Below are positions 1-64,000 of a stretch of DNA of 64,000 nucleotides, one piece after another (the stretch's first letter is position 1; each line of letters opens with the position of its first letter). A program made the position numbers and the translations under genes. This DNA comes from Oscillospiraceae bacterium (GTDB lineage: Bacteria > Bacillota > Clostridia > Oscillospirales > Oscillospiraceae). The stretch lies in NCBI GenBank assembly GCA_017395085.1, contig JAFPWF010000019.1:62001-126000 (forward strand). Direction: 5' to 3'. The notes beneath the pieces were generated by a model. That model worked only from the letters and a program-made list of their open reading frames with translations, ran no database searches and was not told where the DNA came from.

Positions 1-1561
1 CTGCGTGAGGGGGAGCACCGTACTGGAATGCGTTATACAGCGCGCTGAATCTCTTCTTCAGCTCATCCTCGCTGTAGCCTGCGATGGCGAATGCCTTCTT
101 CATGATCTCAATGCTGTGGTTGCGCACGGCGCCCGATGCCAGTTCGATCCCGTTGCAGACCAGGTCATACTGATAGGCCAGCACGTCAATGGGATCCTTG
201 GTTTCCAGCGCTTCCAGTCCGCCCTGCGGCATGGAGAACGGGTTGTGGGTAAAGATGATTTTGCCGGTGCTCTCATCGTGTTCATACATGGGAAAATCCA
301 CCACGAAGCAGAATGCGAACGCATCGCGATCGACGATGTTCAGGTTCTCGCCCAGCCAGTTCCGGATCTGTCCGGCATAGCGGTCAACAACCGTCTTGTT
401 GTCGCAGATGAAGAACAGGGTCTTCCCGTCATCCAGACCTGTCAGTTCCACAATCTCTTTCTTCTGCTCGGGAGAGAGGAACTTTTCAATCGGGCCTTTC
501 AGCGCATCCTGGTTTCTGGTGATGTAACCCAGACCCTTCATGCCGATGCTCATGGCAAACTGGAGGGAGTGCTCAAAGAAGCTGCGGCTTTGCCCGGCAC
601 AGTCTGCCACAATGCCGCGGACAGGTTTGTTCTTGAACAGGGGGAAGTCTACATGGCGGAAGAATTCAGTCAGGTCACAGATGACAAGCGGGTTCCGGAG
701 GTCCGGCTTGTCCGAGCCGTACTTCATCATCGCATCGGCATAAGTAATCCGCGGGAAGGGTGCTTCGGTGACCTTTTTATCGGAGAAGCTGTGGAAGGTG
801 TCGGAGATCACTTCTTCGCAGACCTTCATCACATCGTCCTGTGTGGCAAACGCCATCTCGTAGTCCAGCTGGTAGAATTCACCGGGAGAACGGTCCTGCC
901 GGGCGTCTTCATCGCGGAAGCATGGGGCAATCTGAAAATACTTATCGAAAGAGGATACCATCAGCAACTGCTTAAACTGCTGCGGAGCCTGGGGGAGCGC
1001 ATAGAACTTGCCCTTGTGTTTGCGGCTCGGAACCAGAAAGTCGCGCGCGCCTTCGGGAGAGGAAGCGGTCAGAATCGGGGTCTGGATTTCCAGGAATCCT
1101 TTCTCTTCCATCTTTTTCCGCATATGGCTGATCACCCTGGAGCGCAGGACGATGTTATCCCGGATTTCTGGGTTGCGCAGGTCCAGATAGCGATATTTCA
1201 GCCGGATATCCTCGCGGGTCTGCTTGGAGTTGTGAATGTCAAAGGGGAGCATATTGAGGCAGGTTCCCAGCACCTCCAGCTGATCCACAACCAGCTCCAC
1301 GCGGCCGGTGTCCAGCTTTTCATTCACGGTATCCTCATCGCGCTTAGATACAACGCCGGTAACCGAAATAACGGTCTCCTTATTGACATTGGCGAGCAGG
1401 GACTCGTCATGCACTACCGTCTGCGTAATGCCGGTATAATCCCTGATGTCCACAAAAATGACGCCGCCGTGATCGCGGATGGTGTCGACCCAGCCGGCCA
1501 GCTGGACGGTTTGCCCGATGTGGGACTCCCGAATGTCGTTGCAGTAATGTGTTCTGTACAT
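1..1561 (-). CDS. aspS: Aspartyl-tRNA synthetase, C-terminus beyond the window
   Basis: Charges tRNA-Asp (tRNA-Asp/Asn in organisms with an indirect Asn pathway) with aspartate in the cytoplasm. The minus-strand reading frame begins MYRTHYCNDIRESHIGQ with the OB-fold anticodon-binding sequence QLAGWVDTIRDHGGVIFVDIRD, and contains the class II motif 2 region FRDEDARQDRSPGEFYQLD. About 520 of the usual ~590 codons are present. The insertion domain of the bacterial type is included, and the last part with motif 3 is lost or nearly lost at the left edge. The ATG at 1561-1559 has an AGGGAGG ribosome binding site at 1568-1574. It is transcribed from the promoter at 1872-1900 through a T-box leader. 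Whether it is discriminating or non-discriminating cannot be told here. Confidence 0.97.
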   Translation of the reverse strand, partial: MYRTHYCNDIRESHIGQTVQLAGWVDTIRDHGGVIFVDIRDYTGITQTVVHDESLLANVNKETVISVTGVVSKRDEDTVNEKLDTGRVELVVDQLEVLGTCLNMLPFDIHNSKQTREDIRLKYRYLDLRNPEIRDNIVLRSRVISHMRKKMEEKGFLEIQTPILTASSPEGARDFLVPSRKHKGKFYALPQAPQQFKQLLMVSSFDKYFQIAPCFRDEDARQDRSPGEFYQLDYEMAFATQDDVMKVCEEVISDTFHSFSDKKVTEAPFPRITYADAMMKYGSDKPDLRNPLVICDLTEFFRHVDFPLFKNKPVRGIVADCAGQSRSFFEHSLQFAMSIGMKGLGYITRNQDALKGPIEKFLSPEQKKEIVELTGLDDGKTLFFICDNKTVVDRYAGQIRNWLGENLNIVDRDAFAFCFVVDFPMYEHDESTGKIIFTHNPFSMPQGGLEALETKDPIDVLAYQYDLVCNGIELASGAVRNHSIEIMKKAFAIAGYSEDELKKRFSALYNAFQYGAPPHA

Positions 1562-1574
1562 AAATGTTCCTCCC

Positions 1575-1866
1575 TGACGATGGTATCGTCATGTTTTTTT
1601 GAAGCAGGGGATCCGGATAAAACAAAAGCCCGCCCGGAATACAACATTCCGGGACGAGCCGATGACCCGCGGTGCCACCCGATTTGGCGCCGAGATGGCG
1701 CCCGCCTCAAGGTATTTTATTGTTCCCGATCAGAGCGTTCCCTGCTTTCTACTCACTTGAATGCGCTCCCAGTCACGACGCATACTCCCTGACAAGCTTT
1801 CCTGAAAACAGAGTCTCCAACGGCCGCCGAAATCCGTATCCGGTTTCCCAGCGGAATACTTCTGTG
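1575..1866 (-). promoter_or_regulatory. T-box leader of aspS with intrinsic terminator
   Basis: On the minus strand the leader carries the T-box core GGGTGGCACCGCGG (complement of 1665-1680, just after GCGCCAAATC). The core is followed by a terminator stem (about 1628-1659, GCTCG-CCCGGAAT paired with ATTCCGGG-CGGGC) and a T-run at 1621-1627. T-box RNAs bind uncharged tRNA: the specifier codon pairs with the anticodon and the T-box bulge pairs with the free 3' end, which favours the antiterminator. GAC (Asp) triplets occur in the upstream stem I region, but I could not fix the specifier loop by eye. Regulation by uncharged tRNA-Asp is inferred from the downstream gene. Confidence 0.9.
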
Positions 1867-1871
1867 GACGC

Positions 1872-1900
1872 ATTTTACTCGTTTGAAATGGTCTTGTCAA
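1872..1900 (-). promoter_or_regulatory. Sigma-A promoter of aspS
   Basis: Minus strand: -35 TTGACA (1900-1895), 17-bp spacer, -10 TAAAAT (1877-1872). Near-consensus, placed directly upstream of the T-box leader. Confidence 0.85.
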
Positions 1901-2002
1901 GCGAAAAATAGCTCGGTATCGCGGACCTTTTTGCCTGTGCAGACCCATGTCCGGGCGCCAAATCAGTCGATTAAAAAAATTTAAGAAATATGTGCGAGGC
2001 TC

Positions 2003-2031
2003 TTGTTTTTAACGGAGAGAAGAATTATAAT
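2003..2031 (+). promoter_or_regulatory. Probable sigma-A promoter of the symporter-asparaginase operon
   Basis: TTGTTT (2003-2008), 17-bp spacer, TATAAT (2026-2031). It lies about 235 nt upstream of the symporter start, so the transcript has a long leader. The rest of 1901-2267 holds no gene. Confidence 0.6.
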
Positions 2032-2096
2032 AAAATCAACAGTTGACGGCACTTTGCAGACGTAAAATATAGACAAATTAGATAAAAACAAAGACA

Positions 2097-2154
2097 AATC
2101 CTCTTTCCTTGTTTTCTTGGTGTTCAGGCTCCAATTGAATAGGAAAAGAGGATT
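2097..2154 (+). repeat. Inverted repeat in the 5' leader of the symporter operon
   Basis: AATCCTCTTTCCT (2097-2109) is complementary to AGGAAAAGAGGATT (2141-2154) with a single bulged A; the loop is about 31 nt. It is inside the predicted untranslated leader, not followed by a T-run, so it is not a simple terminator. It could be an RNA switch arm, a protein-binding hairpin or an operator. I do not recognise the class. Confidence 0.6.
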
Positions 2155-2267
2155 GATTTGATTGATCTATCTGCGCAGGAAAGGAGGCATATCGTAAACG
2201 CAGGGAGGCTCGTCTCAGTTTGAAAGATGCTGTCAGATTTTCGAAGAAAAAGGAATAGGAGGTTCTT

Positions 2268-3542
2268 ATGAAAAAGCAGAAAGAACAAAAGCAGCACATG
2301 AGTCTTGCCATCAAGATTCTGGTTGGCATGGTTGTCGGTTTGCTCTTCGGCTTCCTGTTGAAACCGCTGCACAGCTACTGGACATATGTTACCAACACAG
2401 TCGGCACCGTGTTCCTGCGGCTGCTGAAGATGACGATCCTGCCCTTGGTGCTTTGCTCCATAGTCGGTGGTATCGCCAGTATCGCAAACCTGAACAAACT
2501 GAAAAAGATCGGAATCCGCTTCATCATTTACTGGGCCTGCGCATCCGCACTGGCTGGCGCCTGCGGCCTGATCTGGTCCTATATCATCAAACCGGGCGTA
2601 GGCATCCATCTGGAAGAAGCGGCCGAGGCATACAGCACTCAGGGCGTCAGCGTTCTGGACGGCATTATCAGCTATGTCCCGGATAACCTCTTTGCCGCCC
2701 TGTCCAACTTCTCGACGGTTCAGGTCATCGTGTTTGCCATCCTCGCCGGTATTGCAATTTCTACCCTGCCCGAGGGCAAGCCCAAGACTGCGCTGTCCAA
2801 TTTCTTTGAGCATGGTAACGTCCTCATGATGCGCCTGGTCGAGATGGTTATGAAAGTGGCACCGATCGGCGTGTTCTGCCTGATGGCCGAAGTATCCGGT
2901 ACGCTGGGAAGCGAGGTCCTCGTCGGCCTGGGCAAGATGCTTGTTACGCAGTATATCGCTTACGCAACGATGCTCCTGATTGTTTTCCCGATTATTCTGT
3001 CGGTGTTTGCCAAGGTCGATCCCGTCAAGCATTACAGGAATATTTTCCCGGTCATGATTCTGGCCTTCTCGTCCTGCTCCTCTGCGGCGACCCTGCCCCT
3101 GACCATGAAGTCCACCAAGGAGCGCTGCGGTGTTCCGGAAGACACGGTCAACCTGATTGCTCCTCCCGCTGCGACCATCAACATGCAGGCATGCTGTGCG
3201 GAGATGGCCATCTACGCCGTCTTTGCAGCCCAGATGTTCGGCCGGCACTACACCATCGGTGAGATGATCCTCATCGTCTTCCTCGCAACGATTATGGCGG
3301 CCGGCGTGGCCGGCGTGCCGGGCGGCGGCATTATGATGAGCGCCATCATGATGGAGACTATGGGCCTGCCTCTGACCATCGTTCCCTGGGTTGCCGGCAT
3401 CTATCGTCTGATCGATATGCCCAACACCATGCTCAACGTGACCGGCGACACCGTCGGTATGGTTACCGTTTCCGCCCAGATGGGTGATTTGGATCGGGAC
3501 ATCTTTAACGCGGCGCATAAGCCCGCAGACGACGAGGATTAA
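2268..3542 (+). CDS. SLC1/DAACS-family amino acid:cation symporter, divergent binding site
   Basis: A 424-residue integral membrane transporter of the GltP/SstT/DctA family (elevator mechanism, cation-coupled uptake). The serine-rich re-entrant loop SSCSSAATLP (HP1) and the TM8 element NVTGD are present. Two substrate-site positions differ from acidic amino-acid carriers. The TM7 motif normally NMDGT reads NMQAC. The TM8 motif normally DMGRT reads DMPNT, so the arginine that binds the side-chain carboxylate of Asp/Glu (R397 in GltPh) is Asn. Known neutral-amino-acid members also lack this Arg, so a neutral substrate is inferred. Being first in a run with asparaginase makes asparagine a reasonable guess. 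ATG 2268 has AGGAGG at 2257-2262. Confidence 0.92.
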   Translation: MKKQKEQKQHMSLAIKILVGMVVGLLFGFLLKPLHSYWTYVTNTVGTVFLRLLKMTILPLVLCSIVGGIASIANLNKLKKIGIRFIIYWACASALAGACGLIWSYIIKPGVGIHLEEAAEAYSTQGVSVLDGIISYVPDNLFAALSNFSTVQVIVFAILAGIAISTLPEGKPKTALSNFFEHGNVLMMRLVEMVMKVAPIGVFCLMAEVSGTLGSEVLVGLGKMLVTQYIAYATMLLIVFPIILSVFAKVDPVKHYRNIFPVMILAFSSCSSAATLPLTMKSTKERCGVPEDTVNLIAPPAATINMQACCAEMAIYAVFAAQMFGRHYTIGEMILIVFLATIMAAGVAGVPGGGIMMSAIMMETMGLPLTIVPWVAGIYRLIDMPNTMLNVTGDTVGMVTVSAQMGDLDRDIFNAAHKPADDED

Positions 3543-3577
3543 AACAAACCTTACGATTAGTGTAAGAGGATCGTTTC

Positions 3578-4747
3578 ATGGATATTCGTTTTTCCGAACA
3601 GCAAAAGGGAATCTTGGGCATTTCCGGCCACGTGGGCGTAGGCCATGTGCACAGCCATTCGGGCTTTGTGCAGGATGACTCCGCCGGCCTGGCGGTTGCA
3701 GCCCGGATTCTGAAGCAGGCGCTCCCGGTCGATACCGGGATTGCGCGCGTCCAGGTATCCATAGAGGACGGAATTCTTACCGTGATGACGAACGGCGGCG
3801 GAGCAGCTTCGGCCGCTCCCCGCCGCGGGATCGCTCCCTATGAGAAAGAACTTCTGGAAAGCCGGGCGATTGGCCTGGACGCGTCCTTCTCTCAGAATGC
3901 TGCCGTTCAGGTCTTTGGGCGCCTTTATGGCCAGGGCGTCTGCGAGACGGCCGCCGCATTTCAGGGCGCGTGTGCGCTGGCGGTACTGGATACCTTTGTG
4001 AAAGCAGCGCCGGAACGCTTCCACGTTTCATCTCCGGCCTCGAGAAAGGGCTATCTGGACCGCGCGATCTCGACGGTCCTCGATGTGGATGGAATTCCGG
4101 TAGCCGTGCAGCTGCTGGTGAACTTTACCGAGGGCGGGATCGGCCCGGCGGAAGACTATGAGGGCAATGTCCCATGGAACTTTAAAGAAGCGGTCATGAA
4201 AGCGGTTGGCCTGGATAAAGCCCCGACGGTGATCCTGGAGAGCAAAGCCTACATCCCTGCCTTCGCTCCCAAACTGGATGAAAATAAGCTGATGATCCGA
4301 GCCCAGGAAGGGGTGGATCTTGTCCCGCTGGGAGAAGCGCTTCTTCATAGTGCCCAGCTGCATGAGATCCCGGCCTGCCTGAAGACCGACGCGATGCCTT
4401 TGGTACAGGGAAGCCTGGCGAAGGCGACCGCCGCATTTGCGGACAGGGTCATTGGCGTGGCGAAAAAGCTGAAAGCGGCGGATGACTGTCTGGAGAAAGT
4501 GCAACTCACGGCAGAACTCGCGGAACTCGTCAGTCAGGATGCCGGCGGTGTGACGTTTATGGGCAATACCGTAAATGACCAGATGCGCGGTGCGGGCGTG
4601 ATCCCGGGATCCGGCGTGATTCTTTCCATGATAGTAACGACGGCCTACAAGGAATATGTAAAAATACCCATGCTCACTCCGGAGGATGCAGACCGTTACA
4701 TGCTTGTCGCACTCGACGGCCTGAGGCGTTTTCATGGGAGTGTATGA
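3578..4747 (+). CDS. Conserved-looking protein of unknown function in the asparaginase operon
   Basis: A 389-residue soluble protein that I do not recognise. No signal peptide or membrane segment is visible. Near the N-terminus (residues ~12-30) is a Gly/His cluster GHVGVGHVHSHSG followed by QDDSAGLAVAA. A second glycine-rich stretch, GAGVIPGSGVILSM, lies near residues 345-360. The His cluster could bind a metal, but this is only a possibility. Codon use matches the neighbours and the frame is open throughout. ATG 3578 is preceded by AAGAGGATC. It sits 35 nt after the symporter and its stop is 20 nt before the TTG start of asparaginase, so all three are probably co-transcribed. A role linked to asparagine/aspartate use is inferred from position only. 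Confidence 0.75.
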   Translation: MDIRFSEQQKGILGISGHVGVGHVHSHSGFVQDDSAGLAVAARILKQALPVDTGIARVQVSIEDGILTVMTNGGGAASAAPRRGIAPYEKELLESRAIGLDASFSQNAAVQVFGRLYGQGVCETAAAFQGACALAVLDTFVKAAPERFHVSSPASRKGYLDRAISTVLDVDGIPVAVQLLVNFTEGGIGPAEDYEGNVPWNFKEAVMKAVGLDKAPTVILESKAYIPAFAPKLDENKLMIRAQEGVDLVPLGEALLHSAQLHEIPACLKTDAMPLVQGSLAKATAAFADRVIGVAKKLKAADDCLEKVQLTAELAELVSQDAGGVTFMGNTVNDQMRGAGVIPGSGVILSMIVTTAYKEYVKIPMLTPEDADRYMLVALDGLRRFHGSV

Positions 4748-4766
4748 CCTGAAAGGAGAAGCGTAT

Positions 4767-5768
4767 TTGAAAAAAATCCTGATGATCTCAACCGGCGGCA
4801 CGATCGCTTCTACACCGTCCGACGATGGGCTGACTCCGACTGTGTCCGGCGGGGAAATGGTAAAGCTGATCCCCGAACTGGAAGGGCTATGCGAGATCAC
4901 GGTCTGCGACCTTCTGAATCTGGACAGCAGCAATATGCAGCCGGAATACTGGGTCGCAATGGCCAGCGCCTGCTATACCGCACTTTCCACCGGCTTTGAC
5001 GGCATTGTCATCACCCACGGCACCGACACCATGGCATACTCCGCGGCCGCACTCTCGTTCATGCTGATGAATCTGAACAAGCCGGTGGTCCTGACGGGGT
5101 CTCAGATTCCGATCGAAGAACCGAAAACCGACGGCAAGCGGAATATTCTGGATGCTTTCCGGGTGGCTGCCGATGGCCGCCTTGCCGGCGTTTACGTGGT
5201 GTTTGCCGGCCGCATCGTACCGGGCTACTGTGTCAGGAAAGTTTATTCCAGAGATTTCAAAACCATGGAGGCCATTAACCGCAGACTGGCAGGAAAGATC
5301 GTAAAAGGCGAAGTGGTGCTTGACGGGAATCCGCCGGCTTTGCATACTGCACCCATGGCTCTTCACACGGATTTGGATCCGAACGTGCTGCTGGTTAAGC
5401 TGCTCCCCGGAACCAGGCCGGAACTCCTGGAGGCCGCCGGAAATCTTGGGTATAAGGCAGTTGTCATTGAAGCCTTCGGATTGGGCGGTATCCCGAACGT
5501 AAAGCGGAATCTGCTGCCGGCAATCGAGAAGCTGATTGAACAGGGCATTCCGGTGGTCGTAACGACCCAGTGCGTCTATGAGGGCTGTGATATGAGCGTC
5601 TACGATGTGGGCGTGGAAGCCGCCCGTGCAGGCGCACTGTCCGGCGGCACCATGACACCCGAAGCGATTGCGGTCAAACTCATGTGGATTCTGGGGCACA
5701 CGGATGATCCGGTGCGGATCCGTGAACTGTTTTACAAAAATTATGTTGGAGAAATCTCTTCCCCGTGA
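4767..5768 (+). CDS. ansA: Type I L-asparaginase
   Basis: Hydrolyses L-asparagine to aspartate and ammonia; type I enzymes are cytoplasmic. The N-terminal motif STGGTIAS places the nucleophilic Thr at about residue 12, and the second catalytic block THGTDTMAYSA is at 83-93. No signal peptide is present. I chose the TTG start at 4767 because AAAGGAGAAG lies about 6 nt upstream and the protein then begins directly with the beta-strand KKILMISTGG. An in-frame ATG at 4734 would overlap the previous gene and has no ribosome binding site. Length 333 residues, normal for the family. It is the last gene of the operon and is followed by a terminator at 5803-5835. Confidence 0.93.
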   Translation: MKKILMISTGGTIASTPSDDGLTPTVSGGEMVKLIPELEGLCEITVCDLLNLDSSNMQPEYWVAMASACYTALSTGFDGIVITHGTDTMAYSAAALSFMLMNLNKPVVLTGSQIPIEEPKTDGKRNILDAFRVAADGRLAGVYVVFAGRIVPGYCVRKVYSRDFKTMEAINRRLAGKIVKGEVVLDGNPPALHTAPMALHTDLDPNVLLVKLLPGTRPELLEAAGNLGYKAVVIEAFGLGGIPNVKRNLLPAIEKLIEQGIPVVVTTQCVYEGCDMSVYDVGVEAARAGALSGGTMTPEAIAVKLMWILGHTDDPVRIRELFYKNYVGEISSP

Positions 5769-5802
5769 TTTTTCCTGAAGAGAAAAACAGAACAGAAGCA
5801 TT

Positions 5803-5835
5803 CAGAACCAGGGCGGGGGCTCTGGTTCTGTTTTA
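5803..5835 (+). terminator. Intrinsic terminator after ansA
   Basis: CAGAACCAG (5803-5811) pairs with CTGGTTCTG (5822-5830), followed by TTTTAT. Confidence 0.85.
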
Positions 5836-5862
5836 TCGTATGCGCGGCAAACACCCATCCGG

Positions 5863-5891
5863 TTGCGTGCTTCCGGTTTCTGTGATATTAT
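5863..5891 (+). promoter_or_regulatory. Probable sigma-A promoter of tatD
   Basis: TTGCGT (5863-5868), 17-bp spacer, TATTAT (5886-5891), located just after the ansA terminator and 36 nt before the tatD ATG. Confidence 0.55.
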
Positions 5892-5926
5892 GCTGCATAC
5901 CATAAAACCGGAGAAGGAGCCTGCTT

Positions 5927-6688
5927 ATGTTTTTTGATACCCATGCGCATTTGGACGATTCGGCATTTGATGAAGACCGGGATGAGGTGATCGAACGTTT
6001 CCGAAAAGCAGGCGTTAATCGCGTCTTGAACCCGGGCTGTGATGAAAAAAGCACGCGGATGGCTGCGGAGCTTTCAGAGAAGTACAGTTTTATCTGTTTT
6101 GCAGCCGGCTTCCATCCGGAGGAACTGGCCGGTCTTACGGAAGAAAGCTTTGATTCCGTATGCGCACTGGCTCAGCATCCGAAGTGCCTGGCAATCGGGG
6201 AAATCGGTCTGGACTACTATTGGGACAGCACCCGGAAAGAGGAGCAGAAGGCGCTCCTGCAGCGCCAGCTGCTGCTGGCATTGGATCTGGATAAACCCGT
6301 CATCATTCATGACCGTGAAGCCCATGGCGACTGCCTTGCCGCCGTCAGACAGCATCCGAAACTGCGGGGCGTGTTCCATTGTTATTCCGGCAGTGCCGAG
6401 ATGGCGGAGGAACTGCTGCGCTTGGGCTGGTATCTTGGCTTTGACGGACCCGTGACTTATAAAAATGCCCGCAAGGCATTGGAGGTCCTGCAGATCTGTC
6501 CCCTGGAACGCATTCTGGTCGAAACAGACAGCCCCTATCTGTCACCAGTCCCGATGCGCGGCAAACGCAACGACCCCGGAAACCTCCCGTGGATCTGCGC
6601 AAAAATCGCCGAGGTAAAAGGCCTTTCCACGGAGGAAGTTGCCCGCATCACGGCGGAAAACGGATGCCGGCTCTTCGGCTGCCCATAA
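5927..6688 (+). CDS. tatD: TatD-family metal-dependent DNase
   Basis: A 253-residue TIM-barrel metal-dependent hydrolase; family members are 3'-5' DNases with roles in DNA repair and degradation. Metal-ligand motifs run in the expected order: DTHAHLD near the N-terminus, GEIGLDYYWD around residue 93, VIIHDREAH around 125, HCYSG around 150 and the C-terminal ETDSPYLSP around 200. ATG 5927 follows GGAGAAGGAG. It is monocistronic by its flanks: it has its own promoter, and another promoter follows for the next gene. In many Firmicutes it lies near metG and rnmV, which are not present here. Confidence 0.93.
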   Translation: MFFDTHAHLDDSAFDEDRDEVIERFRKAGVNRVLNPGCDEKSTRMAAELSEKYSFICFAAGFHPEELAGLTEESFDSVCALAQHPKCLAIGEIGLDYYWDSTRKEEQKALLQRQLLLALDLDKPVIIHDREAHGDCLAAVRQHPKLRGVFHCYSGSAEMAEELLRLGWYLGFDGPVTYKNARKALEVLQICPLERILVETDSPYLSPVPMRGKRNDPGNLPWICAKIAEVKGLSTEEVARITAENGCRLFGCP

Positions 6689-6710
6689 ACGGATTGTTTA
6701 CGGTTTATAC

Positions 6711-6739
6711 TTGAAACGGCTTTTTGTTTGGTGTAAAAT
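6711..6739 (+). promoter_or_regulatory. Sigma-A promoter of the VanY-type gene
   Basis: TTGAAA (6711-6716), 17-bp spacer, TAAAAT (6734-6739). Confidence 0.75.
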
Positions 6740-6781
6740 CTCAAAATACGGGCATTCCGGAAGGAAAGGAGGCGAGTACGG

Positions 6782-7606
6782 TTGAAGAACAGGGTTTCCT
6801 GGCTGATTTGCATGGCATTTCTGACACTGATTCTTGCGGGGATTGTCGTGTCAAGGATTGAATCCCGGGATGAGATCATCTTTGGCGGTGCGGAAGGCGC
6901 CTATGTACAAACAGATACCTATCAGTACAAGGATCCGAACGCCACACCCGAAGTGGTTGAAGTCGATGACGGATGGCCGGAGATTGACATTACTCAGGCG
7001 CAGTACCGCATGGTCAACGATCAGACGGAGTTCCTGCTGCCGTCCTCGTTTGAACCGGTCTGCGGCCTGATTGACGGTACCAAGTTCATGATGTTCGACA
7101 TCGATGCGCTGCCTTATCTTAATGCGATGCTTCATGCGGCTGAGGAAGCCGGCTTTACTCCGTACATTGCGGCGTCCTACCGGACTTATTCGTATCAGAC
7201 GCAGATGTTCAATGCCAAAACAAGCAGCATTGCCTGGGACGAATTTGGAATCACCGATTATCTGGATCCCTCTTATCAGAAGGCTGCGGAAAAAGCAAGG
7301 AAGATTGTCATGTACCCGGGCAGCAGCGAGCATCAGCTGGGCCTGGCCGTGGATATCTGGGACAGACAGCGCAACCAGACCGTCCCGTATGAGAATATGA
7401 ATCAGGAGTTCTTCACCTGGCTCGATGAACACTGTGCCGAATACGGGTTTATTAAGCGATATCCGACTCGCAAGCTTCTTCTGACCGGATGGGACGAACC
7501 TTGGCACTACCGCTATGTCGGCGTGGAAGCTGCCAAATATGTCATGGAAAAGGGCATCTGCTACGAGGAATTCTACAAACATTACATGCCTGACTTTAAA
7601 TACTGA
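6782..7606 (+). CDS. Membrane-anchored D-alanyl-D-alanine carboxypeptidase, VanY/M15B family
   Basis: Zinc peptidase that trims the terminal D-Ala from peptidoglycan stem peptides outside the cell. Residues ~5-24 form a hydrophobic signal anchor (WLICMAFLTLILAGIVV), with no evident cleavage site. The catalytic domain carries the M15 metal motif SSEHQLGLAVDIW (His and Asp ligands) and the C-terminal EPWHYRYVG (catalytic Glu and third His). Length 274 residues. Translation starts at TTG 6782, supported by GGAAAGGAGGC immediately upstream. No van resistance genes are nearby, so a housekeeping cell-wall function is more likely than vancomycin resistance. Confidence 0.9.
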   Translation: MKNRVSWLICMAFLTLILAGIVVSRIESRDEIIFGGAEGAYVQTDTYQYKDPNATPEVVEVDDGWPEIDITQAQYRMVNDQTEFLLPSSFEPVCGLIDGTKFMMFDIDALPYLNAMLHAAEEAGFTPYIAASYRTYSYQTQMFNAKTSSIAWDEFGITDYLDPSYQKAAEKARKIVMYPGSSEHQLGLAVDIWDRQRNQTVPYENMNQEFFTWLDEHCAEYGFIKRYPTRKLLLTGWDEPWHYRYVGVEAAKYVMEKGICYEEFYKHYMPDFKY

Positions 7607-7617
7607 AACGGAAGCCT

Positions 7618-7674
7618 TACGGCCGCCCGCGTGCACGCACAAGCACGTGCACGCAGGCGGCTTTGCCGTATTTT
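7618..7674 (+). terminator. Strong GC-rich hairpin terminator
   Basis: Outer arm TACGG (7618-7622)/CCGTA (7666-7670). Inner arms GCCGCC (7622-7627)/GGCGGC (7656-7661) and GCGTGCACG (7629-7637)/CGTGCACGC (7646-7654). Followed by TTTT. Ends transcription of the carboxypeptidase gene. Confidence 0.8.
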
Positions 7675-7726
7675 CCGGCAGGGCTGGAAGGCTCTTCAGG
7701 TATTTCAAAAAATTTGATATTCTCTA

Positions 7727-7755
7727 TGGAAAAGCAAAAAAGGCTATGCTATAAT
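7727..7755 (+). promoter_or_regulatory. Extended -10 promoter of nrdR
   Basis: TGGAAA (7727-7732), 17-bp spacer, TATAAT (7750-7755) with an upstream TGC extended element (7747-7749). No NrdR-box-like inverted repeat is apparent here. Confidence 0.7.
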
Positions 7756-7823
7756 ACTTCAATATGAATATTTCCGGCTGGAAATCCGGGAAAATCATCA
7801 TTTGGAAAAGGACGGAAACGACC

Positions 7824-8282
7824 ATGAAATGCCCATTTTGCGGATACACCGAAAGCAAAGTAATCGACTCCCGCCCGGCCGACGGTTTTACCACGATCCG
7901 CCGCCGCAGAGAATGCCTTTCCTGCCAGAAGCGCTTCACCACCTATGAGACCATTGAACGCATGCCTCTGATTGTGGTCAAGCGGGATGGCTTCCGTCAG
8001 TCCTTTGACCGCGTGAAACTGATTAACGGCATGGTGCGCGCCTGCGAGAAGCGCCCGGTTCCCCTGGAAAAACTCGAAGCGATTGCCGATGAGATCGAAC
8101 AGGAACTGCAGGGCAAACTGGAACGCGAAGTCAGCACGGTGGAGATCGGCGAAATGGTGATGAAGCGCCTGAAGGAAGTCGACGAAGTTGCCTACGTCCG
8201 TTTTGCGTCGGTCTACCGCAGCTTTAAAGACATTAACACTTTCATGGATGAGCTGAGCAAGCTTCTGACGGAACAGAAATAA
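7824..8282 (+). CDS. nrdR: Transcriptional repressor NrdR
   Basis: Represses ribonucleotide reductase genes in response to (d)ATP. The protein starts MKCPFCGY; the zinc ribbon (CPFC ... CLSC) is at residues ~3-34 and the ATP-cone domain follows to ~140. Length 152 residues, typical. The ATG at 7824 is chosen because NrdR proteins begin at the zinc ribbon; AAAGGA lies about 11 nt upstream. An upstream in-frame ATG at 7764 would add 20 unrelated residues. The gene is followed 25 nt later by a NagB-like gene in the same orientation. Confidence 0.95.
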
Positions 8283-8307
8283 GCATCTCGGAAGTGCTGG
8301 AGCAGCA

Positions 8308-9003
8308 ATGAAAACTGTGATTTTGGAACAGGCGGATCTGATCCGCAGCGTGGCGGATGAAATCTGTGATATACTGCATGAAAAACCGGATGCGGCATTT
8401 ACGATTGCCGGCGGGCGGACCATGATGCCTTTGTGGCGGGAACTCTCCGTACGGACTCATGGCGGGAAGATCAGTTTTGCGGAAGCGAAGTTTTTCCAGA
8501 TGGCGGAATTCCTGAATGTACCCGAAGAGCATACCTTTCGCCGCCAGTTGGAGGAGAGCTTTGTTTCAAAGACGGACCTCCGACCCGAAGCATGCTTTTG
8601 GCTGGATGAAACCAGTCCGGAGACCTGCGACGATTCCATTGCTGCGGCGGGCGGTTTGGACTTTGCGGTGCTTGGCATCGGGAACAATGCCCACATCGGG
8701 CTGAATGAGCCTGCTACCCAGTGGGACACCCGCTGCCGAATCCAGAAGCTCACGGAAAAGACGCGCCGACAGTATTCGTGGATGTTCCCGGAAATGCCCG
8801 TACCGGAAAAGGCAGTTACTATGGGCATCCGGACGCTGACCTCAGCCCGGAATATCCTGGTTGTAGCGCTCGGTGAGGAGAAGGCCCCTGCGACCTTCAG
8901 CATGCTTTATGCGCGCGATGACAGCGTCATTCCGGCTGCATTCCTGCAGCTGCCGAGAAATGTAACGGTTTATGCCGATCCCGCAGCAGCGAAATCGCTG
9001 TAA
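8308..9003 (+). CDS. NagB-fold (glucosamine-6-phosphate deaminase-like) protein with catalytic-site losses
   Basis: A 231-residue protein of the NagB/6-phosphogluconolactonase superfamily. The core motif LGIGNNAHIGLNEP (residues 122-135) matches the family motif GIGxDGHIxFNEP, and the later AVTMGIRTLTSAR also matches. The key acid/base residues differ. The enzyme motif MDEY reads MAEF, so the position of E. coli Asp72 is Ala66. Asp141 is replaced by Asn127. The His (129) and Glu (134) of the catalytic triad remain. The usual phosphate loop SGGSTP reads AGGRTMMP. It is therefore unlikely to be an ordinary deaminase; a sensor, binding protein or altered enzyme is possible. It starts 25 nt after nrdR. 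Confidence 0.8.
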   Translation: MKTVILEQADLIRSVADEICDILHEKPDAAFTIAGGRTMMPLWRELSVRTHGGKISFAEAKFFQMAEFLNVPEEHTFRRQLEESFVSKTDLRPEACFWLDETSPETCDDSIAAAGGLDFAVLGIGNNAHIGLNEPATQWDTRCRIQKLTEKTRRQYSWMFPEMPVPEKAVTMGIRTLTSARNILVVALGEEKAPATFSMLYARDDSVIPAAFLQLPRNVTVYADPAAAKSL

Positions 9004-9052
9004 AAACGGGAAACTTATGATACAAAGAATCATGTACTCTGGAGGTACCGCA

Positions 9053-9712
9053 ATGGTTACAATCAACGAACTGCTGGATCTCAGCAAAACGATTGCCGCA
9101 GAACTTTTTGAGGGAAAGACGTATCCTTGGGAAGTTCTGGACGAAATCAAGCCTTTTATTCTGAAGCTGGGCGAAACTCTGCCGGAGGATGAGTTTGAGC
9201 ATCCTGCGGAGGGCATCTGGATTGCGAAGGATGCCAAGGTCTTTCCGTCGGCCTATATCGGCGCACCCTGCATCATTGACCACGGGGCCGAAATCCGGCA
9301 CTGCGCGTTCATCCGCGGCAGTGCCATCGTCGGCAAAAACGCTGTGGTAGGGAACTCCTGTGAACTGAAAAATGTAGTGCTCTTCGATAACGTTCAGACA
9401 CCGCACTACAACTACGTGGGGGACTCCGTCCTCGGTTTTAAGGCGCATATGGGCGCCGGCTCAATTACCAGCAACGTAAAGAGCGACAAGACACTCGTTG
9501 TGGTCAAGCAGCCCGGCGAGTTTATAGAGACCGGCCGCAAAAAATTCGGTGCGATTCTAGGCGATTTTGTAGAAGTCGGATGCAACAGTGTTTTGAACCC
9601 CGGTACCGTGGTCGGGCGCAACAGCAACATTTACCCGACTTCCTGCGTACGCGGTGTGATTCCTGCAAACAGCATTTATAAGGACAAGGTCGATATCGTA
9701 CTGAAGGACTGA
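9053..9712 (+). CDS. Left-handed beta-helix (hexapeptide repeat) acyltransferase-like protein
   Basis: A 219-residue protein. A helical N-terminal ~60 residues (MVTINELLDLSKTIAAELFEG...) are followed by hexapeptide-repeat turns (AKVFPSAYIGAPCIIDHGAEIRHCAFI and so on). The section PHYNYVGDSVLG...HMGAGSITSNVKSD resembles the acetyltransferase half of GlmU, which has a similar YIGD...GAGT stretch. No nucleotidyltransferase domain is present. Proteins of this architecture in Clostridia are often labelled UDP-GlcNAc pyrophosphorylase-like; the substrate is unknown. ATG 9053 follows GGAGG (9041-9045). An earlier in-frame start at 8972 lies inside the preceding gene and is not supported. Confidence 0.82.
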   Translation: MVTINELLDLSKTIAAELFEGKTYPWEVLDEIKPFILKLGETLPEDEFEHPAEGIWIAKDAKVFPSAYIGAPCIIDHGAEIRHCAFIRGSAIVGKNAVVGNSCELKNVVLFDNVQTPHYNYVGDSVLGFKAHMGAGSITSNVKSDKTLVVVKQPGEFIETGRKKFGAILGDFVEVGCNSVLNPGTVVGRNSNIYPTSCVRGVIPANSIYKDKVDIVLKD

Positions 9713-9721
9713 CGGAATCAT

Positions 9722-10243
9722 ATGGATGAGAATGGATATGTATTCAGTCCGCTGGATCTGAAGATCCTCTTGCTGTTCCTGCTGCGGAGACTCCCTTCCG
9801 AAATCGACACGGAGAGGCTGATGCTTCTCTGCGAGGAGGACGGTGTGGTCAGCTATTTTGACTATACCATTGGCCTTGAGGAAATGAGCGAAAGCGGTCA
9901 GATCATTCTGGATGAGGGCTACTGCAGCATTACCGACCGCGGCCGCACCACCGCGGAAGCGCTTGAAAGCAGTCTGCCTTACAGTGTCCGCTTCCATGCC
10001 GAGCAGACAGCGGCCGCTGAAGCGGACCGGATGCGGCGCGACAGCAGCATTACCGCGCGGCATGTCAGCGAAGACACCGGATGCAGCGTCGAATTGCGGC
10101 TGAATGACGGCATCAGCGACATTCTGTCGCTGCGTCTTCTGTGCGCAGACGAAGTTCAAGCAAAGAGCATTGAGAGGAACTTCCGCCGGCATGCGGAAGA
10201 CTCATACCAGAAAATTGTGAAAATCCTGAGCGAAGAAGAATAA
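9722..10243 (+). CDS. DUF4364 family protein, winged-helix-like
   Basis: A 173-residue cytoplasmic protein. The N-terminal pattern (FSPLDLKILLLFLLRRLPSEIDTERLML, then DYTIGLEEMSESGQIILDEGYCSITDRGRTTAEAL) is typical of the clostridial DUF4364 family. It reads like a winged-helix domain with a terminal acidic/charged region. Family function is not established; a regulatory DNA-binding role is inferred from the fold-like pattern. The start lies 9 nt after the previous stop with a weak ribosome binding site (GACGGAATC), so translational coupling is likely. Confidence 0.75.
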   Translation: MDENGYVFSPLDLKILLLFLLRRLPSEIDTERLMLLCEEDGVVSYFDYTIGLEEMSESGQIILDEGYCSITDRGRTTAEALESSLPYSVRFHAEQTAAAEADRMRRDSSITARHVSEDTGCSVELRLNDGISDILSLRLLCADEVQAKSIERNFRRHAEDSYQKIVKILSEEE

Positions 10244-10272
10244 TTTGGCCGGGAGAAGCACTTTAAGGAACG

Positions 10273-11055
10273 ATGGAAATCATTAAAAGCCGCCAGAATC
10301 AACGGATTCAGATGGTTCGGGAATTGTCCAGAAACGCGGAGCTTCGGCAAAAAACCGGGCTCTGTGTTTGCGACGGCGAAAAACTCCTTGCAGAGGCGCT
10401 GCGCTCCGGTTCTGAAGTGGAATCGGTTTTCTGGAAGGAGAGCCGGGTCGGAGATTTTCCTGCATTTCAATATGAAGCGCTCCTTCCGGAGGCGCTGTTT
10501 GATTATGCTTCCCCTTTGAAGAACTCGCCAGGACCGCTCTTCACGGTGCGTTTGCCGCAGTTGAAACAAGCCGATGCCGGAGAACTGCAGCAATCACGGA
10601 ATGGGGAATGCGTTCTGGTCTTGGAAGGCGTGCAGGATCCGGGCAATGTCGGCACGGTTCTGCGGACTGCCGATGCTTTCGGCGTTGATTTCGTGGTGCT
10701 GATGGAAGGCTGTGCCGATGTAACGGCGCCGAAAACCGTACGCTCGACCATGGGTGCCATTTTCCGCCAGCGGGTGCTGCAGATGAACAGAGAGGAACTG
10801 TTGCCCTTTTGCCGCGGAAGAGGACTGAAGCTGTATGCTGCGGCGCTCACGGAGCGGGCAGGTGATGTCCGCGAAGTAACGCTTCGGAATGCTGCGGTCT
10901 GCGTCGGCAGCGAAGGTCGCGGCCTGAGCAGGGAACTTTTGGATCTCTGTGACGGCGAAGTGATTATCCCTATGCGCGGCGCGGCCGAATCGCTGAATGC
11001 TGCAGTGGCCGCGGCGATTCTCATGTGGGAAATGTGCCGCGGGGAACGGAGTTGA
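10273..11055 (+). CDS. TrmH/SpoU-family RNA 2'-O-ribose methyltransferase
   Basis: Methylates a ribose of rRNA or tRNA using S-adenosylmethionine. The N-terminal substrate-binding domain (residues 1-100; KSRQNQRIQMVRELSR, CDGEKLLAEAL) is followed by the trefoil-knot SPOUT domain. Its motifs are: motif 1 LEGVQDPGNVGTVLRTADAFG (~118), motif 2 CVGSEGRGLS (~215) and motif 3 IPMRGAAESLNAAVAAAILMWE (~234). Length 260 residues. The TGA stop shares its A with the ATG of dprA (TGATG). The exact target nucleotide cannot be deduced. Confidence 0.9.
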   Translation: MEIIKSRQNQRIQMVRELSRNAELRQKTGLCVCDGEKLLAEALRSGSEVESVFWKESRVGDFPAFQYEALLPEALFDYASPLKNSPGPLFTVRLPQLKQADAGELQQSRNGECVLVLEGVQDPGNVGTVLRTADAFGVDFVVLMEGCADVTAPKTVRSTMGAIFRQRVLQMNREELLPFCRGRGLKLYAAALTERAGDVREVTLRNAAVCVGSEGRGLSRELLDLCDGEVIIPMRGAAESLNAAVAAAILMWEMCRGERS

Positions 11056-12254
11056 TGCCTGTGGACTCTCTGATTTATTGGATCTGGCTGTCTCTGCTGA
11101 ACCTCAGTCCCCGGGCGGTCACCGCTGTGCTGCAGCACTGTGGCGATGCGGAGCGGGCGTATGCCGAAGAAAGCGACGCATTTCATGGATTACGCGGAAT
11201 CACGGCACGCGAAGCGGAAGCCCTGGAGAATCGTGACCTGACTGCTGCCGAAGTCTCACTGCGGCGGTGCCGTGAGCAGAAACTCCGGATTCTTCCCCTG
11301 ACGGATCCAGCGTATCCCGAGCGCCTGAAGCAGATTGCCGAACCGCCGGCAGCGCTTTATATACAGGGCGAGTTCCCTGAACTGGACAAAGCGCCTGTCC
11401 TGACTGTCATCGGCACGCGGAGGGCAAGTGCGTACGGTCTCAGGATGAGCCGGGAACTGGCCTTTCAGATTGCGTCGGGTGGCGCTACCGTCCTGAGTCT
11501 TCTGACGCCGGGTGCCGACGAAGCGGCTGCTGCCGGAATGATTCAGGCCGGCACTCCATGCATCGGGGTGCTTGGCACGGCGCATGAAGCATGCCGCTGG
11601 CCGCTTATGCGTCAGGTTGCAGGGAATGGAGCCGTTGTGAGCGAGTACCCTCCGGGAAAGGAGCAGTTCCGTCACTTCTTCCGCGAGCGCAACCGTCTTG
11701 CAGCCGGACTTTCCGACGGCGTTGTGGTGGTCGAAGCTCCGGAAAAGAGCGGAACTCGGCTTTTTGTCACAGAAGCTGCCGAGCAGGGGAAAGATGTGTT
11801 TGCCGTGCCCGGAAACGCCGACTCGGAGACCGCCGCCGGTACGCTGAACCTTTTGAAGGAAGGGGCAAAACTGGTAACCTGCGGCACCGACGTTCTGGAG
11901 GAATATCTTCTGCGATTCCCGGAATTTAAAAATAATCTGAACCGGGAAAACTCTTCAGACCATAAAAAAACGGTGCCGGTTTCGGGCGAATCGGACGGGA
12001 CGTATAATTCAGGAAATGTGTCTGCGGTTTCCGCTGCATCTGCACCGGAAGACCTGCGTAACCAGCTGCAAAATCTCAGCGCCGATCAGCTTGCGCTGAT
12101 CGCGGCGATATCCCCGCCGGCAACTCATGTTGACGACATCGTCGAGCGTTCAGGCCTGCCGGTTGCGAAGGTTCTGGCACAGCTTACGGTTCTGGAAATC
12201 AAGGGCTTTGTTAAACGGGAACCCGGGCGCAACTTCAGCCTGAATCTCAAATAG
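11055..12254 (+). CDS. dprA: DNA-processing protein DprA
   Basis: Binds single-stranded DNA and loads RecA during natural transformation. The protein has 399 residues. It has an N-terminal helical region, the Rossmann-like core (TVIGTRRASAYGLRMSRELA, VLGTAHE, VVSEYPPG, FRERNRLAAGLSDGVVVVEAPEKSGT, GKDVFAVPGNADSETAAGTLNLLKEGAKL) and a C-terminal winged helix (THVDDIVERSGLPVAKVLAQL). The usual SGxAxGID..AH segment reads LSLLTPGADEAAAA, so the conserved His is absent. The ATG at 11055 overlaps the previous stop (TGATG) and is chosen over an internal GTG at 11025. The neighbour topA follows as in many Firmicutes. Confidence 0.92.
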   Translation: MPVDSLIYWIWLSLLNLSPRAVTAVLQHCGDAERAYAEESDAFHGLRGITAREAEALENRDLTAAEVSLRRCREQKLRILPLTDPAYPERLKQIAEPPAALYIQGEFPELDKAPVLTVIGTRRASAYGLRMSRELAFQIASGGATVLSLLTPGADEAAAAGMIQAGTPCIGVLGTAHEACRWPLMRQVAGNGAVVSEYPPGKEQFRHFFRERNRLAAGLSDGVVVVEAPEKSGTRLFVTEAAEQGKDVFAVPGNADSETAAGTLNLLKEGAKLVTCGTDVLEEYLLRFPEFKNNLNRENSSDHKKTVPVSGESDGTYNSGNVSAVSAASAPEDLRNQLQNLSADQLALIAAISPPATHVDDIVERSGLPVAKVLAQLTVLEIKGFVKREPGRNFSLNLK

Positions 12255-12338
12255 CGTTGCATATTGCATGCGGTTTCCGGCAACTGTGAAATCGCGTGTT
12301 GGAAATGATCATTATCAGCAAAGTGAGGACAAAAGCGA

Positions 12339-14573
12339 ATGGCAAAAGCAAAGGATCTGGTGATTGTTGAATCTCCGTCCAAGGCAAAAACCATTGAAAA
12401 ATACCTTGGCCCCAACTATCGTGTCACCGCTTCAATGGGGCATCTGCGGGACCTTCCCAAGAACGAACTCGGTGTCAATATAAAGGACGGCTTTCAGCCA
12501 AAATATATTCCGGTGAAGGAAAAAAAAGACCTGATTGAGGAACTGAAGGCAGACAGCAAAAAGGCCGGTACTGTTTATCTTGCCACCGACCCTGACCGCG
12601 AAGGTGAGGCGATTTCCTGGCATTTGAAGGAACTTCTCGGACTGGACGATGAGAAGGCACGCCGCGTTACATTCAACGAAATTACGAAAAAGGTTGTTAC
12701 GGAGAGCATTCAGCATCCCCGTGATATCGACCTGTCTCTGGTGGATGCCCAGCAGGCCCGCAGGGTGCTGGACCGTATCGTCGGATATGAAATCTCGCCC
12801 CTGCTGTGGAAAAAAGTGCGGAGAGGGCTGTCAGCGGGACGGGTCCAGTCGGTTGCAACCCGTATGGTCTGTGACCGCGAGGATGAGATCAGCGCATTTC
12901 AGAGCGAGGAGTACTGGCTGCTGGATGCTTTTCTGAAGCGTACGCCGGAAGAGACTCCTTTCCGCGCCAGCTTCTGGGGAAAAGAAGGGAAAAAGACGGA
13001 ACTGAAGTCCGAAGACGAAGTGACGGCTGTGGCGCAGGCGGTCAATGCGAGTCCGTTTTCTGTCACTTCTGTCAAAAAGACACAGAAGCAGCGCTCTCCG
13101 GCGCCTCCTTTTATCACTTCCACGCTGCAGCAGGAGGCCTCTCGGCGCCTGAACATGACGCCGCGGAGGACCATGTCGGTTGCCCAGCAGCTCTATGAAG
13201 GCGTAGAGATTACCGGCATCGGCAGCGTGGGTCTCATCAGCTACATGCGTACGGATTCGCTTCGCCTTTCGGATGAAGCCGTCGCTGCAGCCAGATCTTT
13301 CATCTCCGAAAACTACGGCCAGGAGTATTGCCCGAAAATGCCTCGCGTCTATAAGACCAAAGCCTCGGCGCAGGATGCCCACGAGGCAATCCGTCCAACC
13401 GACGTTGCTCTCACGCCCGATCGTGTACGCAAGGACCTCACACAGGAGCAGTACCGTCTGTACCGTATCATTTGGGGCCGCTTTACCGCCTGCCAGATGG
13501 CAAATGCCATATACAGCAATGTGGCGGTGGAAATCGAAAGTGCCGGATACTCCTTCCGCGCACAGAGTTCCGTGCCGGTGTTTGCCGGTTACACGGCGGT
13601 CTACGAAGAAGCCACCGACGATGAGGAGAAGACAGACGAAGGCAAGCTGCCGGAACTGAACGAGGGCGACTTTCTCCTTCTTGACAGGACTGTTCCGGAA
13701 CAGCAGTTTACACAGCCTCCCGCCCGCTACACCGAGGCAACACTCATCCGCGCCATGGAGGAAAAAGGCATCGGTAGGCCCTCAACCTATGCGCCGACCA
13801 TATCAACCATTACAGCCCATGATTATGTGATCAAAGAGGGCAAATATCTGAAGCCGACGCCTCTGGGCGAAGTGGTCACAGGCCTCATGAAGGATCACTT
13901 CAGCGATATTGTTGACCTGAAGTTTACCAACCATATGGAAGCCCGCCTGGATGAAATCGAAAACGGGAAGGCTGGCTGGCAGTCCGTGCTGCAGGAGTTT
14001 TATGACGGTTTTGAAGCTGAGATGCGAGCGGCTGAAACCGCCATGGACGGCAAGCGCGTAAAGGTTCCGGACATCGTCAGCGACGAGGTCTGTGAGGTTT
14101 GCGGAAAGCCCATGCTCGTCAAAAAAGGTAAGTTCGGCCACTTCCTTGGCTGCAGCGGTTTTCCGGAGTGCACGTTTACCAAGCCCATTGTGGTTGAAAT
14201 GCCGGGTAAATGCCCCCAGTGCGGCAGCCGCATCCTGAAGCGCACCTCAAAGAAAGGCTATGTTTTCTATGCCTGTGAGCGCGGTACCGACTGCGGTTTC
14301 ATCACCTGGGACGTGCCCACAAAGGGAGTGTGCCCTCAGTGCGGCAAGACTCTTTTCAAGCGCAGCGGACGCGGCCCGCTGAAGTCCTTCTGCATCAACG
14401 AGGCCTGTCCGGCCTTTGTTCCAGAAGAGAAGCGCCGTTACCCGCAGAAGAAGGAGGGCGGCGGCAAAACCGGAAAAACGGTCAAATCCTCGGCTGTAAA
14501 GACATCATCCAAATCAGCATCCGGAACGGCCAAGTCGTCTAAAATCAAATCCTCAAAAGGATCTGAAACATGA
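12339..14573 (+). CDS. topA: DNA topoisomerase I (type IA)
   Basis: Relaxes negative supercoils by transient single-strand cleavage. The Toprim domain begins [20 protein letters not shown] and includes [10 protein letters not shown]. The catalytic Tyr lies in [11 protein letters not shown], near residue 302. The C-terminal part holds zinc-finger modules: CEVCGKPM...[17 protein letters not shown]...CERGTDC and CPQCGKTLF...CINEAC. It ends in a Lys/Ser-rich basic tail of about 40 residues that is likely disordered and DNA-contacting. Length 744 residues. ATG 12339 follows GTGAGGA. The last codons overlap the trmFO start (ATGA). Confidence 0.97.
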
Positions 14574-15898
14574 AGGAAATCACTGTCGTCGGTGCTGGCC
14601 TTGCGGGCAGCGAATGCGCCTGGCAGCTAGCCAGCCGCGGTATTCCCGTACGCCTGGTCGAGATGCGCCCGCAGCGCATGACACCGGCTCACCATACCGG
14701 TGATTTTGCAGAACTTGTCTGTTCCAACTCTCTTCGCAGCGATGAGCTGACCAACGCCGTCGGCCTTCTGAAGGAAGAGATGCGGCGCCTGAATTCTCTG
14801 ATACTTCACAGCGCCGACTGCTGCCGTGTGGCGGCGGGCGGCGCTCTGGCCGTAGACCGCACGGCCTTTTCACGGATGATCACGGAGAGCCTTGAGAAGC
14901 ACCCGCTTGTCACCGTGGTTCGTGAAGAAGTGACTGAAATCCCTTCCGGCATTACGGTGATTGCTTCCGGGCCCCTGAGCAGTGACGCGATTGCCGAGCG
15001 CATCGCGGAACTCTGCCCGGACTCCGATCTGCATTTTTACGATGCCGTTGCACCGATTGTCACACTCGAGAGTGTGGACATGGAAAATGCCTACTTTGCT
15101 TCTCGTTATGACAAAGGATCTGCAGATTATGTAAACTGCCCTATGTCGCGAGAGGAATACGATGCGTTTGTTAAGGCTCTGGTTTCTGCGGAAGAGGCCG
15201 AGGTACACGGTTTTGACGACAGCGGAGTTTTTGAAGGCTGTATGCCGGTTGAGGTAATGGCGCGCAGAGGCCCGGATACGCTCCGCTACGGTCCCTTGAA
15301 ACCGGTGGGTTTACGGAATCCGCGTACCGGCCGCGAAGACTATGCGGTTGTACAGCTTCGCATGGATAATCTGGACGGCACGCTTTATAATATGGTCGGC
15401 TTTCAGACGCATCTGAAATGGGGCGAACAGAAGCGCGTATTCTCCATGATTCCTGCGCTCCGCGATGCTGATTTCGTCCGATACGGCGTCATGCACCGCA
15501 ACACCTATTTGAACAGTCCCGGCCTGCTTGACCGCTATTACCGGCTGAAGGCGGATCCCCGAATCCGCTTTGCAGGTCAGATGACCGGTGTGGAAGGCTA
15601 TGTCGAATCGGCTGCCTCGGGTCTCTTGGTCGGAATTGAAACCGCCGCGGAACTTCTCAGCCTGCCGCCGGTAGACTTTCCGCAGGAAACTGCGATCGGC
15701 GCTCTGGGACTGTACATTTCGCAGGGAAGCATTGGGGAATTCCAGCCCATGAACATCAACTTCGGTATTATTCGTGCCCTCGACTACCGGGTAAAAGGCA
15801 AACGAAACAAAAACGCCGAAATTTCCCGGCGATCTCTGGCAATTCTGGACGAACTGAAGCATTCGAAGGAGGTTTTGTCTCTTGAAGATAATCATTGA
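14570..15898 (+). CDS. trmFO: Methylenetetrahydrofolate-tRNA-(uracil-5-)-methyltransferase
   Basis: Folate- and FAD-dependent enzyme that makes m5U54 in the T-loop of tRNAs. It is characteristic of Gram-positive bacteria that lack TrmA for this job. The N-terminal FAD motif [19 protein letters not shown] is followed by the TrmFO signature [25 protein letters not shown] (about residues 48-72). The Cys of CSNS is in its usual place. The C-terminal GIETA and [15 protein letters not shown] segments are also typical. Length 442 residues. It overlaps topA by 4 nt and plsX by 17 nt, so the genes are translationally coupled. Confidence 0.97.
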
Positions 15899-16889
15899 CG
15901 CCATGGGCGGTGACAACGCCCCGCAGGAAATCATTAAAGGCGCACTGCGCGCAAAACACGAGCTCGGTATTGATCTGATTCTGGTTGGGCAGGAGGAAGC
16001 TATCCGTGCGTGCCTTCCAGCCGGTGAAGATGTTGAAATCGTCGATGCCCGCGAGATCATTACCATGGAAGACGATCCCAGCACCGCTACACGGCGTAAG
16101 AAGGACTCATCCATGGCCGTTTCACTCCGCCTGCTGAAAGAGGGCGCCGGCGATGCCGTAGTCTCGGCCGGCAGCACGGGTGCGCTGCTCACAGGAGCGA
16201 CTCTGACAGTCAAACGCATCCATGGTATCCGCCGTGCTGCACTGGCGCCGGTTCTCCCCGCGGGTGAGCACGGTGTCATGCTGATTGACTGCGGTGCAAA
16301 TGTTGAGTGCACGGCAGAATATTTGCTGCAGTTTGCGTTTATGGGCAGTTTCTATGCCCAGAAGCTGATGGGCGTCCCGGAGCCCCGTGTCGGGTTGCTG
16401 AATGTTGGCACGGAAGACACCAAAGGCGGTGAGCTTCAGCATCAGGCCTTTGATCTGCTCCAGCAGGCAGGCCGTCAGAAAAGGATCCGCTTTGTCGGCA
16501 ATATCGAGGGGACAGATGTGTTCTCCGGCAACGTTGACGTTGTGGTTACCGATGGTTTTACCGGGAATGTTCTGCTGAAGAGCGCCGAAGGCATCATTAA
16601 GTTTATGATGCACTCCCTGAAAGATGTCTTCTACAGGAGCACGATCAACAAACTGGCTGCTGCCGTCCTCAAGAAAGACCTTGCTGCGATGAAAAAGTCC
16701 ATGGATGTGAACGAAGTCGGCGGAACCGCTCTGGTGGGCATTTCCAAACCAGTGGTCAAGGCACATGGCTCGTCTAACGAGGCAAGCTTTTTCGCCGCAA
16801 TCCGTCAGGCCAAACAGTTCGCCGAATCCGGCATCATCGACGACATTATTGCCAATATTGATAATATGCGTCTGCGTGAGAATCCATGA
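15882..16889 (+). CDS. plsX: Phosphate acyltransferase PlsX
   Basis: Converts acyl-ACP to acyl-phosphate for phosphatidic acid synthesis at the membrane. The protein begins [21 protein letters not shown] and contains [31 protein letters not shown] and [14 protein letters not shown], all family hallmarks. Length 335 residues. The start codon is TTG 15882, inside the end of trmFO, with AAGGAGG about 9 nt upstream. The usual neighbours fabD, fabG and acpP are not between it and rnc, which follows directly with an ATGA overlap. Confidence 0.96.
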
Positions 16890-17581
16890 CGGATCTTCAG
16901 AACAGAATTGAATACCATTTCCAGGATCTGAAACTGCTTCAGACAGCCCTGACGCACAGTTCCTACGCTAACGAGCACCAGCAAGAGCATTCCGAATGCT
17001 ATGAACGCCTGGAATTCCTGGGCGATTCGATTCTCGGTCTCACCGCTGCGGAATATCTGTACCGTTGGCAGCCTTCTCTCCCAGAGGGAAAAATGACCCG
17101 CATCCGTGCTGAACTGGTCTGTGAGGAGAGCTTGCATCGAGCTGCTCTGAATCTGGGCCTGGCACCCCTGCTGCGTCTTGGGCGCGGAGCGGAGCGTTCC
17201 GGAGACCGGAACAGACCCAGCATTCTTGCCGACTTGGTCGAAGCGCTCATCGCTGCTGTGTATCTCGATGGGGGGATGAAACCGGCAAAGGCTCTGATTC
17301 ATCGTTTCGTGCTGGCGGATGCAGGTTCTCTGATTGAAAACCGCAGTCTGGACAGCAAGACTGCCCTGCAGGAACTGGTGCAGCGCGACGGCGCTGTTTC
17401 AATCCGTTATGTACTGACCGGTGAAAAAGGACCGGACCACGACAAGGCTTTTACCTTTGCCGTATATGTAAATGATGTTCTCTCCGGAGAAGGGGAAGGA
17501 CACAGCAAAAAAGAGGCCGAACAGGCAGCAGCCGCAGCGGCTCTCCGGTTGTTTTCAGGATCCGCGGGAGAAGCCCAGTGA
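16886..17581 (+). CDS. rnc: Ribonuclease III
   Basis: Double-strand-specific endonuclease for rRNA and mRNA processing. The catalytic signature ERLEFLGDSILGL lies at about residues 40-52. The second acidic cluster LADLVEALIAAVYLDGG lies around residues 112-128. The C-terminal double-stranded RNA-binding domain (KTALQELVQ ... GEGEGHSKKEAEQAAAAAAL) completes the protein. Length 231 residues. ATG overlaps the plsX stop (ATGA), and its own TGA overlaps the GTG start of the next gene (GTGA). Confidence 0.96.
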   Translation: MTDLQNRIEYHFQDLKLLQTALTHSSYANEHQQEHSECYERLEFLGDSILGLTAAEYLYRWQPSLPEGKMTRIRAELVCEESLHRAALNLGLAPLLRLGRGAERSGDRNRPSILADLVEALIAAVYLDGGMKPAKALIHRFVLADAGSLIENRSLDSKTALQELVQRDGAVSIRYVLTGEKGPDHDKAFTFAVYVNDVLSGEGEGHSKKEAEQAAAAAALRLFSGSAGEAQ

Positions 17582-18603
17582 CTCCACGACGGCGCATTCT
17601 TCCGGTTTTTATTCCTCATATGGGCTGCCCTCACGCCTGCGTATTCTGCAACCAGCACAAAATCACCGCGGCGCCAGGCAGCACAGTGCCTGTTGAACCA
17701 CTTGAAGAACTGGACAGGCTTTTAAATCTGCCGCTCGACGGATTCGACCGTGAACTTGCTTTTTATGGCGGCAGTTTCACTGCGATCCCGGTAAGTCAGC
17801 AGCTTGCTTTTCTGGAACCGGCCGCAAAGGCACTTGCTGACGGCAGAATCAGTTCGATTCGCCTTTCTACGCGTCCGGATGCTGTCGATTCCGAGACGCT
17901 GGCACGGCTCAGCGCATATAGAGTCAGTACCGTGGAACTCGGTGCACAATCCATGCGGGACGAAGTCCTGGTTCAGTCCGGGCGCGGTCATACTGCGCAG
18001 GATGTTCGAGATGCGTCTGGATTGATTAAAAAAGCCGGCATACAGTTGGTGCTGCAGATGATGACAGGTCTTCCCGGCGATGATGATGACGGGGCACGGT
18101 ACACTGCACGCGAACTCATCGCTTTGCAGCCCGATGCCGTCCGCATCTATCCGACCGTGGTAATACGCGGAACACGTCTCGCGCAACTGTGGCAGGCAGG
18201 GGAATACCGGGAACATTCCGTAGAGGATGCGGTACGGGTTTGCTCCGGCCTGTTGCCCCTTTTTGAAGATGCTGGTATTCCGGTTATCCGCCTTGGACTG
18301 AACCCGACTGAGGAACTAGGAACGGGCAAGAATTATTCAGAGGGCGCTGTATTGGCGGGGGCATATCACCCGGCCTTGGGAGAACTGGTGCGCAGCCGGA
18401 TCCTTCGTAACCGTTTGGAAGAACAGTTCTCTGTTCTGGACTGTTTCGGCAAAACTGTCAAGGTCACAGCACCTCCGAATCTTCTGTCACAGGCACTTGG
18501 ACAGCACCGCTGCAATGCAATCTGGCTAAAGGAACATTTTCATATGAAGGAGCTGCGAATCCAAAGCGGAGAAGTTCAGCAGCTGAAAATAGAAATACTT
18601 TGA
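17578..18603 (+). CDS. Elp3-like radical SAM protein
   Basis: A 341-residue radical S-adenosylmethionine protein. The 4Fe-4S ligand motif CPHACVFC is at residues ~16-23, followed by FYGGSFTAIP and LSTRPDAVD, and VELGAQSMRDEVL, which are typical of the Elp3/oxygen-independent coproporphyrinogen oxidase-like superfamily. There is no GNAT acetyltransferase domain, so it is not full Elp3. A gene of this type commonly lies between rnc and smc in Clostridia; the reaction is unknown. It starts with GTG 17578 in a GTGA overlap with rnc. In this genome smc is displaced by an insertion of about 7.8 kb. Confidence 0.88.
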   Translation: MTPRRRILPVFIPHMGCPHACVFCNQHKITAAPGSTVPVEPLEELDRLLNLPLDGFDRELAFYGGSFTAIPVSQQLAFLEPAAKALADGRISSIRLSTRPDAVDSETLARLSAYRVSTVELGAQSMRDEVLVQSGRGHTAQDVRDASGLIKKAGIQLVLQMMTGLPGDDDDGARYTARELIALQPDAVRIYPTVVIRGTRLAQLWQAGEYREHSVEDAVRVCSGLLPLFEDAGIPVIRLGLNPTEELGTGKNYSEGAVLAGAYHPALGELVRSRILRNRLEEQFSVLDCFGKTVKVTAPPNLLSQALGQHRCNAIWLKEHFHMKELRIQSGEVQQLKIEIL

Positions 18604-18616
18604 GGGATTGTTCGTA

Positions 18617-19321
18617 ATGAAAACAATAGGGATCCTTGGCGGTATGGGGCCGCTGGCAACGGCTGATCTGTTCCGCAAGATTGTAGTCTGTACGCCGGCA
18701 AATTGTGATAACGATCATATTCGCGTCTATATTGACTCAAACGCACGTATCCCGGACCGGACAGCCGCGCTGCTGAACGGCGGACCCGACCCCGTGCCTG
18801 AGATGCTCTCAGCGCTCCGAAACCTCGAAAAATGCGGAGCTGACTGTATCATTATGCCGTGTAACACAGCGCATGCGTTTCTCCCGGATCTTCAGGCTGA
18901 GACAGACATTCCGATCCTCAATATGCTGCAGATCACGGCGGAAGCCTGTGCCGCCCGCTATCCCGGAAAGCTTGCTGCAGTTCTTGCCACTTCCGGTACA
19001 ATTCAGACAGGCCTTTATGCCCGTGCCTTGGACACTGCAGGCGTCTCCTTCCTGGAACCGGATGAGGCTGAGCAGAAAGAAGTCATGCGTCTCATTTACG
19101 ATGTGGTGAAACCCTGGCGCCCGATTCCGCCTGAAAAAGCAGCATGGGTTTCTCTCCTCGATTCTCTCCGCGCGCGAGGTGCGGACTATTTCATCCTCGG
19201 CTGCACGGAACTCCCGGTTCTCGCAGGTATCCTTGCTGTGGAAGGCCCCTTCGTGGATCCGACCGATGAACTGGCGCATGCAGCCATCCGTTTCTGCGGC
19301 CTTACACCGCTCAAATCCTGA
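18617..19321 (+). CDS. Aspartate/glutamate racemase family protein
   Basis: Cofactor-independent two-cysteine racemase. The protein begins MKTIGILGGMGPLATADLF. The two catalytic Cys residues lie in MPCNTAHAF (about residue 80) and GCTELPVL (about residue 196). Length 234 residues. ATG 18617 has GAGGGA 9 nt upstream; a TTG at 18608 is in frame but lies over the ribosome binding site. The wording of the N-terminal motif fits aspartate racemase better than MurI. D-aspartate is used in peptidoglycan cross-bridges of some Firmicutes, but no ligase is in this window. It begins only 13 nt after the radical SAM gene. Confidence 0.88.
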   Translation: MKTIGILGGMGPLATADLFRKIVVCTPANCDNDHIRVYIDSNARIPDRTAALLNGGPDPVPEMLSALRNLEKCGADCIIMPCNTAHAFLPDLQAETDIPILNMLQITAEACAARYPGKLAAVLATSGTIQTGLYARALDTAGVSFLEPDEAEQKEVMRLIYDVVKPWRPIPPEKAAWVSLLDSLRARGADYFILGCTELPVLAGILAVEGPFVDPTDELAHAAIRFCGLTPLKS

Positions 19322-19342
19322 TGATGCCAGGAGGCTGAGTCT

Positions 19343-20758
19343 ATGACTGTCACTTTCAATCTTTTCGACTCCATTTATCCGCTGCTGAGCTGGCTGCTCT
19401 TTTCACTGGGCTTGTGGAAGCTCCTGATCAAGATGAAGTGGAAGCGCCCCTGGATGGCCTGTATTCCCGGGCTGCGGACCTTCGCACTGGCAAGCGCCAT
19501 GGATATGGACCGCGAGGGCGTAATTTGCGGCGTACTGGAACTGATCCTGTTTGTGGACAGTTTTCTCCAGCCTGCTGTCGCGGATAGCCGCATCGTAGCC
19601 GCTTATTCGATTCTCTTGCTGGTTCTCGCTGCCATCATGATCATTTATGAAATCCGCATTTTCATTCGTCTGACGACGGTGATGGGGGTGCGCAAAGTCT
19701 GGATCCTCCTGTGGATTCCGTTTTCCTGGTTCCCGATGATGATTTTCGGCTTTTCTCCAAAGTTCCAGCCAAAGAGCATAAACTTTACGGAAGACTGGCA
19801 GGCGGGAACCAGCCCTGCGGAAATCAGTGCTGCCTCGGGCGTGGCGGCTACTACATCCGGCTTGACGGTAAACCTGCAGGAGCGTACCGCGCGTGATTTT
19901 CTCAAAAAGCGCTATCTGCTCAAGGACATTTCCCTCTCAATCCCGAACGGTTCGCTCGTTCTTCTGCTGGGCGGTTCCGGATCGGGAAAAACCACTTTCG
20001 TAAATGCTATTATCGGATATGAGAAAGCGAAAGCGACCGTTATCCTGAATGGGCACGATGTGTACCGCGAGTACGATCGGATGAAGTACCGGATCGGGTT
20101 TGTCCCGCAGCAGAACCTCATCCGCATGAGCGACACGGTGGAGCGTACGGTGGGAGACTCCGCCAAACTCCGTCTCCCGAAGAATGTGAGTAATAAAGAC
20201 CGTCGTACACGGGTTGAAGAGGTGATGGACCTTCTTGGCCTGACAGCTGGGAAGGAAGGACTGGTTGCCAAAAAGTCCGGCGGACAGCTCCGCCGCATTT
20301 CCATCGCGCAGGAACTCGTCTCTGATCCCGAACTTTTCATTCTGGATGAACCTGACTCCGGTCTGGACGGTGTCATCGCGCGGGAGATCTTTACTAAACT
20401 CCGCGGCATCGCCGACGAAGGGAAAATCGTCATCGTCATCACTCACACCCCCGATCGCGTGATCGACCTCTTCGACAAGGTCATTGTCCTCGGCCGCGAT
20501 TCCGGCCGCGTCGGAAGGCTCGCTTTCTACGGTACGCCGGACGAAGCCCGCGAATTCTTCGGCAAGGACAGTATGGAGGGCATCGTCATGTGCGTTAACC
20601 GCCAGGAAGAGGGCGGCGAAGGCATGGCCGATTACTACATCGCGAAATACGCGGAACTGACAGCCTTGAAGAATGCGCCTCCAACACAGACGCCTGAGCC
20701 GGAAACTCCGTCTGCTGCGGAGAGCGCAGAAGCTCCGAAAGAAGGTGATCCCGCATGA
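19343..20758 (+). CDS. ABC transporter ATPase with N-terminal membrane segments
   Basis: A 471-residue protein. Residues ~10-145 contain about four hydrophobic segments (LLSWLLFSLGLWKLLI, GVLELILFVDSFL, AYSILLLVLAAIMIIYEI, VWILLWIPFSWFPMMIFGF). The ABC domain follows, with Walker A GGSGSGKTT (~213), signature SGGQLRRISIAQEL (~312), Walker B LFILDEPDSGLDG and the switch His in VITHTPD. A Pro/Glu-rich tail ends the protein. A membrane segment fused in front of the ATPase resembles the ABCG order reversed and is unusual for a stand-alone ATPase. It overlaps the permease gene (ATGA). Substrate unknown; an exporter is inferred from the ABC-2 partner. Confidence 0.87.
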   Translation: MTVTFNLFDSIYPLLSWLLFSLGLWKLLIKMKWKRPWMACIPGLRTFALASAMDMDREGVICGVLELILFVDSFLQPAVADSRIVAAYSILLLVLAAIMIIYEIRIFIRLTTVMGVRKVWILLWIPFSWFPMMIFGFSPKFQPKSINFTEDWQAGTSPAEISAASGVAATTSGLTVNLQERTARDFLKKRYLLKDISLSIPNGSLVLLLGGSGSGKTTFVNAIIGYEKAKATVILNGHDVYREYDRMKYRIGFVPQQNLIRMSDTVERTVGDSAKLRLPKNVSNKDRRTRVEEVMDLLGLTAGKEGLVAKKSGGQLRRISIAQELVSDPELFILDEPDSGLDGVIAREIFTKLRGIADEGKIVIVITHTPDRVIDLFDKVIVLGRDSGRVGRLAFYGTPDEAREFFGKDSMEGIVMCVNRQEEGGEGMADYYIAKYAELTALKNAPPTQTPEPETPSAAESAEAPKEGDPA

Positions 20759-21693
20759 AAAAGGAAAAGCATCAGGGTCGGATCTCCCAGTTCGGAATCT
20801 ACCTGGGCAAGTATCTGCGCATGTTCGTCTACCAAAACGACTGGAAAGTTATTCCCATGTCGGCAATCATTGCCGGCGTTGTAACAGTTGTAGTTGGCAG
20901 TAATATGTTTGTTACGCAGGAGGGAACCCTGACTGGCACCTTTGCCCTTGCCTGTGTCTGCCTCTGGAACGGGGTGTTCAACTCCATCCAGGTTGTCTGC
21001 CGCGAGCGTGCCATCCTTAAGCGCGAGCACCGCGCCGGCCTGCACGTTTCCTCGTATCTCGGTGCCCACATGATCTACCAGTTTCTTCTCTGCCTTGCGC
21101 AGACGGGCGTAACGCTCTTTGTCTGTACTATGGCAAGCGTGGCATTCCCGAGAACCGGGATCATTACCCCGTGGGGGATTGTGGACGTCGGAATCACGAT
21201 TTTCCTGATTACTTATGCTGCGGATCTTATGGCACTGATGGTTTCCTGCATTGTGCGGGATACCACGACTGCCATGACGGTGATGCCCTTCGTTCTCATG
21301 TTTCAGCTGATCTTCTCCGGCGGGTTCTTCGGGCTTAGCGGCACTGCAGAGAAGATATGCAACCTGACAGTCTCTAAGTGGGGGCTCGACAGCCTGTGTG
21401 CAATCGGACGCTATAATGAACTTCCCATGGTCACGCTTTGGAATACAATCTTCAAATTCAAGGATATTGAGATTCAGGGACAGAAGCCTCTTCTCGACCT
21501 CATCCGATATGCACAGGACAACGGCTACCGGGATCAGTTTCTGCTCTGGTCCGGACAGTACAACACCAAACCGAACTATGCTGCAAGCGTGGAGAATGTG
21601 CTTCATAACTGGGGGATGATTGCTCTCCTCGGCGTTGTGTTTGTGATCATAAGCTGGATCGCCCTCCATTCCGTTGACCGGGACAAGCGCTGA
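20755..21693 (+). CDS. ABC-2 type transporter permease
   Basis: A 312-residue membrane protein with about six hydrophobic segments, including VIPMSAIIAGVVTVVVG, GTFALACVCLWNGVFNS, LCLAQTGVTLFVCTMAS, ITIFLITYAADLMALMVSCI, VMPFVLMFQLIFSGGFFGL and the C-terminal WGMIALLGVVFVIISWIAL. The arrangement, with a long loop before the last segment, is that of ABCG/ABC-2 permeases. It is the membrane partner of the ATPase with which it overlaps by 4 nt. It is followed by a long inverted repeat at 21744-21780. Confidence 0.85.
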   Translation: MKKEKHQGRISQFGIYLGKYLRMFVYQNDWKVIPMSAIIAGVVTVVVGSNMFVTQEGTLTGTFALACVCLWNGVFNSIQVVCRERAILKREHRAGLHVSSYLGAHMIYQFLLCLAQTGVTLFVCTMASVAFPRTGIITPWGIVDVGITIFLITYAADLMALMVSCIVRDTTTAMTVMPFVLMFQLIFSGGFFGLSGTAEKICNLTVSKWGLDSLCAIGRYNELPMVTLWNTIFKFKDIEIQGQKPLLDLIRYAQDNGYRDQFLLWSGQYNTKPNYAASVENVLHNWGMIALLGVVFVIISWIALHSVDRDKR

Positions 21694-21743
21694 CTGCAGC
21701 GATATCAGTTTTATATCTTCCTACAAATATAGATCGAATTATG

Positions 21744-21780
21744 AAAGCGGTATTTGTGTTTTTCACACAAATACCGCTTT
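21744..21780 (+). terminator. Perfect 15-bp inverted repeat, probable terminator
   Basis: AAAGCGGTATTTGTG (21744-21758) pairs perfectly with CACAAATACCGCTTT (21766-21780); loop TTTTTCA. No long T-run follows, so termination strength is uncertain. Its last three bases are part of the next -35 box. Confidence 0.65.
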
Positions 21781-21806
21781 ACAAATTTGAACAAACTATG
21801 TATAAT
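21778..21806 (+). promoter_or_regulatory. Sigma-A promoter of the second SLC1 symporter
   Basis: TTTACA (21778-21783), 17-bp spacer, TATAAT (21801-21806). The -35 begins within the 3' arm of the preceding hairpin. Confidence 0.75.
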
Positions 21807-21878
21807 AATACTTAGAATTTCGGAAGCAATCTAAAGCATTCCGGAACGATCGAGAATTTTTTTGAAGGGAGTAAAAGT

Positions 21879-23138
21879 ATGCAAGAGAAAAAGAAACTCG
21901 GCCTTGGCGGTAAGATACTGATCGGCTTGGTTGCGGGTATTATTGTCGGTGCGATTTTCTGGGCCGCCATGGGCGCAGAAGCAGCCGGCGCGTTTACCGC
22001 AAAGTATATCAAGCCTTTCGGTGACATCTTCGTTAACCTGCTGAAGTTCATCGTTGTACCTCTGGTGCTCCTCAGCATCATGGATGGCGTGATCTCCATG
22101 GGTGATATCGGTAAGGTCGGAAAAATCGGCTGGAAGACAGTAGCCTACTTCCTGGTGACGACGGCTATTGCCTGCGTAATCGGTTTGATTATTGCATCCG
22201 TATTCAAGGGGGCCTTCCCGGTGCTGGAACTGGCGGAGGATGCTGCCTATGAGGCAAAGACCTCAAACCTCATGGACACGATTGTGAATATCTTCCCGTC
22301 CAACGCCATTGCTCCGATGTCGAATTCCTCGATGCTGCAGATCATCGTGATCGCACTGTTCTTCGGCTGCGGCATTCTGGTTGCCGGTGAGAAGGGCAAG
22401 CCCCTGGGCAATCTGGTCAGTTCCTTCAACGAAGTAACCCAGAAAGTCATGGGCTTCATCCTGTCGGTTGCCCCTTACGGCGTGTTCGCTCTGATGGTTT
22501 GGGTCGTTGCCGCCCAGGGTCCGAAAATCCTCGGCTCGCTCGGTCTGGTCCTCCTGGCTGCCTATATCGGTTATGCTATCCATGTTGTACTGGTTTACAG
22601 TTTGTCGGTCAAGATTTTTGCCAAGATGTCCCCGGGCGTCTTCTTCAAAAAGATCTTCCCGGCCGCCGCTTTTGCCTTCACTTCAACTTCCTCCGTCGCT
22701 TCGCTTCCAGTCACCAAGGATTGCTGCGATGACATGGACGTCCACGGAGAGATTTCCTCCTTCGTCCTGCCGCTCGGTGCGACGATCAACATGGACGGTA
22801 CTGCAATCTATCAGTGCGTTGCAGCCATCTTCCTGGCGAAGTGCATTGGCATTGATCTGACGCTTGTGCAGATGATCACCATTGTAGTGACTGCCACACT
22901 GGCCTCCATCGGCACTGCCGGTACCTCCGGCGCTGGCATGATCATGCTGGCCATGGTGCTCGATGCGGTCGGCATCCCGCCCACCTATATCGGTATCATC
23001 TACGGTATCGACCGCCTCTTCGACATGGGTCGTACCGCGCTTAACGTCATCGGCGATGCTTCCTGCGCTGTCTGTGTCAACGAGTGGGAGAAGGAAATGG
23101 ATGCCGCGGCAAAGAAGGCCAAAAAGGCCAAGGCCTGA
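21879..23138 (+). CDS. Dicarboxylate/acidic amino acid:cation symporter (SLC1/DAACS)
   Basis: A 419-residue transporter. All substrate and sodium motifs are canonical: HP1 TSTSSVASLPVT, TM7 NMDGTAIYQ, HP2 GTAGTSGAGMI and TM8 DMGRTALNVIGD. The Arg in DMGRT (R397 of GltPh) is the residue that binds the side-chain carboxylate, so aspartate, glutamate or a C4-dicarboxylate is the expected substrate. This contrasts with the paralogue at 2268-3542. It has its own promoter and terminator. The nearby Asp/Glu racemase suggests a link to aspartate or glutamate use. ATG 21879 follows GAAGGGAG. Confidence 0.94.
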   Translation: MQEKKKLGLGGKILIGLVAGIIVGAIFWAAMGAEAAGAFTAKYIKPFGDIFVNLLKFIVVPLVLLSIMDGVISMGDIGKVGKIGWKTVAYFLVTTAIACVIGLIIASVFKGAFPVLELAEDAAYEAKTSNLMDTIVNIFPSNAIAPMSNSSMLQIIVIALFFGCGILVAGEKGKPLGNLVSSFNEVTQKVMGFILSVAPYGVFALMVWVVAAQGPKILGSLGLVLLAAYIGYAIHVVLVYSLSVKIFAKMSPGVFFKKIFPAAAFAFTSTSSVASLPVTKDCCDDMDVHGEISSFVLPLGATINMDGTAIYQCVAAIFLAKCIGIDLTLVQMITIVVTATLASIGTAGTSGAGMIMLAMVLDAVGIPPTYIGIIYGIDRLFDMGRTALNVIGDASCAVCVNEWEKEMDAAAKKAKKAKA

Positions 23139-23170
23139 TCCGTTGATTCTCTAAAATCACTTAATTATAC

Positions 23171-23215
23171 GATTCCCCTGCATTTTTGTAAAAAATGCAG
23201 GGGAATCTTTCACTT
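23171..23215 (+). terminator. Intrinsic terminator after the SLC1 symporter
   Basis: Perfect 17-bp stem: arm 23171-23187 (GATTCCCCTGCATTTTT) with 23191-23207, loop GTA, then TTTCACTTTT. Confidence 0.85.
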
Positions 23216-23219
23216 TTCC

Positions 23220-23247
23220 TTGACAAATATCATTCAGATGCTATAAT
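23220..23247 (+). promoter_or_regulatory. Promoter of the lysine riboswitch-nhaC unit
   Basis: TTGACA (23220-23225), 16-bp spacer, TATAAT (23242-23247) with TGC extended -10 element (23239-23241). Both hexamers are consensus. Confidence 0.88.
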
Positions 23248-23254
23248 GAGCCGA

Positions 23255-23512
23255 CGCTTTGGTCGGCGTCATAATTGAACACTGCATGATAGAGGTGCGG
23301 CCGACATAAGTATCCCCGGATGAATGCGACGGGAATCGCAGCGGGGTGAAAGGGGAGACCGCCGAAGGACACCGCAGTTTCCCGGGGCGGTGTGCTGGGA
23401 CGGGGGAGAACATCCTCCGGACTGTCGCGGAAGCGGAGCGCTGTCAGGCTGGCCTAGGGGGATTCCCGGGCATGGGATCATGAACAGCATTGTGCTCTGT
23501 TCATGATTTTTT
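23255..23512 (+). promoter_or_regulatory. Lysine riboswitch upstream of nhaC
   Basis: Conserved L-box elements appear in order. AGAGGTGCGG (23291-23300) is followed by the P2 region with the long element at 23344-23368 (GGGTGAAAGG, then CGCCGAAGG). The P3 stem ACACCGC/GCGGTGT, P4 GGAG/CTCC and a P5 stem before 23470 come next. P1 is CATGAT (23285-23290) with ATCATG (23477-23482), extendable by CTG/CAG. The terminator is ATCATGAACAG (23477-23487) with CTGTTCATGAT (23497-23507), then T6. The P1 3' strand and the terminator 5' arm are the same bases, so ligand-stabilised P1 should block termination. Confidence 0.93.
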
Positions 23513-23529
23513 GTTAGGAGGAATAAACT

Positions 23530-25023
23530 ATGACCGGTACCTTCTGGGCACTTGTGCCCCCGATCGTGGCCATTGTTCTGGCTTTGATCACGAAAGAAAC
23601 CTACTCTTCTCTCTTTGTCGGCATCGTGGTCGGCGCGCTGTTCGTTGGGGGCTTCAACCCTGTAGCCTCCCTTGACACCATGCTCAATGATGGATTCCTC
23701 GGCGCCATTGCCGACGGCTGGAATGCCGGTATCTTCATGTTCCTGGTGCTTCTTGGCATCATGGTTGCGCTGGTCAATGCGGCAGGCGGTTCAGCTGCAT
23801 TCGGACGCTGGGCGGTCAAACACGTCCACTCCCGAGCAGGCGCCCTGCTGGCCACCTTCCTGCTTGGCGTGCTGATTTTCATTGACGACTATTTCAACTG
23901 CCTGACCGTTGGTTCGGTCATGCGCCCGGTTGCCGACAGCCAGAAGATCTCCCGGGCGAAACTTGCCTTCATCATCGATGCTACGGCGGCGCCCGTCTGC
24001 ATGATCGCTCCGATCTCTTCCTGGGCAGCGGCTGTTTCCGCAACGGCGCAGGATCTGAATACCGGAATCTCCGGAATCCAGCTCTTTATCCGTGCGATTC
24101 CGTATAACTTCTATTCCTTGCTGACCATCGTGTTCGTGATCGCCATATCTGTGATGGGCTTTGACTACGGCCCGATGGCGAAGGCGGAGTTCAAAGCGCT
24201 TCAGGGTGATCTCGGTTCCCTCGGCAATGAAGAGGAGCAGAACAACCCGAAAGCTTCGATCTGGGATATGCTGATCCCGGTAATTGTCCTGATCATCTTC
24301 TGCGTGATCGGAATGATGTATGTCGGAGGCTTCTGGGATGGCGCAAGTCTGGTCGACTCATTTGCGGATACCGATGCCTCAGTCGGCCTGCCCTGGGGCA
24401 GTATCGTTGCCGTGATTATCACCTTTATCTATCTGCTCTGCCGCCGTGTGCTTTCCTTCAAGGATGCTGCTTCCTGCATCACCAAGGGCTTTATTGCCAT
24501 GGTTCCGGCACTGCTCATCCTCACCTTTGCGCTGACGCTCAAGAACATGACCGGTCTGCTCGGCGCTGCCGATTATGTTGCTGGTCTGGTGGAAGGTGCC
24601 GCGGAAGGTCTGTTCTCCATGCTGCCGGCGGTTATTTTCCTTGTAGCTCTTGGCCTGGCTTTTGCTACCGGTACCAGTTGGGGAACCTTCGGTATTCTGA
24701 TCCCGATCGTTCTGCCGGTGTTTGCCAATGCGCCTGACCTGCTGATGATCGGCATCTCGGCCTGCCTTGCCGGCGCGGTCTGCGGCGATCACTGCTCACC
24801 GATCTCCGATACCACCATCATGGCTTCAGCCGGTGCCAACGTCAATCATATCGAGCACGTATCCACGCAGTTGCCTTATGCACTGACGGTCGCTGGGATC
24901 AGCTTTGTCTGCTACATCCTTGCAGGCTTTGTCCGCAACTGGATTCTCTGCCTGTTGGTCGGCGTGGCACTGATCATCGGGGTTCTTCTCATCCTGCGCG
25001 GCAGGCAGAAAAAAACGGCGTAA
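23530..25023 (+). CDS. NhaC-family Na+-coupled antiporter, lysine-regulated
   Basis: A 497-residue polytopic membrane protein of the NhaC/ion-transporter superfamily with at least ten hydrophobic segments. Characteristic patterns are FIDDYFNCLTVGSVMRPV (about residues 118-135), FIIDATAAPVCMIAPISSWAA and CGDHCSPISDTTIMASAGANVNHIEHVSTQLPYAL near the C-terminus. Members found behind lysine riboswitches are commonly assigned as lysine transporters. The riboswitch here supports lysine as substrate but not the direction of transport. ATG 23530 follows TTAGGAGG. It is monocistronic, ending at the shared terminator 25054-25089. Confidence 0.9.
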   Translation: MTGTFWALVPPIVAIVLALITKETYSSLFVGIVVGALFVGGFNPVASLDTMLNDGFLGAIADGWNAGIFMFLVLLGIMVALVNAAGGSAAFGRWAVKHVHSRAGALLATFLLGVLIFIDDYFNCLTVGSVMRPVADSQKISRAKLAFIIDATAAPVCMIAPISSWAAAVSATAQDLNTGISGIQLFIRAIPYNFYSLLTIVFVIAISVMGFDYGPMAKAEFKALQGDLGSLGNEEEQNNPKASIWDMLIPVIVLIIFCVIGMMYVGGFWDGASLVDSFADTDASVGLPWGSIVAVIITFIYLLCRRVLSFKDAASCITKGFIAMVPALLILTFALTLKNMTGLLGAADYVAGLVEGAAEGLFSMLPAVIFLVALGLAFATGTSWGTFGILIPIVLPVFANAPDLLMIGISACLAGAVCGDHCSPISDTTIMASAGANVNHIEHVSTQLPYALTVAGISFVCYILAGFVRNWILCLLVGVALIIGVLLILRGRQKKTA

Positions 25024-25053
25024 TCTGAAAAACAATAAATATAACGGATAAAA

Positions 25054-25089
25054 CAGGAACGGCAGAGGGATTTCCCTCTGCCGTTCCTG
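25054..25089. terminator. Bidirectional terminator between convergent units
   Basis: CAGGAACGGCAGAGGGA (25054-25070) is complementary to TCCCTCTGCCGTTCCTG (25073-25089). On the minus strand it is followed by TTTTATCC, so it also ends the DUF362 operon. Confidence 0.8.
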
Positions 25090-25093
25090 CCTG

Positions 25094-25222
25094 TCAGCGG
25101 AAGATGAAGACTGCGGCCAGGAGTGCGGTAAGCATTCCGATGCCGGTTTCAATTACAAGTTTCCTCAGCGCCTGATCTTCCTTCTCTACACGCTTTTTGA
25201 CCTGTTCGTATTCCATTTTCAT
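25094..25222 (-). CDS. Small 42-residue single-pass membrane protein
   Basis: Not recognised. The peptide starts MKMEYEQVKKRVEKEDQALRK, a charged amphipathic stretch of ~22 residues with coiled-coil character. It ends in one transmembrane segment (VIETGIGMLTALLAAVFIF) and an Arg. ATG 25222 has AGGTGAT about 8 nt upstream. It starts 8 nt downstream of the DUF362 stop in the same direction and is followed by a terminator, so it is very probably co-transcribed and real. A role as membrane tether or partner of the DUF362 protein is only a guess. A longer in-frame reading from 25291 would overlap the DUF362 gene. Confidence 0.6.
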   Translation of the reverse strand: MKMEYEQVKKRVEKEDQALRKLVIETGIGMLTALLAAVFIFR

Positions 25223-25229
25223 CTCTGCA

Positions 25230-26273
25230 TCACCTGTGCTTATTTCTACCCCAGAAAGTGTTATACCGGTCGGGCTTCCATTCGGGTGCAATGTCCTTTA
25301 CTGCTTCTGCAGCGGTAATCACGGCGTCGTTATTGTCAATATCGGTCAGAATGTAGCGGTCGTTCCCCATGCCGAGCTCCTTCATATAGCTCAGCTGGCG
25401 CAGGCCGTGGCGGGATTCAACCCGCTCAATCAGGGCCTTGCCGCCTCCGCCTGGCAGACTGTAAACCAGGTCGATGCAGGCGTTGTCTGCTGCAAGGATA
25501 TCCAGCGATGCGACAAGACCGATGTCCGGGGTAACGACCGGTTCGGCGCCGGGTCCTTCACAGTCACAGGAGACGGACATGTTGCGCATGGTGTTGATGT
25601 AGCAGATATGCGGCGAGAAGTAATCGACCGTTGCTTTGGTGCTCTCGGAAATGCGCTCCATCAGTTCTTCCTCGGCGATGCTCCACATATTGTCGGAACC
25701 TGGCCAGGAATGGATTTCTTTTTTTCCGATCCGGCCGTCCGCGCAGCCAATGCCGATATTTTTGTTGCTGCCTCCGAAGCCGCCCATTACATGACCCTTA
25801 AAATGGGTCAGTACCAGGAGAGAATCGTAGTAGAGCATCTTTTTGCCGACATGCATCTCATCAAACCATTTGCCGCCCTTTACTGGGAGCGCGGCAACTC
25901 CGTCTTCATCAGTAATGTCTACCGGGCAAAAATCCCAGCCGTTGATTGCCAGTGTCTTGCGGTGCTCTTCGGTGGTGTAACGGCTTCCTTCATAGTAGGT
26001 ATTGGTCTCAATGATCGTTGCTTCCGGAAGGCGGCTTTCAATCAGGTTTTTAACCCAGGGTCTCGGAATGATGTTGGGACCTTCCGCTTCACCGGTATGA
26101 AGCTTGATCGCAACTTTATCCGTCAGGACCGAAGAAACCCGGTCAAAGATCTTGATCAGTCCCTCCTCAGAGAGGTCACGGGTGAAAAACACCACGGAAC
26201 TCTCACCGCTGCGTTCCTCATAGGGAACGTATCTGTTCCCGTCTTTCCCAGGAACCGGTTTTGCTTTACTCAC
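25230..26273 (-). CDS. DUF362 domain-containing protein
   Basis: A 347-residue soluble protein of the DUF362 family. The diagnostic block is THFKGHVMGGFGGSNKNIGIGCADGRIGKKEIHSW around residues 155-190. The family-typical PDIGLVASLDILAADNACIDLVYSL region also occurs, preceded by CDCEG. Members are predicted iron-sulfur/redox proteins, but this one lacks a separate ferredoxin CxxCxxC domain. GTG 26273 is the start; CCCTCCTT at 26280-26287 (AAGGAGGG on the minus strand) lies 6 nt upstream. It is divergent from smc, with back-to-back promoters in 26332-26412. Function is not established. Confidence 0.85.
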   Translation of the reverse strand: MSKAKPVPGKDGNRYVPYEERSGESSVVFFTRDLSEEGLIKIFDRVSSVLTDKVAIKLHTGEAEGPNIIPRPWVKNLIESRLPEATIIETNTYYEGSRYTTEEHRKTLAINGWDFCPVDITDEDGVAALPVKGGKWFDEMHVGKKMLYYDSLLVLTHFKGHVMGGFGGSNKNIGIGCADGRIGKKEIHSWPGSDNMWSIAEEELMERISESTKATVDYFSPHICYINTMRNMSVSCDCEGPGAEPVVTPDIGLVASLDILAADNACIDLVYSLPGGGGKALIERVESRHGLRQLSYMKELGMGNDRYILTDIDNNDAVITAAEAVKDIAPEWKPDRYNTFWGRNKHR

Positions 26274-26331
26274 ATGTATCCCTCCTTGTGGAAATATGGT
26301 CAGACATGGCCTCTTACTCTTGCTATATCAT

Positions 26332-26360
26332 ATTTTACAATAGATTGCTGTCCGAGACAA
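26332..26360 (-). promoter_or_regulatory. Promoter of the DUF362 operon
   Basis: Minus strand TTGTCT (26360-26355), 17-bp spacer, TAAAAT (26337-26332). Confidence 0.72.
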
Positions 26361-26383
26361 GATTTTTATCATATTTCAATATC

Positions 26384-26412
26384 TTGCAAACAGGGGACTG
26401 ATATGATACAAT
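26384..26412 (+). promoter_or_regulatory. Promoter of the smc-ftsY operon
   Basis: TTGCAA (26384-26389), 17-bp spacer, TACAAT (26407-26412). It shows that smc has its own promoter here, separate from the rnc block. Confidence 0.72.
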
Positions 26413-26472
26413 ATCTTGTCAGTTTCCCGCCGTTTTTCTGTGGGAAAACACAAAAAAGTTCAGGAGTATATT

Positions 26473-29400
26473 GTGTATTTAAAAGCACTGGAGATTCAGG
26501 GGTTCAAGTCCTTTGCGGATAAGACCCGGCTGACGTTTGAAAAAGATATTACCGCCATTGTCGGACCAAACGGCTCCGGCAAATCAAATATTTCAGATGC
26601 GATCCTCTGGGTCATGGGAGAGCAGCGCACCCGCGCACTCCGCGGCAACAAAATGGAGGACGTCATCTTCGGCGGTACCGAAGTCCGTTCTCCGATGGGC
26701 TATGCCCAGGTTTCGCTGATCCTGGACAACTCTGCACGGATCTTCCCCACAGAGGGCAGCGAACTGATGCTGACCCGCCGCTACTACCGCAGCGGTGAAA
26801 GTGAGTATTACATCAACCGCGAGCAGGTGCGCCTGAAGGACGTACACTCTCTCCTGATGGATACCGGCCTCGGCCGTGACGGATATTCCATCATCGGGCA
26901 GGGAAGAATAGCTGATATCATCTCGACCAGAAGCATTGACCGCCGCGAGATCTTTGAGGAAGCGGCGGGCATTTCGCGTTTCCGCTACCGCAAGGAAGAG
27001 GCGGAGAGAAAGCTGGAGAAAACGGAAGAAAACCTGCTTCGTGTCAACGACAAGATTGAAGAGCTTGAACTTCAGGTTGGCCCGCTGAAAGAGCAGTCCG
27101 AAAAGGCGAAGAAGTATCTGCTGCTGCGCGACGACCTGCGTACCAGGGAAATTTCCGTGTGGCTTGCCACGCTTGACCGGCTGCGCGCCCAGTCTGACGC
27201 CGTGCGCAGGGAGTATGAAGAGCTTTCCGCGCAGCTTGATCGGGCAAAGAAGGACCTTCAGGCGGTCTATGTTTCCGGCGAAAGTCTGACGGAACGCATG
27301 CACCGCAAGGACATAGAATCCGAAGAAGCCCGCGGCCGTCTGTCAGAGGCGGAGGGAAGGCTTGCCTCCTGCGAAGCGGAAGCGGCAGTGTTGAACGCCA
27401 ATATTGAAAGCAGTCTTGCACAGACGGAACGGATCCTCAAGGATCTGGAGCAGCAGCGCAGCCGGATTGACGAGATCCGTACGGAGATCGAGGGTGGCGA
27501 AGCACGTCTTCAGGAAATCGGAGAAGAGAGAGCCTCTCTCGGTGAAAAGCTGAAATCCGCCGAAAATGTGCTGGCAGGATGCCGCATGAAACTCACGGGC
27601 AGGGAAGACCTGATCCGCCGTCAGACCGATGCGCTGAACACGGCAGAAGTCGAACTGAACAGCATGGACGCGCGTATCCGAATGCTCACGGACATGCAGC
27701 GCGATTACGAGGGCTACTCCAGAGCCGTCAAAACCGTCATGCGTGAAGCCGACCGCAGGATCCTGAAAGGCATCCATGGTCCGGTTTCCGGACTGGTGCA
27801 TACCGACGGGGAGTTCGCTCTGGCGATTGAGACGGCACTCGGCAGTGCCGGGCAGAATATTGTGACCGACTCGCAGAACGACGGTAAACTGGCTATCGAA
27901 TTGCTGCAGCGCCAGGATGCCGGACGCGCGACCTTCCTTCCGCTGGAAACCATCCGCGGCAGCCTCATGAAGGATGCGCCGGTGCGAGATCCCGGCTTTG
28001 TGGGGATTGCGTCGGAACTGGTGACATATGACCCCGCATACGAGCAGATTATTCTGAATCTGCTTGGGCGTACGGTCATTGCCGAGCGGCTCTCCGACGC
28101 CATCCGGATGTCGCGGAGTAACGGCAACCGTCTGCGTATTGTGACGCTGGATGGCCAGATGATCCATTCCGGCGGTTCCATGACCGGCGGCAGCAGCTCC
28201 CAGGGCAGCGGTATTCTTTCCCGTGCCAGTGAGCTGGAACGCCTGCAGCAGAACCAAGTCGGTGCGCAGCAGAAGCGGCAGCAGGCACAGGATGCGCTGA
28301 GTGCCACCCGCCGTGCCGTGGAGAAACTGCAGTATGAACTGCAAATGGCTCAGGACGATCTGGAGGCGGTACGACGCGATCAGGCGGCGCTGGAAGCGGA
28401 AGAGCGCACGGTACGGAATACCAACGGCCAGTTCGCCGCTCTGCTCGAAGCCATCGACGGCGACAGCGAGGCCAGGAAGAATGCCGTTGCCGCAGCAGAA
28501 CGCCAGACCGAGAGTTTCCGGCAGAGACTGCAGGAGAAGCTGCAGGAGAAGGAAGGCATCCAGCGGGAAGTTGCAGCAGAAAAAGACTGCATCCGCCGGA
28601 TCAGCGATGAAAAGCTGGAACTTGAAGGCAAGCGCACCCGCGCCGACAAACAGGCGCAGCAGCTGAATGTCGACATCAACGACCTGGAACGCAGGACCTC
28701 CCGGGCGGAACAGAAAAAGATATCTTCCGATCTGGAGGAAAAGCAGATCATCGACAAGCTGTGGGACAGCTATGAGCTCAGCTACAGTGCAGCCGAAGCG
28801 CTGCGTCAGCCGGTGGAGAATCTGCAGAAGGCCAACAGCGAGATTGCCGGTCTGCGCCGGCAGATGAGGGATCTCGGGAACCCGAACCTCGGCGCCATTG
28901 AAGAATATGAACGGGTGAACACCCGCTACACTTTCCTGACTGGACAGCGGGATGACGTGGAAAAGGCCCGAACTGAACTGAAGGACATCATCCGCGACAT
29001 TACAACCGAAATGGAAAAGCTCTTCATCGAGCGCTTCCGCGAAATCGACGAGAGCTTCCGCGGTACCTTCCGTGAACTCTTCGGCGGCGGAAAGGCCTCC
29101 CTGGTCCTGGAAGATGACGAACATGTCCTGGATTGCGGAATCGATATCCGCGTGCAGCCGCCGGGCAAAGCGGTTTCCACCATCAGCCTGCTTTCGGGCG
29201 GGGAGAAGGCTTTTGTGGCAATCGCACTGTATTTTGCTATTCTCAAGGTGCGGCCGACGCCCTTCTGCGTTATGGATGAGATCGAAGCGGCTCTGGATGA
29301 AGAAAATGTGAATCGCTGCGCGCAGTATATGCGTCGCTTCTCGGATAAAACGCAGTTCCTCGTCATCACTCACCGGCGCGGCACGATGGAAGAAGCGGAC

Positions 29401-29490
29401 TTCCTCTACGGGGTGACCATGCAGGAAAAGGGAGTTTCAACTGTGCTGGCACTGGATCTGGAAGAAGCCAGGAAGACGATCGAAGACTAA
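26473..29490 (+). CDS. smc: Chromosome partition protein SMC, short-armed
   Basis: Condensin ATPase that extrudes DNA loops and segregates chromosomes with ScpA/ScpB. Walker A GPNGSGKSN is at ~31-39, the hinge at ~430-580 (GIHGPVSGLVHTDGEFALAIETALG to GGSMTGGSSSQGSG), signature LLSGGEKAF at ~906 and Walker B FCVMDEIEAALDE at ~930. The protein has 1005 residues where the B. subtilis type has ~1186. Head and hinge are complete, so both coiled-coil arms are shorter: about 230 residues before the hinge and 220 after it. The start is GTG 26473 (MYLKALEIQGFKSFADK), with AGGAG 6 nt upstream. Confidence 0.96.
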   Translation: MYLKALEIQGFKSFADKTRLTFEKDITAIVGPNGSGKSNISDAILWVMGEQRTRALRGNKMEDVIFGGTEVRSPMGYAQVSLILDNSARIFPTEGSELMLTRRYYRSGESEYYINREQVRLKDVHSLLMDTGLGRDGYSIIGQGRIADIISTRSIDRREIFEEAAGISRFRYRKEEAERKLEKTEENLLRVNDKIEELELQVGPLKEQSEKAKKYLLLRDDLRTREISVWLATLDRLRAQSDAVRREYEELSAQLDRAKKDLQAVYVSGESLTERMHRKDIESEEARGRLSEAEGRLASCEAEAAVLNANIESSLAQTERILKDLEQQRSRIDEIRTEIEGGEARLQEIGEERASLGEKLKSAENVLAGCRMKLTGREDLIRRQTDALNTAEVELNSMDARIRMLTDMQRDYEGYSRAVKTVMREADRRILKGIHGPVSGLVHTDGEFALAIETALGSAGQNIVTDSQNDGKLAIELLQRQDAGRATFLPLETIRGSLMKDAPVRDPGFVGIASELVTYDPAYEQIILNLLGRTVIAERLSDAIRMSRSNGNRLRIVTLDGQMIHSGGSMTGGSSSQGSGILSRASELERLQQNQVGAQQKRQQAQDALSATRRAVEKLQYELQMAQDDLEAVRRDQAALEAEERTVRNTNGQFAALLEAIDGDSEARKNAVAAAERQTESFRQRLQEKLQEKEGIQREVAAEKDCIRRISDEKLELEGKRTRADKQAQQLNVDINDLERRTSRAEQKKISSDLEEKQIIDKLWDSYELSYSAAEALRQPVENLQKANSEIAGLRRQMRDLGNPNLGAIEEYERVNTRYTFLTGQRDDVEKARTELKDIIRDITTEMEKLFIERFREIDESFRGTFRELFGGGKASLVLEDDEHVLDCGIDIRVQPPGKAVSTISLLSGGEKAFVAIALYFAILKVRPTPFCVMDEIEAALDEENVNRCAQYMRRFSDKTQFLVITHRRGTMEEADFLYGVTMQEKGVSTVLALDLEEARKTIED

Positions 29491-29507
29491 ATCAGGAGAC
29501 AATACAG

Positions 29508-30413
29508 ATGGGAATGTTTGAAAAACTGTTCGGCGGTCTTGGCAAGACCCGTCAGAAACTGGATCTGGAAGAACTGTTCCAGGACTATGCGCCCGACAGC
29601 GAAGATTTCTATGAAGAGCTGGAAGAAATGCTCGTTCTTGCCGATGCGGGGGTCTCCACTGCCGAACGTGTGGATTACCTGATGCGCCGCAAGACCTGGG
29701 AAGACCGCTATCGCAAAGGCGAAGAAGCCCGCGAAGGCCTGATCCAGATTCTCAGCGGCATCCTGAATGTCGGCAATCCGGAACTGAAGCTGGATACAAA
29801 GCCTTCCGTGATCCTGATGGTCGGCGTCAACGGCGTCGGGAAGACCACCACCATCGGCAAGCTCGCACACCGCCTGAAGGACGAAGGCAAGAGCGTGATG
29901 CTCTGCGCGGGCGACACATTTCGCGCGGCTGCTGCGGAACAGCTCGGAATCTGGGCTGAACGCGCTGGAACCGATTTTGTGCGGCACGAAGAGGGCAGTG
30001 ATCCGGCTGCGGTGGTGTATGACGCCATCTGCGCGGCAAAAGCCCGCGGCACGGATGTGGTGCTGATCGACACGGCAGGCCGCCTGCACAACAAACAGAA
30101 TCTGATGAACGAACTGAACAAGATTCGCCGCATTATCGACCGTGAGCTCCCAGATGCGGATGTGGAAACCCTGATGGTTCTGGATGCGACCACCGGGCAG
30201 AACGGCCTGATTCAGGCTAAGCAGTTCCTCGAAACAGCGGGACTGACCGGCATTGTGCTCACCAAACTGGACGGGACTGCAAAGGGCGGCATCGTGTTCG
30301 CCATTGCAAACGAGTGTCAGCTGCCCGTCAAGTTTGTCGGCGTCGGGGAAAAGATCGACGATCTGATTCCCTTTGATGGAAAGAGCTTCGTCGAAGCGCT
30401 GTTTAAGGATTAA
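29508..30413 (+). CDS. ftsY: Signal recognition particle receptor FtsY
   Basis: SRP GTPase that docks ribosome-nascent chain complexes at the membrane. The N domain is residues ~1-95 with a short amphipathic start (MGMFEKLFGGLGKTRQKL). In the G domain, the P-loop is GVNGVGKTTT (~106), followed by DTFRAAAAEQL, DTAGR and TKLDGTAKGG. Length 301 residues, without the long acidic A domain of E. coli FtsY, as in many Gram-positives. ATG 29508 has AGGAGA upstream. It follows smc by 17 nt, the conserved order in Firmicutes. Confidence 0.96.
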   Translation: MGMFEKLFGGLGKTRQKLDLEELFQDYAPDSEDFYEELEEMLVLADAGVSTAERVDYLMRRKTWEDRYRKGEEAREGLIQILSGILNVGNPELKLDTKPSVILMVGVNGVGKTTTIGKLAHRLKDEGKSVMLCAGDTFRAAAAEQLGIWAERAGTDFVRHEEGSDPAAVVYDAICAAKARGTDVVLIDTAGRLHNKQNLMNELNKIRRIIDRELPDADVETLMVLDATTGQNGLIQAKQFLETAGLTGIVLTKLDGTAKGGIVFAIANECQLPVKFVGVGEKIDDLIPFDGKSFVEALFKD

Positions 30414-30428
30414 AGGAGAGACCTTGGC

Positions 30429-30695
30429 ATGACCGGAAAAGAACGCGCCAGGCTGAAGAGCCTGGCTTCTACAGAAGATACTATCATCCATGTGGGGAAA
30501 AGCGGCATCACGCCGGCCGTCGTTGCATCGGTCGATGCGGCGCTTGCCGCCAGGGAACTGGTCAAAGGCAGAGTGCTTGAAAGCAGTATGCTGACGGCCA
30601 GAGAGGCCTGCGAGCAGCTCAGTGAAGCCTGCGGGGCCGAGCCTGTGCAGGCAATCGGCACAAAATTTGTGCTCTACCGGAAGAAGAAAGACTGA
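30429..30695 (+). CDS. yhbY: YhbY-family (CRM domain) RNA-binding protein
   Basis: An 88-residue CRM-domain protein; the family binds pre-50S ribosomal particles. Sequence LTGKERARLKSLA-like start, then the motif HVGKSGITPAVVASVDAALAARELVKGRVLESS and IGTKFVLYRKK, all matching YhbY/YqeI. ATG 30429 is 15 nt after the ftsY stop, with AAAGGAGA. In Firmicutes yqeI lies next to nadD and yqeK, as here. Confidence 0.92.
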   Translation: MTGKERARLKSLASTEDTIIHVGKSGITPAVVASVDAALAARELVKGRVLESSMLTAREACEQLSEACGAEPVQAIGTKFVLYRKKKD

Positions 30696-30696
30696 T

Positions 30697-31914
30697 ATGA
30701 CAGACACCGACGACAGCAATTACGATACGAAAAGACCCATGGAGTTGGCGCTTTACGGCGGCAGCTTCAATCCGCCTCATTTGGGACACTGCTCGGCAGT
30801 CGAGACGGTGCTGCAGGAACTGCATCCGGACCGGCTCCTGATTATGCCTGACAGCGAGCCTCCTCACAAAGTGATGGAGGACGGAAGTCCTTCGCCCGAA
30901 GAACGTCTGGAACTCTGCAGACTCGCCTTTACAGAAGGCGGGAGCGTTGAGATTTCGGATCTGGAGATCCTGCGAAACGGCAAGAGCTATACATATGATA
31001 CCGTGTGTGAACTGCAGGAGATGTACCCGGGTGTGCGGCTGACCCTGGTGGTTGGGACGGACATGTTCCTCTCCTTTGAGGAGTGGTATCATTTTGAGTA
31101 TCTGCTGGAGCACTGCAGAATTGCCGTGCTTGCCCGTGAACTGGATGATGACGAACAACTGCATGAAACGGCGGAACGCTTCCGCCGGGACTACGCGGCT
31201 GACGCCGTGGTTCTCACTCACACTCCGTTTCCTATGAGTTCCACGGAAATCCGCAGCCTGCTTCGCCGCCGCACCGGACGGGACTGCCTTCCTGAAGCGG
31301 TCTATGCACGTATCATCCGAAAGCGCCTTTATGATGCCCAGCCTGAACTTGCTTGGCTGCGTGAGCAGGCTTATACCATGCTCAATGAGAGGCGTATTGC
31401 CCATGTGGCAGGTTGCGAGTCGGAAGCCATCGAGCTTGCCAGACGCTGGGGAGAGGACCCTGAACTTGCTGCGGAAGCGGGCATTCTTCACGATATTACC
31501 AAGCGACTTTCTTATGAAGAACAGTTGAACTTGTGTGCAAAATATGGTATTATCTGTGATCATGCTGAACTTGCGGCTCCGAAACTGCTGCATGCGAAGA
31601 CCGGTGCTGCAGTAGCGGGAGATCTCTTCGGCGCCGGCGAAGCGGTAACCGAGGCAATCCGGTGGCACACGACCGGAAAGCCGGACATGACCCTTCTGGA
31701 GAAAATCATTTATCTCGCCGATTATATTGAGCCGACGAGAGACTTTCCCGGAGTTGAGGATCTTCGCACTTTAGCCTATGAGGATATCGACCGTGCCATG
31801 TTGCTTGGACTGCAGATGTCCGTGAATGAGATCCGTCGCGACGGCCGTGAGCCGTATCATGACACACTGGACGCCTGCGCCTGGTATCAGGAACGGGCGG
31901 AAGAACAGAAATAA
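30697..31914 (+). CDS. nadD: Fused nicotinate-nucleotide adenylyltransferase and YqeK HD-domain protein
   Basis: One 405-residue frame joins two normally adjacent proteins. Residues ~15-205 are NadD (NaMN + ATP to NaAD, NAD synthesis), with the nucleotidyltransferase motif YGGSFNPPHLGH and the C-terminal SSTEIRSLLRR. Residues ~210-405 are a YqeK-type HD phosphohydrolase, with AHVAGCESEAIELA, ILHDITK, HAKTGA and IRWHTTG; such proteins hydrolyse Ap4A. There is no stop or frameshift between the halves. ATG 30697 lies 1 nt after the yhbY stop, implying coupling. rsfS follows 51 nt later, matching the separate nadD-yqeK-rsfS order of Bacillus. Confidence 0.93.
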   Translation: MTDTDDSNYDTKRPMELALYGGSFNPPHLGHCSAVETVLQELHPDRLLIMPDSEPPHKVMEDGSPSPEERLELCRLAFTEGGSVEISDLEILRNGKSYTYDTVCELQEMYPGVRLTLVVGTDMFLSFEEWYHFEYLLEHCRIAVLARELDDDEQLHETAERFRRDYAADAVVLTHTPFPMSSTEIRSLLRRRTGRDCLPEAVYARIIRKRLYDAQPELAWLREQAYTMLNERRIAHVAGCESEAIELARRWGEDPELAAEAGILHDITKRLSYEEQLNLCAKYGIICDHAELAAPKLLHAKTGAAVAGDLFGAGEAVTEAIRWHTTGKPDMTLLEKIIYLADYIEPTRDFPGVEDLRTLAYEDIDRAMLLGLQMSVNEIRRDGREPYHDTLDACAWYQERAEEQK

Positions 31915-31965
31915 CGACTGCTGCACCGGAAAGATCGGCGTGCGGCAGCAAAAGGGGAGAATACA

Positions 31966-32325
31966 ATGCTGAGTCCGGAACAGATCACAGCCATTGCCTA
32001 TCATGCACTGGAAGACAAGAAGGCAAAGGATGTCAAAATCCTGAAGACAGCCGAGCACACCATCCTGGCGGATTACTTCGTGATCTGCAACGGCAGTTCG
32101 TCCACGCATATCAAAGCGTTGGTGGATGAAGTGGATAAGCAGCTTTCTGAAGCCGGAGAGCCGCCGATCCGCCGCGAAGGCCTGCGTTCAGATATCTGGG
32201 TGTTGATGGATTTTGGCAGTGTGATCGTACACATCTTTACCGACGAAGCCAGAAAGTTCTATGATCTGGAACGCCTGTGGAGTGATGCAGAGGCGGTGAC
32301 GCCCTCATCCCTTCCCGGCCCCTGA
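31966..32325 (+). CDS. rsfS: Ribosomal silencing factor RsfS
   Basis: Binds uL14 and blocks joining of ribosomal subunits under nutrient limitation. The 119-residue protein shows the family core: KKAKDVKILKTAEHTILADYFVICNGSSSTHIKALVDEV, then GLRSDIWVLMDFGSVIVHIFTDEARKFYDLERLW. ATG 31966 follows AAAAGGGGAG. It sits between the NadD-YqeK fusion and leuS, as is common in Firmicutes. Confidence 0.95.
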   Translation: MLSPEQITAIAYHALEDKKAKDVKILKTAEHTILADYFVICNGSSSTHIKALVDEVDKQLSEAGEPPIRREGLRSDIWVLMDFGSVIVHIFTDEARKFYDLERLWSDAEAVTPSSLPGP

Positions 32326-32395
32326 GCAGGGGGCTTCTGGATTGCAGTCTCGCAGGAGACGAATGAACGATAAATTGTAAAGAGGGTAAACGATT

Positions 32396-34897
32396 ATGAA
32401 ATACGATTTCGCTGCCATTGAAAAGAAATGGCAGGACATCTGGGAAGAAAAGAAACCTTATGCCGCCATCACCGGCGATCCGCGCCCGAAGTTTTACGGG
32501 CTGATTGAGTTCCCGTATCCCAGTGCAGCGGGCCTGCATGTGGGTCATCCGCGCCCCTTTACCGCCATCGACATTGTCACCCGTAAAAAGAGGATGGACG
32601 GCTACAACGTCATTTTCCCGATCGGCTACGATGCGTTCGGCCTGCCGACCGAGAACTATGCGATTAAGAATCATATCCATCCGGCCATCGTTACAAAAGA
32701 AAACATTGCCAATTTCACCCGGCAGCTGAAGATGCTGGGATACGGCTTTGACTGGGACCGTTGCGTGAATACCACCGACCCAAACTACTACAAGTGGACG
32801 CAGTGGATCTTCCTGCAGATGTACAAGCACGGTCTCGCATACAAGACGACCATGCCCATCAACTGGTGCACTAGCTGCAAAGTCGGCCTTGCCAATGAAG
32901 AGGTCGTCGACGGCGTCTGCGAGCGCTGCGGCGGCGAAGTGGTCCGCAAGGAAAAGAGCCAGTGGATGCTGCGCATCACCAAGTATGCCGACCGCCTCAT
33001 CGATGACCTGGACGACTTGGACTATATTGAACGTGTAAAGGTTCAGCAGAAGAACTGGATCGGCCGCTCCACCGGTGTGGAAGTGACGTTCAAAGTCTCC
33101 AACGGCGACGAGATCACCGTTTACACCACTCGTGCCGATACGCTTTACGGCGTAACCTATATGGTGCTTTCTCCGGAGCATCCTATCCTGGAAAAGTGGA
33201 AGGATCAGATTGCCAACTGGGATGAGGTTCAGGCCTACCAGGCTGAAGCCGCACGCAAGAGTGACTTCGAGCGCGGCGAACTGAACAAGGAGAAAACCGG
33301 CGTTTGCCTGCAGGGCATCCGTGTGGTGAACCCGGTAAACAACGCGAGCGTTCCGGTATTTATCTCGGATTACGTCCTGATGGGTTACGGAACCGGCGCC
33401 GTGATGGGCGTGCCCGGCCATGACCAGCGTGACTGGGAGTTCTGCATGAAGTTCGGCCTGCCGATCATCGAGGTCGTCAAGGGCGGCGATATGACCAAGG
33501 AAGCATTTGACGCCAAGGATAATGGCATCATGGTCAACTCCGACTGGATGAACGGCATGACGGTCAGGGAAGCTATCCCAGCGATGAAGAAATACTGCGT
33601 GGAGCATGGCTTCGGCAAGGAAAAGGTCAACTACAAGCTCCGCGACTGGGTCTTCTCCCGTCAGCGCTACTGGGGCGAACCGATTCCCCTGGTTCACTGT
33701 GAGAAGTGCGGCTGGGTTCCTCTGGATGAGAGTGAACTGCCTCTGGTGCTTCCGAATGTTGAGAGCTATGAACCGACAGACGACGGGGAAAGCCCGCTTG
33801 CCAAGATGACCGACTGGGTCAACACCACCTGCCCGAAGTGCGGCGGCCCGGCCCAGCGTGAAACCGATACTATGCCCAACTGGGCAGGTTCCTGCTGGTA
33901 CTACCTGCGCTATATGGATCCGAACAACGATGAAGCTCCCTTCTCAAAGGAAGCGGAAGAGTACTGGGGTCCGGTCGACTGGTACAACGGCGGCATGGAG
34001 CACACCACTCTGCACCTGCTGTACAGCCGCTTCTGGCATAAATTCCTGTATGACATCGGCGTCGTGCATACCAAGGAGCCTTACGCCAAGCGTACATCCC
34101 ACGGGATGATCCTCGGCCGTAACCCGCATTATGTCGGTTATGCCGAAACTGAGGAAGAGAAACAGGCGCTGCTCGACCATTATGGCAGCCAGGCTCTTCG
34201 CCAGTCAGTCAAGATGTCCAAGTCTCTCGGCAATGTGGTGAACCCGGATGATGTCATCAAAGCCTATGGCTCCGACACCATGCGCGTGTACATCATGTTC
34301 ATCGGCGACTTTGAGAAGACTGCGACCTGGTCCGATGAGGCGGTCAAAGGATCAAAGCGCTTCCTGGACCGTTGCTGGAACCTGCTTGAACTGGTGAAGG
34401 ACGATCTCTCCGTTTCTCCCGCCAACGAGGCGCTGATTCACAAGACCATCAAAAAAGTCGGCGACGATATTCTGGAACTGAAGATGAATACCGCCATTGC
34501 CGCACTGATGACGCTGGTCAACCAGTTTTATGCGAATGGCTGCACCAAGGGTGATCTGAAGCCTCTGATCCTGCTGCTCAGTCCCTTCGCCCCGCACCTC
34601 GCCGAAGAAATGTGGGAGCAGACCGGCTTTGCCGCAGCTGAAGGGAAAATGGCAATGCAGATGTCCTGGCCGGAGTATGACGAGGCAAAGACCGTGGATG
34701 CCGAGCATGAAATGGCGGTTCAGGTCAACGGCAAACTGCGCAGCACGATCCGTGTGCCGAACGATGCCGATGAAGATGTCATCGTCAAAACCGCTCTGGC
34801 TGATGAAAAGGTTCTGCGTCAGATGCAGGGAATGCAGCTGGTCAAGACCATTGTGGTCAAAAACCGGATCGTCAACCTGATTGTAAAAAAAGCCTGA
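32396..34897 (+). CDS. leuS: Leucyl-tRNA synthetase
   Basis: Class I synthetase charging tRNA-Leu in the cytoplasm. The HIGH-like motif is HVGH in [17 protein letters not shown] (about residue 46). The editing CP1 domain occupies ~220-415 ([19 protein letters not shown]). A CxxC zinc motif pair lies around 440-490 (CEKCGW ... CPKCGG). KMSKS reads [17 protein letters not shown] at about residue 606. Length 833 residues. ATG 32396 follows AGAGGG. The 70-nt gap after rsfS holds no T-box signature. The only tRNA in this window is a tRNA-Leu, at 53023-53110. Confidence 0.97.
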
Positions 34898-34944
34898 AAC
34901 GGCAAAATACAGAGGAATAGCGTCATTTCTTAACAAACTGATTG

Positions 34945-34973
34945 TTGACAAAAAGAACCGCAGCCGCTATAAT
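34945..34973 (+). promoter_or_regulatory. Consensus sigma-A promoter of rpsU
   Basis: TTGACA (34945-34950), exactly 17 bp, TATAAT (34968-34973): a perfect consensus promoter, fitting a highly expressed ribosomal protein gene. Confidence 0.92.
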
Positions 34974-35046
34974 ACCTCTGCTAAAGCCAATTTGTTTGGC
35001 CCTTTTGCGTCACAGTTTGGATGGCGTTTTGAGGGGAGGGAAATTC

Positions 35047-35232
35047 GTGTCTGAGATTTACGTAAAGGAAAATGAAACTCTGGATAACGCTCTGAAGCGT
35101 TTTAAGCGCAGCTGCGCCAAGTCTGGTGTCCTCGCTGACCTGCGCAAGAAGGAGTATTATCAGAGCCCCAGCGTTAAGCGGCGCAAGAAATCCGAAGCCG
35201 CTCGCAAAAATAAAAATAAGCGCTATTATTAA
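35047..35232 (+). CDS. rpsU: Small ribosomal subunit protein bS21
   Basis: A 61-residue basic protein of the 30S subunit. It starts [28 protein letters not shown] after a GTG start at 35047, with GAGGGAGGG directly upstream. The C-terminal half is strongly basic ([19 protein letters not shown]). It is monocistronic, with a consensus promoter and a terminator at 35244-35285. A longer in-frame reading from 34942 would run through the promoter and is rejected. Confidence 0.96.
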
Positions 35233-35243
35233 TAGAGCGAAGA

Positions 35244-35285
35244 AAAACCCCGAACCGGGAACAAGCCGGTTCGGGGTTTTCTTTT
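35244..35285. terminator. Intrinsic terminator after rpsU, usable from both sides
   Basis: AAAACCCCGAACCGG (35244-35258) pairs with CCGGTTCGGGGTTTT (35266-35280), then CTTTTTG. The A-rich 5' flank gives a T-run on the minus strand, so it probably also ends the surface-protein gene. Confidence 0.88.
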
Positions 35286-35307
35286 TGTTCTTATTGTCTT
35301 GGCAGTG

Positions 35308-38300
35308 TTACTTGCTGTCGGGATCGGAATCATGCGGCCGGTACCAGCTGCTTGCGGAACTGCTGTGTTTCTGTGCTTCATGCCTTCCTATATACGAAAC
35401 GGCAGGGGAGTCCTGATCGGTAGCCGGGTCAGCGCCGGAGCCGGTCAGGGAGCTCAGAAGTGCATCCGTTTCTTCGAGAATCTTGTCAACGGAGTTCTCA
35501 GGATCAGAAGCAGCGGCTTCCGGAATCTCTTCCGCAGGCTTCGCAGGAACGGCTTCTTCAGTGACAGCTGCAGTTTCCGTAATGTCCGGAACTGTTTCTA
35601 TTTCAGCTGTGGTATTCTCTTCCTTGACAGGAACTTCTTCTGCGGCATTCCTTGATTCAGACTGTACGGTTGTCGTTTCTTGTTGTTTATCTGTAGTTTC
35701 TTGAGGAACAGTTTCAGCGACAACCTGCGCAGGTGTACGGTAATCATCAAGGTTGATGCGGAAGTTGGGCACCAGGTCGATGGAGGGGTCAGCCTCTGCT
35801 TTCTGCGGCTGGCGGTCTGCATCCGCACCAAAGAAAGACTCAAAGTCCATGACGGTGTCAGAGACGGGCTTCTTCTGAACGGGGGTCTTCGGTTTCTGTC
35901 GGCCGAACTGGGCTGCGGCAGTTCTTGCAGTCGCACTGGCTGCGGAACCTCGGCTTGCTGCAGTAGATTTAGCGGATCTGCCGTTCTGTCCGCCTGTCGG
36001 AACAGGCGTTTTTCTATTGTGTTTCGGAGAACGCTTCAGGAAGAAGTAGGCGACGGCCACGGCAATCGCTGCCGCTGCCAGCAGGATAATCCACAGGGCT
36101 GAACTTGTGCCGTCCGAGGTCTTCGGCGCTTTCGCCACATTGAACGTTCCGTCTGCCTGCCTGGAAGTGGACACGATCGAGTAATTGTGGTTGCCGGTTT
36201 TGAGACCCTGGATGTATGATGCCTTCAAAGTGATGACAGTACTGCCTTCCTTCACGGTATAGCTGTCAGTCGGAACCTTCCGCCCATCAATCAGTAGATA
36301 CTGGAATTCGGAATACGGCGCATCGGAACGGATCGTGTAAGTATTGCCGTAATAGGCGGTGTTGGTGACGGAATTTGCGCTGGTTCCGCCGGAAGCAGTG
36401 CGGATGGTAAGGGTGCCGTCTTCCGTGGTAATCTCATAGTTTGAGGTTACATCCGTGGTTCCGGAAGTGATTTTGATATTGGAAACCTTCTTCACATACA
36501 CGCCCACGTCGACCGGACCGTTCTTAATGCTGTTGCCATTGCTGTCGTAAACCTCGTAGTCGGCGCTGAGCTTGTGGTCGGAATTGGCCAGGGCGGTGGA
36601 TTTGACGCTCTTGTTGCTCAGTGCTTTCCCGTCATAGGTTTTTGAATCCGAAACGGCTGTCAGCGTCAGCGGGAACTTGGTCACCGTAAGTTTGCCGGGC
36701 ACGTACGTGATGCTGTATTTGCTGCTGTCAACTGCAGCACCGGAGGAGGTTTTAATGACTGCGGACTGGATTTCGTTGGCCTGGGTACCAACATTGGTGA
36801 TCGTCGAGGTGGTTTTGAAGGTAACCTTATCGACTTTGTCGCCGTCGACCAGTCCGCTGACCGTGTATTCATTCATTGTATGGGGATTTCCGTCATACAC
36901 AAAGCTGCCGGATTTTGCAGTGATCGTGATGTATACCTTGCTCTGGGGCTGTGTCTGGTTGTTGATGTTTATGGTGATATAACCGTCAACGGTATGGATG
37001 GAATAATTGTCGGTGACATCATGGTTGCTGCCGTCGAGAACCTGCAGCTTGTTCAGGTCGATCCAGGTCTGAAAGCCCGAAGTGCCTTTGCCCTGAACGA
37101 AATCGCCGGACAGCTTGTGGTCACTGGCAAGGTTATCAACTTTGTAGCCGTATTTGTACTCGTGATCGGGGGATTCCAGCTTCGAAGCTGTAATTTCACC
37201 GCCGTTGGAAGTCAGGGAACCCGATATCGCGGTGACCGTGATGCTGCGGGCGTTGACTTTCAGGGTTGCTGGGTGCGAAGTCACCTGGTATTTTTCCTTG
37301 GGGACGGGCTGGTTGTCCTTAGTGACGATTTCAACCGTCTGAATATCATTGGTTGCTGTACCGACGTTGGTGATGACGGCGGTTGGTTTGAAGTTGACTT
37401 TGGAGATCTTATCACCGTCCACGAGGCCGCTGACTTCATAATCGGGCTGGTAGTGCGGCTTCCCGTCGTAAGTCCAGGTCCCAGACTTCAGTGTGATGAC
37501 GACGTCGTGCACAGTGGGTTCTGTAATGGTTACGCGGCCGGGTTTCGTGGTGATGCTGTAGTTGGCTGTGACTTCTGTCGCAGAATTCTTGACCCGGATG
37601 CTGATCTTGTTCGAGTCAATCCCGGTGTCAAAACTGGTTCTGCCGTGTCCGGTCACAAAGTCGCCGACCAGTTCGTGGCTTTCCAGCAGGCCTTCCACAC
37701 GATAACCGTTCCGGTAAACACCGTCTGTTGTACTGAGCTGGGAAGCGGTTTTTTCTTCTCCGTTGGTACTGATTGTGGTTGTGATGGCGGTGACCGTCAG
37801 GTTGCGCTGATTCACGGTCAGAGTACCCGGTCGGGAGGTCACTCGGTATTTCCCTTCAGGAACCGGAGCGCCGTCTTTGGTGACAAACTCTACAGTATCG
37901 ATATCGTTTGACTCAGTTCCCACATTGGTAATGACCGCGGTAGACTTGTAATTGACTTTGAAAACCTTGTCACCGTCTACCAGACCTGTGATCTCATAAT
38001 CAGGCTGACGGTGTGCGGTTCCGTCATAGGTCCAGGTTCCAGACTTCAGCGTGATTGTCACATTGTATGTGGATGCAGGAGGAGTGACATTGTTGATAGT
38101 TACCTGGCCGGGCTCGGTTTTGAGCGCATAATAAGATGTGACATCTTCGTCCGAATTCACATCACGGACGATGAGCGCATTTTCATTGATGCTGGTATCA
38201 AAAGTGGTCGTGCCTCGCCCAGTGACAAAGTCACCAGCCAGTTCATGACCGGTAAGCAGGCCTTCTGCATGATATCCGTTTAGATAGAAACCGTCCTGCG

Positions 38301-39483
38301 TGGTGATTTGGGAGGCGATCTTCTCTTCTCCGTTTGTTGCCAACGTGCACTTGACGGCTTTGACGGTCAAGCTACGCGGATTCACGGTAAGCGTGCCATT
38401 GGCAGTTGTAAATTTCGAAAGGATCGTCGGGTCCGTAACCACATTGTCCTCTGAGTCTGTCACAGCGAAGGATTTGACAACGTTTGCCGTAGGATTGCCT
38501 GGCTCGGTAACGTAACCTTCAACTAAGACGTCTTTCAGTTTGTAGCCATATTCTTCGGGGTTCGGATTTGCAGTATAACTGTTCTTTTGGAGCGGAGTTC
38601 CGTCGTATTCTTTTTCGGCGTTATCCGCAGTAATTGTAATCACAGGGAGTACAACAGGAGTGGGTTTCTCGGCAGGAATCCATTGCGCCTCAAGTGTCAC
38701 ATCCATATATGGCTGGATGCGCTGATCAGAAGACACGAGAATGTACGAGCCGTTTTTATAGATCATTTTGAATCCGTTAAAAGCTTTTGCTTGATCTAGG
38801 GCAGCCGATCTGGCGGCGTCTGTAACGGAATAAACGGTATGGTCACTTTGCTGAAAACTGTAAGACTCTGAATCAATCAGTTTTGCACTGCCTAAATCGA
38901 TGACAGGATTATAGGTGATTACAGGGACGTCCGTAGGGAGAACATCGCAGGTAACATACAGAATATAATCCGTAGCGGGCCCGCCGGACAGCCATTTGCT
39001 GTCCAGCCATCCTGCTTCGGCGTTTTTCGGAAGAAGATCCTTGAAAGAAAGCGAGAGAACCGGGGTTCCGTTTTGATTTAGAGCCTGTGCGGCAGTTGTC
39101 AGTCTCTCTTCGGATTTTTCCGTAGAATCGCCACTGGCCAGCGCCAGGTCGGAGATGAAATATCCAGCTGGGGGAGAGATGATAAGCTTTGCATCGGAAG
39201 TAAAAAGAGGCAGGAATTTAACCTGTTCACCTTCTGTGAGCTCGTCTTCTATCGCGTTGATAACAATGGATACTTCCGGTTTTTCACGTTGATAATTCTC
39301 GTCGGCTGCTAAAGCAGCTTTATCTTCTTCTGTCATGCCGTCAAAAGATGCTGTGAACGCAAAGGTGTTATCGTCCCCAATTTGCACCGGGGGATCGTTG
39401 TCGGCAAAGGCACTTCCACCCAAAACGGAGAACAGTAGTGCAGCTAGCAATAGAAGGCCGCACAGTCTTACAATCTTTTTCAT
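35308..39483 (-). CDS. Large MBG-repeat surface protein with transmembrane anchor and long cytoplasmic tail
   Basis: A 1391-residue secreted/anchored protein. Residues 1-27 are a signal peptide ending GSAFA. The ectodomain (to ~1125) contains MBG-like beta modules (KEYDGTPL, TWTYDGTAH, KTYDGKAL) and three long repeats of ~190 residues. At ~1117 the sequence APKTSDGTSS precedes a transmembrane helix (ALWIILLAAAAIAVAVAYFFL, ~1128-1148). This looks like a sortase sorting signal but lacks LPxTG. The basic stop-transfer is followed by ~240 cytoplasmic residues rich in Glu, Thr and Pro rather than an end of chain. ATG 39483 has AGAGGTGA upstream. It is divergent from a class B sortase. Adhesion or envelope function is inferred. 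Confidence 0.87.
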   Translation of the reverse strand: MKKIVRLCGLLLLAALLFSVLGGSAFADNDPPVQIGDDNTFAFTASFDGMTEEDKAALAADENYQREKPEVSIVINAIEDELTEGEQVKFLPLFTSDAKLIISPPAGYFISDLALASGDSTEKSEERLTTAAQALNQNGTPVLSLSFKDLLPKNAEAGWLDSKWLSGGPATDYILYVTCDVLPTDVPVITYNPVIDLGSAKLIDSESYSFQQSDHTVYSVTDAARSAALDQAKAFNGFKMIYKNGSYILVSSDQRIQPYMDVTLEAQWIPAEKPTPVVLPVITITADNAEKEYDGTPLQKNSYTANPNPEEYGYKLKDVLVEGYVTEPGNPTANVVKSFAVTDSEDNVVTDPTILSKFTTANGTLTVNPRSLTVKAVKCTLATNGEEKIASQITTQDGFYLNGYHAEGLLTGHELAGDFVTGRGTTTFDTSINENALIVRDVNSDEDVTSYYALKTEPGQVTINNVTPPASTYNVTITLKSGTWTYDGTAHRQPDYEITGLVDGDKVFKVNYKSTAVITNVGTESNDIDTVEFVTKDGAPVPEGKYRVTSRPGTLTVNQRNLTVTAITTTISTNGEEKTASQLSTTDGVYRNGYRVEGLLESHELVGDFVTGHGRTSFDTGIDSNKISIRVKNSATEVTANYSITTKPGRVTITEPTVHDVVITLKSGTWTYDGKPHYQPDYEVSGLVDGDKISKVNFKPTAVITNVGTATNDIQTVEIVTKDNQPVPKEKYQVTSHPATLKVNARSITVTAISGSLTSNGGEITASKLESPDHEYKYGYKVDNLASDHKLSGDFVQGKGTSGFQTWIDLNKLQVLDGSNHDVTDNYSIHTVDGYITININNQTQPQSKVYITITAKSGSFVYDGNPHTMNEYTVSGLVDGDKVDKVTFKTTSTITNVGTQANEIQSAVIKTSSGAAVDSSKYSITYVPGKLTVTKFPLTLTAVSDSKTYDGKALSNKSVKSTALANSDHKLSADYEVYDSNGNSIKNGPVDVGVYVKKVSNIKITSGTTDVTSNYEITTEDGTLTIRTASGGTSANSVTNTAYYGNTYTIRSDAPYSEFQYLLIDGRKVPTDSYTVKEGSTVITLKASYIQGLKTGNHNYSIVSTSRQADGTFNVAKAPKTSDGTSSALWIILLAAAAIAVAVAYFFLKRSPKHNRKTPVPTGGQNGRSAKSTAASRGSAASATARTAAAQFGRQKPKTPVQKKPVSDTVMDFESFFGADADRQPQKAEADPSIDLVPNFRINLDDYRTPAQVVAETVPQETTDKQQETTTVQSESRNAAEEVPVKEENTTAEIETVPDITETAAVTEEAVPAKPAEEIPEAAASDPENSVDKILEETDALLSSLTGSGADPATDQDSPAVSYIGRHEAQKHSSSASSWYRPHDSDPDSK
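36690..38340 (-). repeat. Three tandem ~190-codon repeats within the surface-protein gene
   Basis: The coding block GLVDGDK recurs at about 36835, 37411 and 37967 (periods ~575 and ~556 nt). Flanking sequence is shared: TWTYDG, AVITNVGT, LTVTAI..., TASQL, GDFV.G.G. The copies are alike but not identical, so they arose by duplication and then diverged. Confidence 0.8.
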
Positions 39484-39565
39484 AAGAATCACCTCTTGAT
39501 GTGATTTAGAATAAGGAATCATCGCCGCACAACAGCGATGTAAGTACTCATCTCAATCTGGAACC

Positions 39566-39594
39566 ATCATACACTGCCAATTCTTAAATCGCAA
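39566..39594 (-). promoter_or_regulatory. Probable promoter of the surface-protein gene
   Basis: Minus strand TTGCGA (39594-39589), 17-bp spacer, TATGAT (39571-39566). Confidence 0.6.
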
Positions 39595-39616
39595 CTTAAG
39601 AAGTATTAAATCGCAA
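39581..39616. promoter_or_regulatory. Operator-like direct and inverted repeats between the surface-protein and sortase genes
   Basis: TTAAATCGCAA occurs at 39584-39594 and again at 39606-39616, offset by 22 bp (two helical turns). An overlapping inverted repeat TTCTTAA (39581-39587)/TTAAGAA (39596-39602) is present. The first copy covers the -35 of the surface-protein promoter. The binding protein is unknown. Confidence 0.6.
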
Positions 39617-39704
39617 GAAGAAAAGCATAATTGGACTGTGTTCAGCACTTTTGGAAAATTGAAAAATGAACGGGTTTCTTTTTTCAGTTTTAAGAATTGT
39701 TCAC

Positions 39705-39733
39705 TTTACATTTCAGGGAAAAGGGTGTATACT
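39705..39733 (+). promoter_or_regulatory. Promoter of the sortase gene
   Basis: TTTACA (39705-39710), 17-bp spacer, TATACT (39728-39733). Confidence 0.75.
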
Positions 39734-39772
39734 GCAAAAAGTGACAATACGATTACGAACGGAGACAAAATT

Positions 39773-40690
39773 ATGAAATCGGCGAAACAAATTTTGTGGA
39801 AGGGCCTGCTCGTGGTACTGCTCGGCGTATTCCTGGGTGTTTTCATCTTTGCGGCGTACCAGCTTTACTATACCTTCAACGGCTATCGTCAGGCTACGAA
39901 AAAATATAACAGCCTAAACGAGCAGTACGTCAGTACGCAGCCAGAAGCCACGCCGACACCTGATGTAACGGAGAAACCGGAAGAAACTCCGGAGGTATTC
40001 ACTGCTCCGATCACGATTGATTTTGACGGCCTGAAAGAGAGAAATAAAGATATCGCCGGCTGGATCTACTGCCCGGACACGCCCATCAGCTATCCCGTGG
40101 TAAGGGGTGCGGACAATGATTATTACCTGTACCATAGTTTCGACGGCGACCTGAATCAGAGCGGGACCATATTTATGGACATGGTTTGCGAAGTGGATCT
40201 GAGCCAGGATAATACCATTCTCTACGGGCATCACATGAATAACCGCGGTATGTTTGCCAGCTTGGAAGACTATCGGCAGGAAGGCTATCTGGAAGAACAT
40301 CCGATTTTCTATTATCTCACTCCGGATGAAACCTATGTTCTTCCAATCTTCTCCATGTTCTTGACTGGCGGAGACTCCGACGTCTATGCTTTTAATTTTG
40401 CAACAGATGATGAATACACGAAGTTCCTGGAAAGCATGACAGCGCGTTCCAATTACGATACCGGAATTGATGTGACTTCGGACGACCACATTATGACGCT
40501 CTCCACCTGCGCTTATGACTACGACGATGCGCGTTATGTGGTCCTCTGTAAGATCGTTCCGATTAGTGAAGCGGGAAGCATCCTGAAACCGGCGCAGGAA
40601 AAACCGGCAGAAGCGACACAGACTGCTGAAGCACCGGCGGAGAATACGTCCGGGGAAGGGACAGCGGCACAGATCACTGTGGCAGAGTAA
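39773..40690 (+). CDS. srtB: Class B sortase
   Basis: Membrane-bound transpeptidase that attaches surface proteins to peptidoglycan. Residues ~8-30 are a signal anchor (LWKGLLVVLLGVFLGVFIFAAYQL). A Pro/Thr/Glu-rich linker then leads to the catalytic domain from ~80 (IAGWIYCPDTPISYPVV). The catalytic His is in LYGHHM (~153), Cys in TLSTCAYDY (~246) and Arg in DARYVVLCK (~254), the class B TLxTC form. The C-terminus carries an unusual ~45-residue Ala/Glu/Pro-rich tail. Length 305 residues. ATG 39773 has GGAG 8 nt upstream. Divergent from the surface protein, its possible substrate. Confidence 0.93.
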   Translation: MKSAKQILWKGLLVVLLGVFLGVFIFAAYQLYYTFNGYRQATKKYNSLNEQYVSTQPEATPTPDVTEKPEETPEVFTAPITIDFDGLKERNKDIAGWIYCPDTPISYPVVRGADNDYYLYHSFDGDLNQSGTIFMDMVCEVDLSQDNTILYGHHMNNRGMFASLEDYRQEGYLEEHPIFYYLTPDETYVLPIFSMFLTGGDSDVYAFNFATDDEYTKFLESMTARSNYDTGIDVTSDDHIMTLSTCAYDYDDARYVVLCKIVPISEAGSILKPAQEKPAEATQTAEAPAENTSGEGTAAQITVAE

Positions 40691-40715
40691 AACGATTACT
40701 GAATATAGATACGGT

Positions 40716-40750
40716 ATCCCGGCTGCTCTCACGGCGGCCGGGATGTTTTC
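40716..40750 (+). terminator. Intrinsic terminator after srtB
   Basis: ATCCCGGC (40716-40723) pairs with GCCGGGAT (40737-40744), followed by GTTTTC. Confidence 0.75.
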
Positions 40751-40753
40751 TTG

Positions 40754-40783
40754 TTGCCTGCAATCTGCATTGCGTGATATAAT
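40754..40783 (+). promoter_or_regulatory. Extended -10 promoter of the HAD gene
   Basis: TTGCCT (40754-40759), 18-bp spacer, TATAAT (40778-40783) with TGA extended element (40775-40777). Confidence 0.65.
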
Positions 40784-40809
40784 CGCATATCGTCTGCAGA
40801 GGAGAATTC

Positions 40810-41460
40810 ATGAAAGCCTTTATTTTTGACATGGACGGAGTTATTTTCGACTCAGAGCGCCTGTATATTGACTGCTGCATTGAAATAGCGGAGAAACTCG
40901 GCATGGACCATATCGTGGAGACCTGCCACCGCTGCATCGGAGTGACGACTGAGGTAACCGAAGCAATTCTTCTCGAAACCTACCGGGATATAGATCTTGT
41001 GAACCGATTCCGAGAACAGTCGATAGCCCTTGTCCGCAGTAAAATCGATTCCGGCCTTCTCGAGATGAAGCCTGGGGTACGGGAACTGTTGAACAGTCTG
41101 TGTGAAAGAGGATGCCGTATAGCAATCGCATCCTCAACACGCACGGACATCGTGGAAAACGAACTTGCTGATGCAGGACTGAGAGGTTATTTCTCCGCTG
41201 TTGTCGGGGGAGATCAGGCACAGCGCAGCAAACCGAATCCGGATATATTTCTGAAAGCAGCGGAATTGCTGGGCGAAAAACCCGGAAACTGTGTCGTCAT
41301 TGAAGATTCATTTAACGGGATCAGGGCTGCGAAAGCGGCTGGAATGACGGCAATAATGGTTCCGGATCAACTTGTGCCAGATGAAGAAATACGCAGGCTT
41401 GCAGATTTTGTCCTTCCGTCACTTCTGGTTGTAAAAGAGCGAATTGAGAGCTGCAACTAA
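40810..41460 (+). CDS. HAD-superfamily phosphatase, beta-phosphoglucomutase-like subfamily
   Basis: A 216-residue cytoplasmic hydrolase. Motif I FDMDGVIFDSE (nucleophile Asp at residue 8, acid/base Asp at 10) is followed by a helical cap. Motif II is IASSTRTD, motif III includes the Lys of RSKPNPDIFL, and motif IV is VVIEDSFNGIRAAKAAGM. This pattern is that of PgmB-like sugar-phosphate phosphatases or mutases; the substrate is unknown. It has its own promoter, and ATG 40810 follows GCAGAGGAG. It is followed by a terminator shared with the convergent dehydrogenase gene. Confidence 0.9.
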   Translation: MKAFIFDMDGVIFDSERLYIDCCIEIAEKLGMDHIVETCHRCIGVTTEVTEAILLETYRDIDLVNRFREQSIALVRSKIDSGLLEMKPGVRELLNSLCERGCRIAIASSTRTDIVENELADAGLRGYFSAVVGGDQAQRSKPNPDIFLKAAELLGEKPGNCVVIEDSFNGIRAAKAAGMTAIMVPDQLVPDEEIRRLADFVLPSLLVVKERIESCN

Positions 41461-41500
41461 AAGCAAAAACCATCGGTTCCCCGATGGTTTTTTGCTTTAT
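41461..41500. terminator. Bidirectional terminator between HAD and dehydrogenase genes
   Basis: AAGCAAAAACCATCGG (41461-41476) pairs with CCGATGGTTTTTTGCTT (from 41481). The T-runs on both sides make it work in both directions. Confidence 0.85.
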
Positions 41501-41511
41501 CGTGATGCGGA

Positions 41512-42468
41512 TCACCGCTTGTATCCGGTTTCAAAATCAACCACGTTCCGGTATTCTTCACCTTTCAGCCAATGTGCCAAGTTTTCACAGGCAATGTCAA
41601 CAATACACTCGAAAGTGTGCGGCAGGTGGTAGCCACCCGCAACATGCGGGGTTATGACAATGTTCTCCTGCAGCCAGAGCGGGTGATCCGCAGGAAGAGG
41701 TTCAGGTTCTGTCACATCAACGGCCGCTCCGGAGATCTCACCATCCTGCAGGGCTTTAAGAAGGACGTCGCTCTCGACAGCATTCCCGCGACCGCAGTTG
41801 ATAAACAGTGCGCTTTTCTTCATCAGACAGAAGCGTTCTGAAGTGTAAAAGTGCACGGTTCCTTTGGTGCTCGGAAGGATGGAAAACACGACGTCTGCCC
41901 TGGGAAGAACGGAATCGACTTCATCCGTCTGTACCAGTTCGTCAATACCGTCCGGGCAGCTGCCCGGGCGGCGCTTTACGCCGATGATATAGGCGCCCAT
42001 GGCTTTCATGATTCTTGCATATTGAAGCCCGATTTCACCAAGTCCCACTACAAGAACGACTGAGCCGACGGGAGAGCTTACGGTTCCGCAATCCTTCCAA
42101 AGGCTTTTCTTCTGCACATCGCGGTAAAGATGGAGCTTTTTCATCAGCATCAGCGTCAGCGCAACCGCATGTTCCGATACGGTGCGGTTGTAGGCGCCGG
42201 TTGCGTTGCAGAGCACAGTTGATTCGGAGAGAAGGCCGGGCGCAAGATAGGCGTCCGCTCCGGCGGATTCAAGCTGCAACAGTTCCAGATGTTCAGAACC
42301 CCGGATCATTTTCGCCGGGACATTGCCGATGATTACGTTTGCTTCGGAAACCTGTTCTTCAGTTACCTCTCTGCCAGGAACAAACAGGACGTTGCAGCCT
42401 TGTGCTGCCTCGCAGATTCTTGACTGATGTGTCTCCTTAACGGGCAGAGTCACTAACACGTTTTTCAT
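41512..42468 (-). CDS. NAD-dependent D-2-hydroxyacid dehydrogenase
   Basis: A 318-residue oxidoreductase that interconverts a 2-keto acid and a D-2-hydroxy acid. The Rossmann motif VVLVVGLGEIGLQYARIMKAMG is near residue 140. The substrate/NAD Arg lies in INCGRGNAVESDVLLKAL, the Glu in DVTEPEPLPADHPLW, and the catalytic His in NIVITPHVAGG. The N-terminus MKNVLVTLPV with ATG 42468 is supported by TTGGAGTGAT upstream; the longer open frame to 42720 has no homology-like content. It is related to the phosphoglycerate/glyoxylate-hydroxypyruvate reductase group. Substrate not determinable. Confidence 0.9.
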   Translation of the reverse strand: MKNVLVTLPVKETHQSRICEAAQGCNVLFVPGREVTEEQVSEANVIIGNVPAKMIRGSEHLELLQLESAGADAYLAPGLLSESTVLCNATGAYNRTVSEHAVALTLMLMKKLHLYRDVQKKSLWKDCGTVSSPVGSVVLVVGLGEIGLQYARIMKAMGAYIIGVKRRPGSCPDGIDELVQTDEVDSVLPRADVVFSILPSTKGTVHFYTSERFCLMKKSALFINCGRGNAVESDVLLKALQDGEISGAAVDVTEPEPLPADHPLWLQENIVITPHVAGGYHLPHTFECIVDIACENLAHWLKGEEYRNVVDFETGYKR

Positions 42469-42579
42469 ACAGATCACTCCAATTTGATGCTGTTTTGCTA
42501 TAATGTTTATCTTGGCTGGGCAATATAATACTATGATACCATGCGGACGGAGTATTTGACAATGAAAAATGAAATGCTC

Positions 42580-42609
42580 TTGCCCGGAGTACAGGATCTG
42601 TGATACAAT
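42580..42609 (+). promoter_or_regulatory. Extended -10 promoter of the zinc-ribbon gene
   Basis: TTGCCC (42580-42585), 18-bp spacer, TACAAT (42604-42609) preceded by TGA. Confidence 0.55.
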
Positions 42610-42649
42610 CCTCAAAAAGAGAAAGAACTGAGACAGAGGTGAGCTTAGT

Positions 42650-42994
42650 ATGCTGAAGATCGATTGCGGAAACTGCGGAAGCAATAACGTGGTGCTGGAA
42701 GACGGCGTATATCGCTGCAAATCCTGCGGGAAAAAGTATGCGGTTGCCGAAGCGGAGCAAAGAAACCTTGACCTGCAGAAATGGGGTCAGATGAGAAAAC
42801 TTCAAATCATTCTCCTTGCAGCCTGCTTTGTGTTCCTGGTCATAGCAACTCTCCTTCTGCCCGGATATGCCAGCGAAGGAAGTCATGCCGCTTTGATCAT
42901 CTCGGCGACATGCATCTGCCTTGCGCTCTTTATTGCCGCTATTATTGCGAGAATCCGTTTCGGACAAATCCGGAAAAAACTGTACAAGCGGTAA
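42650..42994 (+). CDS. Small zinc-ribbon membrane protein
   Basis: A 114-residue protein, function unknown. The N-terminal zinc ribbon is CGNCGSNNVVLEDGVYRCKSCGKKY (two CxxC knuckles, residues ~6-29). It is followed by a short charged linker and two transmembrane segments (IILLAACFVFLVIATLLL and IISATCICLALFIAAIIARI), with a basic C-terminus (RKKLYKR). ATG 42650 follows GAGGTGAGC. It has its own promoter and terminator. The ribbon would face the cytoplasm if the positive-inside rule holds. Confidence 0.75.
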   Translation: MLKIDCGNCGSNNVVLEDGVYRCKSCGKKYAVAEAEQRNLDLQKWGQMRKLQIILLAACFVFLVIATLLLPGYASEGSHAALIISATCICLALFIAAIIARIRFGQIRKKLYKR

Positions 42995-43012
42995 ACCATC
43001 GATGATACAAGA

Positions 43013-43043
43013 AAGAAGGATCGCCTTGGCGATCCTTCTTTTG
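43013..43043. terminator. Terminator between zinc-ribbon gene and convergent acetyltransferase gene
   Basis: AAGAAGGATCGCC (43013-43025) is complementary to GGCGATCCTTCTT (43028-43040), then TTG. It abuts the acetyltransferase stop codon. Confidence 0.78.
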
Positions 43044-43526
43044 TCATACTGGGTCTGAACTGCCCAGTTCGAGCAACGTATTACCGGTAATCCGGTATAC
43101 CGTCCATTCGTCCATCGGAACAGCGCCGAGGGAGTGGTAGAACTCGATACTCGGGGTGTTCCAGTCGAGGCACCACCACTCCAGCCGGCCGCAGCCGCGT
43201 TCCACTGCGATGCGGGCGAGAGTTTGAATCAGCCCTTTGCCGTAGCCTTTCCCGCGGTACTCGGGCAGGACAAACAGATCTTCGAGATAAATGCCCGCTC
43301 TGCCGAGAAAGGTCGAAAAGTTGTGGAAGAACAGGGCAAAGCCTGTTTCCTTGCCGTCTTCCAGGGCGAATATAACCTCAGCCTTCCTCTTTTCAAAAAT
43401 CCACTCCTGAAGGAGGGCCTCGGTTGCAACGACCTCGTCGGCCATATGCTCATACTCCGCCAGACTGCGGATGAAGTACAGGATCAATGAAACATCCTGT
43501 TCGGTAGCATAGCGATAGTTGATCAT
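43044..43526 (-). CDS. GNAT acetyltransferase of the SSAT/thialysine acetyltransferase type
   Basis: A 160-residue acetyl-CoA-dependent N-acetyltransferase. The segment FALFFHNFSTFLGRAGIYLEDLFVLPEYRGKGYGKGLI includes the acetyl-CoA loop (RGKGYG) and the IYLEDLFV strand that is typical of diamine/thialysine acetyltransferases (SSAT1/SSAT2). WCLDWNTPSIEFYHSLGAVPMDEWTVYRI follows. Eukaryotic SSAT2-type enzymes acetylate the lysine analogue thialysine. The gene is the last of a lysine-riboswitch operon, and its ATG overlaps the preceding stop by one base (TAATG), which supports a lysine-like amine substrate. The substrate assignment is an inference. Confidence 0.88.
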   Translation of the reverse strand: MINYRYATEQDVSLILYFIRSLAEYEHMADEVVATEALLQEWIFEKRKAEVIFALEDGKETGFALFFHNFSTFLGRAGIYLEDLFVLPEYRGKGYGKGLIQTLARIAVERGCGRLEWWCLDWNTPSIEFYHSLGAVPMDEWTVYRITGNTLLELGSSDPV

Positions 43527-45139
43527 TATGTAGTGTAGACACAGTTCCCGCCCAAATAGCAGGCCTCTACGGCGACGTTATGAAGTTCGTGCGGATCAAC
43601 AGTGAAGGGGTTCTGATCCAGTATCACAAAGTCTGCCAGAAAGCCGGAAGCAATGCGGCCTTTGTAACCTTCTTCAAAGCTGGCCTCTGCGCTGCGGATT
43701 GTAAAGCTGTTAAGAGCCTCACGAACCGAAAAGGCTTCCTGCGGCAGATAGGGACCGGTTCCGTCAATAGAGGTGCGGGTCACGGCGCATTCAATGCCGC
43801 GCATCACATCCGGCAGTTCCACCGGGCAGTCAGAGCCGTTGGAAACCGACACACCGCTGTCAGCGAGGGTTTTCCAGCAGTAACTGGTTGAGGCAAGCTC
43901 GGGACCGATCCGGTTCAGGACAATGTGGTTGTCGTAATCAAGAAAGATGGACTGTGCGTAAACATGCATGTGAAGCGCAGTAATTCTTTCCAGCTGATCA
44001 GCCCGGGAAACTTGACAGTGCACCACACCGTGACGGTGGTCTTTGCGGGGGTGCTCCTTCAGCGCGAGATCCACGGCGTTGAGCACCTGGTCCAGACAGG
44101 CGTCGCCAATGGCATGGATGGCGACCTGCATGCCCTGTGCGTTTGCATAAGAGACCATTTCGTTCATGTGCTCGGAGCTGAAGAGCGAGAAACCGCAGGT
44201 TTCCGGCATATCTGCATAAGGCCGGGAAAGGTGAGCGGTATGGGCACCGAGCGCGCCGTCGCCAAGCATTTTGAGTGGGCCTATCTTGAAGAGCTCACTG
44301 CCGGCACCAGTTACATTGCCGGCTTCCACGAAGCGCTGGAGTTCGGGCAGGGTGGTGAAGTTCGCCTGCTCGTACACGCGCACGGTAAGCTCTCCGCTTT
44401 CTTCCAGTTCACGGTAGGCGGCGTTGACGGTCTCAAACGGGATGGCCCGGAAGACACAGTAGTCGTCGGTCTGAGAACTGGTAACGCCGTAGGAGTTGAG
44501 CGCCAGGCAGGCAAGGCGGATCATGTTTTTCAGCTCTTCCTTGTCTGGCAGCGGGATAAACGGCGTCAGAAGGTCAATGGCGTTATCATACAGCCGGCCG
44601 TCCGGAATGCCGTTCTCTTTCCCAATGTTACCGCCTTCTGGGGAAGGAGTATCTCCGGTAATTCCGGCGATCTCCAGAACACGCGAATTGACCACACAGC
44701 AGTGTCCGCAGGCGCGGGTCAGCATAATGGGAACCTCCGCGGAGACCGAATCAAGATCCGCACGGCTCGGCAGACGGCTGACATCGGTAAAGTAGTCCTG
44801 GTTCCAGCCGCGGCCGAGCAGCCAACTGCCGGGGCGCGGGGGATTGGAAGCCGCGTAATCACGCAGGTAGCTGAGCATTCCGGACAGGCTGTCAGTATGC
44901 TGTGCAAGCTGGGCGGCATTCAGCGACTGGCCGAGGTTCAGCAGATGCATGTGAGAGTCATTGAACCCGGGGCAGACAAAACGCCTGCCCAGATCCGAGC
45001 ATACGGTGTCATCATCGGCGAGAGCGCGGATCACCGCATCGGAACCAACCGCCAGAATTACACCGTCCTCAACCAGAAAGGCCTGCCGGAGAGTTTCCTC
45101 TCCGGTATAGACCTGCCCGTTGTACCAGATCGCTCTCAT
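43526..45139 (-). CDS. YtcJ-type metal-dependent amidohydrolase
   Basis: A 537-residue member of amidohydrolase family 3 (TIM-barrel metal hydrolases). The first metal motif is FNDSHMHLLNLG (residues ~58-69). Later ligand regions are VAIHAIGDACLDQVLNAVD and VVHCQVSRADQLERI, and SNGSDCPVELPDVMRGIECAVTR contains the terminal Asp. The N- and C-terminal beta-sandwich strands (MRAIWYNGQVYTGEE and DFVILDQNPFTVDPHEL) are typical. There is no signal peptide. It overlaps the transporter gene by ATGA and the acetyltransferase start by one base. In this operon it may hydrolyse an imported amide or N-acyl derivative; the substrate is unknown. Confidence 0.92.
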   Translation of the reverse strand: MRAIWYNGQVYTGEETLRQAFLVEDGVILAVGSDAVIRALADDDTVCSDLGRRFVCPGFNDSHMHLLNLGQSLNAAQLAQHTDSLSGMLSYLRDYAASNPPRPGSWLLGRGWNQDYFTDVSRLPSRADLDSVSAEVPIMLTRACGHCCVVNSRVLEIAGITGDTPSPEGGNIGKENGIPDGRLYDNAIDLLTPFIPLPDKEELKNMIRLACLALNSYGVTSSQTDDYCVFRAIPFETVNAAYRELEESGELTVRVYEQANFTTLPELQRFVEAGNVTGAGSELFKIGPLKMLGDGALGAHTAHLSRPYADMPETCGFSLFSSEHMNEMVSYANAQGMQVAIHAIGDACLDQVLNAVDLALKEHPRKDHRHGVVHCQVSRADQLERITALHMHVYAQSIFLDYDNHIVLNRIGPELASTSYCWKTLADSGVSVSNGSDCPVELPDVMRGIECAVTRTSIDGTGPYLPQEAFSVREALNSFTIRSAEASFEEGYKGRIASGFLADFVILDQNPFTVDPHELHNVAVEACYLGGNCVYTT

Positions 45140-46629
45140 GCGGTGGCGTCCTCCCCATGAAGGTCCTCATAGAAGAGCACGGCGTTCTCGTCCACGCTGC
45201 CGATGTTCATGTAGCGGGCCTTGTAATCACGCAGCAGGCGGAAGTAGTCGCCTGAGAGGATCAGGATGACTGCCACATTGATAAATGTTGGTATTGCCGA
45301 GGTGATATCGACAACTGTCCAGATGAAGCCCTGGTTGTTGGTCTTGACCAGGTAGATGGTCCAGAGCAGACCGGGCAGAGCACGAAGAGCGTAGAAGACC
45401 TTCATCAGAACCTTCTTCCAGGCGGAGTCGGAGTGGCCGAGATGTTCGAGAATTGCAAGGTAGTAGGTGAACCAGCCGCCGGAGGTGGTTACTGTGAAGA
45501 TGACCATGACGATGGCCAGCAGATACTTGCCGATGGTGCCGAAGCCCTGACCGAAGGCGGTAAGGGCCAGCGTGCCGCCGTTGGTGCCGTCGGTCCAGGC
45601 GCCGCTGAGGATGACCGCCAGAGCGGTGATGGTGCAGATGATGAAAGTGTCAAAAAATACTTCAAAGGAACCCCAGAGCCCCTGCTCGACCGGGTGAACG
45701 GTCTTGGCGGAGGAGTGGATCATCGGCGAGGTGCCCCAGCCGGCCTCGTTGGAGTACACGGCGCGGGCCATGCCAACACGAACCATCTGGCTGACGGCAC
45801 AGCCTGCAAAACCGCCGATTGCAGCGGTGCCGGTGAAGGCGTTGACGAAGATGGAGCCGATCGCTGCGGGAACGCGGGTGATGTTGACCAGGATCATCAC
45901 GATGCCCATCAGAATGTACACGACGCTCATAATAGGAACAAGCTTTGCAAAGGTGTTCGCTACGCCTTTCGTGCCGCCGCTGGTGATGATGTAGGTCAGA
46001 ATGGTGATAAACACGCCGACGATGACAATGCCTTCTATGGTCAGGCCGCCGAGATGCAGGTCACCGAGGTTCAGCGCACCGGAAACAACCTGGGAAGCGG
46101 TCAGCGTTGAAGAAGTGACAAAGAAGGTGGAGAAGATACCGATGGCGAAAATGATGCCGGGAATCAGCCACAGCTTGCCCCAGTGATGCTTTTCGCCCAA
46201 GCCCTGTTCCATGTAGTAGGTCGGGCCGCCGTAGGTATCGCCGTTATCCTTGCGACGGCGGTAGTAAAGACCGAGAGTAACTTCAACCTGCTTCAGAATC
46301 ATGCCGAGCGCCGCTGTCATCCACATCCAGAAGACGGCGCCCGGCCCGCCTGCCGCAACTGCGGTGGCAACGCCCGCAATATTTCCGAAGCCGACTGTGC
46401 CGCCGACGGCGGTCATGATTGCCTGGAAGGGGCTGATCATTCCTTCACGGGCTTCCGGACCGTGATTCTTGTGGAAGAGTGTTCCTGCTGTGTGCCGCCA
46501 GATGCGGCCAAAGTAGCGGAACTGGAAGCATCCGGAGCGGATGGTGAAGTACAGTCCGGTAACAACCATCAGGACGATCAGGGGAAGCCCCCAGAGTACT
46601 CCGTTAAGCCAGTTCAGAAAGTCGATCAT
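45136..46629 (-). CDS. AGCS-family amino acid:cation symporter under lysine-riboswitch control
   Basis: A 497-residue sodium-coupled transporter of the alanine/glycine:cation symporter family. The family signature is clear: GLYFTIRSGCFQFRYFGRIWR near the start, then ISPFQAIMTAVGGTVGFGNIAGVATAVAAGGPGAVFWMWMTAALGM (~70-115) and SNEAGWGTSPMIHSSAKT. About ten hydrophobic segments are visible. Known members carry alanine or glycine. The lysine riboswitch in the leader argues for a lysine-related substrate here. ATG 46629 has AAGGAG about 10 nt upstream; a longer frame to 46716 is rejected because it crosses the terminator. It heads a three-gene operon. Confidence 0.93.
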   Translation of the reverse strand: MIDFLNWLNGVLWGLPLIVLMVVTGLYFTIRSGCFQFRYFGRIWRHTAGTLFHKNHGPEAREGMISPFQAIMTAVGGTVGFGNIAGVATAVAAGGPGAVFWMWMTAALGMILKQVEVTLGLYYRRRKDNGDTYGGPTYYMEQGLGEKHHWGKLWLIPGIIFAIGIFSTFFVTSSTLTASQVVSGALNLGDLHLGGLTIEGIVIVGVFITILTYIITSGGTKGVANTFAKLVPIMSVVYILMGIVMILVNITRVPAAIGSIFVNAFTGTAAIGGFAGCAVSQMVRVGMARAVYSNEAGWGTSPMIHSSAKTVHPVEQGLWGSFEVFFDTFIICTITALAVILSGAWTDGTNGGTLALTAFGQGFGTIGKYLLAIVMVIFTVTTSGGWFTYYLAILEHLGHSDSAWKKVLMKVFYALRALPGLLWTIYLVKTNNQGFIWTVVDITSAIPTFINVAVILILSGDYFRLLRDYKARYMNIGSVDENAVLFYEDLHGEDATA

Positions 46630-46687
46630 GTTTTTGCACTCCTTTTTTGTATTTTGAACCAGTGCAATAGCTGATCTCACCGTCCGG

Positions 46688-46925
46688 AAAACAAAAAGCA
46701 GTGGTCTGGAAACCACTGCTCAAGTAACCGTGTCATGAGTCAATAGCTCCTCTACATTTTCTGTAGGAGTCTGCAGCCTGTTTGACTGCAGCCCAACTCC
46801 GGATCCCAGGTACATGGATTCGTGTTTCGGCGGGACTTCCTTTCACCGATCCGTGTTAACGACTGTACCGTCTCCGGTTCGGATACTGATAAGGCCCGCG
46901 CCTCTATTGCCGATGATTCAATTGT
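46688..46925 (-). promoter_or_regulatory. Lysine riboswitch upstream of the AGCS operon
   Basis: Minus strand: AGAGGCGCGGGCC (46905-46893) is followed by a P2 region, then GGTGAAAGGAAGTCCCGCCGAAA (46847-46825). P3 to P5 come next (CTACA-GAAAA-TGTAG before AGGAGCT). P1 is CAAT with ATTG (46744-46741). The terminator is AGCAGTGGT/ACCACTGCT (46697-46720) with TTTTTGTTTT. These are L-box features in the right order. In contrast to the nhaC leader, the P1 3' strand is not part of the terminator stem, so the sign of control cannot be read directly. Confidence 0.9.
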
Positions 46926-46931
46926 TGGAAA

Positions 46932-46961
46932 AATATAACTACAGATTTCCAGTTTTGTCAA
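46932..46961 (-). promoter_or_regulatory. Promoter of the AGCS operon
   Basis: Minus strand TTGACA (46961-46956), 18-bp spacer, TATATT (46937-46932), directly ahead of the riboswitch. Confidence 0.8.
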
Positions 46962-47054
46962 TACCGCTTAAAAGATTTGTAGCTTTGTCCAGTTTTTTTG
47001 ATCCGGAGAACTGCCCTGTACGTGAACATGTTCTAAATACTCAAGAAAAAATCA

Positions 47055-47098
47055 GGGTCAATTGACAGTTGACCCGCTATGAGAGACTATGGTGTAAT
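47055..47098 (+). promoter_or_regulatory. Operator-promoter of the ADP-ribosylglycohydrolase gene
   Basis: Inverted repeat GGGTCAA-N7-TTGACCC (47055-47075), with centre TTGACAG. The distal half-site provides the -35 TTGACC (47069-47074); an 18-bp spacer leads to TGTAAT (47093-47098). The core GTCAATTGACAGTTGAC recurs with one change at 49914-49930. Confidence 0.75.
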
Positions 47099-47134
47099 AT
47101 GACAGCGTAATCAAGAGAAAGGGAGGTGCCGGAT

Positions 47135-47929
47135 ATGATCGGTGCAATTATAGGTGATGTGGTGGGTTCCCGGTTTGAATTCCGGAACAGGTTAAGCAAA
47201 GATTTTCAGTTTCTTCATCCGGACTGTGAGTTTACGGATGATACGGTCATGACATGCGCTGTGGCTCAGGCGCTGCTGGACAGCAGGGAAGACTGGTCCG
47301 ATCTCTCGGAGAAGACAGTAGCCGCCATGCAGCGGATCGGACAGCGCTATCCCGACTGCGGATACGGGGCGCGTTTTATTCACTGGATGTTCAGTGATGA
47401 TCCCCAGCCTTACAACAGCTGCGGGAACGGATCCGCCATGCGCATCAGCCCTGTCGGTTTTGCGGCAAAGGACGTGGAGGAGGCAAAGCTTCTCTCCGCA
47501 AAAGTGACCTGCATCTCCCACAACCACCCGGAAGGCATGAAGGGAGCGGAAGCGACGGCGGTTGCCATCGTGATGGCTCGGCAGGGAAAAACGAAGGAAG
47601 AAATCCGGGATGTAATGTCAGAATACTATGACCTGAGCACGACCGTGGACATGTACCGGACAGCCTGGACTGGCCATGGACGCGAAATCTGTCAGGTTTC
47701 GCTGCCTCAGGCGCTGGTATGCTTTCTGGAAGGAAACGACTATGAAGACGTTATCCGCAACTGCGTTTCGATCGGGGGCGACTCCGACACGATTGCTGCT
47801 ATCGCCGGTGGAATCGCCGGGGCTTATTACGGCGTCCCGCAGGAGTTTCAGGAAAAACTGCTGGGATATCTTCCTGCGGATCTCAGGGAAATCGTGGAAG
47901 CATTTCGTGCCCGCTTCATGTCAGAGTGA
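47135..47929 (+). CDS. ADP-ribosylglycohydrolase family protein
   Basis: A 264-residue hydrolase that removes ADP-ribose from proteins or small molecules, using two divalent metals. The N-terminal MIGAIIGDVVGSRFEF, the metal-binding EFTDDTVMT (~33-41) and the C-terminal SIGGDSDTIAAIAGGIAGAYYG (~220-240) are hallmarks; GNGSAMRISPVGF lies in the middle. ATG 47135 is chosen because GGGAGG lies 8 nt upstream; a GTG at 47126 overlaps that site. It is convergent with the macro-domain gene across a shared terminator, and its promoter carries the same operator as the vWA-macro operon. Confidence 0.93.
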   Translation: MIGAIIGDVVGSRFEFRNRLSKDFQFLHPDCEFTDDTVMTCAVAQALLDSREDWSDLSEKTVAAMQRIGQRYPDCGYGARFIHWMFSDDPQPYNSCGNGSAMRISPVGFAAKDVEEAKLLSAKVTCISHNHPEGMKGAEATAVAIVMARQGKTKEEIRDVMSEYYDLSTTVDMYRTAWTGHGREICQVSLPQALVCFLEGNDYEDVIRNCVSIGGDSDTIAAIAGGIAGAYYGVPQEFQEKLLGYLPADLREIVEAFRARFMSE

Positions 47930-47955
47930 GAAGAACAGAATCATTCATGAAAAAG

Positions 47956-47986
47956 GAACGCCCGGAGAAATCCGGGCGTTCTCTTT
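47956..47986. terminator. Bidirectional terminator between ADP-ribosylglycohydrolase and macro-domain genes
   Basis: GAACGCCCGGA (47956-47966), loop GAAA, TCCGGGCGTTC (47971-47981), then TCTTT; on the minus strand it is followed by CTTTTTC. Confidence 0.85.
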
Positions 47987-47998
47987 GTGGATTGCTTC

Positions 47999-49138
47999 TC
48001 ATGCATAGGAACCGAGCAGAGCTAGGTCCCTGTCGAAAAGCTCAAGGTTGATCTCATCAATGTCATACATTTGTTTGCGGATACGGTCTTCTACGACTCT
48101 GTCTGTTTCGTAATATTTGCTGAGCGTCATGCCGGCCCGGCCCAGCAGGTCAATGGCCTGGTCGTAGTCAAGTCTTAATCCGATCACGCAGGCGAGAGCA
48201 TTGGTTTTCTTGGGAATCTGTCTCGGATTATTCTTCATATTCCAGAACATAGCCTTGTTGATATTTGCCTGAATATAGAATTCTTTCTTGGTAATGCCCT
48301 TTTCCGAGCACCACCACTCGCACATCTCGGCAAATGAGAGATCAACATCCCGGTATCTGTCATCTGGAGAATGTGCTTCTGGAGCGGCAACCGGAACGGG
48401 GGCGGACATAACCGGAATGGAATCTGACGGTATCGCCGGGGAAACATCAGGTACAGCTTCCTCCATAAAGACAGGTTTACCGTACGGTCGTACAGAGGGC
48501 AGAATATCGTCCCGGTCATACGGCCTGTTATGTCCCCGGCGCCTTTCGGAACGGTTACCCTTGTAGTGGGAATGCAGGTCCGCCTTCTTTTTATATGTGT
48601 ATTCTTCATCAATGTACTGCTCTACTTCCGAATCTACCTTCTCACTGACGGCAACCGAATCACGGTCAAACAGGACAAGGTAAACCATCATATCCTCGTC
48701 GTCAGGGAGGGAGAGAAGAAATTCACGGATGCAGGATGTGGCGATGCTGTAGGCTTCCGCCTTCGGATACCGATAAGCCCCGGTGGAGATGGAAGGGATG
48801 GCCAGCGACCTGCAGCCCTTTCCCCTTGCAAGAGAAAGAATGCTCCGATAGCAGCTTCTCAGCTTTTCGGCTTCTCCGTTACTGCCATCCCAGTAAACAG
48901 GGCCGACCGTATGGATGATGTATCTGCAGCTCGTTATGTGAAACGAATCAGTAATGACTGCGGAACCGACCGGGCAGTACCCGATCTCTGCCAGGGCTTT
49001 CTTCAGCCCGGGGCCGGCGGCATAGTGGATCCCTGCGTCAACACCGACACCGCCGACTTCAAAATACTCGTTTGTGGTGTTCACAATCGCATCGACATGC
49101 ATTTTCGTGATGTCGTTGCGTACGATGGTCAACGCCAT
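47999..49138 (-). CDS. Macro-domain protein with C-terminal XRE-like helical domain
   Basis: A 379-residue protein. Residues ~1-170 form a macro (ADP-ribose-binding) domain: MALTIVRNDITKMHVDAIVNTTNEYF, the loop GGVGVDAGIHYAAGPGL (usually GGGVDGAIHRAAG) and PSISTGAYRYPKAEAYSIA. A charged, Pro-rich linker (~175-265) follows. The C-terminal helical domain (SFAEMCEWWCSEKGITKKEFYIQANINKAMFWNM to IDLLGRAGMTLSKYY) resembles an XRE helix-turn-helix. Clostridial macro proteins often carry such a tail. ATG 49138 follows GGGAGG. It lies 41 nt after the vWA gene in one operon. It may bind or remove ADP-ribose, and the tail could bind nucleic acid. Confidence 0.88.
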   Translation of the reverse strand: MALTIVRNDITKMHVDAIVNTTNEYFEVGGVGVDAGIHYAAGPGLKKALAEIGYCPVGSAVITDSFHITSCRYIIHTVGPVYWDGSNGEAEKLRSCYRSILSLARGKGCRSLAIPSISTGAYRYPKAEAYSIATSCIREFLLSLPDDEDMMVYLVLFDRDSVAVSEKVDSEVEQYIDEEYTYKKKADLHSHYKGNRSERRRGHNRPYDRDDILPSVRPYGKPVFMEEAVPDVSPAIPSDSIPVMSAPVPVAAPEAHSPDDRYRDVDLSFAEMCEWWCSEKGITKKEFYIQANINKAMFWNMKNNPRQIPKKTNALACVIGLRLDYDQAIDLLGRAGMTLSKYYETDRVVEDRIRKQMYDIDEINLELFDRDLALLGSYA

Positions 49139-49179
49139 GATAGAGGCCTCCCGTCCAGTGAAGTCGGCGGTATTATACC

Positions 49180-49833
49180 TTAATTCCCGCGCTTGTGAAA
49201 GTCCCTGTCGACATTTTCACGCCAGGAATACTCTTTATCCAGCGAACGCCCGGAACGTACAGCCCTAACGGCGCAGTTGATGCTCTCATATACTCTGGTA
49301 GTTCCCATGGGATCATCACGGTAGTTGACAGCTCTCTCACTACGGATACCGTAACGCTCGGCGGTTTCCACAGCGTCGATATTGGCGGCAAGGAATATGA
49401 ATTCCCAACCGTACTTTTCCTGCTCATGGATGATCATCTTTTTTACCTGGTCCGAAGTGTACTTGTGGCTGGCGTTTTCCATGCCGTCTGTCGTAACTAC
49501 GAAAATGGTGTGTCCCGGAATGTCTTCAGGGCGTGCGTAACGGTGAATACTGACAATATGGCGGATTGCATCACCGAGGGCATCGATCAGAGCGGTGCAG
49601 CCGGCGGCACGGTAATCAGCGTTTGTCATGGCGGGTACCTCCCCGATGGGAAGCCGGTCATGAAGCATTCTGCTGTTATTGTTGAAGAGGTAAGTTGTGA
49701 CGAACACTTCGCCGTCCTTGTTTGCCTGCTCTTTCAGCACACTGTTGAATCCGCCGACCGTGTCGTCGGTCAGATGACCCATAGAGCCGCTCATGTCGAG
49801 AATAAAGACCAGTTCAGTCCGGTTCTGATTCAT
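49180..49833 (-). CDS. von Willebrand factor A domain protein
   Basis: A 217-residue soluble vWA protein. The metal-ion-dependent adhesion site is complete: DMSGSM (~14-19), the Thr in GCTALIDAL (~78) and TTDGMEN (~113). The sequence MNQNRTELVFILDMSGSMGHLTDDTVGGFNSVLKEQ matches cytoplasmic vWA proteins that occur with macro and Ter-type proteins. There is no signal peptide. ATG 49833 follows AAAGGAA. It is the first gene of the operon with the macro-domain gene, behind an operator shared with the ADP-ribosylglycohydrolase gene. A scaffold role in an ADP-ribose-related complex is an inference. Confidence 0.9.
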   Translation of the reverse strand: MNQNRTELVFILDMSGSMGHLTDDTVGGFNSVLKEQANKDGEVFVTTYLFNNNSRMLHDRLPIGEVPAMTNADYRAAGCTALIDALGDAIRHIVSIHRYARPEDIPGHTIFVVTTDGMENASHKYTSDQVKKMIIHEQEKYGWEFIFLAANIDAVETAERYGIRSERAVNYRDDPMGTTRVYESINCAVRAVRSGRSLDKEYSWRENVDRDFHKRGN

Positions 49834-49888
49834 TTCAATTCCTTTCCGGATCGGCTTCGATCCCTGTTATTTGTGATCACGCCGAAAG

Positions 49889-49930
49889 GATACAGCGGAA
49901 ACACCCTGAAGTGGTCAATTGCCAGTTGAC
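49889..49930 (-). promoter_or_regulatory. Operator-promoter of the vWA-macro operon
   Basis: Plus-strand GGTCAATTGCCAGTTGACT (49913-49931 region) is the same inverted repeat as at 47055-47075. On the minus strand the downstream half gives -35 TTGACC (49918-49913), an 18-bp spacer and TGTATC (49894-49889). The geometry is the same as at the other copy. Confidence 0.72.
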
Positions 49931-49953
49931 TGTGACAGAAATAATTACAGGAC

Positions 49954-49982
49954 TTGAAAAAAAGCCTTGCCTGTCGTATTGT
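49954..49982 (+). promoter_or_regulatory. Promoter of the HD-domain gene
   Basis: TTGAAA (49954-49959), 17-bp spacer, TATTGT (49977-49982). It is divergent from the vWA promoter, about 25 bp beyond the operator. Confidence 0.55.
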
Positions 49983-50029
49983 ATATTCCGCTATGTTCTA
50001 TTGGACAAGTACTTTCAGCGGAGGATACC

Positions 50030-50782
50030 ATGTTGCTCGACAGAGAAAAAGTTACCCGGGCTTTCGATCAGTATGTTTCAGATTACAATGCGGATGATCC
50101 GAAAATCCGGCTGAAGATCGATCACACCTATCGGGTTGCCGCTTTGTGCGAGCAAATCGGGCAGGCGGTTCCAGTCGTCGATACCGATCTGGTATGGCTT
50201 TGCGGGATGCTTCATGATATCGGGCGCTTTGAACAGGTCAGGAGATACAATACCTTTGTGGATGCCGTGTCAGTGGAACACGCTGCCTTCGGTGCAGATC
50301 TTCTGTTCAACGAGGGACTGCTGAACCGCTTTTGCACAGGCCTTTCGGAAACGGAACAGCGAATTCTTGAATGCAGCATTCGAAATCACAGCGCGTATCG
50401 GCTTAGCCCCGATCTCAGTGAGACAGAGATCACATACAGCAATGTACTGCGCGATGCCGACAAGATCGACATTTTTCGTGTAAACTGCGATACTCCGCTG
50501 GAGGAAATCTACAATGTCACGACCGAAGACTTGAAGAATTCCTTTGTCAGTGAAGAGGTAAAGGAATGCTTTCGGAACCGGACTGCGGTTTTGAGAAAGT
50601 TGAAGAAAACCCCGATCGATTATGTCGTGGCCCATCTCTGCCTGGTTTTCGAACTGGTGTATCCCATCAGCAGGGTGATTGCCCGCAAGCAGGGTTACGC
50701 GGACAGGATGCTGTCCTTTGAGTCTGATAATCCGGACACCGCGGAATGGTTCGCTATGATGCGAAGCACAATCTGGGAGTGA
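50030..50782 (+). CDS. HD-domain phosphohydrolase family protein
   Basis: A 250-residue cytoplasmic protein. The metal-binding HD pattern is visible: His in KIDHTYRVAALCEQI (~29), HD in WLCGMLHDIGRFEQ (~66) and Asp in NVLRDADKIDIFRVN. Members act on nucleotides or other phosphoesters; the substrate is unknown. ATG 50030 follows GCGGAGGA. It is divergent from the vWA-macro operon and followed 72 nt later by a helicase gene. A possible link to the ADP-ribose module is positional only. The gap 50783-50854 holds a short hairpin TCAGGCA/TGCCTGA and a good ribosome binding site. Confidence 0.82.
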   Translation: MLLDREKVTRAFDQYVSDYNADDPKIRLKIDHTYRVAALCEQIGQAVPVVDTDLVWLCGMLHDIGRFEQVRRYNTFVDAVSVEHAAFGADLLFNEGLLNRFCTGLSETEQRILECSIRNHSAYRLSPDLSETEITYSNVLRDADKIDIFRVNCDTPLEEIYNVTTEDLKNSFVSEEVKECFRNRTAVLRKLKKTPIDYVVAHLCLVFELVYPISRVIARKQGYADRMLSFESDNPDTAEWFAMMRSTIWE

Positions 50783-50854
50783 ATCCGGGAAAGTCAGATT
50801 CAGGCAGGGGACTTTTTGCCTGACGGAAAGTGTTACTGAAGGGAGGAGTATACC

Positions 50855-53005
50855 GTGACAGAACTGAATGCCGCACAGTTGAAGGCGGTCACTGAAACAG
50901 AAGGCTTTATCCGTGTGATTGCCGGGGCGGGAACAGGCAAGACACGAGCCCTTACGCACCGTTTTGCCTATCTGGTCAATGAACTCGGCATCCTCCCGGG
51001 AAATATTCTCTGCGTCACTTTTACCAACAAGGCTGCGAACGAGATGCGCCAGCGCATCCATGCCCTGACCGGTGACAACGACACCGGCTATATCAACACC
51101 TTCCACGGGTTCTGCGTCTCAGTCCTTCAGGAAGACAGCTTTGCGGTGCAGTATCCGAAGAGCTTCCTGGTTCTGGACAATTCCGATATTGATGCGATGC
51201 TGCGAATCATTTATGAGGAACGCGGTCTGACCCTACGCGATATGACCTTCTCCAACGCGCGGGATATGATCGAAATCCAGAAACTGTTTAAACGCCCGGA
51301 ATGCTATCTCGACCTGATTTCCATGTCGCCGGACGCTCTGCTGGAGAAATACCGCGCGGCGACCGGAGCTGACGATATCATCTTCTACGGTTATCTGTAC
51401 CAGCAGAAAAAATGCTTCGGCCTGGACTATAATGATCTGATCAAATTCACGCTGTATATTTTTGAACAGAATGAAGAGATCCGCCTGAAGTGGCAGCAGC
51501 GCCTGGAGTACATCATGATCGACGAGTTCCAGGACATCGATATGCTGCAGTACAGGCTGATGGAGGTGCTTTGCGGCTACCACAAAAACCTCTTTATTGT
51601 CGGCGATCCGGACCAGACTATCTACACCTGGCGCGGGGCCGATGTGAAGTACCTGCTGGACTTTGACCGGCAGTTTCCCGGAACAAAGACCATCATGATG
51701 AACGACAATTACCGTTCGACTCCGCAGATCCTCTCCGCTGCAAACTCTTTGATTTCACGCAACAGAACCAGGATTCCGAAGGATCTGGTTCCTCAGCTTC
51801 CGGACGGGGAGACCGTCCTCTGCCATCATGCCGCTACGCCGGAGCAGGAAGCGGAGTGGATTGCCTTTCAGGTACAGCAGCTCTGTGATAGCGGCGTAGA
51901 CGCACGGGATATCACGCTGCTGTACCGTGCCCACTATGTCACACGCACGCTGGAAGAAGTGCTTCAGAAGCGGAAGATTCCCTATACCATCTACAGCGGG
52001 GTGCAGTTTTTTGCCCGTGCTGAAATCAAGGACGCCCTGAGCTATCTGCGCATGGTCGTGTATCAGGACGATCTCTCGTTCCGAAGAGTTGCAAACGTGC
52101 CGAAACGGAACCTCGGTCAAAGCCGGATGAAACGGCTGGAACAGACTTCGGCGGAACAGGGATGCTCGCTGTATCAGGCGCTGCGCCTGCTTCTTGATGA
52201 CGAGGACTTCAAACGCACCAAAGCTAGATCCTTTGTGACCCTGATTGACCGCTACGCGCAGGAGTATTCCGGCCGCCAGGTTTCGGAACTGCTGACGGCA
52301 ATCCTGAACGAGAGCGGCTATGAGGAAATGCTGCGCACCGAAGGCAGCCAGGAACGTTTGGACAATCTGGCAGAGCTGAAGCAGTCCATCTACGAGTATG
52401 AGACAAGCTGTGGCGAGGAGGCAACGGCCGAACACTATCTCAGCCATGTAGCCCTCTTTACCAACCAGGACGCGGAAGGGCAGAGCTCAAAGCTGAAACT
52501 GATGACGGTCCATGCGGCTAAGGGTCTGGAGTTTCAGTATGTCTTCCTGTGCGGAATGAACGAGGGAGTTTTCCCCTCCGGGAAAGTGAGAACCTTGCCC
52601 GCTATGGAAGAGGAACGCCGCCTTGCTTTCGTGGCAATGACCCGCGCCGAAAAGCGCCTGTATCTATCGGAGAGTGAGGGCAGGGACCTCGACGGCTCAC
52701 CCCGCTATCCTTCGCGATTTATCCTTGATATCAGCCCGGAACTGCTGGAGTACACGGCTCCGCCGCGCGAAGGTCTCATCCATGATGCCAGACAGGCCAT
52801 AGCCGTCAGCGAAAGATTTCTCCCGGAGGAAGAACAGAAGGCGGTCTATGAAGTTGGCCAGCGGGTGAAACACGCCATTCTCGGTCTGGGATCCGTAACG
52901 GCTGTGGATACGGAAAAAGGAGCGTATCTCGTCAGGTTCGATACGCTGGAAACCCCGAGACGCATCTCCTTCCGGGTTAAACTGGAAAAGACCTCTGATT
53001 CCTGA
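50855..53005 (+). CDS. UvrD/PcrA-type superfamily 1 DNA helicase
   Basis: ATP-driven 3'-5' DNA helicase for repair or replication-fork processing. Q-motif LNAAQLKAV, Walker A AGAGTGKT (~29), motif Ia TFTNKAANEM, Walker B IDEFQDID, motif III VGDPDQTIYTWRGA, motif IV NYRST, motif V TVHAAKGLEF and motif VI AMTRAEKRLYLS are all present. The 716 residues make it a compact UvrD/Rep form. The C-terminus carries a Tudor-like PcrA tail (VGQRVKHAILGLGSVTAVD). GTG 50855 follows GGGAGGAG. The stop codon lies inside the terminator hairpin at 52987-53022. Confidence 0.93.
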   Translation: MTELNAAQLKAVTETEGFIRVIAGAGTGKTRALTHRFAYLVNELGILPGNILCVTFTNKAANEMRQRIHALTGDNDTGYINTFHGFCVSVLQEDSFAVQYPKSFLVLDNSDIDAMLRIIYEERGLTLRDMTFSNARDMIEIQKLFKRPECYLDLISMSPDALLEKYRAATGADDIIFYGYLYQQKKCFGLDYNDLIKFTLYIFEQNEEIRLKWQQRLEYIMIDEFQDIDMLQYRLMEVLCGYHKNLFIVGDPDQTIYTWRGADVKYLLDFDRQFPGTKTIMMNDNYRSTPQILSAANSLISRNRTRIPKDLVPQLPDGETVLCHHAATPEQEAEWIAFQVQQLCDSGVDARDITLLYRAHYVTRTLEEVLQKRKIPYTIYSGVQFFARAEIKDALSYLRMVVYQDDLSFRRVANVPKRNLGQSRMKRLEQTSAEQGCSLYQALRLLLDDEDFKRTKARSFVTLIDRYAQEYSGRQVSELLTAILNESGYEEMLRTEGSQERLDNLAELKQSIYEYETSCGEEATAEHYLSHVALFTNQDAEGQSSKLKLMTVHAAKGLEFQYVFLCGMNEGVFPSGKVRTLPAMEEERRLAFVAMTRAEKRLYLSESEGRDLDGSPRYPSRFILDISPELLEYTAPPREGLIHDARQAIAVSERFLPEEEQKAVYEVGQRVKHAILGLGSVTAVDTEKGAYLVRFDTLETPRRISFRVKLEKTSDS

Positions 53006-53022
53006 GAATCAGAGGTCTTTTT
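52987..53022. terminator. Bidirectional terminator overlapping the helicase stop codon
   Basis: AAAGACCTCTGATT (52987-53000) pairs with AATCAGAGGTCTTT (53007-53020), with T-runs in both directions. It ends the helicase mRNA and the convergent tRNA-Leu transcript. Confidence 0.88.
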
Positions 53023-53110
53023 TGGTGCGCGAGGCGGGACTTGAACCCGCACGTCCGGAGTGGACACTAGAACCTGAATCTAGCGAGTCTGCCAATTCCA
53101 CCACTCGCGC
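53023..53110 (-). tRNA. tRNA-Leu (anticodon CAG)
   Basis: The minus strand folds as a class II tRNA of 88 nt with encoded CCA. Acceptor arm GCGCGAG/CTCGCGC with discriminator A. Anticodon stem CTAGA/TCTAG with loop TTCAGGT gives anticodon CAG (codon CUG). A long variable arm and the T-arm loop GTTCAAGTC are present. It has its own promoter at 53132-53160 and terminates in the shared hairpin. Confidence 0.95.
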
Positions 53111-53131
53111 GTCTTTTTTGAATGCTTCGCT

Positions 53132-53160
53132 ATGATAGCACGCGGAAAATGCTTTGTCAA
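53132..53160 (-). promoter_or_regulatory. Promoter of tRNA-Leu
   Basis: Minus strand TTGACA (53160-53155), 17-bp spacer, TATCAT (53137-53132). Confidence 0.82.
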
Positions 53161-53259
53161 GAATTTTATTCCGCTTTTTGCGATGCCGGAGAACGGAATC
53201 ATCTGGCAAATTGAAGGCGCTTGTGGTATGATGCGATAAGCAAAGTTCGGAGGTTATCC

Positions 53260-54102
53260 ATGCCGGAATCCTTGTTTATTTGTCCCGCCTGCGGAGCTGC
53301 ACTGGAGAGGGGCCCGCGCGTTTTCCGCTGCGCGAACGGGCACTGTTTTGATATCGCGAAAGAGGGATATGTGAATCTGCTCCCGGCAAACCGGCGCCAT
53401 TCGAGCATGCCCGGTGACGACAGGGAAATGGTAAACGCCCGTACATCCTTTCTGAACGGAGGCTGGTACGCCCCGCTGAGAGACCGGCTTTGTGATGCGG
53501 CTGCCGGTTGGAAAGCGGAGCATCCGATCCTGCTGGACGCCGGGTGCGGCGAAGGCTATTATACTGCCGCACTGTGTGATGCGGTTGCTGAGAAAAGTGG
53601 ACGCGTGTGCGGGATCGACCTCTCGAAAGCCGCGGTCAGGAGAGCGGCAAAACGCTGCCCGCAGGCGGAAATCGCCGTATCTTCGGTTTATCACATGCCC
53701 CTGGCAGATCATTCGGTTGATATTCTGGTCAACTGCTTCTCACCCATGGCGGAAGAGGAGTTCAGAAGGGTCCTGAAACCGGACGGCCTGTTCCTGTATG
53801 TGGTTCCCGGTCCCGGACATCTGTGGGAACTGAAGAAGATCCTCTACGATAGCCCGTATGAAAACGAACTGCGCGAGATAAAGTACGCCGGCTTTCAGGC
53901 CCTGCCGGAAATCCCCCTGAAATTCCAATTCCGTCTTCTTCACCGGGAAGACATCATGGCGCTGTTTCATATGACGCCGTATACCTGGAAAACGCCGAAA
54001 GACGGCGCGGATCGCCTGGCGGAGATTCGGGAACTGGAAGTCACTGCGGAATTCCGTATTCTGTGCTTCCAACGGGGCGGGAAAGAGCAAGGAAGTCATT
54101 GA
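53260..54102 (+). CDS. rlmA: 23S rRNA (guanine-N1-)-methyltransferase RlmA-type
   Basis: Methylates a guanine in helix 35 of 23S rRNA (G745 or G748 depending on the subclass). The N-terminal zinc finger FICPACGAALERGPRVFRCANGHCFDIAKEGYVNLL (residues ~6-41) is diagnostic. The SAM-binding Rossmann motif is ILLDAGCGEGYYTAAL (~90), followed by VNCFSPMAEEEFRRVLKPDG. Length 280 residues. ATG 53260 has CGGAGGT upstream; -10 TATGAT at 53227-53232 with a TG extension is a plausible promoter. TlrB-type members in Gram-positives can give tylosin resistance, but that is not implied here. Confidence 0.92.
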   Translation: MPESLFICPACGAALERGPRVFRCANGHCFDIAKEGYVNLLPANRRHSSMPGDDREMVNARTSFLNGGWYAPLRDRLCDAAAGWKAEHPILLDAGCGEGYYTAALCDAVAEKSGRVCGIDLSKAAVRRAAKRCPQAEIAVSSVYHMPLADHSVDILVNCFSPMAEEEFRRVLKPDGLFLYVVPGPGHLWELKKILYDSPYENELREIKYAGFQALPEIPLKFQFRLLHREDIMALFHMTPYTWKTPKDGADRLAEIRELEVTAEFRILCFQRGGKEQGSH

Positions 54103-54127
54103 CGGGAATGACAGGGAACAGTATACT
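54099..54127 (+). promoter_or_regulatory. Promoter of mnmG
   Basis: TTGACG (54099-54104), 17-bp spacer, TATACT (54122-54127). The -35 includes the rlmA stop codon. Confidence 0.65.
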
Positions 54128-54210
54128 GGTCAAAACACGAAACAGAACCGCGTTTTCTATTGATAAGGACTCTCGGAAAACAGGTTTCAAATACTAAGGA
54201 AGAGTATTGT

Positions 54211-56130
54211 ATGATCAAAGAGTTTCATGCCGGCAGTTGTGATGTTGCCGTAATCGGGGCGGGCCATGCGGGAATTGAGGCCGCCCTGGCGTCAGCGCGC
54301 CTCGGCATGGAAACCATTTGCTTTACGGTGAATCTGGACAGCGTCGGGAACATGCCCTGCAATCCCGCCATCGGCGGGACAGGGAAGGGGCACTTGGTGC
54401 GCGAACTGGACGCTCTGGGCGGAGAGATGGGAAGAGCCGCGGACAAGGCATGCATCCAGTACCGGATGCTGAACCAGGGGAAGGGCCCCGCCGTGCATTC
54501 CCTTCGGGCGCAGGCCGACCGCCGCCGTTATCAGGAAGTGATGAAGCACACCCTGGAACTGCAGGAGAACCTGCAGGTCAAGCAGGCGGAAGTGGTTTCC
54601 ATTGAGGTGGAAGCACCCGGTCAGGAAAGTGAGAAAGAAGGCACTGTACCCCGGGTGTGCAGCGTGACCACAGCGACCGGCGCAAGATATCTCTGCCGTG
54701 CGGTGATCATTGCCACCGGGACCTATCTGGACTCCCGTACGATCGTCGGTGAGCTCCTGCGTCCCTCCGGCCCGGACGGACTTGCCCCCGCGATCCCGCT
54801 CTCTGACTGCCTCCGCGGTCTCGGACTGCCGCTGCGCCGGTTCAAAACCGGTACGCCTCCCCGCGTGAACGCCAGGAGCGTGGACTTTTCAAAAATGGAG
54901 CTCCAGGCCGGAGATGAGCATCCGGAGCCTTTTTCCTTCTCAACCGAACAGGCGCCTGAGAACCGGGCGGTCTGCTACCTGACTTGGACGAACGAGGAAA
55001 CCCACCGGATCATCCGGGAAAACCTTGACCGCAGCCCCATTTATTCCGGTGTGATCGAGGGCGTTGGCCCGCGTTACTGCCCGAGCATCGAGACAAAGGT
55101 GATGACTTTCCCGGATAAGCTCCGCCATCAGCTGTTTGTAGAGCCGATGGGACTCAACACCGAAGAACTCTATATCCAGGGCTTTTCTTCCTCCATGCCC
55201 GAGGAGGTGCAGCTTCGCATGCTGCACACCGTTCCGGGACTGGAGCACGCCGAGATGACCCGCTGCGCCTACGCGATCGAATACGACTGTATCGACCCGA
55301 CCGCGCTCCGCCCGACGCTGGAAACCAAGGCAGTTTCCGGCCTTTACGGAGCCGGACAGTTCAACGGTTCCTCCGGATACGAGGAAGCAGCCGTGCAGGG
55401 ATTTGTCGCAGGGGTGAACGCCGCGAGAAAACTGCGGAATCAGAGCCCCTTTGTCCTGATGCGTTCCGAGGGTTATATCGGTACGCTGATCGACGACCTG
55501 GTTACCAAAGGAACAAACGAGCCGTACCGTATGATGACCTCACGCAGTGAGTACCGTCTTCTCCACAGGCAGGACAACGCCGACGAGCGACTCTGCGAAA
55601 AGGGATATGAGATCGGCCTCGTTTCCGAAGAACGGCTTCAGGAAGTCCGCCGGAAATACGCCGCCGTCGAAAAGGAACTCAGCCGTCTGGAGCATACGAA
55701 CCTCGCTCCTTCCGAAGCGCTCAATGAACTGCTGACAGCCCGTGGTACGGCGGAGGTCAGCACCGGCTGCTCGCTTGCCGACCTCATTCGGCGTCCGCAG
55801 ATTACCTATTCCGATGTCGGCCCGTTTGATCCGGAACGTCCGGAACTCCCAGCGGCTGTCACCGCCCAGGTTGAAATCCGGCTGAAATACGACGGGTATA
55901 TCCGCCGTCAGCTGAAGCAGGTGGAGGAATTCCGCCGGATGGAGAACCGCCGGCTCCCGCCGGATCTGGACTATGAGAGCATCACCGGCCTCCGGCTTGA
56001 AGCGAGGGAAAAGCTCAAACGGATCCGGCCGGAGAATTTCGGGCAGGCCAGCCGCATTTCCGGCGTGTCGCCGGCGGATATCGCGGTTTTAATGATTGCG
56101 GTATCCTCCGAACGGGAGGCCGGGAAATGA
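54211..56130 (+). CDS. mnmG: tRNA uridine-5-carboxymethylaminomethyl modification enzyme MnmG
   Basis: FAD enzyme that acts with MnmE to modify U34 of several tRNAs. The N-terminal FAD motif [21 protein letters not shown], the signature [26 protein letters not shown] (~45-70), [24 protein letters not shown] and FKTGTPPRV are present. So are [21 protein letters not shown] and the C-terminal helical MnmE-binding region. Length 639 residues. ATG 54211 has AAGGAAGAG upstream. mnmE is not in the window. The last codons overlap the next gene (ATGA). Confidence 0.97.
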
Positions 56131-57185
56131 ACCAGCGGATCGACATCGATTCCCTGCGCAGCCGGCTGACCGACCGCTTCCCGCAGTGGACAAACTGGAT
56201 TTCCCGGGTGCCCATTGAGGACGCGCCCACCCTGTGGCCTACAGACAACGACGGGCGCACGGTGTTTTACAACCCGCGGCTTATGTCCTATGTTACGGAG
56301 GACATCCAGGCGTTCTACCTTGCCCAGCAGCTGCTGCACCTGCGCTTTTCCCATACGGCCAGGGGAAAGGAACGGAACCGCGCGGCGTGGAAGCGCGCCA
56401 GCGATGCCGTGGTAAACCGGCTGCTCCGGGATGACGGATTCCAACTGCCGATGGACGCCACCCTGATTCCGGCCTCCGAAGGGCGCAGCGCGGAGGAACT
56501 TTACGAAATCATCCTCGCCACCACGGAACCGAACCTCCCGCCGGCCGCTCCCAAACCCGAAGAGGAGGAGAGCAGGGAAGCGGAAGCCAAAGGTTCCAAA
56601 GCCGGGAAGCACAGCGACGGCGGTCACCGCGGGATCGACGATCCGGGGCTTGCCAAGGCGGTTGCGGGTCTTTCCTCCCTGCTGGAACCCTGCCTGCAAC
56701 TGGATTACGACTGGTTCCCGGGCGAAGTGGTGCGCGACGGCATGCTGCCCTACCAGTTCCGCGCGGTTCCCGTTGCCAATGCCGAGATCCTTCTCGATAC
56801 AAGCGCCTCGGTCGACACCGATCTCCTGCGGGCCTTCGTCCGCGGCGTGAAGGCGCTCTTCCAGGAGAACGCCGTGATCCGCGTCGGCTGTTTTGACACG
56901 CGCTTCTACGGGTTCCATGAAATCCACAACGAGCATGACATCGATTCGCTCGACCTGCGCGGCGCGGGAGGGACTAATTTTACCGTAGCCGTGAATGCCT
57001 TTACGGGCGACGCGGAAAACCAGATTATTTTTACCGACGGATATGCCGAGATGCCGGAACAGAGCTGTGATGCGGTCTGGGTGGTGTACGGCGATTCGCC
57101 CATCCATCCGAAAGGCGGACGCGTGCTCTACGCCAAACCGCCTGAGGAAAAGGAAAAGTACGAAATCAATTTCCTGATCACATAA
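56127..57185 (+). CDS. VWA-like/putative metallopeptidase-domain protein (DUF2201 type)
   Basis: A 352-residue soluble protein. The N-terminal half resembles the DUF2201 putative metallopeptidase region, but the usual HExxH reads QLLHLRFSH, so the catalytic Glu seems absent. A charged linker (~140-180) rich in Glu, Pro and Lys follows. The C-terminal half is VWA-like ([47 protein letters not shown]), with DTSAS in place of DxSxS and a conserved Thr and Asp. It overlaps mnmG by 4 nt and precedes an AAA ATPase, the usual partner of such proteins. Confidence 0.82.
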
Positions 57186-57255
57186 TCAACCGGCGGGATT
57201 CCCTTTGTTTGCATTGTTCCGCCGGATACCCTGAACAGACCCCGGGAGGTACACC

Positions 57256-59031
57256 GTGAAAGCTATTTTTCTAACCCAGGATCAGATCATCGCGGAAGAG
57301 GGGAGTCCCCGGATTCCGTTTTTCAGCCTGGTCGGCGCATCAGCTCCTGCAACCGATCTTGCCCTGCTCACCGCGTCGGACGACGGCTTCCTGATGGAGC
57401 CGGGCGGGGGAATCAATTATTACCTCGCCGACGGCGGGTGCATCGACCGCTTCGGGCGCCCGAATCCCTGCTCGGTCTGCGCCGTCCGTCCGGCCATCCT
57501 TCTGGATCCGGGGGAGGAGTCCCTCCTGCAGCACCTGCGCGAGGAGGGCGAAGTCGCCACGGTTGAATACGGCTTTTTCCCGACCACGGTTCTTGACCGC
57601 AGCATGCGGGACCTCGCCGAGAAGAACCTGAGGGAGCACAGCCTCGCGGACACCGGACGGCACGTGACCATCATGGGGAAGCAGCATCCGGTATACCGCC
57701 TCGGCGCCAAACAGATCATCGTTGTCACTGTCGAAGACAGCGGCGCCAACGGGTTCATCACACTCTCCGACGGCACCGTGGTTTCCGAAGGCGAACTGGT
57801 GTTTCTGGAATTCCGCCCGGTACGCTGGCTCTATGACGCGAAGCTGCGCCTGCTTGTCAGCGGCATGGCTCTCTTTGCAGGCCTCAGCCGCTCCGAGACA
57901 GCGGCTTATCTGCAGGGACCGTTCCTTCGGGAACTGGCCCCCGACGTCGAGCCGGACCTGCCCGTTGACGCGGGCTTCAAAATGGTGCGCCACGACGAGC
58001 TCAGCCTGATCCGCGCCTATGTGGACGCGAATATCCCCGTCTTTATCCACGGCCTTTCCGGCGACGGCAAGAGCGACCGCGTCCGGCAGATCGACCCGCA
58101 GGCCCTGGATATTGAACTGGTCAACGAAACGCCGGAAACCATCAACGGCCGCGCCGTTTACAACGAAGCGAAAGACGAGATCATCGACATCAAGCCCGCC
58201 TGGCTGATCCGCCTGGAGCGCCTCTGCCGGAACGGAGAGCAGCATATCCTGTTCTTCGACGAGCTCACCAACGCGACCAAACAGACCCAGTCCGTCATCT
58301 TCAAGATCGTTCTGGAGCGCTTTGTCAACAACCGCTGGCCCCTTCCCGAGAGCGCGCGCATCGTCGCCGCCGGCAACGACCGAAGCGAGTCGAGTGCGTC
58401 CCATGATCTTGCTGAACCCCTGTTCGGGCGCTTTGCCCACATCTATATCCGCACGACGGTTGAAAACTGGATGCCCTGGGCTGTCCGCAGCCGCCTGAAT
58501 CCCTATGTGATGGAGTTCCTCGCGAATAACGACCTGTACCTGCGCACCCCCTACACCGGTACGGAAGGCCATGCGGACCCGAGGCGCTGGGAAATGGTGT
58601 CAAAGGCCCTGGACGCGTCCGGGAACGACTTCTCCCTTCTCGAGCCTATCGTCGGCCGGGATCCTGCGGAAGCTTTTGTCCGCTTCTTCCGGGCCAGGCA
58701 GGAACTTGCGGCAGTCGGAAACTACAGTGACGAGGAGCTCGCGCGCTTCAGCATCGCACGCAAGTACCAGCTGGCTCAGCAGTGCCTGATCCTCTGCACC
58801 GGCACCACCGCCACGATTCTGAGCGACGCCGCAGAGATCAAGCTTTCGCCCCGTAAGCAGGAAGCGTTTGAACTGGTGCACCGTCTCGGACCGGAGTACG
58901 AGGCGTGGTTCCGCTATATGCTCGAACGCAAGCAGGCGTTTACCGCATCCGACCGGGTACGCCCGGCAGAACTGCACGGGGAGTCTTCCATTGAGGAACT
59001 CCCGGCGGAAGATCCCTGGGTGAATGCCTGA
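57256..59031 (+). CDS. MoxR-like AAA ATPase with an extra N-terminal domain
   Basis: A 591-residue protein. Residues ~240-470 are an AAA+ module: Walker A GLSGDGKSD (~266), Walker B HILFFDELTN (~329), sensor RIVAAGNDR and Arg-finger region PLFGRFAHIYI. The first ~230 residues are not a MoxR domain. A stretch LADGGCIDRFGRPNPCSVCAVRPAILLD recalls the DUF6273-type fold seen in clostridial surface/regulatory proteins, but the match is only by eye. MoxR ATPases act as chaperones with VWA partners, and the upstream gene is such a partner, 70 nt away. GTG 57256 follows CCGGGAGG. Confidence 0.82.
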   Translation: MKAIFLTQDQIIAEEGSPRIPFFSLVGASAPATDLALLTASDDGFLMEPGGGINYYLADGGCIDRFGRPNPCSVCAVRPAILLDPGEESLLQHLREEGEVATVEYGFFPTTVLDRSMRDLAEKNLREHSLADTGRHVTIMGKQHPVYRLGAKQIIVVTVEDSGANGFITLSDGTVVSEGELVFLEFRPVRWLYDAKLRLLVSGMALFAGLSRSETAAYLQGPFLRELAPDVEPDLPVDAGFKMVRHDELSLIRAYVDANIPVFIHGLSGDGKSDRVRQIDPQALDIELVNETPETINGRAVYNEAKDEIIDIKPAWLIRLERLCRNGEQHILFFDELTNATKQTQSVIFKIVLERFVNNRWPLPESARIVAAGNDRSESSASHDLAEPLFGRFAHIYIRTTVENWMPWAVRSRLNPYVMEFLANNDLYLRTPYTGTEGHADPRRWEMVSKALDASGNDFSLLEPIVGRDPAEAFVRFFRARQELAAVGNYSDEELARFSIARKYQLAQQCLILCTGTTATILSDAAEIKLSPRKQEAFELVHRLGPEYEAWFRYMLERKQAFTASDRVRPAELHGESSIEELPAEDPWVNA

Positions 59032-59055
59032 GCGGATCTGCTCAGTATTTTACAT
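59028..59055 (+). terminator. Weak hairpin terminator after the AAA ATPase gene
   Basis: CTGAGC (59028-59033)/GCTCAG (59040-59045), then TATTTTACATTTTG. It overlaps the stop codon. Confidence 0.5.
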
Positions 59056-59084
59056 TTTGTTTACCCATACTCCGCAGCAGGGAT

Positions 59085-59090
59085 TATAAT
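59085..59090 (+). promoter_or_regulatory. -10 element of the response regulator promoter
   Basis: Consensus TATAAT at 59085-59090. The best -35 candidate is TTACCC (59061-59066) at 18 bp, which is weak and may need an activator. Confidence 0.5.
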
Positions 59091-59162
59091 AACCTCAGGA
59101 ATAGAAAACCGCCGGGAGGAGAAACGGATTCCCTCTGCGGATCAAGTTAGGAGGAAGTCAGA

Positions 59163-59846
59163 ATGAGTAAACGCGCACTGGTTGTGGAAGATGATCCCAA
59201 TATCGCAGAACTGCTTCGGCTGTATTTGACGAAAGACGGCTTTGAGGTTATGATCGCATCCGACGGGAACAAGGCCGAGGCGGATTTCGATCTTTTCCAG
59301 CCCGACGTGATGCTGCTGGATCTGATGCTGCCGGGAAAGGACGGCTGGGAAGTCTGCCGGGATATTCGGAAGAAGTCTTCCACCCCGATCATCATGCTGA
59401 CAGCGAAGGGTGAGACCAACGACAAGGTTTACGGGCTTGAGATCGGCGCCGACGACTATATCACCAAGCCTTTTGAAGTGAAGGAACTGCTTGCCCGCGT
59501 GCATGCGGTTGTCCGCCGCACGAGCCATGTCGGACCGCTTGACAAGAAGCTGACCTTTGACAAGCTTGTCATCAACCTGGATTCCTACGAGCTGGTAGTG
59601 GACGGGAAGAAGATTGACACGCCCCCGAAAGAAATGGAGCTGCTCTATCATCTTGCCTCCTCTCCGAACCGTGTGTTTACCCGCAACCAGCTGCTGGACG
59701 AAGTATGGGGCTTCGACTATTTCGGCGATTCCCGCACGGTCGACGTGCATATCAAGCGGCTTCGCGAGAAGCTTGAGGGCGTGTCGGACAAATGGAACCT
59801 GAAGACCGTCTGGGGCGTCGGATACAAATTTGAAGTAATCGAATAA
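59163..59846 (+). CDS. OmpR/PhoB-family response regulator
   Basis: A 227-residue two-component response regulator. The receiver domain (1-120) has the acidic pair EDD (9-11), phospho-acceptor Asp53 in LLDLMLPGKDG, the switch Thr in IIMLTAKGE and Lys in ADDYITKPF. The C-terminal winged helix (~130-227) has SSPNRVFTRNQLLDEVWGFDYFGDSRTVDVHIKRLREKL. ATG 59163 follows TTAGGAGGAAG. Its kinase partner is not adjacent; the nearest histidine kinase starts 2.9 kb downstream after four intervening genes. Output genes are unknown. Confidence 0.95.
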   Translation: MSKRALVVEDDPNIAELLRLYLTKDGFEVMIASDGNKAEADFDLFQPDVMLLDLMLPGKDGWEVCRDIRKKSSTPIIMLTAKGETNDKVYGLEIGADDYITKPFEVKELLARVHAVVRRTSHVGPLDKKLTFDKLVINLDSYELVVDGKKIDTPPKEMELLYHLASSPNRVFTRNQLLDEVWGFDYFGDSRTVDVHIKRLREKLEGVSDKWNLKTVWGVGYKFEVIE

Positions 59847-59853
59847 GCGCTGC

Positions 59854-59874
59854 CTCCGGTTCAGCCGGGGTTTT
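59854..59874 (+). terminator. Terminator after the response regulator
   Basis: CTCCGG (59854-59859)/CCGGGG (59865-59870) with one G-T pair, loop TTCAG, then TTTT. Confidence 0.6.
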
Positions 59875-59881
59875 GCCAGAT

Positions 59882-59948
59882 CCTCCCGATACAGGAAACT
59901 CGAACCGGAATGAAACCGTTGTGTTTCCCTGATTTCGGGAGGTTTTAT
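59882..59948 (+). terminator. Second, long terminator-like hairpin in the leader of the FMN reductase gene
   Basis: CCTCCCGA (59882-59889)/TCGGGAGG (59935-59942) encloses CAGGAAAC (59892-59899)/GTTTCCCTG (59923-59931); TTTTATTT follows. It ends about 35 nt before the FMN reductase ATG, so it may be an attenuator or a back-up terminator. Confidence 0.6.
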
Positions 59949-59981
59949 TTCATCTTCGGAAAAGAAAAAGGAGATCAGATC

Positions 59982-60606
59982 ATGAAGGTGCTCCTGATTA
60001 ACGGCAGTCCCAACGAACAGGGCTGCACAAACCGTGCCCTGACGGAAGTTGCGGAGGCGCTTCACAGAGAAGGCGTCGAAACAGAGATCTTTCATATCGG
60101 GAATCGTCCGGTTTGGGGCTGCAACGGCTGCAACGCGTGCGTAAAGCTTGGCCGATGCGTTCACGATGACGATCCTGCTAACAGCCTGATGGAACGCATG
60201 AAAGAGGCCGACGGCATTGTAATCGGTTCTCCCGTGTACTACTCCGGGGTAAACGGCGCGCTCTGCGCCATCCTCGACCGGGTTTTCTATGCCTGCGGGA
60301 GTCAGCTGACCGGAAAGCCAGCAGCCGCTGTAGTCAGCGCGAGAAGAAGCGGAACCACGGCCGCATTCCAGCGGCTGAACCAGTACTTCGCCATCAAGGA
60401 GATGCCGGTCGTCACGTCTCAGTACTGGAACAACGTGCACGGCTACACGGCAGAGGATGTGGAAAAAGACGCTGAAGGGCTTTCAGACCATGCGTACCCT
60501 TGCGAAAAACATGGCGTGGATGCTGAAGCTGATCGAAGCGGGGAAAACCGCGGAACTCCGGTTCCCGGAGGGAGAGGAACTGCTTTATACGGACTTCATC
60601 CGCTGA
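59982..60606 (+). pseudogene. NADPH-dependent FMN reductase/flavodoxin-family protein, frameshifted near the C-terminus
   Basis: The first 166 residues are a clear iron-sulfur flavoprotein/FMN reductase: LLINGSPNEQGCTNRAL (FMN loop), CNGCNACVKLGRC (Cys cluster ~48-60), IVIGSPVYYSGVNGALCAILDRVFY and VVSARRSGTTAAFQRLN. At GGGCTTTCAG (about 60478-60486) the frame breaks. Skipping one T restores QTMRTLAKNMAWMLKLIEAG and a stop at 60604-60606, the normal C-terminus for this family. Without the skip the frame ends at 60638 with an unrelated tail. Only ~40 terminal residues are affected. Mutation, sequencing error or, least likely, programmed frameshifting could explain it. ATG 59982 follows AAAGGAGA. 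Confidence 0.85.
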
Positions 60607-60634
60607 TATCGCGGACAATCGATCCGCAAAAGAC

Positions 60635-60663
60635 TTGAAGTCAGCTGATTCGTATGATAAACT
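60635..60663 (+). promoter_or_regulatory. Probable promoter of the EIIC-like gene
   Basis: TTGAAG (60635-60640), 17-bp spacer, TAAACT (60658-60663). Confidence 0.5.
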
Positions 60664-60729
60664 GTTTCAAATATCTGATGGAACAGGCTTGACGGTACGG
60701 ATGTCCCGGACTGCCTGGGAGGAAAGTAC

Positions 60730-61803
60730 ATGGAGAAGTTTCGCGCCTTCCTGAAGCGGAAGAATATAGTGATTTCCGGGAAGCGGTACGGGATTGACGC
60801 GCTTGGCGCCATGGCGCAGGGCCTGTTTTGCTCCCTGCTGATCGGGACAATCCTTCGAACGCTCGGCTCACAGCTCGGCCTTCCCATGTTCGTGGATATC
60901 GGCGCCTATGCAATGGCGGTCTCGGGCCCGGCAATGGCGGTGGCCATCGGCTATGCGCTGCAGGCGCCCCCCATGGTGCTCTTTTCACTCACGGCGGTCG
61001 GCTGGGCGGCAAACGCCGAAGGCGGCGCGGGCGGACCGCTTGCCGTGCTGCTCATTGCGATCATCGCAGCCGAAGTCGGGAAAGCGGTCAGCAAGGAAAC
61101 AAAGATCGATCTTCTTGTGACTCCAGCAGTCACGATTATCACCGGCGTGGCGCTGGCAAAGCTGATAGCCCCTCCGATTGGAACCGCGGCTTCGGCTTTC
61201 GGCATCATCATCGACCGGGCCACCAAGCTGCAGCCTTTCTGGATGGGCATTGCGGTTTCAGTTCTGGTCGGGATCGCGCTGACCCTTCCGATTTCTTCCG
61301 CGGCGATCTGTTCGGTCCTTCAGCTTACGGGGCTTGCGGGCGGTGCCGCCGTGGCGGGCTGCTGCGCGCAGATGGTGGGCTTCGCAGTGATGAGCTTCCG
61401 TGAAAACCGCTGGGGCGGCCTGGTTTCCCAAGGACTCGGGACTTCCATGCTCCAGATGCCGAATATCATCCGCAATCCGAAAGTGTGGATTCCGCCGATT
61501 GTAACCTCAGCCATAACGGGGCCTATTGCGACGTGCCTGTTCCGCCTTGAGATGAACGGCACCCCGATTAACTCCGGAATGGGTACCTGCGGCCTCTGCG
61601 GCCAGATCGGCATCTGGACCGGCTGGCTGGAACCCAGTGCGGAAGCGGTTGCCAAGGGCGCTGTCGCCATCACACCGTCCGGTTTTGACTGGCTGGGAAT
61701 GATCCTGATCTGCTTTGTCATTCCTGCGGTTCTCTGCCCGCTGCTGAACAGAATCTGCGGCAGAATCGGGTGGGTAAAGCCCGGAGACCTGAAACTGAAC
61801 TGA
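60730..61803 (+). CDS. PfoR-like PTS EIIC-type membrane protein (PTS_EIIC_2 family)
   Basis: A 357-residue integral membrane protein with about nine hydrophobic segments. The order (GIDALGAMAQGLFCSLLIGTILRTLG, FVDIGAYAMAVSGPAMAVAIGYALQAPPMVLFS, GGAGGPLAVLLIAIIAAEVGKAVS, VTPAVTIITGVALAKLIAPPIG) is that of the PfoR/PTS_EIIC_2 family. Members are named after a haemolysin regulator of Clostridium perfringens and resemble PTS IIC permeases. No EIIA, EIIB or HPr gene lies nearby, so sugar transport by a full PTS is not supported here. ATG 60730 follows GGGAGG. A hairpin at 61816-61839 (CGAT, TTCCC/GGGAA, ATCG) may end the transcript. Confidence 0.85.
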   Translation: MEKFRAFLKRKNIVISGKRYGIDALGAMAQGLFCSLLIGTILRTLGSQLGLPMFVDIGAYAMAVSGPAMAVAIGYALQAPPMVLFSLTAVGWAANAEGGAGGPLAVLLIAIIAAEVGKAVSKETKIDLLVTPAVTIITGVALAKLIAPPIGTAASAFGIIIDRATKLQPFWMGIAVSVLVGIALTLPISSAAICSVLQLTGLAGGAAVAGCCAQMVGFAVMSFRENRWGGLVSQGLGTSMLQMPNIIRNPKVWIPPIVTSAITGPIATCLFRLEMNGTPINSGMGTCGLCGQIGIWTGWLEPSAEAVAKGAVAITPSGFDWLGMILICFVIPAVLCPLLNRICGRIGWVKPGDLKLN

Positions 61804-61851
61804 AGCAAGCGGTTCCGATAAGTTCCCGTCGGGGAATCGATCGTCTCTTTC

Positions 61852-61881
61852 TTGACAGAACGGGAACTTGGGAAGTATAAT
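61852..61881 (+). promoter_or_regulatory. Promoter of the anti-sigma/STAS/kinase operon
   Basis: Consensus TTGACA (61852-61857), 18-bp spacer, TATAAT (61876-61881). Confidence 0.85.
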
Positions 61882-61937
61882 AATAAAAGACACATTCAAA
61901 GTCCCGTTCACCTGACGGTAGGGGAGGTGCAGACGCA

Positions 61938-62393
61938 ATGAAAATGACAGTTGACGCAACCGTTGACAACTTGAACAAAGTCCTGGCGTTCATCGATGAA
62001 CAGCTGGAAGCGAATAATTGTCCGATGCGCGTCATGCTGGAAATTGATGTGGCGGCGGAAGAAATATTTGTAAACGTCGCCAGCTATGCGTATACTTCAG
62101 GGGTTGGATCTGTTGCCATTGAAGTAAACTTTGAAGATCATCCTAAAGCGGTGGCAATCAGGTTCATTGACAGCGGAATACCCTATAATCCCCTGGAAAA
62201 AGAAGACCCTGATGTTACCCTGCCGGCTGAAAAACGAGGTATCGGAGGTCTCGGCGTCTTCATGGTCAAAAAGAGCATGGACGAAGTAGCCTATGAATAC
62301 AAGGACGGCAAAAATCACCTGACTATCCGCAAATTTTTTGACAGAAAGCATCTACCATTTATGACATCAGAAAAGGAGAAGAAAACATGCTGA
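61938..62393 (+). CDS. Anti-sigma-factor-type serine kinase (RsbW/SpoIIAB-like HATPase)
   Basis: A 151-residue GHKL ATPase of the HATPase_c_2 type. The N box is EIDVAAEEIFVNVASYAYT (~36-54, with Glu and Asn for Mg-ATP). The G1 region is RFIDSGIPYNPLEKEDP (~77-93) and G2 is RGIGGLGVFMVKKSMDEVAYEY (~105-126). Such kinases sequester a sigma factor or phosphorylate a STAS-domain antagonist. ATG 61938 follows GGGGAGG. It overlaps the STAS gene by 7 nt, the classic pairing. No sigma factor gene is adjacent, so the target may be elsewhere. Confidence 0.9.
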   Translation: MKMTVDATVDNLNKVLAFIDEQLEANNCPMRVMLEIDVAAEEIFVNVASYAYTSGVGSVAIEVNFEDHPKAVAIRFIDSGIPYNPLEKEDPDVTLPAEKRGIGGLGVFMVKKSMDEVAYEYKDGKNHLTIRKFFDRKHLPFMTSEKEKKTC

Positions 62394-62686
62394 ACATTGT
62401 GAAATCTGGCGAGGGCGAAAAACTGGTCTGCGCACTGGAAGGAAGACTCGACACCACAACCGCACCGCAGCTGGAAGCGGAACTCAAAGGTGCCCTGGAC
62501 GACGTGAAGGATCTGGTTCTGGATTTTGAGAAGCTGGAATACATCTCCTCAGCCGGGCTGCGCGTTCTGCTCGCAACCCAGAAAGTTATGAACCAGCAGG
62601 GAACAATGGTACTGAAGAACGTCAGCGATGTCATCAATGAAATCTTCGAAGTCACCGGCTTTACCGATATTCTGACCATCGAATAA
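62387..62686 (+). CDS. STAS-domain anti-sigma factor antagonist (RsbV/SpoIIAA-like)
   Basis: A 99-residue single STAS domain. The sequence LEGRLDTTTAPQLEAELKG is followed by LVLDFEKLEYISSAGLRVLLATQK, in which the second Ser of YISSAGL (about residue 56) is the phosphorylation site of this family. NVSDVINEIFEVTGFTDILTI ends the domain. ATG 62387 lies within the last codons of the kinase gene, with AAAAGGAGAAG upstream. Dephosphorylated antagonist would bind the kinase and free its target. The histidine kinase gene follows 40 nt later. Confidence 0.93.
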   Translation: MLNIVKSGEGEKLVCALEGRLDTTTAPQLEAELKGALDDVKDLVLDFEKLEYISSAGLRVLLATQKVMNQQGTMVLKNVSDVINEIFEVTGFTDILTIE

Positions 62687-62726
62687 AAAACCAGGCGAGG
62701 AGAATCATGCAAGAGGTCCAAGGATC

Positions 62727-64000
62727 TTGAAAAGCATTTTCATCAAAAACTTCGCGACGACTGCTCTGGTGCTGACGTTTTGTTTTCTGCTCCTGGCAGT
62801 CAGCTTTATCGGGATCGGCAGAACCTATCTGATCGAAGACTACAGGCGGGATATGATGAACTGCGCCAATGAAGTCAGCCGGACTGCTTCGGCTACGGCG
62901 CGCATGTCGTCACTTTCGGACTGGTCGCTTGGGATGGCCATCAGTACCATTGCGGGATCCACGGGAAATCATATCTTCATTACCGATTCCGACGGCGTGA
63001 TCATCACCTGCTCCGACAGATATCCCCTGTGTGAGCATCTCGGAAGGCAGATCTCGGGAGAGATCATCAGTCAGATGGAATACGGAACGTTTGACGAGTT
63101 TACCACCCTTGATGATCTTTACCCCGAAAAGCGCTATGTCGCTGCCTGCCAGATTACTGCTATGACCGATGGCGAGGTCCTTGGCTACTGTTTTGTCAGC
63201 GCAGGGATCGGTACGATGCTTGGTACCTGGACCAATTATCTCTCCTGGTCTATCATTGCGCTTTCAGCCGTATCCCTGATTGCCCTGCTGATGGTGCTGG
63301 TATATTCCAGACGCATGGCACGTCCATTGGACGAGATTGCCGTGGCGTCCCGGAAGTTTGCCCGGGGGGACTTTTCTCCCCGTGTGCGCCAGACGCAGGA
63401 CACCACCTACGAGATGGGCGCGCTCATCGATTCGTTTAACAAGATGGCGGACTCGCTCGAGCAGGCGGAAAACCGGCGCACGGAGTTCATTGCAAATATT
63501 TCGCATGAACTGCGCACGCCTATGACGACCATTGCGGGTTTTGCCGACGGCATTCTGGACGGGACGATCCCGCCCGAGAGCGAGCGTAAATACCTGGAAT
63601 CGATCCGCGATGAAACCAGGCGCCTCTCGCGTCTGGTAAGGGATATGCTGGATGTGTCGCGGACGAGGTCCCAGGCAATGGACCTGTCGAACCGTACAGT
63701 CTTCGACCTGACGGAGCTCATTCTCCAGACTTTGCTGAGCTTTGAATCCCGCGCGGTGAAAAAGGACCTGGATGTCGACCCGCAGCTGCCGGATAGCCAT
63801 ATTATGGTTTTTGCCGACAAAGACGCCATTACCCGGGTCATCTACAATCTCCTGGATAATGCGGTAAAATTCGCGTCTCCGGGCAGCTGCCTGGTTCTGC
63901 GCCTGTATAAAGACAACAGCAAAGCATATGTAGCGGTGCGAGATTACGGAGAAACCATTCCGCCTGATGATCTGCCATATATTTTTGACCGCTTTCACAA
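62727..64000 (+). CDS. Sensor histidine kinase, C-terminus beyond the window
   Basis: A membrane-bound two-component kinase with about 424 codons present. TM1 is at ~8-30 (ATTALVLTFCFLLLAVSFIGIG). An extracytoplasmic sensor follows (~31-165; FITDSDGVIITCSDRYP hints at a PAS/Cache-like fold). TM2 is at ~175-195, the HAMP domain at ~196-245 (RRMARPLDEIAVASRKFARGDFSPRV) and the H box FIANISHELRTPMTTIAGFADG has His260. The N box NLLDNAVKFA is present; the later G boxes are cut off. The start is TTG 62727, with AAGAGGT and AAGGAT upstream. It is in an operon with the STAS pair and lies 2.9 kb from the response regulator at 59163. Confidence 0.93.
   Translation, partial: MKSIFIKNFATTALVLTFCFLLLAVSFIGIGRTYLIEDYRRDMMNCANEVSRTASATARMSSLSDWSLGMAISTIAGSTGNHIFITDSDGVIITCSDRYPLCEHLGRQISGEIISQMEYGTFDEFTTLDDLYPEKRYVAACQITAMTDGEVLGYCFVSAGIGTMLGTWTNYLSWSIIALSAVSLIALLMVLVYSRRMARPLDEIAVASRKFARGDFSPRVRQTQDTTYEMGALIDSFNKMADSLEQAENRRTEFIANISHELRTPMTTIAGFADGILDGTIPPESERKYLESIRDETRRLSRLVRDMLDVSRTRSQAMDLSNRTVFDLTELILQTLLSFESRAVKKDLDVDPQLPDSHIMVFADKDAITRVIYNLLDNAVKFASPGSCLVLRLYKDNSKAYVAVRDYGETIPPDDLPYIFDRFH

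Follow-up and report, generated by a model that had tools for sequence, protein, structure and literature searches.

Two gene units in one stretch of Oscillospiraceae DNA (64,000 nucleotides, hereafter the window) share a palindrome, and the question raised by this locus is which protein binds the palindrome and what response it would control. The 17-bp palindrome occurs in two copies in the window, at 47057-47073 and at 49914-49930, and the central base alone differs between them. Operator 1, GGTCAATTGACAGTTGACC (47056..47074, plus strand), precedes an ADP-ribosylglycohydrolase gene, and operator 2, AGTCAACTGGCAATTGACC on the minus strand (49913..49931), precedes a vWA-macro operon. The outer G and C of the 19-bp palindrome at 47056-47074 are kept in operator 1, not in operator 2. 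With up to three mismatches allowed, only these two places in the window were found, both strands matching at each, and none of 100 shuffled windows reached the observed match count (mean 0.12). The preliminary description of this DNA had given two copies differing by one base and two convergent units; our analysis confirmed the coordinates, the central-base difference and the convergent order.

The plus-strand gene (47138..47929) encodes a 263-residue protein of the ARH/DraG family (ADPRGH; Pfam PF03747, E 8e-42). Its top matches among solved structures were ARH3, with which its segments TDDT and GGDSDT align, and both the ARH/DraG profile and the motifs were found in it. We take these two segments to be metal-site motifs. 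The first gene of the minus-strand operon (49180..49833) encodes a vWA domain protein of 217 residues, whose match to PF05762 was below the cut-off (20.3 versus 26.4 bits) and whose relatives are called "vWA domain-containing protein" in two annotated records. The other gene (47999..49138, minus strand) encodes the proposed regulator, a 379-residue protein that we call macro-HTH, with a macrodomain at residues 19-133 (PF01661, E 3e-33). None of the ADPRGH, macro and vWA proteins matched the anti-phage defence models of PADLOC-DB 2.0.0 at E<=0.001.

An AlphaFold2 model of macro-HTH predicted a macrodomain, a low-confidence linker and then a helical C-terminal domain. This C-terminal HTH domain (120 residues; 48002..48361, minus strand) has no Pfam match, and its predicted fold resembles XRE/Cro. 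The predicted recognition helix (residues 294-303, NKAMFWNMKN) is encoded at 48230..48259 on the minus strand; in the model, residue 294 would lie just before helix 295-303 and residue 296 inside it. No further copy of the HTH was found in the own genome at E<=10. The macrodomain is of the MacroD type (DR_2288, E 6e-36; Foldseek matches YmdB and MacroD2). Residues D9, N20, G32, D34 and H38, presumably those of the macrodomain pocket, were kept in 76/76, 72/76, 76/76, 75/76 and 73/76 sequences of alignment A3, respectively. With most pocket residues kept, the macrodomain may have an enzymatic role, whether in addition to sensing or in place of it. The N-terminal domain clearly belongs with the MacroD-type hydrolases (YmdB, MacroD1/2, DR_2288); however, the sequence matches to solved structures span residues 1-169 only, and the C-terminal HTH and the link to an operator are extra.

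Our analysis of relatives showed that the palindrome is conserved. The vWA protein was present in 27 of the 60 genomes searched (own genome included), and by a lenient score each of the 27 genes is preceded by a palindrome with this geometry; the -10 box begins at 20 bp in 26 of them and at 19 bp in the remaining one. When GTDB contigs were scanned with a vWA alignment, at least 546 relatives were found, of which the best 80 loci were kept. In 74 of these 80 the palindrome lies upstream of vWA. Among the other six, the palindrome of four stands ahead of an ADPRGH gene located before vWA, L128 has the promoter-proximal half only, and L173 has none. Conservation in relatives, on which the preliminary description had made its shared operator depend, was thus found in both sets. 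In 72 of the 80 loci the HTH domain and vWA are no more than 2.7 kb apart, and in 47 the HTH domain is directly upstream. Across Bacillota, the palindrome of the vWA and ADPRGH orthologues is mostly GTCGC-N7-GCGAC rather than GTCAA-N7-TTGAC, and the putative vWA-linked operator system is widespread in this group. The 17-letter operator is also found again in many bacteria, those of the gut among them. For ADPRGH, 18 matches were found and 12 upstream regions were used; the six matches set aside were one gene that follows vWA in an operon and five that were weak or partial. The palindrome and -10 box were present in 7 of the 12 (own genome included), six at 20 bp and one at 19 bp. The operator is absent from the remaining five, which we count against the regulon reading.

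The spacing to the -10 box is also conserved. At 78 sites of other genomes (the 74 palindromes upstream of vWA and the four upstream of an ADPRGH gene preceding vWA), TAnnnT begins exactly 20 bp downstream of the operator in 76 and at 19 bp in one. In the window, the putative -10 box of ADPRGH is TAATAT (47095-47100, plus strand), placed by the conserved spacing and by a match to the composite pattern; that of the vWA-macro operon is TATCCT (49892-49887, minus strand), placed by the conserved spacing. Each begins 20 bp after its operator. The preliminary description had put a TGTAa/t -10 box 18 bp from TTGACC, which is 2 bp off. Because conservation sets the -10 box at 20 bp, TTGACC is not a normally spaced -35 element, and an ordinary -35 role for it was ruled out. 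A divergent HD gene at 50030 was considered as a further target of operator 2 and rejected, since by eye there is no TAnnnT 20 bp away on that side.

If the -10 box is assumed to end at -7, the centre of the operator falls near -42, with no normally spaced -35 element. Judged by sequence, a class II activator would be placed in this way. A comparison is offered by lambda cI, which acts on PRM from OR2: its operator is 17 bp long, is symmetric through the central base and is centred near -42. The operator length and the position are alike in the two systems, and the fold may be cI-like as predicted, but the sensor domain differs, there is no phage switch here, and any kinship is suggested by the predicted fold. 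The same site could also serve a repressor, with a macro-HTH dimer blocking the promoter until an ADP-ribose compound frees it. XRE proteins are often repressors, and a site of the GTCAA class contains a good -35-like TTGACC. However, in most sites, which form the commonest class, the promoter-proximal half is GCGACC, and its 20 bp to the -10 box is long for a standard -35 (normally about 17 bp). Such exact spacing would be needless for a repressor, and we regard repression as unlikely.

We then searched the own genome (2.52 Mb, 86 contigs, 84.5% complete) for exact matches to GTCAAY-N5-RTTGAC and found four places. Two are the operators of the window. The third (C61:201153) is ahead of a gene for a 195-residue zinc-ribbon protein, named by eye and with no Pfam match, and the fourth (C85:31774) is ahead of a gene for an 815-residue protein with vWA/YfbK domains and an HTH match below cut-off. 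At all four sites TAnnnT begins 20 bp after TTGACC. The operator with its -10 pattern matched 24 times in 345 genomes of the order (own genome included), four times in the own genome and 20 times in the other 344, with at most one match per genome; the reversed control gave 6. Even when all 20 outside matches were counted as chance, the Poisson probability of four or more in the own genome was about 7e-7.

The shared operator and ADP-ribose-related regulon of the preliminary description are supported, the copies being few and conserved in relatives. Many copies at unrelated genes, which it had named as grounds for refutation, were not found: the genome has just four copies, two of which precede genes that are not obviously ADP-ribose enzymes. 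These two targets are rare genes, which also counts against the regulon reading. Among 60 genomes (own included), no orthologue of the HTH-YfbK gene was found elsewhere at E<=1e-30, and the zinc-ribbon gene gave one partial match (G050), with no operator directly upstream.

Exact composite matches in 24 relatives numbered 19, of which 16 were at vWA, two at ADPRGH and one at a BtpA-family gene. With one-mismatch matches included, the same 24 genomes gave 32 against 33 in the control, and a one-mismatch scan of 61 genomes of the genus yielded about 77 places where the reversed control yielded 39; because of these control counts, exact matches were used alone. In 50 genomes chosen for such vWA loci, there were 60 exact matches, 49 of them expected by construction, against 4 in the reversed control. 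Of the 11 extra sites, six are ahead of vWA or ADPRGH, three are ahead of other genes (HIRAN, HD_4 and a Sel1/zinc-ribbon cluster, named by eye), and two (L271, L275) are chance-like. The sites therefore concentrate on vWA and ADPRGH, though not exclusively. One of the extra vWA sites comes after a NADAR gene. In genome G027, macro-HTH and ADPRGH are separated by a NucS_C gene; NucS_C and ADPRGH are each preceded by an operator with one mismatch.

The palindrome might act instead as an RNA hairpin, for example as a terminator downstream of the macro gene or as a processing site there. Two of three tested 39-nucleotide stretches fold better than their shuffles (z -2.6 and -2.5), but the vWA site of the window does not (z +0.71). 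The fixed distance of the sites upstream of a -10 box, and the own-genome sites that precede genes on other contigs, argue against a hairpin, which we hold to be very improbable.

The evidence on which protein binds the operator came from the predicted recognition helix. We classed 88 rows by the promoter-proximal half-site of the operator; they comprised the window, 17 relatives and 70 loci out of the 80. The ten loci excluded were five with no helical domain, three in which it was more than 2.7 kb away, L139, which was cut, and L173, which has no operator. Residue 296 was non-basic in all 13 GTCAA rows, five of which have a different distal half-site and one of which (L128) was classed from its half-site. 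In the other 75 rows (73 GTCGC, one GTCTC, one GTCGT) residue 296 was Lys or Arg in 74; the exception, L143, combines an SKQ helix with a proximal half of GTCGC. In L193, residue 294 is Ser despite a GTCGC operator. Operators of a sub-class with GTCTC in one half go with DKK or GKK helices. As a forward test, three more GTCAA vWA loci were found by the DNA pattern first, among its 20 matches outside the own genome, two of the three sharing one genus. Their helices were SRQ, SKQ and SKQ, with residue 296 non-basic as predicted, which brings GTCAA operators with a non-basic residue 296 to 16/16. In a search for macro-HTH in 12 chosen genomes, the helix was found in eight, and all eight matched the operator class at residue 296.

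A column scan was done on 73 labelled rows (12 GTCAA, 61 other). Residues 296 and 294 came top of the 327 macro-protein columns, with overlaps of 0.02 and 0.03. The best of the 212 vWA columns had an overlap of 0.34 and was far weaker. The next-ranked macro-protein columns were 275, which belongs to the same domain, and 25, 184, 27 and 35, which do not, with mutual information of 0.46-0.55 versus 0.59 and 0.56 for the top two. Columns outside the helix thus track the class as well, and therefore the helix-operator correspondence owes part of its strength to shared ancestry. On a vWA tree the operator class switches five times and the helix class six times. Well-supported branches gave only two independent pairs, which agreed in nearly all random pairings and are too few for significance (p 0.5).

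These last results bear on whether macro-HTH is the binder at all. An unlinked transcription factor might bind the operator; macro-HTH would then be a hydrolase of ADP-ribose whose tail binds nucleic acids, and the helix correspondence would come from a gene cassette inherited together. This would fit the few well-supported independent switches, the further macro-protein columns that track the class, and the four of the 12 chosen genomes (G015, G010, G034 and G028, with incomplete assemblies) that bear the operator but in which the macro-HTH protein was not found. However, co-inheritance leaves unexplained why both top columns of 327 fall where the predicted recognition helix begins, the vWA columns being far weaker. 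In addition, the vWA proteins of L129 and L133 are close relatives, but the two loci differ in operator and helix together. An unlinked factor therefore seems to us distinctly improbable. Rather, judging from the helix-operator correspondence, macro-HTH likely binds DNA specifically, and its XRE-like C-terminal domain, which the preliminary description had named as one candidate DNA binder, is now the leading hypothesis.

Taken at a probability of roughly 0.7, our main reading is that macro-HTH is a one-component activator with a macrodomain sensor that controls ADP-ribose-processing genes; we infer for it binding, activation, ligand and role alike. A dimer of the C-terminal XRE-like domain would bind the 17-bp operator near -42, replacing the -35 element, and would help RNA polymerase start from the -10 box 20 bp downstream. 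The N-terminal macrodomain would sense an ADP-ribose compound and set the activity, candidate ligands being free ADP-ribose, O-acyl-ADP-ribose and ADP-ribosylated nucleic acid. Putative targets here would be ADPRGH, the vWA-macro operon, the HTH-vWA(YfbK) gene and the zinc-ribbon gene, with HIRAN, HD_4 and BtpA genes added in single relatives. As the vWA-macro operon is among its targets, macro-HTH would regulate itself. After stress, toxin or phage attack, the response might serve to strip off ADP-ribose marks or to clear ADP-ribose.

NrtR is the nearest known regulator type to macro-HTH. It has ADP-ribose as ligand and a winged-helix domain. Like NrtR, macro-HTH would be a one-component regulator with a domain related to ADP-ribose enzymes; NrtR itself controls NAD metabolism. 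But NrtR has a Nudix-related domain and is an auto-repressor, whereas a macrodomain sensor, an XRE-like binder and an activator-position site are proposed here; no Nudix domain was found in macro-HTH, Macro being its sole Pfam match at E<=0.001. In PMC6800001, NrtR is introduced as the Nudix-related transcriptional regulator of NAD metabolism and as an auto-repressor. The accessible portion of PMC7159879 describes vWA-centred NTP-dependent conflict systems with macrodomains as possible effector enzymes, so vWA and macrodomain proteins occur there in one system, but an HTH-macro regulator and the present operator do not appear in that portion. In the open-licence literature we found no description of a macrodomain-HTH regulator with such an operator or vWA link.

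The family extends further. At least 8000 proteins match the C-terminal domain of macro-HTH. Among the 120 matches listed, 117 also have a Macro domain, and the four named ones are all called "O-acetyl-ADP-ribose deacetylase". In six loci from named records, the helix is DRK or DRR in all six, and a GTCGC operator with TAnnnT at 20 bp is present in five; at L342 the macro-HTH protein is present with no operator nearby. Bacilli (Niallia taxi), Negativicutes (Selenomonas ruminantium plasmid pSRC2) and a phage are represented among these loci. Two non-pathogens, Peptoclostridium acidaminophilum and Niallia taxi, have the arrangement. On the Selenomonas plasmid, ADPRGH and vWA each stand behind their own operator, as in the window.

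According to PMC11833690, ADP-ribosyl-hydrolases are divided among macrodomain, ARH and NADAR families, and the physiological functions of several bacterial ADP-ribose-removing enzymes are called unexplored. Members of each of these three families occur within the regulon or next to it. Certain macrodomains might serve as sensors, as put forward in PMC9503650, and guanosine ADP-ribosylation is the subject of PMC11543638. A wider reading, to which we give slightly less than an even chance, is that of a widespread activator family, probably with thousands of members, in which the macrodomain senses ADP-ribose or ADP-ribosylated nucleic acid and sets off an inducible response to ADP-ribosylation, through a regulon in or beside which stand the three hydrolase families, vWA and, in places, DNA-repair-like proteins.

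Our analysis gives bacterial ADP-ribose-removing enzymes a concrete candidate regulator, operator and target list, testable in named organisms, together with a candidate protein-DNA code of two residues and two base pairs per half-site. It also suggests that many proteins named after the macrodomain alone would bear an incomplete name. If the reading is true, the macrodomain would be the input of a transcription switch.

Operator 2, the copy ahead of the vWA-macro operon, lies between vWA and an HD-domain gene that is divergent from it (50030-50782, + strand), and no -10 was found at 20 bp on the HD-domain gene side. In the genome G127 (locus L267), an HD_4 gene is among the putative operator targets predicted from sequence. 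A BtpA-family gene is preceded by an exact operator and a -10 in locus L278 (G018:C35:17067). In the genome G027 (locus L277), macro-HTH and ADPRGH are separated by a NucS_C nuclease-like gene; a one-mismatch operator precedes this gene, another precedes ADPRGH, and a SIMPL-like gene, assigned by eye, is next after ADPRGH.

A lysine riboswitch (RF00168, 79.3 bits; 46736-46914, - strand) was identified in the window upstream of a sodium:alanine symporter-family gene (45136-46716), which suggests that this gene encodes a lysine-regulated transporter.

Vescimonas plasmid pMM35_01 (L342) encodes a macro-HTH protein with the DRK helix; no operator was found near this gene, and one gene farther along there is a gene for a DNA methylase. 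In the genomes G015, G010, G034, and G028, vWA or ADPRGH is preceded by operators, and our search of these incomplete assemblies found no macro-HTH protein.

Among the loci that contain the macro-HTH/operator/vWA unit, one is from a phage (PV036457.1, 11154-19182; L343) and one is from Selenomonas plasmid pSRC2 (L341). Therefore, the unit may move between hosts.
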